DNA from: Amniculibacterium aquaticum | GTDB lineage: Bacteria; Bacteroidota; Bacteroidia; Flavobacteriales; Weeksellaceae | DNA length: 46,374 nucleotides | Direction of reading: 5' to 3' | Assembly: GCF_003852705.1 (NCBI RefSeq) | Contig: NZ_REFA01000019.1 | Span: forward strand, 1 to 46,374 | Shown: positions 1 through 46,374 of the stretch, one piece after another | Layout: the number at the start of each line of letters is the position of its first letter | How positions within the stretch are numbered: position 1 is the first letter of the stretch | Notes under the pieces: model-generated | What the model saw: the letters and a program-made list of their open reading frames with translations, nothing else | Databases searched by the model: none | Told to the model about the DNA's origin: nothing | Position numbers and translations under genes: made by a program

Positions 1-76
1 GTATTCTTTTGCATAGAGAAATTTGTAGTTATTTTTCCTCTAATATACTGAATACCAGTCTTTTAAACAAATAATT

Positions 77-99
77 AACGCCTTTTTTTAAAGGTGTTT
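77..99 (+). terminator. Probable terminator of an upstream gene outside the window
   Basis: A nine-pair stem (one G-T wobble) at 77-85 and 90-98 with a TTTT loop is followed by a short spacer and a seven-T run. It lies just before the first gene and would end transcription entering from the left. Confidence 0.45.
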
Positions 100-129
100 A
101 TCGATTTTTTTACTTTAAACAAGTTCTTT

Positions 130-1344
130 ATGAAAAGTTTACATATCTGGCTCAAATTCGCAATATTCAACCTATTTATTGTTGCCGTTTTGGGAACGGT
201 TATGCGTTACAAAATTGCATTCTCACTTCCGATAGTCGAACAAAAAAACCTTCAACAAAGTCATTCGCATTTTGCTTTTTACGGTTGGATTACATTTATT
301 ATTTATGTTTTAATCGTAAAATATTTACGAGAAGTTGTTCCCAACCTTAAAGAAGGAAAGTACAAATGGTTGGTCATCTCCAATCTTGTAGCCTCTTTCG
401 GTATGCTTATTTCTTTCATTTATAACGGATATTTTTGGTTGTCCATTGCTTTTTCAACCATGGCATTGCTCACCAGTTTTGTGTTTTATTTTGTTTTTTC
501 AAAAGACATGAAGGGTATTTCGGATATTTCAAAAAAATGGTTGCATGCTGCGTTTTTCTTTGCCGTATTTTCATCTTTAGGGGTTTTTACTTTGAGCATC
601 ATGATGGCGACTAAGAATTTTTCTCAAGATGTTTTTTTAGCTTCAGAATATTTTTATCTCCATTTTCAGTACAATGGATTTTTCATTTTTTCTTGCATCG
701 CTTTCTTGTTGAATAACCTTAAGAAAATGGGGGTTGCACCTTCTGAAAAAGAAAATAATTTAATTTTTTGGTTGTCCTTTGTTGGATGTTTGGTCGGATA
801 CGGATTGTCCGTTTTATGGTTCAAAATGCCGCTTTGGATGTTTGCAGCCATAACCGTTACAACGCTCATGCAGACTTGGGGTGCGTATTTGTTGTTTAAA
901 GTGATTAAAGATAGATGGTCGGTGATCAAGCAGCATTGGTCTCCCATGCTTAGGTTTGTCTTGATCTATGTTGGTTTCGCATTTGGAGTGAAGATTATAT
1001 TGCAATTGGGATCTAATATCCCGGCTGTTAATCAGTTTGCATTTGGATTTAGAAATATTGTAATTGCTTATCTGCATTTGGTTCTTCTTATGTGTGTGTC
1101 GGCATTTTTGGTGGGTCAAATGTTGGCGTCCAATCTATTTTCTCTTTCCAAGGCGCTGTTGCTGGGTGTTCAATTTTTCCTTCTAGGCGTATTTCTCAAT
1201 GAATTGGTTTTGGGATCAATGGGGTTGTTGTCGACAATTTATTTTACCATTCCATACACGGCAGAAGCTTTGGTGGTGATATCGTTTTTCATAATGTTTT
1301 CGGCTTTCTACATCTTTATGAATATGAATAAAGCAAACGAATAA
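130..1344 (+). CDS. 12-helix membrane protein resembling heme-copper oxidase subunit I
   Basis: This is a 404-residue integral membrane protein with about twelve hydrophobic helices and almost no soluble domain. Histidines sit inside helices at the places expected for heme and copper ligands of the heme-copper oxidase/NO reductase superfamily: HSHFAFYGW in helix 2, YLHFQYNG in helix 6 and AYLHLVLL in helix 10. I chose the ATG at 130, which begins MKSLHIW; the reading frame can be extended to a GTG at 94, but that lies in a terminator hairpin. The gene stands next to the nos cluster on the opposite strand, so a role in nitrogen-oxide respiration or NO handling is plausible. The oxidase resemblance is judged from pattern only, and the canonical paired histidines of helix 7 are not evident, so it may not be a catalytic subunit. 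Confidence 0.6.
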   Translation: MKSLHIWLKFAIFNLFIVAVLGTVMRYKIAFSLPIVEQKNLQQSHSHFAFYGWITFIIYVLIVKYLREVVPNLKEGKYKWLVISNLVASFGMLISFIYNGYFWLSIAFSTMALLTSFVFYFVFSKDMKGISDISKKWLHAAFFFAVFSSLGVFTLSIMMATKNFSQDVFLASEYFYLHFQYNGFFIFSCIAFLLNNLKKMGVAPSEKENNLIFWLSFVGCLVGYGLSVLWFKMPLWMFAAITVTTLMQTWGAYLLFKVIKDRWSVIKQHWSPMLRFVLIYVGFAFGVKIILQLGSNIPAVNQFAFGFRNIVIAYLHLVLLMCVSAFLVGQMLASNLFSLSKALLLGVQFFLLGVFLNELVLGSMGLLSTIYFTIPYTAEALVVISFFIMFSAFYIFMNMNKANE

Positions 1345-1367
1345 TTTCAAAACATTTCAAATAAAAG

Positions 1368-1392
1368 AAACTCCGATCTGGAGTTTTTTTTT
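1368..1392 (+). terminator. Rho-independent terminator after the 12-helix protein gene
   Basis: A perfect seven-pair stem, AAACTCC/GGAGTTT with a five-base loop, leads into a T run. Confidence 0.85.
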
Positions 1393-1461
1393 GTGATTAA
1401 TTTTAAAATTTCAGGCTCCTTTTCTATAAGAATAATTTGCCCTATCAATAGTATTTTGAAA

Positions 1462-1497
1462 CAAAAAAAGCAGCACCTAAATTGCTTTAGATGCTGT
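1462..1497 (-). terminator. Rho-independent terminator of the fasciclin gene
   Basis: Read on the minus strand, an eleven-pair stem with a GCAA loop (1471-1481 with 1486-1496) is followed by CTTTTTTT. It lies about 40 bp past the fasciclin stop codon. Confidence 0.85.
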
Positions 1498-1538
1498 TTC
1501 ACAAACATTAAATTCAAACTATTATGATAAAATTCTTT

Positions 1539-2093
1539 CTATTGAGGGAGGATTACACCGTCCACAACATGGACAATCCCGTTGGATGCCGGCACGGAGG
1601 CCACGATGTTCACGGTTCCGTTAACGGTTGGTTTTCCATCCACCATTTTAATGGTGATGTTTTTACCATCGACCATACCTAGATTTTGACCATCGGTAAA
1701 TTGTTCTGCTTTGATAACACCAACATAAGTATGATGTCCAAGGATATCGGTTAATTTGCCGTTGTTCTCAGGCTTTAACAAATCTTCTACTGTTCCTGCA
1801 GGCAGTTTGTCAAAAGCAGCATTTAGCGGTGCAAATACGGTAAATGGACCTGCGTTGCTCAATGAAGTTGCCAATCCTGCGGCTTCCACACCTTTTACCA
1901 AGGTTGAAAGATCTTTGTTTCCTGCAGCTAATTTTACAATTGTAGGTTCAGAATCTTCATCTTGTACAACTTCTTGTCCACCGGTTACATTTTCTGTAGA
2001 GGTAGTAGCAGCTTCTGTTGGAGCAGCTTCATTGGGCTTGCAGCTCCAAAGTACCAAAGAAACTAGGGCGAGAGTTAAAAGGGACTTTTTCAT
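1539..2093 (-). CDS. Fasciclin (FAS1) domain lipoprotein
   Basis: This 184-residue exported protein carries a single FAS1 domain. A signal peptide ends in a lipobox at Cys18 (LVLWSC), followed by an Ala/Thr/Glu-rich linker to about residue 50. The FAS1 core then follows, with the typical FTVFAPLNAAFDKLP, LTDILGHHTYVG and NGIVHVVDGVILP motifs. FAS1 domains usually mediate adhesion or protein-protein contacts at the cell surface. The gene is transcribed alone toward its own terminator, but its upstream region carries two inverted repeats of the kind found at the nos promoters, which ties it to the nitrous oxide locus. Its function there is unknown. Confidence 0.9.
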   Translation of the reverse strand: MKKSLLTLALVSLVLWSCKPNEAAPTEAATTSTENVTGGQEVVQDEDSEPTIVKLAAGNKDLSTLVKGVEAAGLATSLSNAGPFTVFAPLNAAFDKLPAGTVEDLLKPENNGKLTDILGHHTYVGVIKAEQFTDGQNLGMVDGKNITIKMVDGKPTVNGTVNIVASVPASNGIVHVVDGVILPQ

Positions 2094-2139
2094 AACGATT
2101 ATTTTTATGTAAAAGTAGAGGGTTTGGTCTTAATTTGAA

Positions 2140-2153
2140 ATGATGAAAGTCAG
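2140..2153 (-). promoter_or_regulatory. CRP/FNR-type box, promoter-proximal, for the fasciclin gene
   Basis: The 14-mer ATGATGAAAGTCAG matches the half-site pattern TGAT-N4-GTCA. Its centre lies 29.5 bp upstream of a -7-like element TACTTTTA starting at 2117, nearly the geometry seen at the cytochrome promoters. Confidence 0.5.
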
Positions 2154-2171
2154 TATTTTTATTTTCGCACA

Positions 2172-2185
2172 GTGATTTATGTCAT
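2172..2185 (-). promoter_or_regulatory. Second CRP/FNR-type box upstream of the fasciclin gene
   Basis: The 14-mer GTGATTTATGTCAT (TGAT-N4-GTCA pattern) lies 32 bp, about three helical turns, upstream of the proximal box. Confidence 0.5.
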
Positions 2186-2231
2186 ATCACTAAACAATTT
2201 GTCTTTTCGGTGTAAATATTCTATTAAAAAC

Positions 2232-2261
2232 AAAAAATCACTTAACATTAAGTGATTTTTG
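2232..2261 (-). terminator. Terminator of the nosD-nosY operon
   Basis: A perfect stem AATCACTTAA/TTAAGTGATT flanked by A and T runs lies within 10 bp of the nosY stop codon. It looks functional in either direction. Confidence 0.85.
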
Positions 2262-2264
2262 TTG

Positions 2265-3032
2265 CTAAAGGTCTTTCTTGTTAAATTTTATCAGGGAAAT
2301 TAAAAATGGAAACACGGCCCAAAGAATCAGTACGGCCATGGAGATTCCTAAGCCGCCTCCTGATCCAAAAACTTGCTTGAAGATGGCACCCGTATGACCA
2401 AGCATGGCGGAAATGTTGAGCTGTAACAGAACAAATATCCTGGACAGTCCTACGGGATTACTAGCTGTTAGTCCCGCCATAATGCCCTCTATTGGATAAT
2501 CCGAAAACTGAAAAGAAAATATTAATAAAAGGGCATCGTAGATAATTCCGAAAAACATCCAAATGAATATGGAAACGCCTATTCCTTTTGCTCGATCTCT
2601 GCTGGTAATGGCTGCCAACATGGACAATGAAGTGAAAATTATGGACAACATGATTCCTACAATGATCAGTGAAAAGCCGACTTCTACAGAAGAATAAATG
2701 GCAATTGGGACGCCACAGCCTATTAAAAATGCAAAAACCAAAGCAGTGGACAATCCTAAAAATAAATTGAACCACACCTTACTTCTTGCAACGGGCTGAC
2801 TGAGGAGCAACTCGATAAATTGACCGGAATTGTACACATAAATGGTCGAGAATATAATACTGACCAATGGGACTACCAACAAGACAATGTTGAGCAGGCT
2901 AAGCGTGGTTTTTGTGCTGTTGCTGTCCAAACCAAGTACAGACCAGGAAATAATGAAAAGTAAGATGGTGTAGAATATGATGATTTTATTTTTTAATATA
3001 TCAAAAAGTATAAATCTGGCTATTTTATTCAT
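2265..3032 (-). CDS. nosY: NosY, ABC-2-type permease for nitrous oxide reductase maturation
   Basis: This 255-residue polytopic protein has six predicted membrane helices, beginning FILFDILKNKIIIFYTILLF. It is the membrane partner of the NosF ATPase encoded 19 bp upstream in the same operon. In known nos systems NosDFY forms one complex that energises supply of sulfur and/or copper for the CuZ centre of NosZ in the periplasm. Length and topology are normal for the family. It is the last gene before the operon terminator. Confidence 0.93.
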   Translation of the reverse strand: MNKIARFILFDILKNKIIIFYTILLFIISWSVLGLDSNSTKTTLSLLNIVLLVVPLVSIIFSTIYVYNSGQFIELLLSQPVARSKVWFNLFLGLSTALVFAFLIGCGVPIAIYSSVEVGFSLIIVGIMLSIIFTSLSMLAAITSRDRAKGIGVSIFIWMFFGIIYDALLLIFSFQFSDYPIEGIMAGLTASNPVGLSRIFVLLQLNISAMLGHTGAIFKQVFGSGGGLGISMAVLILWAVFPFLISLIKFNKKDL

Positions 3033-3051
3033 TTCAATTAATTTTATGAGA

Positions 3052-3783
3052 TTATATCTGAGTTCTGGCTTCTCCCTTCATGTTTTTCAATATGGAAATA
3101 ATTCCGTCAGAGATTTTTTTTGTGCTGGTTTCTTTCATCAATTCTTCTACCGACTGGTGAACAAGAATTTTACCCTCGTTCATAAAAACAATTTCACTCA
3201 CAATATCATCCAACTCGCTCAGAAGGTGAGAGGTGATGATGATGAGTTTGCCCTTTGCTTTTTCTTTTAGAATTTTATTTTTCAAAATTTCCGATGCCAA
3301 AGGATCCAGTCCAGCAGTCGGTTCGTCCAGAATAATAATGGAAGGATTGAACATGAATGCCAGTACAGCACTTACCTTTTGGGTTGTACCTCCGGAAAGG
3401 GTTCTCATCTTTTTGTCGAACATTTTTTCCAACTGAAAAGCTTCGAGCAATTCGGTGTCCAATTCATTTTCCGGAATATTTCTGGTTTCCTTGATCATTT
3501 TTATGGTGTCTTCTATGGACATGTTTTCTGGATACCGTCCTATTTGTGGCATGTATCCAATATGCACTCGGTATTTGTAATGATCTTTTACGGATTCGCC
3601 ATTCACGATGATGTCTCCTTTTTCCAAGACATTTAATCCCAAAATACTCTTGATAAGGGTGGTTTTGCCACAGCCATTCGGTCCGATAAGTGCCACCGAT
3701 TGCCCGTCTTCAAAATTTACATTGATATCGTTGAGCGCAGTGAATTTGTTGAAGTTCTTACTCAGATTTTTTATTTCTATCAT
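3052..3783 (-). CDS. nosF: NosF, ABC transporter ATPase for nitrous oxide reductase maturation
   Basis: This is a 243-residue ATP-binding cassette protein. It shows Walker A (GPNGCGKTTLIK, around residue 35), signature LSGGTTQKVS, Walker B IIILDEPTAGLD and the H-loop ITSHLLSEL. It pairs with NosY and periplasmic NosD. Its ATG overlaps the stop of the cytochrome-like gene by 4 bp (ATGA), so the two are translationally coupled. Confidence 0.94.
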   Translation of the reverse strand: MIEIKNLSKNFNKFTALNDINVNFEDGQSVALIGPNGCGKTTLIKSILGLNVLEKGDIIVNGESVKDHYKYRVHIGYMPQIGRYPENMSIEDTIKMIKETRNIPENELDTELLEAFQLEKMFDKKMRTLSGGTTQKVSAVLAFMFNPSIIILDEPTAGLDPLASEILKNKILKEKAKGKLIIITSHLLSELDDIVSEIVFMNEGKILVHQSVEELMKETSTKKISDGIISILKNMKGEARTQI

Positions 3784-4244
3784 GGTTGAGTTTCAAATTT
3801 ATAAGATTTATGACACGAGGTGCAGTTGCTTAGTATGCCGTTCAATTGTTCTTGTGTTTGCTCTTTGTTGTATTTTTTTCTAACCGCTTCAGCTAGTTGA
3901 TCGAACTTGTCATGGGTGTCAAACCCTAATTTTTTAAATTCGATTGGAAGTGCTTTTAACAAACCTGTTGGGATATGTTCGGTTGCTGCACCACCGGCTT
4001 TTTCTGCAGCTTTTATTATTTGTTCGGGATTGTTGTGGGTAAGGCCTAGGTTTATTTCTTGTATCGTTTCTAGGAAACCACGCATTTCTGCCATTACAAA
4101 ATCTTTATTTTCCTTACTTGTAATTATGGCTCTTCTTTGGTCTTGGTCTGCTGGTTTTACATCTCCTTTTACCATGAAATAATAGATCAGAAAACCATTG
4201 AAAAACAAAGATATAATGAATGCAATGGGTATTATTTTTTTCAT
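3780..4244 (-). CDS. Membrane-anchored cytochrome c'-like protein in the nos operon
   Basis: This 154-residue protein has an N-terminal uncleaved-looking membrane anchor (residues 5-24), a largely helical middle and a single heme c attachment motif close to the C-terminus, CTSCH at residues 141-145. Heme c at the end of a helical domain is the architecture of the cytochrome c' family, rather than of ordinary c-type electron carriers, where CxxCH is N-terminal. It is inserted between nosD (4-bp gap) and nosF (4-bp overlap), so it is co-expressed with the maturation complex. It could pass electrons to NosDFY/NosL or bind NO; neither can be decided from the sequence. Confidence 0.75.
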   Translation of the reverse strand: MKKIIPIAFIISLFFNGFLIYYFMVKGDVKPADQDQRRAIITSKENKDFVMAEMRGFLETIQEINLGLTHNNPEQIIKAAEKAGGAATEHIPTGLLKALPIEFKKLGFDTHDKFDQLAEAVRKKYNKEQTQEQLNGILSNCTSCHKSYKFETQP

Positions 4245-4248
4245 TGAA

Positions 4249-5484
4249 TTAAATTTTGATCGGTTTCATCAGGGGCTTATCATCAACAAAGTTTTCTGGT
4301 GTAAGGCTGGGTAATATTTTTTCCACCCTATCCATGAGGTCAACAAAAAAAGAACGGAAAAGCAGCATCACAGACGGGTTTCTTTCGGATAAAACGGCAT
4401 ATAAACTTAAAGGATGGTAAGGGATATCGGAAATTCCATCTTTGTTGAGGTCGTATCTTTCATCGTTTTTGTCCCAGAAGTTCGATTTAAAATCATTCAA
4501 AACCATGGTGCCGTTGGTGCTGATGTCGAAAACATTTCCCAAGAAATTGTTGTTGTTAATTCTATTCTCCATACAATTGGCATTCACTTTTAGTCCCCAT
4601 CCGTTGTTGCTGAATTGGTTTTTGTAAAAATCAATCTTGGTCGCTCCGTCCATGAAAATGCCTGTGGTATTGTTATCGAAATAATTTTCCTTAATCTTTG
4701 AGAATGAAATCTCTTTCAGTAAAAGTCCATAACTAGCATCTCCCCAGTTGTTGATAAACCGGTTGCCAACCATGCCTACATTGTTGCTGTACATAACGGC
4801 TACACCGGCATCGTTACCGTCAAAGGTATTGTGAGAATAGATGTTGTCGTTAGAAAACATGAAGTGCAAACCGTATCTAAGATTTTTTTTAGAATAGTTT
4901 CTGGCAACATAGGAGTTGAGTACTTTTTCAAGATAAATTCCATCTTTATGCCCCTCGACATAGTTGTTTTTTATCCAAAGCTCGTCGCTGCTCCAAGCGT
5001 GGATGCCGTCACCAACTCCTTCCTGAGATTTGGATCTTTTTGTTGTGAATTTGTTGTTTTGGATTAAACATTTGTAGCCTCTTTGTATGAAAATTCCGAA
5101 ATAATTATTTTCAAAAATATTGTTCGCAACGGTTGTGAAGTGGCTGTCGTATAAGCGAAGTGCTCCAATATTTTTCACCTCGTCTTCTCCAGAATTTATT
5201 ATTCTAAACCCTTTCAGTACGATATGATTGGCCCGAAAAGATAGGATTTCGTACTTCATTTCGCCATCCAAAATGGGTCTTCCGATACCCAAAATGGTAA
5301 GTGGTTTTGTGATGTTGAGATTTCCTTCCTTGTAAGTTCCGGCATCCACCAAGATGCTGTCTCCAGGTTTAGAGACTTTTAAAGCTTGTTGTATGGTTTT
5401 GTAAGGCTTGTCTTTACCCACTTTTAATACGGATGCTTGTAACCAAAAAGGAAAAGACAAAAGTAAAAGAAGAAATTGTTTCAT
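4249..5484 (-). CDS. nosD: NosD, periplasmic beta-helix maturation protein
   Basis: This 411-residue exported protein is built from right-handed parallel beta-helix (CASH/NosD) repeats. After a Sec signal peptide ending near residue 18 it has the family opening KPYKTIQQALKVSKPGDSI. A long run of Asn-rich turns follows (NNxF, NNYVEGHKDGIYLEK and similar) to about residue 340. NosD partners with NosFY in building the copper-sulfide cluster of NosZ. I chose the ATG at 5484 because it starts exactly at the signal peptide; an in-frame TTG at 5526 would add 14 residues lying inside the preceding hairpin. Confidence 0.93.
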   Translation of the reverse strand: MKQFLLLLLSFPFWLQASVLKVGKDKPYKTIQQALKVSKPGDSILVDAGTYKEGNLNITKPLTILGIGRPILDGEMKYEILSFRANHIVLKGFRIINSGEDEVKNIGALRLYDSHFTTVANNIFENNYFGIFIQRGYKCLIQNNKFTTKRSKSQEGVGDGIHAWSSDELWIKNNYVEGHKDGIYLEKVLNSYVARNYSKKNLRYGLHFMFSNDNIYSHNTFDGNDAGVAVMYSNNVGMVGNRFINNWGDASYGLLLKEISFSKIKENYFDNNTTGIFMDGATKIDFYKNQFSNNGWGLKVNANCMENRINNNNFLGNVFDISTNGTMVLNDFKSNFWDKNDERYDLNKDGISDIPYHPLSLYAVLSERNPSVMLLFRSFFVDLMDRVEKILPSLTPENFVDDKPLMKPIKI

Positions 5485-5510
5485 GTTGGTATCCCAAGGT
5501 TGTAATAGAT

Positions 5511-5544
5511 AAGAGTGGAAAATCAATATAGACTCTCCACTCTT
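5511..5544 (-). other. Hairpin between nosL and nosD
   Basis: A nine-pair stem, AAGAGTGGA (5511-5519) with TCCACTCTT (5536-5544), lies between the nosL stop and the nosD start. On the minus strand no T run follows it, so it looks more like an RNA processing or partial attenuation element than a full terminator. Confidence 0.55.
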
Positions 5545-5591
5545 TTGATTTGTATTTTCTATCTAAATTATAAAATCACAATGAAGAATTT

Positions 5592-5993
5592 TTATTCTAC
5601 ACCAAATTCTTTTTTAGCTTTTTCAGCCTCTTCCTTGCTTTCATAGGCTTGCATATTGCCTCCCATTGGAGATTTTATTGATCCTCCTTTGATGAAAGTA
5701 GCCTTTTCAAATTCAATTAATTTTTCCGACGGATAGTCGGTAACATAAGTTTTGGCATTGGCTACTTTGTCCGCATTGGAAGTGACATAACCATTCATGC
5801 ATTTGATGTCATCAAATTTGTAAATTCTACCTTTTTCGGTTACCAGTTCTGTTGCATATTTAACATTTTCTATGGACATTTTGCAATGTTCGCATTGTTC
5901 GCCAACAGAAATTTTCTTAGGATCATCGCTTCCACATGAAGCTAGAAATAGTGTAAAAGTAGAGGCTGCTAGGATGTTCTTAATGTTTTTCAT
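5592..5993 (-). CDS. nosL: NosL, copper chaperone lipoprotein
   Basis: This is a 133-residue lipoprotein with the lipobox LASC (Cys20) followed by GSDD. It carries the NosL copper-binding pattern CEHCKM (Cys34, Cys37, Met39) and the conserved FDDIKCMNGY segment. NosL delivers Cu(I) to apo-NosZ with the NosDFY complex. The acidic residues just after the lipidated Cys resemble the Bacteroidota surface-export signal, so its side of the outer membrane is uncertain. The gene follows its own promoter, with a -7 box only 4 nt from the ATG and a canonical FNR box further upstream. Confidence 0.93.
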   Translation of the reverse strand: MKNIKNILAASTFTLFLASCGSDDPKKISVGEQCEHCKMSIENVKYATELVTEKGRIYKFDDIKCMNGYVTSNADKVANAKTYVTDYPSEKLIEFEKATFIKGGSIKSPMGGNMQAYESKEEAEKAKKEFGVE

Positions 5994-5997
5994 GTTT

Positions 5998-6005
5998 CAA
6001 ATTTA
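5998..6005 (-). promoter_or_regulatory. nosL -7 box (leaderless geometry)
   Basis: TAAATTTG matches the Bacteroidota -7 consensus TAnnTTTG and is separated from the nosL ATG by just AAAC. The transcript would therefore start at or next to the start codon. Confidence 0.6.
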
Positions 6006-6038
6006 CAAATGATTAATGGGAATTGATCGTAAAAAGGA

Positions 6039-6052
6039 TTGATTAATATCAA
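6039..6052 (-). promoter_or_regulatory. Canonical FNR box upstream of nosL
   Basis: TTGATTAATATCAA is an exact TTGAT-N4-ATCAA inverted repeat, the consensus for FNR-family regulators. Its centre is 40.5 bp from the -7 box, about one helical turn further than at the cytochrome promoters. Confidence 0.65.
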
Positions 6053-6100
6053 GTATTTATTTTTACTTATTCTATTTTTTGTTAAAAGGCTAAAATATGA

Positions 6101-6149
6101 AAAATCCTACTGAAAACCAAATGATTTACTTGCTCTTTAGTAGGATTTT
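6101..6149 (-). terminator. Terminator of the NosB-like gene
   Basis: An eleven-pair stem, AAAATCCTACT with AGTAGGATTTT, encloses a 27-nt loop and has A/T runs on both sides. It lies 22 bp past the gene's stop codon. Confidence 0.7.
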
Positions 6150-6170
6150 TTTTAAGTGAGTTGTTTGAAC

Positions 6171-6749
6171 TTATTTTGCTTTTTTAAACTCGATATAACA
6201 AGAGATCATTAAAAATAAAGCAACACCAAACATGATCCATCCTCCAATGTCGGGATAGGAATGGGCTGTGAAGTTTAATAATTGTTTAGACCCAATGAGT
6301 GGCGGTTGGTAAGACATCCCAGGTACAACAATGGCTGCGTTAGGATCCAGGTTGTGTCCATAATCGTACTCCCATTGCCAAAAGTCGTACATAAAAGCAA
6401 TACCAAATACCAAATACAAGATGGTAATTCCGTACAACCAAGCTTTCTTTCCGAGTGCTGCAACCAAAAGACAAATGGCACCAAGAATTCCTAATGCGTA
6501 AGGCATGATTTTGAATTCTACAAATTCATCTGCCTTTATTTCTTTCATCCCAATATAATGGTTAAGACCGTTGATGATGTCAAATTCTCCAGCCAATTTG
6601 TTGGAATGGATAAACATGCTTAATCCTTCCGGGTACTGCGGTGCTTCGAGGTAAATGGCCCAAATGGGAGTGAAAATACTAATGAATAATCCGATGCCTG
6701 ATAAGGCCAATAAGATTTTTGAAATTTTTTGTAATGAATTGGTTTTCAT
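6171..6749 (-). CDS. Nos-cluster integral membrane protein (NosB-like)
   Basis: This 192-residue protein has about four membrane helices (residues 10-30, 88-105, 109-125 and 168-187). Two extracytoplasmic stretches are rich in aromatic residues, His and Pro (GLNHYIGMK and YDFWQWEYDYGHNLDP). A membrane protein of unknown role directly after nosZ, called NosB in epsilonproteobacterial clusters, is typical of clade II nos loci, and position and topology fit that description. The relation is inferred from context, not from a recognised domain. It has its own upstream FNR-type box and its own terminator. Confidence 0.7.
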   Translation of the reverse strand: MKTNSLQKISKILLALSGIGLFISIFTPIWAIYLEAPQYPEGLSMFIHSNKLAGEFDIINGLNHYIGMKEIKADEFVEFKIMPYALGILGAICLLVAALGKKAWLYGITILYLVFGIAFMYDFWQWEYDYGHNLDPNAAIVVPGMSYQPPLIGSKQLLNFTAHSYPDIGGWIMFGVALFLMISCYIEFKKAK

Positions 6750-6928
6750 TTTATGATGTTTTTATGATATTCTATTAATGGTTTTAAAGTATCGTATAAG
6801 GATTTATAATTCAACCGTATTTATTAATTCGGGAAAATCTTCAAAGAATTTTAGGGGAATATACCTTGTATTTGGTGATATAAATTTACGATAATTTACG
6901 AGAATATCTTTGTGATAACGGTTACAAA

Positions 6929-6942
6929 CTGACAAATGTCAG
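6929..6942 (-). promoter_or_regulatory. CRP/FNR-type box upstream of the NosB-like gene
   Basis: CTGACAAATGTCAG has perfect six-base arms, CTGACA and TGTCAG, around a 2-bp centre (TGAC-N4-GTCA). A weak -7-like TATTCTCG starts at 6906, 29.5 bp from its centre, consistent with an activator-dependent promoter. Confidence 0.55.
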
Positions 6943-6949
6943 AGTAAAA

Positions 6950-6972
6950 AAAGGGCAGTAAAACTGCCCTTT
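6950..6972 (-). terminator. Terminator of the cytochrome c-nosZ operon
   Basis: A perfect ten-pair stem, AAAGGGCAGT/ACTGCCCTTT with an AAA loop, lies 15 bp past the nosZ stop and is followed on the minus strand by a T run. Confidence 0.92.
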
Positions 6973-6987
6973 AAAATTTTATTTTTT

Positions 6988-8988
6988 TTACTTGGTTTCC
7001 CCTTGTTTTACGGGACCTTGAGCATTGTCTTTTTTATTGTTAAGACTGTAGATAAGTGGAGTGTTGCTTCCTGCTGGAGAAACTCTTACATATCCTTGCA
7101 TTTCTTGGTGAAGTGCAGAGCAGAAGTCTGTACAATACATTGGGAACATTCCAGCTTTTTTAGGAACCCATTTCAGGGTACAAGTTTCACCAGGCATGAT
7201 TAATAGTTCTGCATTCTCATTGCCTTTAATTGCAAAACCGTGTGGTACATCCCAATCTTGTTCTAGGTTAGTGACATGGAAGTACACTTCATCGCCAACT
7301 TTTATTCCTTCAATGTTGTCTGGAGCAAAGTGAGAACGGATACTAGTCATGTAAACATGGACTTTGTTGCCTTCTCTTACCACTTTAGACTCAGCTTCAC
7401 CTTTGGTTACATAAGGGTTTTTGTTTTCCTCTAATTTATAGAATTTTACTTGGTTTTTAGAGATTAACTCAGCTGGGGCAGCTTGTGCATAGTGAGGTTC
7501 TCCAAATGTAGGGAAATCCAATAATAATTGCATTTTCTCTCCACTGATGTCAAACAATTGAGCGGATTGAGCCAATTCTGGACCTGTTGGCAAGTATCTG
7601 TCTTTAGTAATTTTGTTGTAAGCTACTAAATATTTACCGTAAGGTTTTGCAGTATCTCCACCTACAACCATCAAGTGACCTACAGAGTAGTAAGTTGGTT
7701 GTCTGTCAATTACTTTTAAAGATTTAATATCCCATTTTACAACTTCAGAAGAAACGAACATTGAGGTGTATGCATTTCCTTTTCCGTCAAATTCTGTATG
7801 CAACGGACCAAGACCTGGTTTTTGAACTTCACCGTGCAATGCAGCTTCGTACTTAATTACAGGTACTCCGTCATAATCTCCAGAGAATTGCTTACCGGCA
7901 ATTGCTTTTTGGATTTTATCAAAACTGAATACAGGGATCAATGCTGCCAATTTACCAGATCCTACGATGTATTCACCCGTTGGGTCAACATCACATCCGT
8001 GTGGAGATTTAGGACAAGGGATCATGTACATAGCATCTTTCATGTCTTCTACAGAAAGTACTGTAACTTCTTGCTCCATTTTTGATGTAGCCATCTGAGT
8101 GGATTCATCAAATTTATTGTGAGCGTATTGGGTTTTTACTTTACGACCTTTACCGGCTTTAGCCAATTCCTCAGCTTTTTTCCAGTTCACAGCCATGATG
8201 AAGTCTTTGTCGTTTTGAGATGCATTAACCTCTAGTAAAGTGTTTGCTTTTTCGGAATTGTAGCAAGAGAAGAAGAACCAATCTTTGGATTTTCCTTTTC
8301 CAGAGTGAGACAAGTCAAAGTTAACACCAGGTGCTTCAATTTGGAAAGATAAATTCATATCTCCAGATTCTTTATTTACACCGATAAAAGAGATCACTCC
8401 TTTAAAGTTTTCTTTGAATGATGAAATAGGCACATCACCGTTCATATCGTCTGTTGGAACAGCAAAACGAGTTCCAGCTACAACATACTCTGTGTTTTCT
8501 GTGATAAATGGAGAAGAGTGGTTACCGGCAGAGTTTGGCAATTCCAAAATTTCTACGGTTCTAAATGTTTTTAGGTCAACTCTTGCAACTCTAGGTGTGT
8601 TGTTTGCGTTGGCGAAAATCCATCTTCCGTCTTGCTCTCCATTGGTTTGTGATAGCTCCAAATGGTGCTGGTCATCCCAAGGAATAAACCCGTGTGAAGT
8701 TTGAAGCATGGGTTTAGTTTCTTCAGAGTATCCGTATCCGTTTTCTGGGTTAACAGAGAAAATAGGGATTACTTTTAATAACCTTCCACTTGGCAATCCA
8801 TAGACATTCATTTGTCCATTGAAACCACCACTCACAAAGTTGTAGATCTCATCTAACTTTCCAGGTGCAACATACACTTTTTGTGCTGCGTCACCGGTTG
8901 CTACGCTTTCGGCACCCTTAGGCTTACAGCTGGTTAGAGCTGTAAGCATAGCAAGTGCTGAAAGTCCAAAAAATTTCAAACTTTTCAT
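6988..8988 (-). CDS. nosZ: NosZ, clade II-type nitrous oxide reductase
   Basis: NosZ reduces N2O to N2 in the periplasm with a tetranuclear CuZ centre and a binuclear CuA electron entry site. The beta-propeller with its His ligands covers about residues 30-540; DDQHHLELS and SPHGCDVDPTGEYIV are recognisable ligand regions. The C-terminal cupredoxin domain has the CuA loop YCTDFCSALHQEMQ with the upstream His in VPHGF. The N-terminus is a short Sec-type signal with a lipobox (LTALTSC, Cys21) and no twin-arginine motif, as expected for clade II rather than TAT-exported clade I. Length, 666 residues, is normal. It lies 35 bp downstream of a cytochrome c gene in one operon. Confidence 0.97.
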   Translation of the reverse strand: MKSLKFFGLSALAMLTALTSCKPKGAESVATGDAAQKVYVAPGKLDEIYNFVSGGFNGQMNVYGLPSGRLLKVIPIFSVNPENGYGYSEETKPMLQTSHGFIPWDDQHHLELSQTNGEQDGRWIFANANNTPRVARVDLKTFRTVEILELPNSAGNHSSPFITENTEYVVAGTRFAVPTDDMNGDVPISSFKENFKGVISFIGVNKESGDMNLSFQIEAPGVNFDLSHSGKGKSKDWFFFSCYNSEKANTLLEVNASQNDKDFIMAVNWKKAEELAKAGKGRKVKTQYAHNKFDESTQMATSKMEQEVTVLSVEDMKDAMYMIPCPKSPHGCDVDPTGEYIVGSGKLAALIPVFSFDKIQKAIAGKQFSGDYDGVPVIKYEAALHGEVQKPGLGPLHTEFDGKGNAYTSMFVSSEVVKWDIKSLKVIDRQPTYYSVGHLMVVGGDTAKPYGKYLVAYNKITKDRYLPTGPELAQSAQLFDISGEKMQLLLDFPTFGEPHYAQAAPAELISKNQVKFYKLEENKNPYVTKGEAESKVVREGNKVHVYMTSIRSHFAPDNIEGIKVGDEVYFHVTNLEQDWDVPHGFAIKGNENAELLIMPGETCTLKWVPKKAGMFPMYCTDFCSALHQEMQGYVRVSPAGSNTPLIYSLNNKKDNAQGPVKQGETK

Positions 8989-9023
8989 TTTATTTTTGTT
9001 TTGTTTTTTTTTGCTTTTAGAGC

Positions 9024-9533
9024 TTATTTTGCTCCGTCATTTTGTCTCATGAACTCCAAAATGTCTCTAGCTTCAGTGTCGCTAAGTCCTTGGTTTGGCA
9101 TTCTTACTAAACAAATTTCCAATTGCTTTTGCAATTCTGGATCTACATCAATCATTGGATCTGGGTTCGTAATGAAGTTCATGATCCAGAAAGGTTCGTG
9201 TTTAGATGAAATTCCTTTCCATCCTGGTCCAACCAATTTTTCGTCAGTAAGTTTGTGGCAAGAGAAGCATTTTACTTCTGCAGCTTTCTTACCAGCATCA
9301 GCCATTGCGGCATCAAACTTGCTAACATCTACATTGGATGCATCCCATTTTCCCATACCTCTTTTTGGGTCGTAAGATCCCGCGTCAGCAGCAGCAGGAG
9401 CAGCTGCGTCAGCAGCAGGAGCTTCAGTTGTAGCAGTGTCTGCAGTTGGTACGGTGTCGGTCTTTTTGTCTCCTCCACAAGAAATCATTGCGAAAGCGAA
9501 AGCAGTTAATGCTAAGAATTTTAAGTTTTTCAT
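9024..9533 (-). CDS. Mono-heme cytochrome c lipoprotein upstream of nosZ
   Basis: This 169-residue lipoprotein (lipobox MISC, Cys19) has a flexible Ala/Pro/Thr-rich linker to about residue 52. A class I cytochrome c domain follows, with the heme motif CFSCH at residues 89-93 and a probable axial Met in CLVRMPNQGL. It is the first gene of the operon with nosZ, so it is the likely immediate electron donor to the CuA site. The linker would let a membrane-tethered heme domain reach its partners. Confidence 0.9.
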   Translation of the reverse strand: MKNLKFLALTAFAFAMISCGGDKKTDTVPTADTATTEAPAADAAAPAAADAGSYDPKRGMGKWDASNVDVSKFDAAMADAGKKAAEVKCFSCHKLTDEKLVGPGWKGISSKHEPFWIMNFITNPDPMIDVDPELQKQLEICLVRMPNQGLSDTEARDILEFMRQNDGAK

Positions 9534-9555
9534 AATAGTATCATTTATTTGTTAG

Positions 9556-9563
9556 CAAATTTA
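9556..9563 (-). promoter_or_regulatory. -7 box of the cytochrome c-nosZ operon
   Basis: TAAATTTG matches TAnnTTTG. Its start is 29.5 bp from the centre of the palindrome at 9586-9599 and it lies 22 bp before the ATG. Confidence 0.75.
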
Positions 9564-9585
9564 CAAGGCTTAGTGAATTATCCGT

Positions 9586-9599
9586 ATGATTGCAATCAT
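9586..9599 (-). promoter_or_regulatory. CRP/FNR-type palindrome of the nosZ operon promoter
   Basis: ATGATTGCAATCAT is a perfect 14-bp palindrome, placed for activation of the minus-strand cytochrome c-nosZ promoter (centre near -41). Confidence 0.7.
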
Positions 9600-9640
9600 A
9601 AAATCAACATGATATATATTAGCGACTGTTTTATCTTAAT

Positions 9641-9654
9641 ATGATTGAAGTCAT
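9641..9654 (+). promoter_or_regulatory. CRP/FNR-type box of the divergent cytochrome c gene
   Basis: ATGATTGAAGTCAT differs from the perfect palindrome at 9586 at two positions. Its centre is 27.5 bp before a -7-like TAGATTTTTG beginning at 9675, so each divergent gene has its own site. Confidence 0.65.
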
Positions 9655-9715
9655 AGGTGGTAGGGTGTATTTTTTAGATTTTTGCAGAGTTAAATATTAA
9701 AAGTATATTTTGAAA

Positions 9716-10108
9716 ATGAAAAAAATATTCGGAATTTCGATTTTAGCTCTTGCTTTAGTAGCATGTAGCAAAGAAGCAAGTACTCAACCTGCTCAAGATA
9801 CTAATGTAATGAAAGAAGAGCCTGTTGCTGCACCTGCTGGTGGAGAAGCTGCTGGTGGTAACGAAGGATTGGCATTAATAGAAGGAGCTGACTGTATGGG
9901 TTGTCATAAAGTAGATGCTAAATTGGTGGGGCCATCTTACCAAGAAGTTGCAGCTAAATATACGGAAGCAGATATCGATAAATTAGCAGATAAAATTATC
10001 GCTGGTGGTAAAGGAAGTTGGGGAGATATTCCAATGACACCACACGCAGGTATGAGCAAAGACAACGCAAAGAAAATGGTTGAATACATCCTTTCTTTGA
10101 AGAAATAA
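9716..10108 (+). CDS. Small mono-heme cytochrome c (c551-like) lipoprotein
   Basis: This 130-residue electron carrier has a lipobox ALVAC (Cys17), an Ala/Gly/Pro/Glu linker to about residue 50 and a compact class I cytochrome domain. The heme motif is CMGCH at residues 60-64, VGPSYQEVAAKY follows, and axial Met candidates sit in DIPMTPHAGMS. It is divergent from the cytochrome c-nosZ operon and shares its type of regulatory site. It probably shuttles electrons from the quinol side to the NosZ-linked cytochrome. I chose the ATG at 9716; the TTG six bases upstream only adds two residues. Confidence 0.9.
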   Translation: MKKIFGISILALALVACSKEASTQPAQDTNVMKEEPVAAPAGGEAAGGNEGLALIEGADCMGCHKVDAKLVGPSYQEVAAKYTEADIDKLADKIIAGGKGSWGDIPMTPHAGMSKDNAKKMVEYILSLKK

Positions 10109-10132
10109 TTCTTTTTCATAGTAAATATTCCA

Positions 10133-10166
10133 AAAGCATCTCGATTTTAAGAGGTGCTTTTTTTAT
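10133..10166 (+). terminator. Bidirectional terminator between cytochrome c and DCC-family genes
   Basis: A ten-pair stem, AAAGCATCTC with GAGGTGCTTT and an eight-base loop, has a T run on the plus side and an A-rich 5' flank. It separates convergent genes. Confidence 0.8.
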
Positions 10167-10567
10167 ATCATCTTTTGTCTTTCTTTTTCCGTAGGCAAAG
10201 AGCAGTTTTTTATCTTAATTTTGTGTCTATTCTTTGATATTTTATCATAGAAAAAGTTTGTGAGAAACAAAGGGAGAATATTCATGCTGGCCAAGATCTG
10301 ATACTTTCCACCTAGGAGTTTAGCAATTTTTAATAAGGCTTCGGATTTAGTGAGGTAATATTTTTCTGGAGACCATAAAATCAGCGTGTTGAATATTTTA
10401 TTTTCCAAACCTCTGGATTTTAAAAAGTTTTGACCAAAATTAGATTGTAACGAAGCGAATAAAAACAGGTCTTTTTGATCTCTTCTTAATATCCATTGTA
10501 CCCAATAATTGCAAAAACCACAGTCGCCGTCGTACAAAACATAAATTTTTTCGGTATTTATTTCCAC
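10163..10567 (-). CDS. DCC-family (DUF393) thiol-disulfide oxidoreductase-like protein
   Basis: This 134-residue protein opens with the family hallmark YDGDCGFCNYWVQWIL, a CxxC pair at Cys16 and Cys19 in a thioredoxin-like fold. It continues with FASLQSNFGQ and the hydrophobic tail typical of DUF393. The biological substrate of this family is not established. It is convergent with the cytochrome gene and divergent from der. Its C-terminal 20 residues are unusually basic. Confidence 0.88.
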   Translation of the reverse strand: MEINTEKIYVLYDGDCGFCNYWVQWILRRDQKDLFLFASLQSNFGQNFLKSRGLENKIFNTLILWSPEKYYLTKSEALLKIAKLLGGKYQILASMNILPLFLTNFFYDKISKNRHKIKIKNCSLPTEKERQKMI

Positions 10568-10624
10568 TTTATCGTGTTTTAGATTTGCTAATTTAAAGTT
10601 AATTTATTACAAATTTGAAATTCT

Positions 10625-10632
10625 TATCTTTG
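10625..10632 (+). promoter_or_regulatory. -7 box of der
   Basis: TATCTTTG matches TAnnTTTG. It predicts an untranslated leader of about 80 nt before the der ATG at 10720. Confidence 0.65.
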
Positions 10633-10637
10633 CAAAA

Positions 10638-10719
10638 ATTTTTGGGCTCGGAAGGACCGAGGAACCCATTCTTAACCTCTTCGAAAAGAAAATGAAACGA
10701 AGAAAGAAATAAAATTTTT
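10638..10719 (+). other. Structured leader of der with a six-codon reading frame
   Basis: The leader has a CTCGG/CCGAG stem-loop at about 10656-10670, a CTTCG/CGAAG pair around 10679-10702 and a short frame at 10692 encoding MKRRKK followed by a stop 12 bp before der. It could be a translation-linked control leader. Nothing matches a riboswitch that I recognise. Confidence 0.35.
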
Positions 10720-12030
10720 ATGAGCAATATTGTAGCCATTGTCGGCCGTCCCAATGTAGGGAAATCCACTTTATTTAACCGTTTATTAGAAAGAAGAGAA
10801 GCCATTGTAGATTCTACTTCCGGAGTTACCAGAGACCGTCATTACGGAAAATCCGATTGGAATGGTGTCGATTTTACGGTGATTGATACCGGAGGGTACG
10901 ATGTCAATAACGACGATGTTTTCCAAGAAGAAATCTCCAAACAAGTTCAGTTGGCAATAGACGAAGCCACCTCCATCATTTTTATGCTGAATGTGGAAGA
11001 AGGTTTGTTGGAAACCGATCACGAAATCTATGCGATGCTGAGAAAATCCGGAAAACCAACTTATATCGTTATTAACAAAGTTGATTCATCTAAAGAAGAA
11101 CTTCCAGCAACAGAATTTTACCAATTGGGTATAGAAAAATATTACACCATATCCTCTGCAACTGGCTCTGGAACAGGAGACTTACTGGATGATGTCGTGA
11201 GGGATTTTCCAACGACAGATTACAAAGATCCATTCGAAGGATTGCCAAAAATTACAATTGTAGGAAGACCAAATGTAGGGAAATCTACGCTTACCAACGC
11301 CTTGTTGGACACCGAAAGAAATATTGTAACCGATGTGGCAGGGACAACCAGAGACTCCATACAGTCGTTGTACAATAAATTTGGACATGAGTTTGTATTG
11401 GTAGACACTGCGGGAATGAGAAAAAAGAACAAGGTTTCTGAAGACCTTGAATTTTACTCCGTAATGCGTTCCGTACGAGCCATAGAATATTCTGATGTGG
11501 TCGTAATCATGGTAGATGCCACTTTAGGTTGGGAATCTCAGGATATGAACATCTTCAGTATCGCCCAAAGAAATAGAAAAGGTATTGTTATTTTGGTGAA
11601 CAAATGGGATTTGGTCGAAGATAAGAAAACCAATACCATGAGGGATTTCGAAGCGGTCATCAAGCATAAAATTGGTCAGTTCTCAGACATTCCGATTTTA
11701 TTTATCTCGGCTCTGACAAAACAAAGAATTCTAAAAGCCGTAGAAACAGCCATGGATGTGTACAACGATAGGGCTAAAAAAATAAAAACATCCAAACTGA
11801 ACGAAGTGATGTTGCCTATTTTTGAAAATACACCACCGCCTGCAATTAAAGGAAAGTACATCAAGATAAAATATTGTGTACAGTTGCCAACACCATCGCC
11901 TCAATTTGTATTTTTCTGTAACCTACCACAGTATGTGAAAGAACCGTACAAACGATTTACAGAAAACCAACTTCGTAAAGAATTTGGATTTACCGGGGTG
12001 CCAATCGAAGTCTATTTCAGACAAAAATAA
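10720..12030 (+). CDS. der: Der (EngA), ribosome-assembly GTPase
   Basis: This 436-residue double GTPase is needed for 50S subunit maturation. Both G domains are complete: GRPNVGKST at residue 8 and again near 182, switch motifs DTGGYD and DTAGMRKK, and base-recognition motifs NKVD and NKWD. The C-terminal KH-like domain (about 350-436) ends VPIEVYFRQK. Length and order are standard. Confidence 0.97.
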   Translation: MSNIVAIVGRPNVGKSTLFNRLLERREAIVDSTSGVTRDRHYGKSDWNGVDFTVIDTGGYDVNNDDVFQEEISKQVQLAIDEATSIIFMLNVEEGLLETDHEIYAMLRKSGKPTYIVINKVDSSKEELPATEFYQLGIEKYYTISSATGSGTGDLLDDVVRDFPTTDYKDPFEGLPKITIVGRPNVGKSTLTNALLDTERNIVTDVAGTTRDSIQSLYNKFGHEFVLVDTAGMRKKNKVSEDLEFYSVMRSVRAIEYSDVVVIMVDATLGWESQDMNIFSIAQRNRKGIVILVNKWDLVEDKKTNTMRDFEAVIKHKIGQFSDIPILFISALTKQRILKAVETAMDVYNDRAKKIKTSKLNEVMLPIFENTPPPAIKGKYIKIKYCVQLPTPSPQFVFFCNLPQYVKEPYKRFTENQLRKEFGFTGVPIEVYFRQK

Positions 12031-12085
12031 GTTGGGATAAGTCATAAATTTATGAGATGGAAACAAAAATTCAAGATGTATTGAG

Positions 12086-12093
12086 TATATTTG
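12086..12093 (+). promoter_or_regulatory. -7 box of upp
   Basis: TATATTTG matches TAnnTTTG and lies 27 bp before the upp ATG. Confidence 0.6.
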
Positions 12094-12120
12094 TTTCCAT
12101 CTCATTTTTATTTAGATATC

Positions 12121-12771
12121 ATGATAACACTATTATCCGAACAATTTTCATTAGTAAACATCTGGATTAATGAACTGAGAAATGTCGAAATCCAAAAAGA
12201 CCGTCTTCGCTTCCGAAGAAATATGGAGAGAATTGGCGAAATAGCGGCTTTCGAAATCAGTAAAAACTTGGACCATCGTGAGGTAGAAATTACCACACCA
12301 CTCGATACAATATTGGTCAAAGAACTTCAGACCCAACCGGTTATTACGACCATTCTGAGAGCCGGTGTTCCGCTTTTTCAGGGGCTTCTGAATTATCTTG
12401 ATGGAGCCGATTGTGGTTTTGTTGCTGCATACAGAAAGCACGATGCCAACGATTATTTCTCCATTCAACAGGATTATCTTACCTGCCCAAATATTGATGG
12501 AAGACCTCTAATAGTTGCAGATCCCATGTTGGCAACCGGAGCCAGTTTGGTGGAAGCTTTAAAAGATTTGTTAAATCATGGAGAACCTTCTCAACTTCAT
12601 ATCGTAGCGGCAATTGCTTCCAAACAAGGTGTAGAAACTGTCGTAAAAGCGTATCCCAATGCCCATATTTGGATAGGCGCAGTGGATGAAAAGTTGACTT
12701 CCAAAGGTTACATCACACCCGGATTGGGAGATGCAGGAGATCTTTCGTACGGTGAAAAGTTACAACGATAG
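12121..12771 (+). CDS. upp: Uracil phosphoribosyltransferase
   Basis: This 216-residue pyrimidine salvage enzyme makes UMP from uracil and PRPP. The PRPP-binding loop LIVADPMLATGASLVEAL and the C-terminal uracil-binding segment YITPGLGDAGDLSYG are clear. I chose the ATG at 12121 (MITLLSEQF); the in-frame TTG ten codons upstream lies within the -7 box and cannot be the start. The gene ends 1 bp before the convergent comF stop, without an evident terminator between them. Confidence 0.95.
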   Translation: MITLLSEQFSLVNIWINELRNVEIQKDRLRFRRNMERIGEIAAFEISKNLDHREVEITTPLDTILVKELQTQPVITTILRAGVPLFQGLLNYLDGADCGFVAAYRKHDANDYFSIQQDYLTCPNIDGRPLIVADPMLATGASLVEALKDLLNHGEPSQLHIVAAIASKQGVETVVKAYPNAHIWIGAVDEKLTSKGYITPGLGDAGDLSYGEKLQR

Positions 12772-12772
12772 G

Positions 12773-13420
12773 CTAATCCAAAGCCATTACCAAAACCGAA
12801 ATTTTATTGTTAGAATTTTTTAGAAATTCCCAAGCGATCGCAGAAAGTGTATTTCCAGTGGTTAGGACATCATCGACTAATAGAATGTGTTGGTTTTCAA
12901 TTTTTTGGGTTACTGAAAACAAACGATCCACTTCCGTTCTGTGATTTCTATCTTTTTTGGCTTGAGCTTGGTTGTAGAAATTTCTTTTCAATAAATCATT
13001 CTCCAACGGGATTCCATAATGTTCGGATAGGGTTTTGGCAAAAAGATGAAGTTGGTTGTAGCCTCTTTTCTTTTGTTTCTTAGGATGTAGCGGGACACTA
13101 ACCAATAAGTCCGGTTTTTGTAGAAATTCTAAACGATCAAAAGTCCATTGGGCAATGTGTTTTCCAAAATATTCCTTATCTGCATATTTCAATTGATGAA
13201 TGATTTTTTGCGCAAGATTGCCTTGTTCAAAATTCATCAAAGCAAAAGAATTTTCGATAGGGAAGTGGGTTCTGCATCTTTTAGAAAGATCATTTTCTTC
13301 TCCAAACCGATGATGGGTAAATGGGATTTGATAAAAGCACCCTTCGCACAACAAGTCTTTGCCATCAATAATCAGATTGCAATGCAGGCAACGGTTGGGG
13401 AAAAGAATGTCCAAAATCAT
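12773..13420 (-). CDS. ComF-family phosphoribosyltransferase-like protein
   Basis: This 215-residue protein has an N-terminal zinc-finger-like region with two CxxC pairs (CLHCNLIIDGKDLLCEGC). The C-terminal phosphoribosyltransferase fold carries the PRPP motif ILLVDDVLTTGNT. ComF proteins take part in DNA uptake during natural transformation in bacteria where they have been tested. No other competence gene is nearby. It is divergent from queD. Confidence 0.88.
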   Translation of the reverse strand: MILDILFPNRCLHCNLIIDGKDLLCEGCFYQIPFTHHRFGEENDLSKRCRTHFPIENSFALMNFEQGNLAQKIIHQLKYADKEYFGKHIAQWTFDRLEFLQKPDLLVSVPLHPKKQKKRGYNQLHLFAKTLSEHYGIPLENDLLKRNFYNQAQAKKDRNHRTEVDRLFSVTQKIENQHILLVDDVLTTGNTLSAIAWEFLKNSNNKISVLVMALD

Positions 13421-13457
13421 TGATTAAAATTACACAAATATTATTATTTCAAAAGTT

Positions 13458-13465
13458 TATCTTTG
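13458..13465 (+). promoter_or_regulatory. -7 box of queD (leaderless geometry)
   Basis: TATCTTTG is followed after TACC by the queD ATG. This is the same four-base spacing found at 5998 and 25823. Confidence 0.65.
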
Positions 13466-13469
13466 TACC

Positions 13470-13916
13470 ATGATAAGAATTACAAAAATTTTTTCGTTCG
13501 AGACGGCGCATGTCTTGTACAATTACGATGGAAAATGCAAAAATATGCACGGACATTCGTATAAATTATTTGTTACTGTAAAAGGAAATCCTATAAACGA
13601 TGTCAACCATCCAAAAAATGGAATGGTTGTGGATTTTGGAGATATTAAAACGATTGTAAAACAAGAAATAATCGATGTTTGGGATCATGCCGTTTTGCTG
13701 AATGGAGATACACCGCATAGAGAATTGGGATTGGATTTGGAGAGCAAAGGTCACAAGGTTATTTTTTGTAACTATCAACCCACCTGCGAAAATATGTTGT
13801 ACGACATCGCCTCAAAAATAAAATCCAAACTTCCGGACGGAATTTCTTTGGCTTATCTAAAAATGCACGAAACCGAAAACTCCTACGGAGAGTGGTTTGC
13901 TGAAGAAAATCCTTAA
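13470..13916 (+). CDS. queD: 6-carboxytetrahydropterin synthase / 6-pyruvoyltetrahydropterin synthase family
   Basis: This 148-residue T-fold enzyme probably acts in queuosine (preQ0) biosynthesis, converting dihydroneopterin triphosphate to carboxytetrahydropterin. Zinc ligands are His14 (ETAHVL), His27 and His29 (MHGHSY), and the catalytic Cys23 lies in GKCKNMHGH. The conserved Glu near the C-terminus lies in MHETENSYGEW. A pterin synthase role outside queuosine cannot be excluded because no other que gene is present. It leads a likely operon with lpxH. Confidence 0.9.
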   Translation: MIRITKIFSFETAHVLYNYDGKCKNMHGHSYKLFVTVKGNPINDVNHPKNGMVVDFGDIKTIVKQEIIDVWDHAVLLNGDTPHRELGLDLESKGHKVIFCNYQPTCENMLYDIASKIKSKLPDGISLAYLKMHETENSYGEWFAEENP

Positions 13917-13950
13917 TTTTTTTGTTAAAACTTATTATTCTGCCTATTTC

Positions 13951-14718
13951 ATGAGGAAAATCGACCTGCAACCTGGAAAAAAAATCTATTTTGCATCCGA
14001 TCAACATTTCGGAGCTCCCGACCAAATATCTTCTAAAATTAGAGAAGATCGATTTGTTCGTTGGCTGAATGAAATTAAAAAAGATGCCCAAATTGTTTTT
14101 CTCATGGGCGATTTGTTCGATTTTTGGCACGAGTGGAAACATGTAGTGCCAAAAGGCTATATCCGGGTTTTAGGGAAAATTGCCGAACTGAAAGATGCCG
14201 GAATTGAGGTTCATTTTTTTGTTGGAAACCACGACCTTTGGATGAAATCGTATTTTGAAGACGAACTATCGGTGCCGGTATATTTTGAAAAACAATACTA
14301 CGAAATTGCGGGTAAACAATTTCTTTTGGCTCATGGCGATGGTCTTGGTCCAGGAGACAAGGGCTACAAAAGAATGAAGAAAGTCTTTACAAATCCCGTT
14401 GCACAATGGGCTTTTCGGTGGCTGCATCCGGACATCGCAATGAAAATTGCCAACTACATGTCCCAAAAAAATAAATTAATATCCGGTGAAGAGGATAAAG
14501 AATTTTTAGGTGAAGATAAAGAGTTTTTGATTTTGTATTCCAAAGAAAAACTGAAAACCCAGAAAATTGATTATTTCGTTTTTGGACACCGACACCTTCC
14601 CATGATTTTGGACCTCAATTCGTATTCCAAATACATCAATCTTGGCGACTGGATCGTCTATTTTACCTACGGAGTTTTTGATGGCAGCCAATTTAATTTA
14701 GAAACTTGGGAATCTTAA
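13951..14718 (+). CDS. lpxH: LpxH-like UDP-2,3-diacylglucosamine pyrophosphatase
   Basis: This 255-residue calcineurin-like metallophosphoesterase of lipid A synthesis hydrolyses UDP-2,3-diacylglucosamine to lipid X. Metal-binding motifs follow in order: DQHFGAP, GDLFDFW, GNHDLWM, AHGDGLGPGD and FGHRHLP. The typical Bacteroidota start MRKIDLQPGKK at 13951 follows queD by 34 bp; a TTG at 13897 in the same frame would overlap queD and is unlikely. Confidence 0.9.
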   Translation: MRKIDLQPGKKIYFASDQHFGAPDQISSKIREDRFVRWLNEIKKDAQIVFLMGDLFDFWHEWKHVVPKGYIRVLGKIAELKDAGIEVHFFVGNHDLWMKSYFEDELSVPVYFEKQYYEIAGKQFLLAHGDGLGPGDKGYKRMKKVFTNPVAQWAFRWLHPDIAMKIANYMSQKNKLISGEEDKEFLGEDKEFLILYSKEKLKTQKIDYFVFGHRHLPMILDLNSYSKYINLGDWIVYFTYGVFDGSQFNLETWES

Positions 14719-14721
14719 TTT

Positions 14722-15708
14722 ATGCAATCCGATATATTTTCAATACAGTCCGAAACCGATTTCGAACAAGCTTGTATTCAGACTTTTCAGTTTCAATATG
14801 AGCAGGTTGAGGTGTACAGGAAATTTGTAGATTTCCTGAATATAGATCCTAAAAAAGTGCTGCAAGTAGAGCAGATTCCATTTTTGCCCATCGAGATGTT
14901 CAAAAATCACCTTGTTTTGGATAAAAATTTCAGAGCCGAACGGTATTTTCAAAGTTCCGGAACTACAGCGATGCTCAATAGATCCAAGCATTGGATTGCT
15001 GATTTTCATTTGTATGAAGCCAGTATAGAAAAGAGTTTCGAGCAATTTATTGGTTCTCCAAAAGAGTTTGTATTCTTGGGATTGCTTCCAAATTATTCTG
15101 AAAACAACCATTCGTCATTGATTTATATGGTCGATTTTCTGATGAAAAAATCCCATCAACCCGAAAATGGATATTTCCTTTATAACCACGAAGATTTGCT
15201 CGGTATTTTAGAAAAATTATCTTTAACTGATCGAAAAGTGATTCTTTTTGGAGTTTCTTTTGCGCTTTTGGATTTTTTAGATTTTTGTAAAACAAAATAC
15301 AAAATTTCTTTTCCCAACCTCATCATCATAGAAACCGGAGGTATGAAGGGACGGAAGAAGGAAATGACCAAAGACGAACTGCTTTATATCCTGAAAAACG
15401 ATTTCGGAACGGATGCCATTTATTCGGAATATTCCATGACCGAACTTTTGTCACAAGCCTATTCTTTGGGGAATAATGAATACAGCTGCCCAGCTTGGAT
15501 GCGTGTTTTGATACGAAATGTAGAAGATCCTTTTTCTTTTGTGAAAGAGGGCGCAACGGGAGCTATCAACATTATTGATCTCGCCAATATTCATTCCTGT
15601 AGTTTTATTGCAACACAAGATTTGGGGAAGATGAAGGATGGTAAGTTTCAGGTTTTAGGGAGAATTGACCATTCCGATGTTCGAGGGTGCAGTCTTTTGG
15701 TTTCATAA
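14722..15708 (+). CDS. LuxE-like acyl-protein synthetase family protein
   Basis: This 328-residue protein resembles LuxE/long-chain-fatty-acid:protein ligase, an adenylate-forming relative. An N-terminal helical part is followed by the phosphate-binding signature YFQSSGTT around residues 74-81 and the adenylation-domain segment IYSEYSMTELLSQAYSLG. The ending, LGRIDHSDVRGCSLLVS, is also typical. It lacks the thioester reductase and luciferase partners of bioluminescence, so it probably activates an acyl group for another pathway. It starts 3 bp after lpxH, suggesting a link with envelope lipid or LPS assembly. Confidence 0.8.
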   Translation: MQSDIFSIQSETDFEQACIQTFQFQYEQVEVYRKFVDFLNIDPKKVLQVEQIPFLPIEMFKNHLVLDKNFRAERYFQSSGTTAMLNRSKHWIADFHLYEASIEKSFEQFIGSPKEFVFLGLLPNYSENNHSSLIYMVDFLMKKSHQPENGYFLYNHEDLLGILEKLSLTDRKVILFGVSFALLDFLDFCKTKYKISFPNLIIIETGGMKGRKKEMTKDELLYILKNDFGTDAIYSEYSMTELLSQAYSLGNNEYSCPAWMRVLIRNVEDPFSFVKEGATGAINIIDLANIHSCSFIATQDLGKMKDGKFQVLGRIDHSDVRGCSLLVS

Positions 15709-15711
15709 AAA

Positions 15712-15735
15712 AAACTGTCCATTTCTGAACAGTTT
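15712..15735. terminator. Terminator between the LuxE-like gene and aqpZ
   Basis: A seven-pair stem, AAACTGT/ACAGTTT, with A and T-rich flanks separates convergent genes and probably serves both. Confidence 0.65.
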
Positions 15736-15764
15736 CTTCTTATTTTTAAAAAATATTTTCGCCA

Positions 15765-16500
15765 CTAAGCGTCGGTATATTTGTATTCGTTATCGGTATT
15801 TTGCATCAACGATTTATAGATGATTCCGCCTACCACAGCACCAGCGATGGGAGCAACCCAGAATAACCAAAGCTGAGAAAGAGCTTGTCCACCAACAAAA
15901 ACAGCCTGAGAAAGACTTCTTGCAGGATTTACAGAAGTGTTGGTGATGGGTATGGAAATCAGGTGGATAAGCGTTAGGCACAATCCGATGGCAATGCCAG
16001 CAAATTTTCCGTTCGCAAATTTGTCAGTCGTCCCCATAATTACAATAACGAAAAACATTGTTAGTAAAAATTCGGTTAAGAAAGCCTGTCCCAAATCGTA
16101 ACTTTTACCAAAATAAACAGCAGAATCGTAAAAAATTCGAAGCAAAAGATCCTGCACTTCCATCACCAACACCGCCATTGATGTAAGCCAGAGCGCCTGC
16201 AGCTGCAACAGCTCCAATGCATTGTGCAACGATGTAAGGGACTAATTCTTTGGAAGAAAACCTACCTCCTGCCAGCAATCCGAAAGAAACAGCCGGGTTG
16301 AAATGACCACCAGAGATGTGTCCCACAGCATAAGCCATGGTGAGTACCGTAAGCCCGAATGCTAGCGCTACTCCTAAAAGTAAAATTCCGATTTGTCCGT
16401 TGTCTGCCGGTGCAATGTGAGAAGCGAAAATGGCAGATCCGCAACCTCCGAATACCAACCAAAATGTGCCGAATAACTCAGCCAATAATTTCCTAGTCAT
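15765..16500 (-). pseudogene. aqpZ: Aquaporin Z-type channel gene with a one-base frameshift
   Basis: The two halves of one aquaporin lie in different frames. The first, from ATG 16500, has [21 protein letters not shown] and the first NPA box [11 protein letters not shown], and runs to GSFASNF before ending in a short out-of-frame tail. The second resumes at [21 protein letters not shown] and contains the second NPA-like box [10 protein letters not shown]. They join perfectly if one base is removed from the six-A run at 16130-16135 (plus strand), giving a normal 244-residue protein. Nothing else is damaged, so it is either a very recent mutation, a phase-variable tract or a sequencing/assembly error. 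Confidence 0.88.
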
Positions 16501-16608
16501 ATTTGTAATTTTTATTGTTTGTATGGCTAATGTAGTAAATAAATTTTAAAACAATAAAAAAAACACATATTATTTGGTAATTACATAACCGTGTGAAAGG
16601 TAAGGATC

Positions 16609-16642
16609 AAAAAAAAACTCCAAGAGCAAATCGTTCTTGGAG
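16609..16642 (-). terminator. Terminator of the pirin-FMN reductase operon
   Basis: An eight-pair stem, CTCCAAGA with TCTTGGAG, is followed on the minus strand by a run of nine T. It lies about 30 bp beyond the reductase stop. Confidence 0.88.
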
Positions 16643-16669
16643 CTTTGTTGTTTCATGTCGAAGTTCAAA

Positions 16670-17230
16670 TTACGAACACGATTCTTGTTTTACTTTTTGA
16701 AGATGCAACTTAACTTGGTCTATTTTATTTGAAAGAATTTCTTCCAATTCAAGATGAGTAATACCTTTTTCAGGGTTGAAATTTTCAGAAAAATGCGGTA
16801 AAGAAAATTGATCAACGATGTAGCCTCCGTTGTATGGAAATCTTGTAGTAGCTACATCCAATACCCCTTGCGCGCCTCTTGGTCCGTTGGAAGTTGCAAG
16901 TGCAAAAATATTTTTATCGCCAAATGCTTTTCGTCCCGGTATTCTGGAGATCCAATCAAATATATTTTTGAAAGCTGTGGTGTAGGTACCGTTATGTTCT
17001 GCAAAAGAAATGATGATAAGATCCGAAGCGTCAATTTTTTTAGCAAAATCGACCGCTAAATCCGGCACGCCGTTTTCGATCTCTCGATCCATACTATAAA
17101 TGGGCATTTCGAAATGGTTAAGATCAACGAAGTCGATGTCTGCATTGTTAAACCTACTGCTAACATGTTGTACCAGTTGAGCATTGATGGATTTCTTGGA
17201 ATTGGTAGCTGCAAAGGCTAATATTTTCAT
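16670..17230 (-). CDS. NAD(P)H-dependent FMN reductase family protein
   Basis: This 186-residue flavodoxin-fold reductase has a phosphate-binding loop FAATNSKKSINAQL at the N-terminus. The family segment ISFAEHNGTYTTAFKNIFDW corresponds to the usual PEYNGSYPAALKN of chromate/azo/quinone reductases, followed by GPRGAQGVLDVA. The physiological acceptor is unknown. It lies 14 bp downstream of a pirin gene, a frequent pairing for electrophile or redox stress. Confidence 0.87.
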   Translation of the reverse strand: MKILAFAATNSKKSINAQLVQHVSSRFNNADIDFVDLNHFEMPIYSMDREIENGVPDLAVDFAKKIDASDLIIISFAEHNGTYTTAFKNIFDWISRIPGRKAFGDKNIFALATSNGPRGAQGVLDVATTRFPYNGGYIVDQFSLPHFSENFNPEKGITHLELEEILSNKIDQVKLHLQKVKQESCS

Positions 17231-17244
17231 TTTTTTTATTTTTT

Positions 17245-17973
17245 TTAGGGTTCAAAACTAGGGATTTCCATTGGGATATCCATGATTAGGAATTCCGAAT
17301 TGTCTATCGCTTCTATTGTGAAATCTTCGGTGTCCCAAACGCCAAGGGCATCTCTGGATTCAAGAATTTGATCTCCAATTTTTATTTTTCCTGAGATAAC
17401 AAAAAGGTAAACTCCATTTCCTTCCTTGTTAATTTTGTATTTTTTCGAATTTCCATGATCAAAGTTGGCCCAATAAAACCAAGCATCTTGGTGGATCCAA
17501 ACGCTGTTTTCTTGAGGATCTGGAGAAAGGATGACTTGGAAATCGTTATTGATTTTTCCTTTTTCAATGTTTTTTTGGTCGTATCTTGGATGGACATTCT
17601 GTTGTTTAGGAAATACCCAAATCTGAAGCAAACGGACAGGATGTTGTAAGCTTGTGTTTTTTTCACTGTGCATCACTCCGGATCCTGCAGACATAACTTG
17701 GATGTCGCCTTTTCGGATTATGCCGTTGTTTCCCATATTGTCGCCGTGTTCCAATTCGCCTTCCAACGGAATGGTAATGATTTCCATATTTTGGTGTGGG
17801 TGTTTGCTAAAACCCATGCCTCCTTGGACTTCATCGTCATTCAAAACCCGAAGGGTTCCGAAATTTATTTTTTCGGGATTGAAAAATCCTGCAAAACTAA
17901 AGCTATGGTGGGCTTTTAGCCAGCCGTGATCGGCGAATCCTCGGCTTGTAGAACTGTGAAATACGGTTTTCAT
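17245..17973 (-). CDS. Pirin family (YhhW-like) bicupin protein
   Basis: This 242-residue protein has the pirin signature. The metal-binding region includes FGKHPHQNMEIITIPLEGELEH-like spacing (HPHQN, then Glu and His), with GIIRKGDIQVMSAGSGVMHSE, in an N-terminal cupin, and a second degenerate cupin follows. Some members have quercetin dioxygenase activity, but substrates in vivo are mostly unknown. It opens a two-gene operon with an FMN reductase. Confidence 0.9.
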   Translation of the reverse strand: MKTVFHSSTSRGFADHGWLKAHHSFSFAGFFNPEKINFGTLRVLNDDEVQGGMGFSKHPHQNMEIITIPLEGELEHGDNMGNNGIIRKGDIQVMSAGSGVMHSEKNTSLQHPVRLLQIWVFPKQQNVHPRYDQKNIEKGKINNDFQVILSPDPQENSVWIHQDAWFYWANFDHGNSKKYKINKEGNGVYLFVISGKIKIGDQILESRDALGVWDTEDFTIEAIDNSEFLIMDIPMEIPSFEP

Positions 17974-17998
17974 ACGGTATTCTTTTGATTTGATGATG

Positions 17999-18006
17999 CA
18001 AAATTA
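17999..18006 (-). promoter_or_regulatory. -7 box of the pirin operon
   Basis: TAATTTTG matches TAnnTTTG, 25 bp before the pirin ATG. Confidence 0.65.
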
Positions 18007-18075
18007 CAACAAGTGTTCGTTGAGAATTGTTGATCTAGGATAAGAAATTAAGTGCTGTAGGTCAGGTATGTAGAT

Positions 18076-18110
18076 AAAAAAAGTGCTGCCTTGTGTTAGA
18101 GCAGCACTTT
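18076..18110 (-). terminator. Strong terminator downstream of the TraQ-like gene
   Basis: A perfect ten-pair stem AAAGTGCTGC/GCAGCACTTT (18080-18089 with 18101-18110) has an 11-nt loop and a run of seven U on the minus strand. It ends both the TraN-TraO-TraQ-like operon and the candidate small RNA. Confidence 0.9.
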
Positions 18111-18150
18111 CGTCTTAGTTTAATAATTTTTCTTCTTCATCTGTGTTTCG
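18076..18150 (-). ncRNA. Candidate ~75-nt small RNA
   Basis: A promoter with an exact -7 box (TAACTTTG, 18162-18155) and an upstream 14-bp motif would start transcription near 18150 and end at the terminator at 18076. No gene fits in this transcript. The one short frame, starting ATG AAG AAG, encodes six residues (MKKKNY) and has no evident ribosome-binding site. Start and end are inferred, not measured. Confidence 0.5.
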
Positions 18151-18154
18151 AGGA

Positions 18155-18162
18155 CAAAGTTA
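18155..18162 (-). promoter_or_regulatory. -7 box of the candidate small RNA
   Basis: TAACTTTG matches TAnnTTTG exactly; its start is 28.5 bp from the centre of the motif at 18184-18197. Confidence 0.55.
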
Positions 18163-18180
18163 GAAATTCGAGATCCATTA

Positions 18181-18200
18181 TTTTACGGGAAACCGTAAAA
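18181..18200 (-). promoter_or_regulatory. Palindromic regulator motif upstream of the candidate small RNA
   Basis: The sequence is TTTTACGG-GAAA-CCGTAAAA, with perfect eight-base arms. Its core TACGGGAAACCGTA is 13/14 identical to the motif before the TraN-like operon, in the same orientation and at the same distance from the -7 box. The likely binder is the response regulator encoded at 21280-21945. Confidence 0.6.
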
Positions 18201-18230
18201 ATGGCAAATTTCTTTGAATTTTGTTTAGCC

Positions 18231-19694
18231 TTATTGTACAGAATAGTTGTAGTCGGCATACCAATATCCATTAACACTAGGGTTAACGGTTGTTTTTTGA
18301 CCTTGGTTGTCGTAAACTGTAATTTCTGCATTTAGATTATCCTGACCGCTCCAATCGCCATGCGAAATGTATGCTGAAGAGTCTTTGAAACCATATATCG
18401 TCTTTTCTGAATGGTGGTTTAGGTTTGTTTCATTAGGGTTTTGGGTATAAGTAAAAGTCTTATCAAACCATTTGTTGCTTGCTATACTTCTGAACTTTAA
18501 CTTTACCTCAATTTTTGAAATTTTGTTGTTATAGTTAGCCGTTGCGTTCAGGTCGTTTATTTTTACTTGTCCTACATAGTGCGAGTTGCTATCTGCTTTA
18601 TAAATCGTGAAAATTAGATTCGGTATTCCGTTGATCGTCATCGGGGTATTTACGATGATGTTGAAACTCTTGATTTCCGTTTCGTTGCCGAATTCGTCTT
18701 GAGCTTGAATGTTGAGGGTGTAATTTCCTATTTCTAAAGTTTCAAAGTTGAAATTAAATGCTCCATTGTTCCCTAAAGCATACGGAACAAAGGTATTGTT
18801 GGTGGTTTGTATGCCTGAATTGTTGTTGTTGGACGCAGATGAAATCCAAGTTTTGTACTTTATAGATGTATTGGTGTTGTTTGGAGATTTTTTTATAATT
18901 CCAGTAATGTTAAGATTGGAATTGATAGGTACAGCTGTTGAGTTGATTTGAATGTTTTCAAAAGAAATTTGTCTCTTTTTTACTTCATGTTGTATTTCGT
19001 AATCTTTAGAAGTTGTGGAGTTTCGGATGGTATAATCAAGTTTTTGTTGGCCAGCGATAGTTGTGTTTAGGATTACATTGAATTCATCCAAATTATTGAT
19101 GGGGTAAAATTGACCCAAGCTTGCGTGTGCTCCATTGTACTTGATGTTTCCAGAATAATTATTGAATCTTATTTCGTAACCGGTTGTGGGTTGGTTGTTT
19201 CCAGGAACAATCTTCATGGTGTATTGGGAGCTGTCTCCTTGGTAGGTCTCCGTAATTCCTCCTGTATAGGTATGTGTGAAACTGGATACTCCATATTTTA
19301 ATAGAAAATCTTCTTGAATGCTAAATTTCTTATCGTTGAAGACTGTGATTTTTAGCTGGTGCTCTCCAGGGGCATTACCAACATATTCAAAAATGTTATC
19401 ACTTTTTGTAAATGTATATTCTTGATTGGGATTAAGAATTTTATTGTTCAGTTTTAAAACTCCTGAAAGAGTATTGTCAAATTTAAATTTTGTAGGAAGA
19501 GCGTTAAAGTTGTATTGGGTTTTTAGATTGAACTTTAACGATTGAGCTTCTCCCATCCCTTTTTCACTGAATTGATAATCTCTATCTACGGTTAACCTAA
19601 ATTGTACATGGTTTTCCCAATCGCCATCTTCTCTACACGATTGAAGAAACGATAGGCTGAGAAGGGTAAGGAAAAAATAATAAATATTTTTCAT
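18231..19694 (-). CDS. Large TraQ-like (DUF3872-like) repeat lipoprotein
   Basis: This is a 487-residue lipoprotein (lipobox LQSC, Cys20, followed by RED). Residues about 25-130 resemble the immunoglobulin-like TraQ domain of Bacteroidota conjugative transposons (FKFDNTLSGVLKLNN, then EYTFTKSDNIFEYVG). The fold pattern appears to repeat about three more times (roughly 135-240, 241-350 and 351-487), each with a beta-rich core such as YTLNIQAQDEFGNE. Classical TraQ is a single small domain, so this is an expanded relative. It is last in an operon, 17 bp after the TraO-like gene. Family assignment rests on pattern and on gene order; function is unknown. Confidence 0.65.
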   Translation of the reverse strand: MKNIYYFFLTLLSLSFLQSCREDGDWENHVQFRLTVDRDYQFSEKGMGEAQSLKFNLKTQYNFNALPTKFKFDNTLSGVLKLNNKILNPNQEYTFTKSDNIFEYVGNAPGEHQLKITVFNDKKFSIQEDFLLKYGVSSFTHTYTGGITETYQGDSSQYTMKIVPGNNQPTTGYEIRFNNYSGNIKYNGAHASLGQFYPINNLDEFNVILNTTIAGQQKLDYTIRNSTTSKDYEIQHEVKKRQISFENIQINSTAVPINSNLNITGIIKKSPNNTNTSIKYKTWISSASNNNNSGIQTTNNTFVPYALGNNGAFNFNFETLEIGNYTLNIQAQDEFGNETEIKSFNIIVNTPMTINGIPNLIFTIYKADSNSHYVGQVKINDLNATANYNNKISKIEVKLKFRSIASNKWFDKTFTYTQNPNETNLNHHSEKTIYGFKDSSAYISHGDWSGQDNLNAEITVYDNQGQKTTVNPSVNGYWYADYNYSVQ

Positions 19695-19711
19695 GAATGA
19701 TTCGTTTGTTT

Positions 19712-20263
19712 TTAGTTTAAGTTGTATTTCAATCCTCCAAAAATTCCAAATTTCGATTTAGAAAAATCACTTTTTAAATCAAAAAATTGACTGTAGTCGG
19801 CAATAATGGAAAATCTACGATTGATATTGTATTCCACTTCTAAAGCTCCACTAACACCGTAGATCATTCCTTTTACTTTAGATGGAATTGGTGCGTGGTA
19901 TTTGGAGTCGTACTCTTTGCCTTCATTGATTTTTTCATAGCCTCCATAGAGACCTAACCAAGCATTTATAAAAAATGGAGAAAACCTTTCGAAACTGTAA
20001 CCGGCAGACACACCGGCTCCGTATTTTTCATAAGGTAAAGACTGATTGTCAATGTAAGCAACCTTGTAATTCTGATAAAAAACTTCAGATTTCCCCAGAA
20101 ATCCTTGGTCTCCAAAGACCTTGCCGTATCCCGCTTTTATCATGCTTCCATTATTGGTGAAGCCGTATTGAGCATGGATGGAAGCTTGATTTTTTCTTCT
20201 GCCTTGAGCTTGGAGACTGATGGTGATTAATACGAATAGGGCGGTGAAATATTTATTTTTCAT
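19712..20263 (-). CDS. TraO-like outer-membrane beta-barrel protein
   Basis: This 183-residue protein has a signal peptide (residues 1-20, ending LQAQG) and alternating beta strands closing with FGIFGGLKYNLN, typical of an outer-membrane barrel terminus. Features such as HAQYGFTNNGSMIKAGYGKVF and GVSAGYSFERFSPFFINAWLGLYGG fit TraO of Bacteroidota conjugation systems by sequence style and length. It sits between TraN-like and TraQ-like genes, in the order known from conjugative transposons. A general porin-like barrel is the alternative reading. Confidence 0.68.
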   Translation of the reverse strand: MKNKYFTALFVLITISLQAQGRRKNQASIHAQYGFTNNGSMIKAGYGKVFGDQGFLGKSEVFYQNYKVAYIDNQSLPYEKYGAGVSAGYSFERFSPFFINAWLGLYGGYEKINEGKEYDSKYHAPIPSKVKGMIYGVSGALEVEYNINRRFSIIADYSQFFDLKSDFSKSKFGIFGGLKYNLN

Positions 20264-20272
20264 GTTGATGGT

Positions 20273-21148
20273 TTAGTTGATGAATTCAGCTTTTTCTAGA
20301 AATTTTGATTTTATGTCCAAAGCTATTTTTCTTCCACCGTTCTTTTCAGTCATGACGAATTGTAGATTCTTTTGATCGATAAGCACCGTTTTATCAAAGA
20401 TATAAACCATTTTGGTGAAGGTGTTATTGGGTAGTTGCTCAGGCTGATAACTGAAAAGAGGGAAAATTGTTTTTACCGTAAACGGCTCTTGGGCGAAAAT
20501 GTTTTTGGGTTGGTCTGTGCTTGAAATAAAAGATGCATCTTCAATATGATAACTGCTCGTGGTTTTGTTATCAAATTCTAGCATGATGAAAATTTGATTT
20601 TGATTAAAATAAACACCTTTTACAAAACCTTCTATTCCGTCCATGTAGGCAGAATTTCTATTGTTGATCCAACCTTTCTGACCCAACAGCTTATCCGTAA
20701 TTTGATGATAGTTCGAGCTTTTAGGCTCTGTTTTTTCAGAAGAAATTAGAAGTTTCGCTTTTTCTTCTTTTTGGGAAATAGTACTTTCTTTATTTTCTAA
20801 AGATTGATTCGTGAATTGGGGTTGAAAGCTGGTCGTACTGATGTTGAGATGATCCTTGGCCGGTGTTGCAGACGGAGTTACTGGTGAGGCACTGCTTTTT
20901 TTATTGGTTTTGAAAGTAATGGTAACGGTAGTGCTTTCAGTATCGGAATCTTGAATAACTTCGTAGTTTTGGTTGCTTTTTTTTGCAACCATTACAGCCG
21001 ATTTGGATTTAGCTTTTAATGTTTTATTGCTTTTTTTGGTAATTAGAGATTTTTTAGCAGATTTAACTACTGCTTTTTTCTTCTTTACAGACTGTGAGTT
21101 TGCCATCACCCCAAATAGGAGCAATGATGAGAATAAAATTTTTAACAT
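20273..21148 (-). CDS. TraN-like (DUF4138-like) exported protein
   Basis: This 291-residue protein has a signal peptide (1-19, VMANSQ) and a Lys/Ser-rich stretch to about residue 60. A low-complexity linker leads to a C-terminal beta domain (about 150-285). That domain contains IFIMLEFDNKTTSSYHIEDASF and a closing segment KMVYIFDKTVLIDQKNLQF then EKNGGRKIALDIK, which match the characteristic pattern of DUF4138/TraN, where KFTIPDxKxLxIExxEKxGGR recurs. TraN is thought to be part of the outer-membrane complex of Bacteroidota type IV secretion. Here no secretion ATPase or other tra gene accompanies it. First gene of a three-gene operon. Confidence 0.68.
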   Translation of the reverse strand: MLKILFSSLLLFGVMANSQSVKKKKAVVKSAKKSLITKKSNKTLKAKSKSAVMVAKKSNQNYEVIQDSDTESTTVTITFKTNKKSSASPVTPSATPAKDHLNISTTSFQPQFTNQSLENKESTISQKEEKAKLLISSEKTEPKSSNYHQITDKLLGQKGWINNRNSAYMDGIEGFVKGVYFNQNQIFIMLEFDNKTTSSYHIEDASFISSTDQPKNIFAQEPFTVKTIFPLFSYQPEQLPNNTFTKMVYIFDKTVLIDQKNLQFVMTEKNGGRKIALDIKSKFLEKAEFIN

Positions 21149-21224
21149 GGTTAAGGCTTTAGTTTTTACTAGTTTGGATACGGAAAAGATAACTTGTGGT
21201 TGATCTATTCCCGTATTCGGAGCG

Positions 21225-21232
21225 CAAAAATA
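21225..21232 (-). promoter_or_regulatory. -7 box of the TraN-TraO-TraQ-like operon
   Basis: TATTTTTG matches TAnnTTTG; a 5' leader of about 70 nt follows before the ATG at 21148. A partial copy of the regulator motif (TACGGGAA) lies just downstream at about 21208-21216. Confidence 0.65.
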
Positions 21233-21253
21233 CTATGTTTTAAATAAAAAAAA

Positions 21254-21267
21254 TACGGGAAACCATA
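21254..21267 (-). promoter_or_regulatory. Regulator motif upstream of the TraN-like operon
   Basis: TACGGGAAACCATA lies 28.5 bp (centre) from the start of the -7 box, a class II activator position near -40. It differs from the small RNA motif at a single base. Confidence 0.6.
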
Positions 21268-21279
21268 AAAAAATAAACT

Positions 21280-21945
21280 TTATACAATTCCCAAGTCTTT
21301 ACAGAAAGAAATAAGTTGCTCGTTACTCGAAAGGTGAAGGGATTTTCGGAGTATGTTTAATCGTTTTTCGATAGAACTTAAGCTGTTGGGTTTTAGGTTT
21401 TTATCTTGAAGTAGGGTAGGGATGTCCTTTTGCGCAACTCCTTGTGAGATGAGTTGGAGAAGGGTGATGTCGTAATTTGTAAACTCATAACTATTCATCT
21501 TTTTAAAAGAATTTCTGGTCTCGGATGAGATGTATTTTTCTCCCAAATATACTTTTTCGATGGCTGTTTTTAGTTCCTTCATATCGTTTCTCCCCTTGTG
21601 TACAAAAGAATCAATGCAATATTCTTGAAATAAATTTTGAATAATACCGTCTTTTTTTTCTGCTGAAAAAACAATAATTTTTGTTTCCGGCTTCAATCTT
21701 TTTACTGCTTTTATCAAATCAAAACCCGATTTTAGATTCTGTTCGTTTTCATCTTCATCAAAAGACAGATCCGTAATCAGAACTTCATAGGGTTGTTTGG
21801 CTTCTATCGCTTGGTAGATTTTATGATAAGCATCATCGCAATAACTGGAATATTGTGTTTGGTGTATTTGCAATTCGTGCAGTGCTTTTTGAATGGACAG
21901 ATTGGTACTTTGGTAGTCTTCTGCAATAATGATTTTATGAAACAT
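21280..21945 (-). CDS. Response regulator with a LuxR/NarL-like DNA-binding domain
   Basis: This 221-residue protein has an N-terminal receiver (about 1-125) with the acidic pair Glu9-Asp10, phosphoacceptor Asp59 in VLITDLSF, and Ser/Lys switch residues in IVFSAEK and FVHKG. The C-terminal helix-turn-helix (about 155-221) is a divergent LuxR type, TLLQLISQGVAQKDIPTLL then SIEKRLNILRKSL. Its ATG is 2 bp after the stop of the sensor kinase gene. It lies immediately upstream of the TraN-like operon and is the natural candidate for binding the shared TACGGGAAACC motif. Confidence 0.85.
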   Translation of the reverse strand: MFHKIIIAEDYQSTNLSIQKALHELQIHQTQYSSYCDDAYHKIYQAIEAKQPYEVLITDLSFDEDENEQNLKSGFDLIKAVKRLKPETKIIVFSAEKKDGIIQNLFQEYCIDSFVHKGRNDMKELKTAIEKVYLGEKYISSETRNSFKKMNSYEFTNYDITLLQLISQGVAQKDIPTLLQDKNLKPNSLSSIEKRLNILRKSLHLSSNEQLISFCKDLGIV

Positions 21946-21947
21946 GA

Positions 21948-23669
21948 TTATCGTATTGGAAAGTTGAAATTTATTTTAAATCCTTTGATTTTTGTGTCGT
22001 GATCAGGAATTGTTAATGTCCCATTGTGTTTTTTTATACGATCCAAAAGGTGCTTCAGTCCATTGCCTAAAGTGGTACTTTGGTTGAAGATGCCTTCGCC
22101 GTTGTCGTTAAAATTCACCTCTAACTTTTCATTTTTAAGTTCAAATTTCAAAACAATTCTAGATGCATTTCCATGTTTTTTTGAATTGATGAACAATTCT
22201 TGAATAATGATGTAGAGGTCGTTGTGGATTTTTTGAGGGACTTGTTTCCAAAGGCGGTCTTCGTTTCCAATAACAAAGACCTGTAAGTTTTCATTTTGGA
22301 AAGTTTCTGCCACTTCAGAGATTTGCTCTTTGATGTGGTCCGGAGCCAAAGGCAGGTGTCCATCATAAGAAATATCTCTGGATTTTTGGTACATCTTTTC
22401 CAATTGATCCATCAATTCATTTTTTTCTAAATCTTCTCGATGTTCCAAGGCAGACATCATTTGGTACAAACCATTGGCTACCACATCGTGCACTTTTTTG
22501 GAAGTGGACAGTCGTTCCTCTTTAATTTTATTGTCTGCAATCAGTTTTATTTTCTTTTTTCTTGCTCGAAGCCAGATGTAGCCACCCGTAGTGGTGCTAA
22601 CCAACAATAAAGCAACAAAAAATAAAAGTACATTTTTCTGACTGATGTCTTTTTCAAGTTTCAGATTGTCACTCAGGTTTTTTTCACTTTCATATCGGAT
22701 GATGGCAAATTGATTTCTCGATTTATTACCGTGGACGGCAATGCTGTCGGATATTTTTGAGAATTTGACAAAATATTTCTGAGGCTGTGGATCGTATTTG
22801 ATGATGTTTTCCAAAGCTTCCAATTCATCCGTTGGCGATTTAAGTTTTTTAGAGACCTCGTACATTTTTTTTGCAAAATACAATGCCGAGTCCGATTTTC
22901 TATCTTCGTAATATTCAGAAAGATAACAGTAAGTTGCCGCCAATCCCCATGAGTCCTCAACTTTTTGATAATGTCTTTCGGCTTCTCTTAAATTTTGTGT
23001 TGGGTTAATATTCGGTTGATCATGCCAAAGATAACGGGACTGGTTGATTAGGGCTTTATAATAATTTTCATTGTCTTTAGATAGTCCATAAACCACAAGA
23101 TTTTGGATGTCATGCGCTCTTTTGAATTCTTTCTTTTTGAAGTAAACAATGGCCAAATTGTGCATGCTTCTCAATCTCTGTATGTCTTCCTGGACAAATG
23201 CCAATGATTTCAAATACAACTTCTCGGCCTCATTATAATTTTTGAGACTTGTAGAATTGGTTCCTAAATTAATATAATTGTCAAAAAGCAACTCGTAGTG
23301 GTCTTTTTCATTTTCATGCAAAAGTTTTATGGCAGCAATACTGGTCTCTATGCTGCCCAGATTATCACCACTGTATTCTTGGATGATGGCCATTTCGGTT
23401 AAGCATCTCGAAGCCCAAATGCTGTCTTTGTTGTTCAGATACCCGTCTTTGGCAAGGTTGAATTCGTAAAATGCTTTTTCATCTTTCCCTTCATTGACAT
23501 GCTTTGTGGCTTTTTGATAGAGCGAGTCAATTTTCTTTTTTTCGATGAGATTAGGATTGGTTTTCTTAGTGCACGAAATGACTGTGTACGATGAAATGAT
23601 CAGGAAAATAATATTAGTCCAGATCGATGTTTGTTTTTTTTGTAAAATGAAATTTCTGTAAGAAATCAT
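21948..23669 (-). CDS. TPR-containing sensor histidine kinase
   Basis: This 573-residue kinase starts with a signal peptide having a lipobox-like Cys33 (TVISC). It then has about six tetratricopeptide repeats in the periplasm (about 45-310), a membrane helix (347-367) and a cytoplasmic HisKA_3-type kinase. The phosphoacceptor is His394 in KKVHDVVANGLYQMM; the N box is QELFINSKKHGNA and the G box DNGEGIF. Periplasmic TPR-sensor kinases are widespread in Bacteroidota; their ligands are mostly unknown. It is the partner of the regulator gene that follows. Confidence 0.9.
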   Translation of the reverse strand: MISYRNFILQKKQTSIWTNIIFLIISSYTVISCTKKTNPNLIEKKKIDSLYQKATKHVNEGKDEKAFYEFNLAKDGYLNNKDSIWASRCLTEMAIIQEYSGDNLGSIETSIAAIKLLHENEKDHYELLFDNYINLGTNSTSLKNYNEAEKLYLKSLAFVQEDIQRLRSMHNLAIVYFKKKEFKRAHDIQNLVVYGLSKDNENYYKALINQSRYLWHDQPNINPTQNLREAERHYQKVEDSWGLAATYCYLSEYYEDRKSDSALYFAKKMYEVSKKLKSPTDELEALENIIKYDPQPQKYFVKFSKISDSIAVHGNKSRNQFAIIRYESEKNLSDNLKLEKDISQKNVLLFFVALLLVSTTTGGYIWLRARKKKIKLIADNKIKEERLSTSKKVHDVVANGLYQMMSALEHREDLEKNELMDQLEKMYQKSRDISYDGHLPLAPDHIKEQISEVAETFQNENLQVFVIGNEDRLWKQVPQKIHNDLYIIIQELFINSKKHGNASRIVLKFELKNEKLEVNFNDNGEGIFNQSTTLGNGLKHLLDRIKKHNGTLTIPDHDTKIKGFKINFNFPIR

Positions 23670-23817
23670 CTTCAGTGTTGGGTTTTCAGCAAGTTAACCA
23701 TCGGTAAAAGTACAATTCTATTTCTTTTTATGCAAATGTTTAATTTTTATTTGTTTTTAAGAGGTGTGTTGGTTTTCTGCATAAGATTCATCCAAATGCA
23801 ATTCGTTTTTTTATTCT

Positions 23818-23825
23818 TAATTTTG
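23818..23825 (+). promoter_or_regulatory. -7 box of the ABC-F gene
   Basis: TAATTTTG matches TAnnTTTG, 44 bp before the ATG at 23870. On the other strand, the kinase gene has a TTTG element and a TACTTTTA-like -7 element spaced 20 bp apart (around 23711-23745). Confidence 0.6.
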
Positions 23826-23869
23826 CAAACCGAAAAAAGGACAAACTAACAATACTCATACTTATCCAA

Positions 23870-25807
23870 ATGATTTCAGTACAAGGTTTAGGGCTTCATC
23901 ACGCAGGAAATTATCTGTTCCGCGATGTTAATTTCACCATCAAAAAAAACGACAAAGTCGGTTTGGTCGGGAAAAATGGCGCCGGAAAATCGACTCTGCT
24001 TAAAATTCTTTCCAACGAAATAAATTTCTTTGAAGGTTCAGTCGTTCCAGATGGAAATATTACCATCGGTTTTCTGAAGCAAGATTTGGAATTTGTAAAA
24101 GGCAGAACCGTGTGGAACGAAACCTTGCAAGCTTTTGAACAAATTAACCTTTGGAAAAAAGAACTGGAAGAAGTCAATCATCAATTGGCAACCCGAACCG
24201 ATTATGAGAGTGATAGCTATAGTGACCTGATCCATCGACTGACGGATCTTAACGATCTTTTGCATCATCACGATGCATACAATTTGGAAGGCGATGTAGA
24301 AAAAGTCCTTCTTGGTTTGGGTTTCAAAGCGGATGATTTCGATAGAATAACCGATGAATTTTCCGGAGGATGGCGCATGAGAATAGAACTGGCCAAACTT
24401 TTACTTCAACAAAACGATTTGCTTCTTCTCGATGAGCCTACCAACCACTTGGATATGGAATCCATCATTTGGTTAGAAAATTTCCTAATGGATTACAACG
24501 GAGCCATCGTCCTGGTATCCCACGACAAGCAGTTTATGACCGCCATCTGCAATCGAACTTTTGATGTGAACAACAAGAAAGTGGACGATTATAAGGCCAA
24601 TTATTCCAAATATTTGGAACTGAGAAAAGAAAGAAGGGAAAAACTGGAACAAGCCAAGAAAAATCAAGATGCCGAAATCAAACAAATGGAAGACAACATC
24701 AACCGTTTCCGAGCATCAGCTACCAAAGCGAGTTTTGCACAATCCCTCATAAAAAAATTGGATAAAATAGAACGAATTGAATTGGATAACGAAGATGTTT
24801 CTAAATTCAACATTCGATTTGTACAAAGTCAAGTGCCCGGAAAGGTGATTTTCGAAGCCGAAAACCTGGGTAAAGCCTACGGGAAAAAACAAATTTTTGA
24901 CGGTGTCGATTTCTTTGTCGAAAGAGGCGATAGAATTGCGCTCCTTGGACAAAATGGACAAGGGAAAACCACCTTGGCAAAAATTCTTTCAGGTGAAATT
25001 AAAGACTACTCCGGCGATTGGAAGCTGGGACACAATGTGAACATCGGTTATTTTGCACAAAATCAGGACGAAGTCTTGAACGGAAACAATACCGTATTGC
25101 AAGAAGCCGAAGATGCGGCAGCCGAAGAAACCCGACCGAGAGTTAGAGACCTCCTGGGAAGTTTCCTGTTTACCGGAGAAGATGTACAAAAGAAAACCAA
25201 AGTGCTTTCCGGAGGCGAAAGAAATCGTTTGGCCCTTTGTAAGTTGTTGCTTAGACCGTTCAATACCCTGATTATGGACGAACCTACCAACCACTTGGAT
25301 ATCCAATCCAAAGAAATTATAAAATTGGCTCTCAATAAATTTGAAGGAACCCTAATTGTCATTTCCCACGATAGAGAATTTTTACAAGGCTTGGCCGATA
25401 AAATTTTTGAATTCCGTGATGGACAAATGAAAGAGTTTTTAGGAAATATCGATGAGTATTTGGAGTACAGACAGAAAGAGTCCATCCGAGAAATATCGGT
25501 GGAAAAATCCAAGTTGGAAGTAAAAAATACGGTGAAGGCTGAAGTGGACAATTCTGAAAATTCAGAAAACCAAATCAAAAATTCAAAACCGGATTTTGTG
25601 TCTAAAGAACAAAAAGCCATTCAAAATAAAATTAAGAAAACCGAAGAGAAAATTTCCGAATACGAAAAGGAAATTGCGACTTTGGAAGATTATTTCTCCA
25701 AAACCAACCCTACAGAAGCCGACCTGAAAAAATACAACGAGCTTCAAGCCGAGTTAGATGCAGTAATGGCCGAGTGGGAAACTCTATCTTTGGAATTGGA
25801 AAGCTAG
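23870..25807 (+). CDS. ABC-F family ATPase (ribosome-associated)
   Basis: This 645-residue protein has two ATP-binding cassettes and no membrane domain. Walker A motifs are GKNGAGKSTLLK and GQNGQGKTTLAK; signatures are FSGGWRMR and LSGGERNR; Walker B regions are LLLLDEPTNHLDM and LIMDEPTNHLDI. A charged linker (LRKERREKLEQAKKNQ) separates them. The C-terminus is a coiled coil (about 565-645) like that of Uup. ABC-F proteins act on the ribosome. The Uup-like architecture favours a housekeeping role over antibiotic resistance, but resistance by target protection cannot be excluded. Confidence 0.92.
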   Translation: MISVQGLGLHHAGNYLFRDVNFTIKKNDKVGLVGKNGAGKSTLLKILSNEINFFEGSVVPDGNITIGFLKQDLEFVKGRTVWNETLQAFEQINLWKKELEEVNHQLATRTDYESDSYSDLIHRLTDLNDLLHHHDAYNLEGDVEKVLLGLGFKADDFDRITDEFSGGWRMRIELAKLLLQQNDLLLLDEPTNHLDMESIIWLENFLMDYNGAIVLVSHDKQFMTAICNRTFDVNNKKVDDYKANYSKYLELRKERREKLEQAKKNQDAEIKQMEDNINRFRASATKASFAQSLIKKLDKIERIELDNEDVSKFNIRFVQSQVPGKVIFEAENLGKAYGKKQIFDGVDFFVERGDRIALLGQNGQGKTTLAKILSGEIKDYSGDWKLGHNVNIGYFAQNQDEVLNGNNTVLQEAEDAAAEETRPRVRDLLGSFLFTGEDVQKKTKVLSGGERNRLALCKLLLRPFNTLIMDEPTNHLDIQSKEIIKLALNKFEGTLIVISHDREFLQGLADKIFEFRDGQMKEFLGNIDEYLEYRQKESIREISVEKSKLEVKNTVKAEVDNSENSENQIKNSKPDFVSKEQKAIQNKIKKTEEKISEYEKEIATLEDYFSKTNPTEADLKKYNELQAELDAVMAEWETLSLELES

Positions 25808-25822
25808 TATGAATACTTTTTC

Positions 25823-25830
25823 TATCTTTG
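25823..25830 (+). promoter_or_regulatory. -7 box of the metal-receptor operon (leaderless geometry)
   Basis: TATCTTTG is followed after AACC by the ATG at 25835, the same four-base spacing as at queD and nosL. Confidence 0.6.
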
Positions 25831-25834
25831 AACC

Positions 25835-26179
25835 ATGAAATTGTTGAGGAAATATAAAAAGGTATCCGCCATGTTGGTCATGGCGGTATATTTATTTGTA
25901 GCCATTTTCTCTCAAGACATCCACCAACACAATCATGGCGTTTTTTTACAGTTTGAGAAAGGTCAAAAACACATTTCAGATCAACCGTTTAAAGGGGCTT
26001 CAAAAGACTGTCTTTCCTGTCATTTCTTATTGGATGGACATGCATTAGAAATGCTTGCTTTTGATGCGTTAGATTTTCAAAATCTGTGGGTCGATGCATC
26101 GTTTGCTTCCACAACGCCTTCGGTTCAATCGTCATTATTTCTCTCTTTTTACCTTCGCGGTCCTCCATTTTTGGGTTAA
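25835..26179 (+). CDS. Small exported His/Cys-containing protein upstream of a TonB receptor
   Basis: This 114-residue protein has an N-terminal membrane or signal segment (residues 10-26), then the metal-ligand-like stretch DIHQHNHG. A CLSCH motif follows near residue 60 in DCLSCHFLLDGHALE. It ends with the LRGPPFLG tail typical of small proteins next to metal TonB receptors. CLSCH could in principle bind heme c, but the small size, lack of a cytochrome fold and several nearby His residues favour metal binding. No named family is claimed. It begins the operon with the receptor and lipoprotein. Confidence 0.75.
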   Translation: MKLLRKYKKVSAMLVMAVYLFVAIFSQDIHQHNHGVFLQFEKGQKHISDQPFKGASKDCLSCHFLLDGHALEMLAFDALDFQNLWVDASFASTTPSVQSSLFLSFYLRGPPFLG

Positions 26180-26292
26180 TTATAAATTTTATTTTTTATT
26201 TTTTAACCCTGTTTGATGTATTTAAACTCATTTTTCAATGAGTACTTTCTTGTGTATGCAAGAGATGGACATCGACATCATTATTTTTATTC

Positions 26293-28665
26293 ATGATTTT
26301 TTTTAAACTGATGCTGTTCTTTTTAGGAATGGCCCTAATACCCGCACAACAATACAGCATTTCTGGTGTTGTTGTGGATTTTCACGACAAAACTCCACTG
26401 TCCAATGCAACGGTACAGCTGGGGGGCCATACAACAACTACCAATACCAAAGGCGAGTTCCAACTAAAGTTAAAAGCGGGTGAATATCGTTTGCTGGCGA
26501 AGCATGCCGAATGCGACGACTACCAAGAAGAAATCAAAATACAGTCGGATCTTTTTTTGAAAATCATTCTGGAACACCATGTTACCGAAATCGAGACGGT
26601 AAAACTTCATAAAAAAAGTCGAGAGTCCGGATCGGTTCGGGTTTCGACAATTTCAAATAAGGAACTATCAAGAAACGCTACCGAAAACTTGGGGAGCTTA
26701 GTGTCCAATATCTCCGGAGTTTCTGCTTTGAAAACCGGAAATAATATTGCCAAACCCATTATCCATGGTCTTTATGGCGACCGAGTAACCGTAGTGAACA
26801 ATGGAGTGAAGTTGGCCGATCAAGAATGGGGTGTAGAACATGCTCCCAATGTCGATACCAATAATTTTGATCATGTTGATGTGGTTAAAGGAGCTTCGGC
26901 GTTAAGGTTTGGGATGAATGCCAGCGGTGGAGTGGTGGTTTTGGAACCGGAAATATTTCCCAAAAAAGACACCCTAAAAGGCAAAGCAAAACTTTCTGCA
27001 CTGTCTAACGGAAAAGGTATGACAGCCGATTTGAGCCTTATGAAAACTTGGGACAACGCTTGGGCTGTAAAAACGCGTGGAGGTTACAAAAAATGGGGCG
27101 ACCTGTCCACACCAAATTATAAACTGATGAATACAGGTATGGAAATGAATTCTTTTGGTTTTACGGTTCAAAACAGCGATTTTTATAAAGGTTTTTCGGT
27201 TGATTATTATCTGACCAATCAGAAAATCGGAATTTTCAGAGGTTCTGATGTCGGAAATCTGAACGATTTGTACGAAAGTATTCTGAATCAAAAACCCATT
27301 TACACACGAGATTTTTCTTATAAAATAGACAATCCACATCAAGAAATTCAGCATCATATTGCCAAGATTTCAGCATACAAAAGATATGAAAATTGGGGTA
27401 AATTTTCTGTAGATTATAGTTTCCAATACAATAACAGAAAAGAGTTTGATCTCCGCCGTGGCGAGCTCAATAATCTTGCAGCCATGGAGCTGGAATTGTT
27501 TACCAACCAACTGAATGTCAATAATGTTATAGAAAGAGAAAATTGGTCTTTAGAAACGGGTATTAACGCTCAGTATCAGTACAACTATTCACCCATTACG
27601 ACCCAAGCCAAGCGATTGATTCCCAATTATCATCAATATAATTTTGGCGGATATTCGGTGTTTAAATATACGGTTATTCCAACTTTGAGAACCGAAATCG
27701 GAATCCGTTACGACCATCATAATTACAGGGTGAAGGCATGGTTTGATGAAAAGTTTTGGGAAGAAAATTATGCACAGAATTTTTCTCAATTCTACAAGAA
27801 AACAGAGGGGAATAGAGTGTTTGTAATACCGAATTTGTCCTACGATAATTTCGGATTAAACGCAGGGGTTTTGTGGGAAATTAACACCAACAATCAGTTG
27901 GGAGTTTCGTATTCAAACACCAGTAGAGTGCCGAATGTGGCCGAACTTTTTGCAAATGGTTTGCATCATTCATCTGCGATGATAGAGGTGGGGACTATGA
28001 ATTTGAAAAATGAAAAGACCCAACAGGTTTCTTTGAAAATGGATACCAAAATAAATGCATTGGATGGCTTGAAACTAAGTTTGACGCCTTATTTTTCTGA
28101 GATAAAAGATTTTGTGACCCAAGTCCCTACAGGAATTCAAAATACCATTCGTGGTGTTTTTCCGGTTTGGACCTATCAGCAAGTCGATGCACAAATGCAC
28201 GGCTTGGATGCGGATTTGCAATGGAAATTCAATTCTAATCTGAAATGGATTGCACAGTTTTCTTATGTTTACGGTCAGGACAAAAGCAATCGTCAACCTT
28301 TGATTATGATGATGCCCATGCAGTTGAAAAATGCTTTAGATATCAATGTGCCTTGGAAAAAATCTTTTCTGAGAATTGAACATCAATGGGTAGATCAACA
28401 AAAGAGGTATCCGGTGTACAATCCAACCATAAAAATCTTTGAAAACGGAATAGAAATCGAGAAAATTCTGGATCTTTCTACGCCTCCTTCAGGGTATCAG
28501 CTTTGGAATTTGTACGCAGAAACCGAGTTGCTTTCTCGTTTGACTCTTGGTTTGAAAGTAGATAACCTGCTGAATAAAAATTATAAAAATTACATGAACA
28601 GAATGAGGATTTTTGCCCACGAAACGGGACGAAATTTTATTCTGTCTGTTCAATATCAGTTTTAA
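26293..28665 (+). CDS. TonB-dependent outer-membrane receptor, ZnuD-like
   Basis: This 790-residue receptor has a signal peptide (1-18, IPAQQ) and an N-terminal carboxypeptidase-regulatory-like domain (about 20-100). A plug domain follows (about 110-215, with KPIIHGLYGDRVTVVNNGVKL), then a 22-strand-type barrel ending FILSVQYQF. The barrel segment SRVPNVAELFANGLHHSSAMIEVG closely recalls ZnuD-type zinc receptors. Zinc or another divalent metal is therefore the likely cargo, supported by the His-rich small protein upstream and the His/acidic lipoprotein downstream. No Zur-like operator was recognised. Alternative substrate: a metallophore. Confidence 0.85.
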   Translation: MIFFKLMLFFLGMALIPAQQYSISGVVVDFHDKTPLSNATVQLGGHTTTTNTKGEFQLKLKAGEYRLLAKHAECDDYQEEIKIQSDLFLKIILEHHVTEIETVKLHKKSRESGSVRVSTISNKELSRNATENLGSLVSNISGVSALKTGNNIAKPIIHGLYGDRVTVVNNGVKLADQEWGVEHAPNVDTNNFDHVDVVKGASALRFGMNASGGVVVLEPEIFPKKDTLKGKAKLSALSNGKGMTADLSLMKTWDNAWAVKTRGGYKKWGDLSTPNYKLMNTGMEMNSFGFTVQNSDFYKGFSVDYYLTNQKIGIFRGSDVGNLNDLYESILNQKPIYTRDFSYKIDNPHQEIQHHIAKISAYKRYENWGKFSVDYSFQYNNRKEFDLRRGELNNLAAMELELFTNQLNVNNVIERENWSLETGINAQYQYNYSPITTQAKRLIPNYHQYNFGGYSVFKYTVIPTLRTEIGIRYDHHNYRVKAWFDEKFWEENYAQNFSQFYKKTEGNRVFVIPNLSYDNFGLNAGVLWEINTNNQLGVSYSNTSRVPNVAELFANGLHHSSAMIEVGTMNLKNEKTQQVSLKMDTKINALDGLKLSLTPYFSEIKDFVTQVPTGIQNTIRGVFPVWTYQQVDAQMHGLDADLQWKFNSNLKWIAQFSYVYGQDKSNRQPLIMMMPMQLKNALDINVPWKKSFLRIEHQWVDQQKRYPVYNPTIKIFENGIEIEKILDLSTPPSGYQLWNLYAETELLSRLTLGLKVDNLLNKNYKNYMNRMRIFAHETGRNFILSVQYQF

Positions 28666-28677
28666 ATTCAAAATAAA

Positions 28678-29223
28678 ATGAAAACAAAAATCATAGTTGC
28701 CCTTAGTTTTTTATTGTTCGCTTTGTCGTCTTGTCATCGTGCTGATGAAGATTTGGATGTGCTGTCCCAAGAGGAAATTTCAAACATCGTACTTCTCTTA
28801 AAAGACGATCAGACCGGAGAGGTGAAGGCTTATAATTACACCGCCAATGCTTACGATTTGCCAAAAGTAAAACTCGAAATAGGAAAATCGTATACCGCAG
28901 ATCTCGTGTTTAAAAATGGTGATGACGATTTGAATTCTGAAATTTTAGCGGCTAAAGATGAACATTTTTTGCTTTTCAACTTTCAAAATGCCCAGGTGGA
29001 GCTTAGTCGTTTGGATGGTGCAAACGATCTTAGATCTGATGGTGTGAAAGTGGGGTTGAAAACAAAATGGAAAGTCTTGGACTTGCAACCTGCAGGTGCT
29101 CAGCTAATTTTAACCATGAATCACGGTGCGATTTCGGTGTCAGAAAGCCAAAATAATACCACCTTTGGACATGCCGAAGGTGGTGAGACGGATGCCGAAG
29201 CATTCTTTGATTTAATTTTTTAG
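28678..29223 (+). CDS. Lipoprotein paired with the ZnuD-like receptor
   Basis: This 181-residue lipoprotein (lipobox LSSC, Cys19) starts 12 bp after the receptor stop. It is rich in acidic residues, with RADEDLDVLSQEEISN near the start and a His/acidic C-terminal stretch FGHAEGGETDAEAFFDLIF. A beta-sandwich-like pattern runs through it. The position and acidic/His ends suggest a metal-handling surface or periplasmic accessory to the receptor. Its 3' end overlaps the convergent panC by 12 bp. Confidence 0.8.
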   Translation: MKTKIIVALSFLLFALSSCHRADEDLDVLSQEEISNIVLLLKDDQTGEVKAYNYTANAYDLPKVKLEIGKSYTADLVFKNGDDDLNSEILAAKDEHFLLFNFQNAQVELSRLDGANDLRSDGVKVGLKTKWKVLDLQPAGAQLILTMNHGAISVSESQNNTTFGHAEGGETDAEAFFDLIF

Positions 29224-30063
29224 TCCCATATTGTCGATCAGTCGAACTCCTGCAACCACCACTACGATAAAAGCTCTATATTTTTTGTCTTTTTCAAGGG
29301 TGGTTGCTGTTTTTAAGTTGTTTTCATCGGCAATGATGAAGTATTCCAGCTCCATATCTTGGTCATTTTCAAAAACTTCTTTTACCTTTTCATGAATTTC
29401 AGGAAGTGGTGTTTTTGGAAAGGACTCTTCAACCCATTTTAAGGTTTCATGGATTTTTCCTGCTTTTAGCTTGAGTTCGTTGGTCAACCTTTCGTTTCTG
29501 GAGCTCATGGCCAAGCCGTGTTGCTCACGAAAAATTGGGACTCCAATTATTTTTATTTGGAGTTTTAGTTGCCTCACCAACTCTCGGATAATGGCCAGTT
29601 GTTGGAAATCTTTTTCACCAAAATAGGCCTGGTCGGGTTGTACCTGTCGGAAAAGCTCTTCCACAACAGTACCTACGCCATCAAAGTGTCCAGGTCTAGA
29701 GGCGCCTTCCATTTCTTTTTCGATGCCTCCGAAATCATACGATTTACTTTTTGCTTTTTCCGGGTAGATGTCCTCGACTTCTGGGAGGTACACGACATCC
29801 ACCAAGGCAGATTCTTTTAGTTTTTCAATGTCGCGATCTACCGTTCTAGGATATTTTTCAAGATCTTCGGCGTTGTTGAATTGGGTTGGGTTTACAAAAA
29901 TGGACGAAACCACCAAATCATTTTCTTCTCTGGCTTTTTGGTAAAGTGAAAGGTGTCCATCGTGCAAAGCGCCCATGGTTGGGGCAAAGCCGATTTTCTT
30001 TCCCATCTCTTTCTGCCTTTCGATATAATCCTGTAGTTTTTTTCTGTTTTTAATGATTTCCAT
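29212..30063 (-). CDS. panC: Pantothenate synthetase
   Basis: This 283-residue enzyme condenses pantoate and beta-alanine using ATP, in coenzyme A synthesis. It shows the nucleotidyl-transferase HIGH-like motif GALHDGHLSL after GFAPTMG, the pantoate-binding VVSSIFVNPTQF, FDGVGTVV and the KMSKS-like MSSRNERL. Length and motif order are normal. Confidence 0.96.
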   Translation of the reverse strand: MEIIKNRKKLQDYIERQKEMGKKIGFAPTMGALHDGHLSLYQKAREENDLVVSSIFVNPTQFNNAEDLEKYPRTVDRDIEKLKESALVDVVYLPEVEDIYPEKAKSKSYDFGGIEKEMEGASRPGHFDGVGTVVEELFRQVQPDQAYFGEKDFQQLAIIRELVRQLKLQIKIIGVPIFREQHGLAMSSRNERLTNELKLKAGKIHETLKWVEESFPKTPLPEIHEKVKEVFENDQDMELEYFIIADENNLKTATTLEKDKKYRAFIVVVVAGVRLIDNMGLKN

Positions 30064-30082
30064 GATGAACGATTTTCAACCT

Positions 30083-30090
30083 CAAAAATA
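30083..30090 (-). promoter_or_regulatory. -7 box of panC
   Basis: TATTTTTG matches TAnnTTTG, 20 bp before the panC ATG. Confidence 0.6.
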
Positions 30091-30140
30091 ATTAAAATTT
30101 ACCGTCAATAAACTTCAATTTAAAAATTTGATTGTTTTTT

Positions 30141-30176
30141 ATAAAAAAACAACGACCAATGATTATTCATTGATCG
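30141..30176 (-). terminator. Terminator of the TonB receptor-beta-helix lipoprotein operon
   Basis: A ten-pair stem with one wobble, CGATCAATGA/TCATTGGTCG on the minus strand with a four-base loop, is followed by TTGTTTTTTT. It lies 28 bp past the lipoprotein stop. Confidence 0.85.
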
Positions 30177-30204
30177 CTGAAGTTAAAATAGGATAAAAAA
30201 AGTA

Positions 30205-31362
30205 TTATTGTCCGGACCAACCCAGCGCCCAAGTTGGGGTGGTGGTTCCGTTACCGGCACCGCTGGCGTTGTTGTTGATGGTGTAGGTGTTATTGTTGGT
30301 TGTTACGGTGTTTCCGCTGCTGTTTTTTGCAGAAATTTCTGTGGTGATGTTGTCAAATTTCACATTGGTAATTTTTCCGTTTCCATTGAAATGGTTCAAT
30401 GTAGCATCGTGCTCCAAGTTGATGCCTGTTTTCCATCCTGAAAGTACAATGTTGTCAAAATTCCCATGGGTGCCTACTCTCAGTTTTAGGCCATCGGCTT
30501 CACCGGTAGTTGCTCCGATAAAGGTGGCATTTTTTATGGTGGGGTTGGATCTGGGATCGGCATTGTTGTTGTTGGAGTTGTTGTCACCTTCTATACCTCG
30601 GTTTCCATTGCCATCGGCTCTTCTTTTGGTGAAGATGTTTGTGGCAGTGCCGTTCCAGCCTTCGGTCCAATCAAAGGCATCGTCTTCGTTTCCGATCGAG
30701 ATTATGTTGGAAACATTTACCGTTCCACCAAAAAATTCAATTCCATCATCGGATCCATTTAACAAAGCAACATGGTTGATGGAAGTTCCATTTCCTACGG
30801 CAAATAAAGAAAGTCCGTTGAATTCTTTGTCGGCCGTGAAAATAGCTCCGGCATATTCTATTTTCACATAATTTAATACTCCGGAATTGTCATTGGCTTC
30901 GCTTCCTCCATAGGTAGCATTCCCAACTTCGGCAGTAGCTGAACTGCCTTTGTTAATGGGTGCTTTACCGCAAATTACGAGTCCACCCCAGCTACCGGGA
31001 CTTGCACTAAGCGAAGTGAAAACTACAGGTTGGGAAGCGGTGCCGTTGGCGAATATTTTGCCGCCTTGTTTTACCGTAAGATAGGATGAGGTGCCTCCTG
31101 AGGCTTCTATTCTTGTTCCGGCAGGGATAACCAAAGTGGCACCGTCGTTTACAAAGACTGGGCCGGTCATTTTGTAAACCTTGCTGGGATCTAAAGTAAG
31201 GATTTCTCCTTTCTTAATTTCTCCCTGAAAGTTGTTCGGATCCATGGTGTTTCCCGTGTTTACAGTGATTTCTTCATCGTCATTGGATCTGCAGGATTGT
31301 ACTGTGATTGCTGTTGTTGCAATGCTTGCAGCGACTAGGATGCTGAAAATTGATTTTTTCAT
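30205..31362 (-). CDS. Beta-helix lipoprotein paired with a TonB receptor
   Basis: This 385-residue lipoprotein has its lipidated Cys in VQSCRSNDDEE; the Asp/Glu run after Cys fits the Bacteroidota surface-export signal. It then has TMDPNNFQGEIKKGEILTL and a long right-handed parallel beta-helix, rich in Gly/Asn, with GSWGGLVICGKAPI, SDDGIEFFGGTVNV and DDAFDWTEGWNG. The Asp/Gly turns could bind calcium or a phosphorylated ligand. It follows the TonB receptor gene by 37 bp, so it is probably the surface partner that captures substrate for it. Substrate unknown. Confidence 0.82.
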   Translation of the reverse strand: MKKSIFSILVAASIATTAITVQSCRSNDDEEITVNTGNTMDPNNFQGEIKKGEILTLDPSKVYKMTGPVFVNDGATLVIPAGTRIEASGGTSSYLTVKQGGKIFANGTASQPVVFTSLSASPGSWGGLVICGKAPINKGSSATAEVGNATYGGSEANDNSGVLNYVKIEYAGAIFTADKEFNGLSLFAVGNGTSINHVALLNGSDDGIEFFGGTVNVSNIISIGNEDDAFDWTEGWNGTATNIFTKRRADGNGNRGIEGDNNSNNNNADPRSNPTIKNATFIGATTGEADGLKLRVGTHGNFDNIVLSGWKTGINLEHDATLNHFNGNGKITNVKFDNITTEISAKNSSGNTVTTNNNTYTINNNASGAGNGTTTPTWALGWSGQ

Positions 31363-31399
31363 TTAATTTTTATTTTATTGATTTATATTTTGTTTAATT

Positions 31400-33964
31400 T
31401 TAAAATTCATAGGACAGTCCAAGACTTACACCGCTGCCTTTTCGGTACGATTTGGAAATGAGATTGGTGGTTTTGTTCTCCTGAACCCTTTCAAACTTTG
31501 GGTTAAGAAGGTTTTTACCGCTCAAAGAAATTCCCAATCCGGATTTTAATTTTAGCTTTAAGGTGCTGTCCAAGGAGTGTATGGCTTTGTCCACCATGTT
31601 TCCTCGTTCTTCGAATCCCAAAGCATAGATGTTGTCCGACAGATAAGCGTAAGAAATCACAAAATCCAAAATTTGTTTCTTGTCCCATTTGTGTTCCCAG
31701 CCCAGGTTGATGTTGGCTAAAAAGCTGGATGCGCCTTGCATCTTGTCCAGATTCGAGATGAAATTGCTGGTGACATATTGGTTTTCGTGATCTAGTTTTT
31801 CCTTGTTCAGTTCCTGCTGGGTATGGATGTAACTGGCGTTTAGGAAGGTATATATTTTGGATTTACCTTTTTGAAACAAGTCTTTTCTAAGTTCCATTTC
31901 AGCACCGTAAACTGTACCGTAATCTCCAACATTAGCAAAGGAAACGGTGTTGGCAGAAGATGCCATGGTGATTCTGGCTATGGGGTTGGCAATGTATTTT
32001 CCAAAAGCCATTACAGAGAGCATTTCGCTTTTGTTGGGGAAGATTTCCCATTTTAAATCGACATTGTAATTGTCGGCAGGATAGAGGTCGATGTTTCCAA
32101 AACTGGTGTCGTCTATATCTTGGTATTCGAATGGTGCAACTTCCAATAACAAAGGAGTCGTATAGGTTTTAGATGCTGAAAAACGAAGGTTTTGTTTTTC
32201 GTTTACAGCATATTTTAAGTTGATTGAAGGTAGGAGTTTTTGGTATTCTCTATTGATGGTTCCACCCAAAGGAAGAATGGATGTGTTGTAGCTCATTTCT
32301 TGTTGCAAAATGTCGAACCTCAAACCCAATTGCGCGGTTAGCTTTTCATTGATTTGAAATTCAGCCAATGCATAAGCCGCATGATTGTTAAGTTCCGATT
32401 TGAAATATTGCGGTTTCAATGCTGTTTTCGCATCCCATTTTATGTCTCCACGAAATGTGACAATATCGAAGTAGGCGCCGGATTGGTAGTTGGCAAGGTT
32501 GAAAAAAGCATCGTAGTTATTGGGATCTAATGAATACGAATTTTGAGGTGCTAAAATTTTGAAATTGTATTGCGTAGCCTTGAAGTCGCTTTGCTTGTAT
32601 CTGCCGTTGTACCCAAGGGTAAGCATGGCTTTTTTGCTGAATTTATAATTGATTTTGAAGTCTCCAACGAAATCATCTTCAATCAGTCGGTCGAAGTAGC
32701 GATTATTGGCTCCTGGATTAGAGCTGGCAAAATAATTTCTTTGACTGGTTTTATCGTAAATGCTGATGTTTTGTTGTCGATCTGGTCTTTGGTTTTCAAG
32801 AAAATTATAACCCAAATTCCATGAGAATTTCACAGGTTCGGAAATCTGATGCTCGCCTCGTAACTGGTTGATGAAAAGGTTGTTGGTCTTGTAAGTGGCT
32901 CTTCTGACCTGAGTTTCGTGTTTGGTCAAAGCGAGGTCATCAAAAATATCAAAATCTCTGTCGTAGCCTTTGTAAAGGCCAAGTTTTTGCTCTGTGGTGT
33001 GCAAGAAATTGGAAGAGTAATTGAGGTTGTGTTTTGGATTTATTTTATAATTTAAATTGATCAAAGCCGTGGTGTTGGTGGCGTATTTGTATTCTTCAGA
33101 ATTGTTGTAGATTTTCAAAGGATCGTTTTGTCCGTTGTAGCTCCCTCCTGTAATTCCTTTTTGGTAATGGTAATCGTTATCGAATCCTGCATATCCGAAA
33201 GCTGAAATTTTACCCTGATTTCCCACTTTGAAATGCGTACCAAAATCCAGTCCTAGCGAAGAGTTAATTGGGGTATCTCTTTCTTGGTTAATGGTTGAGG
33301 TTTCAAAAGCGTATCCAATTTGTGCAATTTTATTTTTAATCGGTTGTTGTGTGGTTTTACTGCCCCAAAAATTAGATCCATCTTGTACTAAAAATGGATT
33401 TTTAGTTAGGGTATTGGTGTTGAATCCGGATCCTATGTTTATTTTGAAGTAGGGTTTCCCGGAATATATTTTCGATGAAATATCGATGTTGGCACCAGAA
33501 ACATCGCCCCAGTTTTTTGGGTGATACACTTTCTCTAAACCGATGTGTTCGATCATGTCCGTTTTTATGATGGAAAGGTCTATGTTTTTCAGTAAAGGAT
33601 CGTTCGATGGGATGGGCAATCCGTTAATGGTTGTCGTATTGTTTCTGTCTCCCAAACCACGGATGAAAATTTGGTTGCTTCCTTCTTGTTTTTGTGATCC
33701 TGTTGCTTTGGTAATGGCGGTAGAGGCGTCTCCAATTCCTTGTTTTTCCAATTGGCTGATGCCCAGTCTTTCGATAACTTCTGCCGATTTTTTTTGGATG
33801 CTCATGATGCTGTTTTCTGTACTTTTTTTACCAACACCTTGCAGGATAACCACTTCGATTTCTTTGGTTTTTGTTAGGCTGTCCTTTTCTTTTTTTTGTC
33901 CAAATATCGATTGCGAACTGCATAGTATAATGAGTGTAGCAATGCTTAATTTACAATTTTTCAT
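31400..33964 (-). CDS. TonB-dependent outer-membrane receptor
   Basis: This 854-residue receptor has a signal peptide (about 1-22, SQSIFGQ) and a plug domain (about 40-170), with IEVVILQGVGKKSTENSIMSIQKKS and IFIRGLGDRNNTTTINGLPIPS. The barrel ends SKSYRKGSGVSLGLSYEF. There is no carboxypeptidase-like N-terminal extension, unlike SusC proteins, and no SusD partner. The adjacent beta-helix lipoprotein takes that place. A triple 11-bp direct repeat upstream hints at Pho-type control, making phosphate or organophosphate a candidate cargo; this is inference only. Confidence 0.9.
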   Translation of the reverse strand: MKNCKLSIATLIILCSSQSIFGQKKEKDSLTKTKEIEVVILQGVGKKSTENSIMSIQKKSAEVIERLGISQLEKQGIGDASTAITKATGSQKQEGSNQIFIRGLGDRNNTTTINGLPIPSNDPLLKNIDLSIIKTDMIEHIGLEKVYHPKNWGDVSGANIDISSKIYSGKPYFKINIGSGFNTNTLTKNPFLVQDGSNFWGSKTTQQPIKNKIAQIGYAFETSTINQERDTPINSSLGLDFGTHFKVGNQGKISAFGYAGFDNDYHYQKGITGGSYNGQNDPLKIYNNSEEYKYATNTTALINLNYKINPKHNLNYSSNFLHTTEQKLGLYKGYDRDFDIFDDLALTKHETQVRRATYKTNNLFINQLRGEHQISEPVKFSWNLGYNFLENQRPDRQQNISIYDKTSQRNYFASSNPGANNRYFDRLIEDDFVGDFKINYKFSKKAMLTLGYNGRYKQSDFKATQYNFKILAPQNSYSLDPNNYDAFFNLANYQSGAYFDIVTFRGDIKWDAKTALKPQYFKSELNNHAAYALAEFQINEKLTAQLGLRFDILQQEMSYNTSILPLGGTINREYQKLLPSINLKYAVNEKQNLRFSASKTYTTPLLLEVAPFEYQDIDDTSFGNIDLYPADNYNVDLKWEIFPNKSEMLSVMAFGKYIANPIARITMASSANTVSFANVGDYGTVYGAEMELRKDLFQKGKSKIYTFLNASYIHTQQELNKEKLDHENQYVTSNFISNLDKMQGASSFLANINLGWEHKWDKKQILDFVISYAYLSDNIYALGFEERGNMVDKAIHSLDSTLKLKLKSGLGISLSGKNLLNPKFERVQENKTTNLISKSYRKGSGVSLGLSYEF

Positions 33965-34027
33965 TCTTACTTTTTTATCTTTTTTAACACCGCAAAGTAA
34001 GGTTGAAACAGGAAAATAATCGATTTT

Positions 34028-34060
34028 GTAATCTTTAATAAATCTTTAAAAAAGTGTTAA
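34028..34060 (-). promoter_or_regulatory. Three tandem 11-bp repeats (Pho-box-like) upstream of the TonB receptor
   Basis: On the minus strand the units are TTAACACTTTT, TTAAAGATTTA and TTAAAGATTAC, in exact 11-bp register. This resembles the TTAACA-N5 boxes bound by PhoP/PhoB-type regulators. They end 28 bp before a -7-like TTACTTTG that starts at 34000. Confidence 0.5.
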
Positions 34061-34282
34061 TAATTTTATCGTATTGTAAATGGAATATGAACAATAGACG
34101 GTTTTGAAAACGAGTATTAAATTGATGTGGCGGTCGTAACGAGGTTTGTACTTCCTTTTAGGTGTTTTTGTTGGGTATTAATTCTTCAAAAAATCCTTGT
34201 TAACTGTTAGTAATATTGGTGTTTTTCATCAAGTTTTACTTTAAAAATCAGTGAGAAAAAAAAATATCGTTTAATTTTTTTG
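34061..34282. other. Intergenic stretch without a recognised gene
   Basis: The 373 bp between the TonB receptor and the GT5-like gene hold the repeats and promoter listed separately. In the remaining AT-rich sequence I see no coding frame, RNA gene or strong hairpin. Confidence 0.5.
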
Positions 34283-34290
34283 TAAATTTG
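34283..34290 (+). promoter_or_regulatory. -7 box of the GT5-like gene
   Basis: TAAATTTG matches TAnnTTTG, 47 bp before the ATG at 34338. Confidence 0.65.
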
Positions 34291-34337
34291 CAGAATATAG
34301 GTGTATCAACTTTAAAAACAAGATAGAAATTATTATT

Positions 34338-35114
34338 ATGCCGAATCAGAAAATACTTTATGTTACCACTGCAATGTATCCTTACCAAGAAGATGATAAT
34401 TTGGCCGCAATGGTAAATAAAATGGCTCTAAAGATGTATCAGGAAGGTAACGATGTTAGGGTTTTTATGCCAAGATTTGGACAAATCAGTGAAAGAAAAT
34501 TCCAGCTTCACGAAGTGATTCGTCTTTCTGGTATGAATGTGATTATCAATGACTTGGATCAGCCTTTGATTATAAAGGTGGCTTCTCTTCCTGGCGAAAG
34601 ACTTCAGGTGTATTTTATTGAAAATGAAGAGTATTTCAAGAGAAAACAATTTTATTTTGACGACCAAGATCAACCTTTCGACGACAACGACGAAAGAGCA
34701 ATTTTCTTTGCTAGAGGGGTTATCGAAACCGTTAAAAAATTAAATTGGGTTCCGGATGTTATTCATATCAACGGATGGATGTCTTCTTTTGTGCCAATTT
34801 ATCTAAAGACTTATTATAAAAACGATAATTATTTTGCAGATACCAAAATTGTACTTTCTTTGTACAATGAAAAAGACGGTAAGATCCAAAATCAAATCGA
34901 AGATAAAATGAAATTCGATAATATCGAAGGACTTTCTGCGTTTAAAAAACCGACCTTCCAAAGTTTCGTTGCCGAAAGTATGAACTTTGTTGACGCTGTG
35001 GTGAAAGGAGATGAATTCCTTGAAGGGCTTTTAGATAAAGAGTTTACTAAGACCCAAACCACTAAAATGGAATATTTGGAAATTGATGCCATAGGAACAT
35101 TATACGATAAATAA
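34338..35114 (+). CDS. Glycogen/starch synthase N-terminal-domain-like protein (GT5), short form
   Basis: This 258-residue protein matches only the N-terminal Rossmann half of glycogen synthases: ILYVTTAMYPY, VRVFMPRFG, RAIFFARGVIETVKKLNWVPDVIHINGWMS. The C-terminal nucleotide-sugar-binding half is absent. The usual ADP-glucose-binding KxGGL near residue 18 is replaced by EDDNL. Catalytic glycogen synthesis therefore looks unlikely; a regulatory or binding role is more probable. The order GT5-like gene, DUF4270 gene, glmS next to panC is familiar from flavobacteria. DUF4270 follows after 6 bp. Confidence 0.8.
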   Translation: MPNQKILYVTTAMYPYQEDDNLAAMVNKMALKMYQEGNDVRVFMPRFGQISERKFQLHEVIRLSGMNVIINDLDQPLIIKVASLPGERLQVYFIENEEYFKRKQFYFDDQDQPFDDNDERAIFFARGVIETVKKLNWVPDVIHINGWMSSFVPIYLKTYYKNDNYFADTKIVLSLYNEKDGKIQNQIEDKMKFDNIEGLSAFKKPTFQSFVAESMNFVDAVVKGDEFLEGLLDKEFTKTQTTKMEYLEIDAIGTLYDK

Positions 35115-35120
35115 TCATTG

Positions 35121-36647
35121 ATGAAAATAAATATTAATAAAATCTATAGCGCTTCTGCAATTGTTTTCGGAAGTGTTTTTTTGTTAAACTGCGAACCCAA
35201 TGCGGACAGTTTAGGTGAACAGTTTTTTGCTGACAGCATGGTGCAAGGCGAACAAAAATCGTACGGACTAATCGCAAATAACCTGAACAATAACGATACG
35301 GTAAGGGTAGATGCCACTCGCTTGCAATACGCCAGTCTTGGTGCTTTTGACGAGCCTGTTTTTGGTATGCAAAAATCGTCCTTCGTAACCCAAGTCAGAA
35401 TGGATGCTTACAATCCGGACTTCGGGACCAATGCCGTTGTCGATTCTGCAGTCTTGGTGCTGAAACCGTTGTACGCATCGGATTCTTTAACCACAACTAC
35501 AGACGAAAATTATATCTATCCTGAAGGAAATATTCCTGCTAAAAAAGTGGTAGAGTCGTATCCGGTTCAGAAATACGGTAAAACGAAAATTGGTGGTAAA
35601 ACCCTATTCAATATAAAAGTTCATGAAGTATCCGAGTTTTTGTATGGAAGTGCAGATCCCATTTATTCCAACAAAATTGTTGCCTACAATACTTTGTTGG
35701 GATCTAAAGTTTTTGACGGTCAAGTAAACACGGTGAAGATCACGAAGGACTCCGATGCTTCTGCTTTGTGGAGTTCTACGGTAGGAAGTCTTAGAATACC
35801 GTTGGATGCTTCCTTTTTCCAATCAAAAATTATAGCCAAAAAAGGCAGTCAAGAATTGAGCGATGCCTCCAACTTCATCCGTTATTTTCAAGGCGTTAGA
35901 GTTTCCGTTGATGAAAATGATGGATACATGATGAAGTTTACCCCAACCGATGCTCAAATTGTGATGTATTATAAATACGACAAATTAGAAAACGGAGTAA
36001 ATACCCGACCTCAGAAAACATTCAATTTCAATCTGGGCACGGGAAACACCCAGTTCAGTCAGATTCAGTACAATCGTAATTCAACCATGGTAGCAACGGC
36101 GATGGGAAATATTAATCCGAACGGTGACTCCAAATTATTCCTTCAAGGAATGGGAGGTCCAGGAGCGGTTTTGAAAATTCCGGCTGCAACCATTGCTGAA
36201 TTAAAAGCAAAATATCAAAATGAAAAAATAGGCATCATCACCGCCAAAATCCGTTTGTACTCAGATGTTACCGTTTGGAACAATAAATATGCAAAGCCAA
36301 CCGATTTCTTGTTCAATACCAGAAATGCAACCTCATTTATATCGGATATCAATACCTTGACCGGTGCGCCGGGTTTTCAACTGATAAAGTATTATGATAT
36401 CGACAAAAATCCTGCATATTACGACATTACGATTACCAAATCGTTGAAGGATATTGTAGAAAAAGAGGAAGCAAATTCAGACTTTGTGATCAATATCGGT
36501 AGTTATTTGAAAAACTCACAAACCGGAAATTTCTTTGGTCTGAACTATCACGATAGAGCGTACAAACCCAATAGAATTGTCTTGGTGGGTACCGATGCAA
36601 ACAATGCAAACAGAGCACAGTTGAATGTGATCTACGGAAAAAAGTAA
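35121..36647 (+). CDS. DUF4270 family lipoprotein
   Basis: This 508-residue predicted lipoprotein has signal and lipobox at the N-terminus (VFLLNC, Cys25 or 26, then EPNADSLGEQF). It contains long beta-rich segments with NFNLGTGNTQFSQ and FLQGMGGPGAVLKIP characteristic of DUF4270. The family's function is unknown; it is confined largely to Bacteroidota. I used the ATG at 35121; a TTG one codon upstream is also in frame. It is coupled with the GT5-like gene and followed by glmS after 50 bp. Confidence 0.88.
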   Translation: MKININKIYSASAIVFGSVFLLNCEPNADSLGEQFFADSMVQGEQKSYGLIANNLNNNDTVRVDATRLQYASLGAFDEPVFGMQKSSFVTQVRMDAYNPDFGTNAVVDSAVLVLKPLYASDSLTTTTDENYIYPEGNIPAKKVVESYPVQKYGKTKIGGKTLFNIKVHEVSEFLYGSADPIYSNKIVAYNTLLGSKVFDGQVNTVKITKDSDASALWSSTVGSLRIPLDASFFQSKIIAKKGSQELSDASNFIRYFQGVRVSVDENDGYMMKFTPTDAQIVMYYKYDKLENGVNTRPQKTFNFNLGTGNTQFSQIQYNRNSTMVATAMGNINPNGDSKLFLQGMGGPGAVLKIPAATIAELKAKYQNEKIGIITAKIRLYSDVTVWNNKYAKPTDFLFNTRNATSFISDINTLTGAPGFQLIKYYDIDKNPAYYDITITKSLKDIVEKEEANSDFVINIGSYLKNSQTGNFFGLNYHDRAYKPNRIVLVGTDANNANRAQLNVIYGKK

Positions 36648-36697
36648 AAGAAAAATAAACCTAAGTAAAAATTAAAAACTAAAATCAATAAAAAATT

Positions 36698-38551
36698 ATG
36701 TGTGGAATTGTAGGATATACCGGCTTTAGGGATGCTTATGAAGTGGTGATTAATGGACTGAGAAGGCTGGAATACAGAGGATATGACAGTGCTGGTATTG
36801 TTTTGAGAGATAAAAACAACCAGTTTGAATTAAAGAAAACAAAAGGAAAAGTTGATGATTTGGTAGAGGTTTCATCTCAGTTAAAGGAAACTTCAACCAT
36901 TGGGATGGGACATACACGATGGGCAACTCACGGAGTGCCAAGTGATAGAAACTCGCATCCACACATGTCCAATAACGAGAAAATCGTTTTGGTGCATAAC
37001 GGGATTATCGAAAACTACGATACCATAAAAACCATGCTTACGGAGAAAGGATTTACCTTTCAATCTGAAACAGATACTGAAGTTTTGGTCAATTTGATAC
37101 AATTCGTAATGGACGAAAATGCCAATTTGGATTTTCCGACAGCCGTAAGATTTGCATTGAATGAAGTTTACGGAGCGTATGCAATTACAGTAATGCATCA
37201 GGATTTCCCTGGAGAATTGGTTGTTGCCAGATTGGGATCTCCTTTGGCTATTGGTTTGGGAGAAAACGAATTCTTTATCGCCTCCGACGCATCTCCTTTT
37301 GTTGAATTCACCAAAGAAGCCATCTATTTGGAAGAAGGACACATGGCGATCATCTCTCTAGAAAAAGGAGTGGATATTAGAAGCATCCAAGACAATTCTA
37401 AAATTGAACCGGCCATCCAAGAATTAAAACTCAATTTGGAACAAATTGAAAAAGGAGGATACGAGCATTTTATGCTGAAAGAAATCTTCGAACAGCCAAA
37501 ATCCATTCACGATACCATGAGAGGAAGAATCTTGGTGAATGAAGGTGTGGTAAAAATGGCCGGGATTTGGGATCATTTAGAAAAATTCAAGAATGCCAAA
37601 AGAATCATCATCATCGCTTGCGGTACCTCTTGGCACGCCGGTTTGGTCGGTGAATATTTAATCGAAGAATTTGCAAGAATCCCTGTTGAGGTAGAATATG
37701 CTTCAGAATTTAGATACAGAAACCCAATCATCAATAGCGACGATGTCGTGATTGCTATTTCTCAATCTGGAGAGACGGCAGATACCATGGCAGCATTGAA
37801 ATTGGCAAAAGAAAAAGGAGCTTTCATATACGGAATTTGTAATGTTGTCGATTCTTCCATTGCGAGGATTACCGATGCGGGATCTTATACCCATGCAGGT
37901 CCAGAAATTGGAGTGGCTTCTACAAAAGCTTTTACAGCTCAGTTGGTGATTTTGTCTCTGATTGCATTGAAATTGGGGAAACACAACGGTCAGTTGGGCA
38001 ATGCCGAGTTCATGAGTCTCATTGCGGAATTGGATGCTTTACCTACTAAAATTGAAGAAGTTCTGCATGCAACACACGATTTGGTTAAAGAAATTTCAAA
38101 AGATTTTGTAAATGCTCAAAATTTCCTATATTTAGGCCGTGGTTATAATTATCCATCAGCTTTGGAAGGAGCTCTAAAATTGAAAGAGATTTCTTACATC
38201 CATGCAGAAGGATATCCGGCAGCTGAAATGAAACACGGACCTATCGCTTTGATCGACGAAAATATGCCTATCGTGATTATTGCTCCTAAAAAAGGACATT
38301 ATGATAAATTGGTAAGCAATGTTCAAGAAATTAAAGCCAGAAAAGGAAAAGTAATTGCCGTAGTGAACAAAGGAGATGTTCAGGTGAGCGAAATGTCGGA
38401 TTATGTTATCGAAATCCCAGAAACTTCAGAATGCTATTCTCCAATTGTTTCTGCGATTCCGTTGCAGTTGTTGGCCTATTACATTGCAGTGTACAGAGGG
38501 GCAAATGTAGATCAGCCGAGAAACCTTGCGAAATCCGTAACCGTGGAGTAA
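36698..38551 (+). CDS. glmS: Glutamine-fructose-6-phosphate aminotransferase (isomerizing)
   Basis: This 617-residue enzyme makes glucosamine-6-phosphate for peptidoglycan and LPS. The N-terminal glutaminase begins with the nucleophile Cys2 (MCGIVGYTG) and has GHTRWATHG and HNGIIENY. Two SIS domains follow (IACGTSWHAGLVGEY, ISQSGETADT, GRGYNYPSALEGALKLKE). The C-terminus LAKSVTVE is canonical. No glmS ribozyme-like leader is seen in the 50-bp upstream gap. Confidence 0.97.
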   Translation: MCGIVGYTGFRDAYEVVINGLRRLEYRGYDSAGIVLRDKNNQFELKKTKGKVDDLVEVSSQLKETSTIGMGHTRWATHGVPSDRNSHPHMSNNEKIVLVHNGIIENYDTIKTMLTEKGFTFQSETDTEVLVNLIQFVMDENANLDFPTAVRFALNEVYGAYAITVMHQDFPGELVVARLGSPLAIGLGENEFFIASDASPFVEFTKEAIYLEEGHMAIISLEKGVDIRSIQDNSKIEPAIQELKLNLEQIEKGGYEHFMLKEIFEQPKSIHDTMRGRILVNEGVVKMAGIWDHLEKFKNAKRIIIIACGTSWHAGLVGEYLIEEFARIPVEVEYASEFRYRNPIINSDDVVIAISQSGETADTMAALKLAKEKGAFIYGICNVVDSSIARITDAGSYTHAGPEIGVASTKAFTAQLVILSLIALKLGKHNGQLGNAEFMSLIAELDALPTKIEEVLHATHDLVKEISKDFVNAQNFLYLGRGYNYPSALEGALKLKEISYIHAEGYPAAEMKHGPIALIDENMPIVIIAPKKGHYDKLVSNVQEIKARKGKVIAVVNKGDVQVSEMSDYVIEIPETSECYSPIVSAIPLQLLAYYIAVYRGANVDQPRNLAKSVTVE

Positions 38552-38576
38552 TTTCCATTTTGAAATGTAATAATTC

Positions 38577-38608
38577 AAGATTTTTTTCGGTTTTTCAAAA
38601 AAAATCTT
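38577..38608 (+). terminator. Weak terminator-like hairpin after glmS
   Basis: An AAGATTTTTTT/AAAAAAATCTT stem with a ten-base loop is nearly all A-T, so stability is doubtful. Confidence 0.35.
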
Positions 38609-38659
38609 AATAGTTTGTTAAAAAAATTATATATTTACCGCTTAATTATAAAAAACAAC

Positions 38660-40072
38660 ATGAAAAGGATATTTCTTTTATTAGCATCAGCGTCTTTAGC
38701 AGTATCTTGTTCTGGTGGCAAATCTTCAATTGGTAAGCCCGGAACAAAAGGAGAATTGATACCTAGAGAGAATTCAAAATCTTTTGTGGCAGAAAGACCA
38801 TACGGAATGGTTGCTATTCCTGGAGGTTCTTTTATCGCAGGTCTTGCCGATCAGGATCCTACGAAAATGCCCGAGAAAACCGGTCTGAAGACGGTAACTG
38901 TTAATTCATTCTATATGGATGAAGCTGAAACGACCAATGCAGAGTACAGAGTTTTTGTAAATTATGTAAGAGACTCCATCGCGAGAACTTTGTTGGCTGA
39001 AGCTGCTGGTGACGGTGGTGGAGGGAACGGTAGAGGCGCTAGTATTAGTGACTATGCTTATAAAGGAGATCCAAACCAAAACGGAAACTTAACACCGTAT
39101 CAAGAATATTTGGAGAGCCAAGGAGGTGCTGAATTTGATCAAGCGAAAAGACTTGATTGGAAAGTTCCATTGCATTGGAATACCAAAAGCTATCCAGATG
39201 TTGAATATGCAGAGGTGTTAGAGTCCATGTACCTTCCAGCTTCTTCTAGAATTGGTAACGAGAAAATTATCGATGCCAGTAAGTTGAAGTATGCTTACCA
39301 GTGGGGAGATATGGAAAAAGCCGTAAACGACAAAGAAAGAGGTGCAAATTTCTTGAAAAAAGAAAGCATTGCTATCTATCCGGATACTACCGTTTGGATC
39401 AAAGACTTCCACTACGCATATAACGAACCATTGTTCGAACAATATTTCTGGCACAATGCGTATAAAAACTATCCAGTAGTTGGTGTTACTTGGGATCAAG
39501 CGAGAGCATATTGTAACTTTAGATCAAAGTTAAAGTCTGATTATAACGACCAATTAAAGAAGAAAAAACAAAAACCTTTAGCGTTCAGATTACCAACAGA
39601 GATGGAATGGGAATTTGCAGCAAGAGGTGGAAAGCAAAATGCAACTTACCCTTGGGGAGGTCCGTATATGATGGACGACAGAGGTTGTTATTTGGCTAAC
39701 TTCAAACCAAAAAGAGGTAGCTATGTCGAAGACGATAAAAAAGGAACTTATATGTATTCTGCTCCTGTGAAAAAATTCAGAAAGAACGGATACGGATTGT
39801 TTGATATGGCAGGAAATGTTGCTGAATGGACAGATTCTCCGTATAACAATGCAACTTACCAATTCGCTTCTACATTAAATCCTTCTACTAAACATGCAAC
39901 CAACGACGAGAAATCTGTAAGAGGTGGGTCTTGGAAAGATGTAGGTTATATGTTGATGACCGGATACAGAGACAGAGAATATAAAGATTCTGCAAGAAGC
40001 TACATCGGTTTCAGAACTGTTCAAGATGTTCCAGATGCGATGACTGCTAGATTCAGAAGAAACACCAAATAA
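38660..40072 (+). CDS. gldK: GldK, type IX secretion system lipoprotein
   Basis: This 470-residue lipoprotein (lipobox AVSC, Cys18) has a formylglycine-generating-enzyme-like fold: MVAIPGGSFIAGLADQD, MDEAETTNAEYRVF, PVVGVTWDQARAYCNF, RLPTEMEWEFAARGG, GNVAEWTDSPYN and VRGGSWKD. GldK forms the periplasmic ring of the T9SS with GldN, under the outer membrane. The ATG at 38660 begins the signal peptide; an upstream in-frame TTG at 38615 adds residues unlike a signal sequence. First of the gldKLMN operon. Confidence 0.95.
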   Translation: MKRIFLLLASASLAVSCSGGKSSIGKPGTKGELIPRENSKSFVAERPYGMVAIPGGSFIAGLADQDPTKMPEKTGLKTVTVNSFYMDEAETTNAEYRVFVNYVRDSIARTLLAEAAGDGGGGNGRGASISDYAYKGDPNQNGNLTPYQEYLESQGGAEFDQAKRLDWKVPLHWNTKSYPDVEYAEVLESMYLPASSRIGNEKIIDASKLKYAYQWGDMEKAVNDKERGANFLKKESIAIYPDTTVWIKDFHYAYNEPLFEQYFWHNAYKNYPVVGVTWDQARAYCNFRSKLKSDYNDQLKKKKQKPLAFRLPTEMEWEFAARGGKQNATYPWGGPYMMDDRGCYLANFKPKRGSYVEDDKKGTYMYSAPVKKFRKNGYGLFDMAGNVAEWTDSPYNNATYQFASTLNPSTKHATNDEKSVRGGSWKDVGYMLMTGYRDREYKDSARSYIGFRTVQDVPDAMTARFRRNTK

Positions 40073-40108
40073 AACTCACATTATCATTAATAAAAACTAA
40101 AATTGAAT

Positions 40109-40804
40109 ATGTTTAAAACTAAAGAAGCTACAATGAATTTCGTTTATTCATTTGGAGCAGCAATCGTAATCTTGGGTGCATTGTTTAAAATTACGCACTG
40201 GAGTATAGGTCCATTAACAGGGAATGTAACTTTGGCAGCCGGCCTTATTACAGAAGCCATTATTTTTATCGTATTTGCTTTTGATCCACCAAAAGTTGAA
40301 GAATCTTATGCTTGGGAAAATGTTTATCCAGAGCTTTTGGACAGACATGCAAAACCTAACCCTTTGCATTCCAATGTATCTGCAATGAAAGGTGCAGGAA
40401 ATCAATTTGCTGAATTAGAAAACAATCTATCTAATAAATTGGATAAAATGTTGGAAGATGCAAAATTGGATGTTGCTTTATTCGAAAGATTGAAAGGAGG
40501 TATCGATAAATTATCGTTCTCTGTGGATCAAATCTCTCAAACGGTTGATATCTCAGGATCTACTCACCGTTATAACGACGAAATGAATAAAGCTGCAGAT
40601 CACATGAAAAACATGAACGATTTGTATGCAATTCAATTAGAAACTGGAAAAATGCAATCGGATTTCTCAAGAAAATATGTAGAAGATATGCAGAAATCTG
40701 TAGAGCATTCTAATAAATTTAACGAAGAATTACAAGGTTTAACATCTAACTTGAACAACTTGAATAGAGTATATGGCGGAATGCTAACCGCTATGAAGTC
40801 TTAA
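40109..40804 (+). CDS. gldL: GldL, type IX secretion motor protein
   Basis: This 231-residue inner-membrane protein has two N-terminal helices (about 8-30 and 38-60) and a long cytoplasmic coiled-coil region. The second helix contains the conserved Glu in GLITEAIIFIVFAF, and FKITHWSIGPLTG joins the two. With GldM it forms the proton-driven motor of the T9SS. I used the ATG at 40109; the TTG two codons earlier is less likely. Confidence 0.95.
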   Translation: MFKTKEATMNFVYSFGAAIVILGALFKITHWSIGPLTGNVTLAAGLITEAIIFIVFAFDPPKVEESYAWENVYPELLDRHAKPNPLHSNVSAMKGAGNQFAELENNLSNKLDKMLEDAKLDVALFERLKGGIDKLSFSVDQISQTVDISGSTHRYNDEMNKAADHMKNMNDLYAIQLETGKMQSDFSRKYVEDMQKSVEHSNKFNEELQGLTSNLNNLNRVYGGMLTAMKS

Positions 40805-40847
40805 TTTCCTCTTCATTTTATTATTAATCTAAAAAAAAGTAGTAAGA

Positions 40848-42419
40848 ATGGCACAAGGAAAACAGACCCCTCGTCAGAAGATGATCAACTTGATGTACTT
40901 GGTATTCATTGCCATGATGGCCATGAACATCGATGCAGAAATCATTAGATCATACTATGACTCTACTCAATCGTTGAAAGACACAAGACTTTTAACTCAA
41001 GAGAAAAATACAGAAATCTTTGAGGTAACCTTGAAAGCAAAAGCTGCAAGTGTACCGGATACTTATGAGCAACCGTATCAACAATATCTTAAGTTAAAAG
41101 AAAAAATTGATGCTTTGGTATCTCATGCAGACCAAATCAAAGACAAATTGCAAAAAGATGCAGGATTGGATATGAAAGCCGATTTAGCAGATAATTTCAA
41201 TGCATTGAATGATAATACTTCGGTAACTGAGTATTTCTTTACCAGCGGTGATGAAAACATCCCTTCTGGAAAAGCAAAAGAATTAAAAGCGAAAATTGAT
41301 GATGTAAGAAATTATATCGACCAAACTTTTGCAGGAAATCCAAATCTTAAGAAACTTGTAGAAAGAGCTGATAAAGCATTGATTACTGAATTCCCAAAAG
41401 GACAAAAAATCAATCAAAAAAATTGGTTGCAATACAAATTCTATCATCAACCTCTAATTGCGGCCATCTCTAACTTAGAGATTTTGCAAAATGATGCTAG
41501 AAATGTACAGTCCGATGCATTGGCAATGATGCTTCAAGAAAAAGTTGATGCCAACATCAAGTTTAACCAGTACGAAGCTATCGTTTCTGCTCCAACTGAT
41601 GTTGTTGCTGGAAAACCTGCTGAAGCAACTGTAGTTTTAGCATCGTATTCCAACTCTAATAAAATCGCCATCAACGGTGTGGATAGAGTTGAAAACGGAA
41701 AAGGATATAAGTCTTTACCAACTTCTGGTTTAGGTGAAAGAACTTTCAGCGGATCAATTACGGTAAATACTGCAGATGGAAAACCTCAAACGATTCCATT
41801 TACACATACCTACAATGTAATCTCTGGTCCTCAAGAAGTAAAACTTCAACAAGGATTGATGCTTAGCGCGGATAAGATGAATGTGGTGTACAGAGGTTTA
41901 GAAAACCCTATTTCTGGATCTATTCTAGGTGCTGATAACGCACAATTATCGCTATCTGCTCCTGGTGCATCTGTTAAATCTTTAGGAAAAGGAAAATGGA
42001 TCGTAGTACCACAATCGGGTAATGTATTGAAAATGACATTGTCAGGTAGAGACCCTCATGGAAAATCTTTATCTCAAGTATTTGAATATAGAATTAAAAA
42101 TGTACCTGCTCCACAAGGTCAAGTTAGAGGTAAGAATGTTGTCGGAATGCCTGCTGGTTCTATCCAAAACCAAATTGTAACAGCAACTATTCCAGACTTT
42201 GACTTCCCAGTGACCTTTACTGTAACAGGATTTAAATTCAAAGTTGCAGGTAGAGCCGCTACTTATGTTACAGGGAACAGTTTAAGTTCAGTTTCTGGAA
42301 TGACAAATAACTTGAAATCTGGTGAAGCTGCATGGATTTTTGATATTGAAACTACAATTTCAGGTCTAGGAGCTTATAAACCAAAACAAGCATCACCAGT
42401 TGTAATTAACATTCAATAG
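40848..42419 (+). CDS. gldM: GldM, type IX secretion motor shaft protein
   Basis: This 523-residue protein has one N-terminal membrane helix (MINLMYLVFIAMMAMNIDAEI, about 11-31). A large periplasmic part follows, made of a helical domain (about 35-225) and Ig-like domains (about 226-520). Its ends couple the GldL motor to the GldKN ring. The family length is about 510-520 residues. Confidence 0.95.
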   Translation: MAQGKQTPRQKMINLMYLVFIAMMAMNIDAEIIRSYYDSTQSLKDTRLLTQEKNTEIFEVTLKAKAASVPDTYEQPYQQYLKLKEKIDALVSHADQIKDKLQKDAGLDMKADLADNFNALNDNTSVTEYFFTSGDENIPSGKAKELKAKIDDVRNYIDQTFAGNPNLKKLVERADKALITEFPKGQKINQKNWLQYKFYHQPLIAAISNLEILQNDARNVQSDALAMMLQEKVDANIKFNQYEAIVSAPTDVVAGKPAEATVVLASYSNSNKIAINGVDRVENGKGYKSLPTSGLGERTFSGSITVNTADGKPQTIPFTHTYNVISGPQEVKLQQGLMLSADKMNVVYRGLENPISGSILGADNAQLSLSAPGASVKSLGKGKWIVVPQSGNVLKMTLSGRDPHGKSLSQVFEYRIKNVPAPQGQVRGKNVVGMPAGSIQNQIVTATIPDFDFPVTFTVTGFKFKVAGRAATYVTGNSLSSVSGMTNNLKSGEAAWIFDIETTISGLGAYKPKQASPVVINIQ

Positions 42420-42447
42420 TAATTTTTAATTAGAAATATTTTCAGCT

Positions 42448-43383
42448 ATGAAAAAATATATTTGCAGTTTAATGGTTTTAGTTTCGGGATTTGCTTTTTC
42501 CCAATCTATTCTCAATGCAAAATCTCCAGAAGAGTTTAGACAAATGAGAGCAGAAAACAAAAAAATCGTTGGTGATTCTATTGTTTCTGCAAAAGTAACT
42601 CCATTGAAATATGGACATGTTAACGAAAACGATATTGTTAAAGGAATGATGGTTTGGGAAATTATCGACATGAACGATAAAATCAACCAACCTTTTTACA
42701 AAAACAATAAAGATGGATTCTTCAAATCGTCTAAGTCCATTTATGATGTACTTCTAGATGCTGCTCTAAGTGGTGAGTTGAAAGAGGTATATGACGACGA
42801 AAATTTTACAGTCAAATTAGCTAAAGAAGCAATCCCTAAAAGATTGGAATCTGTAAGATTAGACGAAGCCGCTATCGATATCATGAATTCTGGTCGTCAG
42901 TTAACAGAAGACGAAAGAAGACAATATACCGATTACATCAGAACAACGACCGATAAAGTTAGAGTTCTTAAAATTATGGGTATGTGGTTTGTCGATAAAA
43001 GAGACGGCATGTTGAAGTATCGTCCATTGGGAATCGCAGCTCTAGGTCCAGATCCAGCTACTGCTGGTCAAGTTGGTCCAGACGGAAGACCAATTGGTGA
43101 TGCGAATGAACTTATCGATCTTTTCTGGATCTATTATCCAGATGCAAGAGAAGTTCTAGCCAACAACTACATTTACAACAAAGGAAACGCTTCTGCTGAC
43201 CTTTCTTATGATGATGTAATTAACATGAGAAGATTTTCTTCTGTTATTTATAAATCAACAAGCGGATTGGGTGATGGTGTTGTTAAGGATTATATCCCTA
43301 AAAATGCAGACGAACAAATCGAAGAAAGCGACAGAATCAAAGGAACGATTCTTGAGATGGATAACGAAATGTGGAATTACTAA
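42448..43383 (+). CDS. gldN: GldN, type IX secretion ring protein
   Basis: This 311-residue exported protein has a signal peptide (1-18, SGFAFSQ) and the family features VWEIIDMNDKINQPFYKN, IKIMGMWFVDKRDGMLKYRPLGIAALG and DLFWIYYPDAREVL. It forms the periplasmic T9SS ring with GldK. It is the last gene of the operon and is followed at once by a strong terminator. Confidence 0.95.
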   Translation: MKKYICSLMVLVSGFAFSQSILNAKSPEEFRQMRAENKKIVGDSIVSAKVTPLKYGHVNENDIVKGMMVWEIIDMNDKINQPFYKNNKDGFFKSSKSIYDVLLDAALSGELKEVYDDENFTVKLAKEAIPKRLESVRLDEAAIDIMNSGRQLTEDERRQYTDYIRTTTDKVRVLKIMGMWFVDKRDGMLKYRPLGIAALGPDPATAGQVGPDGRPIGDANELIDLFWIYYPDAREVLANNYIYNKGNASADLSYDDVINMRRFSSVIYKSTSGLGDGVVKDYIPKNADEQIEESDRIKGTILEMDNEMWNY

Positions 43384-43403
43384 GATTTCTCATATTCATA
43401 TAA

Positions 43404-43438
43404 AAAACCTGAGTATTTTTACTCAGGTTTTTTTTTAT
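43404..43438 (+). terminator. Terminator of the gldKLMN operon
   Basis: A perfect twelve-pair stem, AAAACCTGAGTA/TACTCAGGTTTT, with a TTTT loop and a T run. Confidence 0.93.
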
Positions 43439-43441
43439 CCT

Positions 43442-43449
43442 TAAATTTG
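43442..43449 (+). promoter_or_regulatory. -7 box upstream of the FAD oxidoreductase gene
   Basis: TAAATTTG matches TAnnTTTG immediately after the gld terminator; it implies a leader of about 80 nt. Confidence 0.5.
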
Positions 43450-43537
43450 CAAAATAAGATAAAAACATCTCATAAAGTATGTTGCTTTTTTATCTTTCTC
43501 TGCGTTTAATTAGTAATCATTAATAGTACATTTTTAT

Positions 43538-44572
43538 ATGAAAAAAGTAGATTATATTGTCGTTGGTGGTGGCTTTGCTGGGCTATTTTTTGTTCATCAA
43601 CTCATCAAGAATAACAAATCTTTCATTTTGGTTTCGGACAGAAAACAAAGTGCATCTGAAGTTTCAGGGGGTGTTGTCAATCCCATAGTTCTCAATAAAT
43701 TTACCAGCTTTTGGTTGGGGAATGAGCAAATGACTTTCTTAAAAACAACGCTTAGTGAAATTCAAAATTATTTAGGTAAAGACTATTTTGAACAAAAGCC
43801 TGTTCACCGTATTTTACACGACGACAATGAAAAGCAAACTTGGTTGGAAAAATCGAAGTTAGACGAACTTTCAGATTATCTTAGTCCAGAATTTTTAGAT
43901 TTCACCTCCGTAATCAATCCCTACGGAATAGGCGAAGTTTTACAATCGGGCCGAATTGCTGTTTCTACCTTTTTTAGTGATTTTTATTCATATTTGGATA
44001 AAAACAATTCGTACTTCAATGCTACTTTTGATTTTAATCATTTGAATGTTAATGATAAAACATATCAAAATATCGAATATCAAAATTTGGTTTTTTCCGA
44101 AGGTATTCGTGTCTTAAACAATCCGTATTTCTCAAATTTACCCATCATCCCAAGCAAAGGGCATCACCTTTCTGTTAAACTTTCAGAACCCATTACCGAA
44201 GGTGGTATTTTGAAAAAGAAACACTTCTTCTTCCCAATGGAAAACGGACTGTATTACGCAGGAGGTACTTTTGATAGAAACTCAACCGATGAGTCCATTA
44301 TGGATGACTCGGTAAACGCTTTGAAAGAAAGCATTGAAGAGATTTATCCTCATCCTTATTCTGTCGAATTAGTAGAAGTCGGGTTGCGTCCTACACTGAC
44401 CGATAGAAGACCCACTTTAGGTGAGCACCCTCAGCACAAGAACATGTACATCCTCAACGGAATGGGGACACGAGGTGTGCTCAACGGTTGCTATTTTGCC
44501 AACGAATTGTATCAGCACATCGAAAACGGAGCCGAGCTCCATCCCGAAATAGACATCAAAAGATACCAATAG
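43538..44572 (+). CDS. FAD-dependent amine/amino-acid oxidoreductase (DAO family)
   Basis: This 344-residue flavoprotein has the N-terminal dinucleotide fold DYIVVGGGFAGLFFVHQL. A DAO domain follows, with ASEVSGGVVNPIVLNKFTSFW, ending with LRPTLTDRRPTLGEHP and NGMGTRGVLNGCYFANEL, which places the flavin-binding C-terminal motif. The substrate is not evident; ThiO- or MnmC-like amine oxidation is possible. It is often found beside gldN in flavobacteria, but here it has its own promoter and terminator. Confidence 0.85.
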   Translation: MKKVDYIVVGGGFAGLFFVHQLIKNNKSFILVSDRKQSASEVSGGVVNPIVLNKFTSFWLGNEQMTFLKTTLSEIQNYLGKDYFEQKPVHRILHDDNEKQTWLEKSKLDELSDYLSPEFLDFTSVINPYGIGEVLQSGRIAVSTFFSDFYSYLDKNNSYFNATFDFNHLNVNDKTYQNIEYQNLVFSEGIRVLNNPYFSNLPIIPSKGHHLSVKLSEPITEGGILKKKHFFFPMENGLYYAGGTFDRNSTDESIMDDSVNALKESIEEIYPHPYSVELVEVGLRPTLTDRRPTLGEHPQHKNMYILNGMGTRGVLNGCYFANELYQHIENGAELHPEIDIKRYQ

Positions 44573-44607
44573 AAAAATCCTGAGAATATTTTCTCAGGAT
44601 TTTTTTG
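44573..44607 (+). terminator. Terminator of the FAD oxidoreductase gene
   Basis: A perfect fourteen-pair stem, AAAAATCCTGAGAA/TTCTCAGGATTTTT, with a TATT loop. It shares the CCTGAG/CTCAGG core with the gldN terminator 1.17 kb upstream. Confidence 0.93.
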
Positions 44608-44745
44608 CAGAAAGGAAGGTTCTACATATATCGAATATGATAAATTAAATAAAAAGCACAAATATATCTTAAACATACTATTGATAGTGGTTTACGATGA
44701 TTTTATTTTTTAAACAATTTTAATTCATTTTGCTTTGTTCGGTCT

Positions 44746-44757
44746 ATTTGTACAAAT
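44746..44757. promoter_or_regulatory. Palindrome upstream of the integrase, first TTGTACAAA copy
   Basis: ATTTGTACAAAT is a perfect 12-bp palindrome. Its TTGTACAAA core recurs at 44779-44787, 31 bp away (three helical turns), next to the integrase -7 box. Confidence 0.5.
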
Positions 44758-44778
44758 TTTGCTCAACTTTTACCTAAA

Positions 44779-44787
44779 TTGTACAAA
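44779..44787. promoter_or_regulatory. Second TTGTACAAA copy at the integrase promoter
   Basis: It lies between the expected -33 region and the -7 box at 44795, the position of a repressor operator. Confidence 0.45.
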
Positions 44788-44794
44788 AGTTTTT

Positions 44795-44802
44795 TATCTT
44801 TG
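44795..44802 (+). promoter_or_regulatory. -7 box of the integrase gene
   Basis: TATCTTTG matches TAnnTTTG, 24 bp before the ATG. Confidence 0.65.
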
Positions 44803-44826
44803 AAATGTTAATCAAATTTAAAAATC

Positions 44827-46083
44827 ATGAATATAGCTTTTGAGTATAGGTCTAAAAAAGACTTATCAAATATTGAGGTTAGACTAACCTACAAAGAGGG
44901 CAACGCTTTTAAGTCCATTCGTTCACAGCTTCAATTTAAGGTTACTAAAAACTTTTGGGAAGAGTGCAAGTCAAATAAGAAATTTAGAGATACAGAAAAA
45001 GTAAATCTTAAAACTGAATTAGACGAGCATTTAAAAGTCATTACAGACTATCTATTAAAGGAAAGCAACAACACCAAGTCAATAGATAAAGATTGGCTAA
45101 ATAACGCTTTAATCAATTATTACAATCCTAAAAAGATTGAGGTTATCCCAAGTGGTTTATTGGATTACTTTGATTATTATTTAGGATTGAGAGAATTTGA
45201 GTTAAAGTCTAAATTATCATCGTGGAAGAAGTGGTCATCAATAAGAAATATGATAGGTAAATTTCAGTCTATCAAAAAACAAAAATATGATATTCTAAAT
45301 GTTGATGAACAATTTGTAAAGGACTGGACGGCTTACGGATTAAAGCTCCGATACGCCCCCGAAACAATAAAGAGAAATTTTACTTTCATTAAGACAGTTT
45401 GTGTACACGCACGGACAAAAGGAGTGCCTACAAGTTTAGCATTAGATAAACTACAAGTAAGGTTAGCCGATGAGGTATTTCCCAAGATATACCTATCCTT
45501 TGACGAACTCAAAAAAATTAAGAATACAACATACACCGATGATTATTTAGACAATGCAAGAGATTGGCTACTCATATCTTGTTACACAGGGCAAAGAGTT
45601 AGCGATTTTTTAAAGTTTACCTCATCAATGATAAGAGTTAATGATACTGGGAAGTTTATTGATTTACGCCAACAAAAGACAGGTAAGAATGTAACCGCTC
45701 CTATTCTCCCACAGGTAGAAGAAATACTACGAAAAAGAAATGGAGAGTTCCCAAGAAAGATTAGCGACCAACGATATAATGAATACATAAAGGAAGTATG
45801 TAAACAAGCTGGAATAGATACCATTACAAGAGGTAAGAAAGCGGAGGTAATAGGCAAAGGAGAGGTTAGAGAGATAGCAGGAGAATATCCTAAATATGAA
45901 CTTATCACTTCACATTGTGGCAGGAGGTCTTTTGCGACACACTTTTACGGTAAGATGAAAAATAGTGAAATAATGAATGTAACAGGACATAGCTCCGAAA
46001 ATATGCTACTGGTCTATATTGGTAAAACTTCAAAAGAAACAACAGCCGAAAGCTATCAATCATTTGTAAACGCATCAAAATAA
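44827..46083 (+). CDS. Tyrosine recombinase (Bacteroidota integrase type)
   Basis: This 418-residue site-specific recombinase has an N-terminal arm-binding domain (about 1-100), a SAM-like core-binding domain (about 110-215) and a catalytic domain. The catalytic residues are visible: Arg257 (CYTGQRVSDFL), Lys284 (RQQKTG), His363 and Arg366 (SHCGRRSFA), His388 (GHSS) and nucleophile Tyr397 (LLVYIGKT). All are intact. It resembles integrases of Bacteroidota integrative elements and prophages rather than XerC/D. It probably marks the left end of an element that continues beyond the window. Confidence 0.93.
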   Translation: MNIAFEYRSKKDLSNIEVRLTYKEGNAFKSIRSQLQFKVTKNFWEECKSNKKFRDTEKVNLKTELDEHLKVITDYLLKESNNTKSIDKDWLNNALINYYNPKKIEVIPSGLLDYFDYYLGLREFELKSKLSSWKKWSSIRNMIGKFQSIKKQKYDILNVDEQFVKDWTAYGLKLRYAPETIKRNFTFIKTVCVHARTKGVPTSLALDKLQVRLADEVFPKIYLSFDELKKIKNTTYTDDYLDNARDWLLISCYTGQRVSDFLKFTSSMIRVNDTGKFIDLRQQKTGKNVTAPILPQVEEILRKRNGEFPRKISDQRYNEYIKEVCKQAGIDTITRGKKAEVIGKGEVREIAGEYPKYELITSHCGRRSFATHFYGKMKNSEIMNVTGHSSENMLLVYIGKTSKETTAESYQSFVNASK

Positions 46084-46085
46084 TA

Positions 46086-46374
46086 ATGGAAACAATCTAC
46101 CAACAAGCGATTAAGCATATTTTAACCCTTGAAAAGACAAAGGGAGAAGATGAGGTAAGCAATGGAATGTATCATCAATCTATGTACATTATTAGCTTAT
46201 TTATAGACCTTAAAAACATACATTTTGACTATCAAAGTGAAAAAGGAAATAACCTAATTGATACCTGCACAAAGCAGACCTTTTTAAAATTAGCTGATAG
46301 TTACACAAAACAACAATTAGAGATTAAAGAGGTGCAAGTACTACTGTATAACGAAGCCTTAATCTTTGCATTGG
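46086..46374 (+). CDS. Partial unknown gene downstream of the integrase
   Basis: An open frame starts 2 bp after the integrase stop (METIYQQAIKHILTLEK) and runs 96 codons off the end of the window without a stop. It looks soluble and mostly helical, with no signal peptide. I do not recognise the family. Close spacing suggests co-transcription with the integrase as cargo or a regulator of the same element. Confidence 0.55.
   Translation, partial: METIYQQAIKHILTLEKTKGEDEVSNGMYHQSMYIISLFIDLKNIHFDYQSEKGNNLIDTCTKQTFLKLADSYTKQQLEIKEVQVLLYNEALIFAL

Follow-up and report, generated by a model that had tools for sequence, protein, structure and literature searches.

We propose that a two-component system of Amniculibacterium aquaticum activates a small, probably base-pairing RNA whose gene goes with the response regulator (RR) gene in the genus, a reading that we consider likely from the comparisons described here. 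The window, by which we mean the whole stretch of 46,374 nucleotides that was analysed, contains the candidate RNA gene, the two-component genes and the elements that are predicted to join them (Table 1). In the proposed mechanism, the histidine kinase and RR (21280-23669) would switch on a small non-coding RNA gene: a phosphorylated dimer of the NarL/RcsB-type RR would bind the palindrome TACGGNNNNCCGTA, centred at -40.5 (-41.5 in most relatives), where a -33 element would be, and would bring RNA polymerase to a sigma-A promoter whose -7 box is good, as in class II activation. The resulting 75-nt RNA, ended by an intrinsic terminator, would most likely pair with mRNAs through its unpaired, conserved 5' part. 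Between the RR and the small RNA, the window's genome has a TraN-like operon, which carries a putative operator copy of its own. Judged from its anatomy and evolution, the small RNA gene is real, conserved and linked to the RR, the RNA itself being predicted; what we infer beyond this is RR binding, activation rather than repression, transcription, base-pairing and targets.

Table 1. Features of the two-component locus and of the predicted small RNA gene in the window.
Feature	Coordinates	Strand	Remarks
Predicted 75-nt small RNA	18076..18150	-	from sequence anatomy
Intrinsic terminator hairpin	18080..18110	-	T-run reaching 18076
Unpaired 5' part of the RNA, GAAAnACnnATGAmGAAGAA ... AACTA	18111..18149	-	conserved in three genus genomes
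-7 box TAACTTTG, sigma-A consensus TAnnTTTG	18155..18162	-	consensus and position as excerpted from PMC9723704
Palindromic operator TTTTACGG-TTTC-CCGTAAAA, predicted RR binding site	18181..18200	-	8-bp arms perfect; centre about -40.5
487-aa protein, lipoprotein-type start (by eye)	18231..19694	-	Ig-like and Y_Y_Y matches sub-threshold
TraO-like or outer-membrane barrel-like protein	19712..20263	-	below Pfam cut-off
TraN-like (DUF4138) protein, first operon gene, between RR and small RNA	20273..21148	-	above Pfam cut-off
-7 box TATTTTTG of the TraN-like operon	21225..21232	-	
Further copy of the operator, TATGGTTTCCCGTA, preceding the TraN-like operon	21254..21267	-	14-bp core: one base different
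Response regulator, receiver and NarL/RcsB-type DNA-binding fold; proposed activator	21280..21945	-	
Sensor histidine kinase with TPR repeats	21948..23669	-	

The candidate unit lies on the minus strand, with the ORF of the 487-aa protein on one side and a pirin gene on the other. An earlier note on this DNA had described an exact -7 box and a palindrome at this place, and both were located on that strand. In Flavobacterium psychrophilum the -7 box occupies -12 to -5 (excerpts of PMC9723704), which sets the predicted +1 at 18150 and the length of the RNA at 75 nt. The terminator arms, AAAGTGCTGC (18110-18101) and GCAGCACTTT (18089-18080), form 10 pairs around an 11-nt loop; the span of about 75 nt that the note had described, with a ten-pair terminator and no credible gene, thus reappears at 18150-18076. 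By sequence, the unit consists of a promoter-like site and an intrinsic terminator with no gene between them, the arrangement of a candidate small RNA gene. The box TAACTTTG alone is unremarkable (4 occurrences in the window vs 3.2 expected). At the Rfam gathering score there was no match in the window or in the related loci L065, L095, L124, L125, L128 and L129, and the four weak Rfam matches at 18050-18230 were all below cut-off.

Conservation was examined in three genomes of the genus, namely the window's own (G000) and those of two congeners, G001 and G002, the last an assembly of 460 contigs that is 90% complete. In both congeners palindrome, box, RNA and terminator follow straight behind the RR gene, and the neighbours past the RNA match the window's by eye, with a gene for a pirin-like protein in G001 and for a protein like FMN reductase in G002. 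As a check on its reading, the earlier note had asked whether related genomes keep motif, box and terminator in this order; the order was found in 3/3 genus genomes, the window's included. Identity across the 5' part of the RNA (the stretch from box to terminator) was 34/45 for G000-G001, 29/44 for G000-G002 and 24/44 for G001-G002. In the same pair order, 20/45, 19/45 and 11/42 fourfold sites of the RR gene were unchanged, the promoter spacer was identical at 7/18, 6/19 and 8/19 positions, and the terminator at 14/35, 17/35 and 16/35. Positions identical in all three genomes made up 23/45 of the 5' part vs 20/96 of the upstream, spacer and following sequence (Fisher p 4e-4), a comparison that leaves out the terminator (10/35 identical in all three). 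Shuffle tests of RNA similarity gave 0/1000 for G000-G001, 3/1000 for G000-G002 and, for G001-G002, 119/1000, which is not significant. When the RNAs were folded, the 5' part was single-stranded in all three and the terminator was the sole structure formed; its stem sequence differs among all three genomes, and the hairpin is kept. Across the three genomes, the predicted RNA is conserved and has an unpaired candidate seed region.

We then compared the RNA with the TraN-like operon, to which the earlier note had tied it. The measurements behind that link were reproduced: the 14-bp cores of the two window copies differ by one base, and at both copies, which have the same orientation, the palindrome centre lies 28.5 bp from the first base of the box. 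The link itself did not hold. Neither G001 nor G002 has a TraN match and both have the RNA, and we rejected the operon as the partner of the RNA on this ground; of the three genus genomes, that of the window alone has it between RR and RNA. Because the congeners without a TraN match keep the RNA behind the RR, it is the RR gene that the RNA accompanies, and on this comparison of genomes the RNA is independent of the TraN-like operon. Furthermore, a search for related loci with the TraN protein as query found none, and no palindrome was seen, at up to 2 mismatches, in L006-L017, loci of roughly 3.4 kb that hold the 12 nearest TraN relatives elsewhere. The match of the first operon protein to the TraN model was far below the NCBIfam cut-off, and the gene that had been called TraQ-like, which encodes the 487-aa protein, had no TraQ match in Pfam or NCBIfam, searched to E 0.01 and E 1, respectively. 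In the window, the TraN/TraO-like genes at 18231-21148 stand under the predicted RR operator.

The proposed activator was characterized by alignment and structure prediction. Asp59 and Lys117 of the RR are invariant in 12 aligned sequences, and the best structural matches of its AlphaFold model (mean pLDDT 82.7, pTM 0.65) are full-length NarL-type regulators, headed by spr1814 and RcsB, at TM of about 0.5-0.6; the top matches include RcsB-DNA complexes, and one of these contains the rprA promoter. By alignment and model, the RR is of the NarL/LuxR type, with a phospho-acceptor aspartate and a helical DNA-binding output domain; its Pfam match covers the receiver only and is just below cut-off. 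The Riemerella pair RAYM_RS09735/09740 was rejected as the same system, being OmpR-type (excerpts of PMC5399024). The kinase is similar to LiaS-type kinases, at a score far below cut-off.

The combination of operator and box was searched for as the exact pattern TACGGNNNNCCGTA-N21/22-TAnnTTTG (hereafter the composite) in 320 genomes of the family, which we take to be the Weeksellaceae. It is present in 233/320 genomes and the reversed control in 0/320, which excludes chance. Genomes with a close RR match (E < 1e-10, a class that includes distant paralogues such as G212) carried it in 228 of 242 cases, leaving 14 without an exact copy; the counts were 4/20 for weak matches and 1/58 for the class without an RR, meaning genomes outside the listed RR matches. 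The co-occurrence of motif and RR has a p of about 1e-46 over the 320 genomes, uncorrected for ancestry. Together with the conservation in the genus, this tracking of the RR by the motif supports the suggestion of the earlier note that a regulator controls a small RNA here, as far as sequence comparison can carry it.

The geometry of the composite was examined in 80 named loci (L124-L203), which were fetched by RR homology and are hence not a random sample. There, 140/178 palindromes are flanked on one side by a box across a gap of 21 or 22, and among 145 oriented palindrome-box pairs at gaps 0-60 the gap is 22 in 138, 21 in 2 and elsewhere in 5. The palindrome centre is at -40.5 in the genus and at -41.5 in most other relatives. 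Since this is the position of class II activators, and since the palindrome covers the place of a -33 element, activation is the likelier sign. A composite lies at most 250 nt from the RR end in 72/80 named loci and at most 150 nt before the RR start in 56/80 (in the loci checked, where the kinase gene ends), both counts using a wider motif pattern than a stricter one that gave no motif in more loci. The copies before the RR start suggest autoregulation of the RR in the named loci; in the window, no such site was listed before the RR start at up to 3 mismatches.

The same loci bear on whether the palindrome might be the site of another regulator, such as a paralogous RR, or whether the RR might repress here, both of which we regard as quite improbable. 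In some loci a paralogous RR is also preceded by a composite, so that the site might serve a sister RR, and the pairing of operator and RR is itself predicted; however, the motif co-occurs with the window's RR family and the composite stands at one or both ends of the RR gene. Repression fits poorly with the class II position, which leaves no space for a -33 element. Activation by the RR is the reading that we retain for the composite. Four exact composites occur in the window's own genome: at the small RNA, at a signal-peptide-like gene, at a gene of contig C37 and at an RNA divergent from cas9. The second (C7:62050-62093, L080) precedes a gene that is likely another regulon member and whose start, by eye, resembles a signal peptide, and the third (C37:9675-9718, L081) lies about 106 bp before the ATG of a lysine/glutamate-rich gene (by eye).

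Behind the RR, most named loci carry a small-protein ORF at this place. An ORF of at least 45 aa begins within 130 nt of the box in 61/72 named loci with a composite behind the RR. The 11/72 loci without such an ORF are those of the two congeners, three Elizabethkingia, four Chryseobacterium (with an RNA of the C. panacisoli type), C. taiwanense and L148, the last of which is a broken protein cassette; L138, by sequence a fifth C. panacisoli-type RNA, was counted as having an ORF only since a 54-codon frame runs on through its terminator. Ten cassette proteins were tested and gave DUF1508, DUF3892, DUF6232, an HSDR_N-like match, one sub-threshold DUF4177 and five without a Pfam match. The slot looks like a composite-driven, exchangeable site for small-protein cassettes. 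With an ORF in 61 of 72 loci, it is conceivable that the window's unit is a decayed cassette, in which the gene was lost and the promoter, the first codons (MKKKNY-stop) and the terminator were left without function. The RNA does begin with an AUG followed by a lysine-rich stretch, and L148 holds such a gene copy broken by a stop at codon 38. Even so, we judge decay to be unlikely, because palindrome (20/20, 18/20), box, 5' part and terminator form are kept across three species that agree at only 44, 42 and 26% of fourfold sites.

A functional RNA, which we prefer to a remnant, has counterparts in the same slot, where orphan RNAs occur in some Chryseobacterium and Elizabethkingia. In C. culicis (L126) and Chryseobacterium sp. 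CH21 (L127) the orphan RNA is the second unit after a protein cassette, which is the order of the window. The 19-nt core of the Chryseobacterium-type RNA is exact in 12/320 genomes, each time 0.1-2.2 kb behind the RR and on the RR strand; of the hits at 1-2 mismatches that were traced, the one in G141 (1 mismatch) is beside the RR and the others lie elsewhere, and the reversed control scatters similarly. Homology of the RNAs among the three genera was not significant in shuffles of 21 pairs, except that G002 was marginally similar to the C. panacisoli type (10/1000) and to Elizabethkingia (12/1000), values that are uncorrected for the 21 pairs. These counterparts also speak to the idea that the RNA is a tiny mRNA encoding a micropeptide (MKKKNY, MKKKRQMN, MTKNY). 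In all three genus members an AUG follows the box at 14 nt and a stop comes early (by eye), but the products would be 5-8 residues long with indels between species, L126 and L127 of the Chryseobacterium type have no AUG in the 5' part, and the frame is shifted in L138 and L140 relative to L129 with the nucleotide core preserved. Conservation of the AUG-led micro-frames does not extend to the reading frame, and a coding role is very hard to credit.

The remaining exact composite of the window's genome (C2:81691-81733, L065) lies at the promoter of the RNA divergent from cas9, and the anti-repeat of that RNA pairs with the CRISPR repeat of the locus at -25.2 kcal/mol (-30.6 in G001, where a composite at C38:41766, L095, likewise precedes the tracrRNA). 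In G002, which has the RR, the palindrome is absent from both tracrRNA-like stretches. With a palindrome of at most 2 mismatches, an exact box and a gap of 21/22 as the test, the composite faces the tracrRNA in 31/66 cas9-upstream regions with the RR, 0/19 without it and 0/1 with a weak RR match (p 7e-5 for the association, shared ancestry uncorrected), and it faces cas9 in 0/86. These 86 regions (among L204-L233 and L294-L349) comprise 30 fetched loci, 16 without and 40 with the RR, 164 genomes having a cas9 match; the 40 were chosen mainly for a match near the start of the protein, and G117 is counted twice. Among the 35/66 RR-bearing regions that fail the test, several have degenerate sites or one extra spacing base (by eye), and a failure may reflect a region or a tracrRNA placed elsewhere. 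Rfam did not match the tracrRNAs either. Downstream of the tracrRNA, L065 also shows another tracr-like tail and an additional hairpin resembling a terminator on the minus strand (~1250-1214, ~1360-1335; by eye).

These results make two-component control of Cas9 immunity possible, and the operator shared by small RNA and tracrRNA promoters implies that one sensor may steer several regulatory RNAs. We give about even chances to a broader proposal, in which the NarL/RcsB-type system would drive a regulon centred on non-coding RNAs, made up of its own 3'-flanking small RNA, the type II tracrRNA (with operator and box spaced alike) and an exchangeable small-protein cassette behind the RR gene, and a sensed, perhaps envelope, signal would switch Cas9 immunity through the supply of tracrRNA. 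According to excerpts of PMC12216829, the assumption has been that CRISPR-Cas9 transcription does not depend on physiology, and in Streptococcus agalactiae a distal cas promoter is repressed by CovR. CvkR, of the MerR type, represses a CRISPR-associated transposase at a type V-K system (PMC9938897). Transcription regulators act on CRISPR loci in both cases, as the RR may at the tracrRNA.

Targets of the RNA were sought in two ways. The complement of the seed at up to 1 mismatch gave no signal in any genus genome, with 25 sites in the window's own genome (the RNA gene included) vs 23 for the control, 35 vs 34 in G001 and 33 vs 29 in G002. Duplex energies with the start regions of 44 chosen window ORFs were no better than those of 60 shuffled seeds (best z -2.3, mean +0.3). 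A search of one open-access library, mostly at title level, turned up no work on the RNA or on an RR that controls tracrRNA in these bacteria.

The predicted arrangement resembles known systems in part. As with RcsB and RprA of enterobacteria, a NarL-type RR would activate a small RNA gene, which is here a prediction aided by structural comparison of the regulators; RprA acts with Hfq and rprA is not beside rcsB, whereas the RNA gene described here is near the RR gene. GacA controls the small RNAs RsmY and RsmZ, which, as here, have a palindromic site upstream. That site lies further upstream, and RsmY and RsmZ sequester CsrA through GGA motifs; in contrast, the 75 nt of the window's RNA contain no GGA repeats (by eye). 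Among small RNAs of Bacteroidota, GibS of Bacteroides thetaiotaomicron recalls the window's predicted RNA: by its description in excerpts of PMC7366714, its 5' part is conserved and mostly single-stranded, and it pairs close to start codons, but GibS is about 145 nt long and sugar-responsive and the RNA predicted here has 75 nt. Rfp18 of Flavobacterium psychrophilum is a conserved flavobacterial small RNA that is predicted to be strongly structured, and the excerpted account (PMC9723704) mentions no RR-linked operator, in contrast to the unpaired 5' part and the predicted operator of the window's RNA.

Taken together, these results provide a concrete flavobacterial small RNA candidate with a likely regulator and a sharply defined operator geometry. 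Its counterparts in culturable genera (Chryseobacterium, Elizabethkingia) make the class testable, and the operator before the tracrRNA offers a testable case for sensor-controlled Cas9 immunity.
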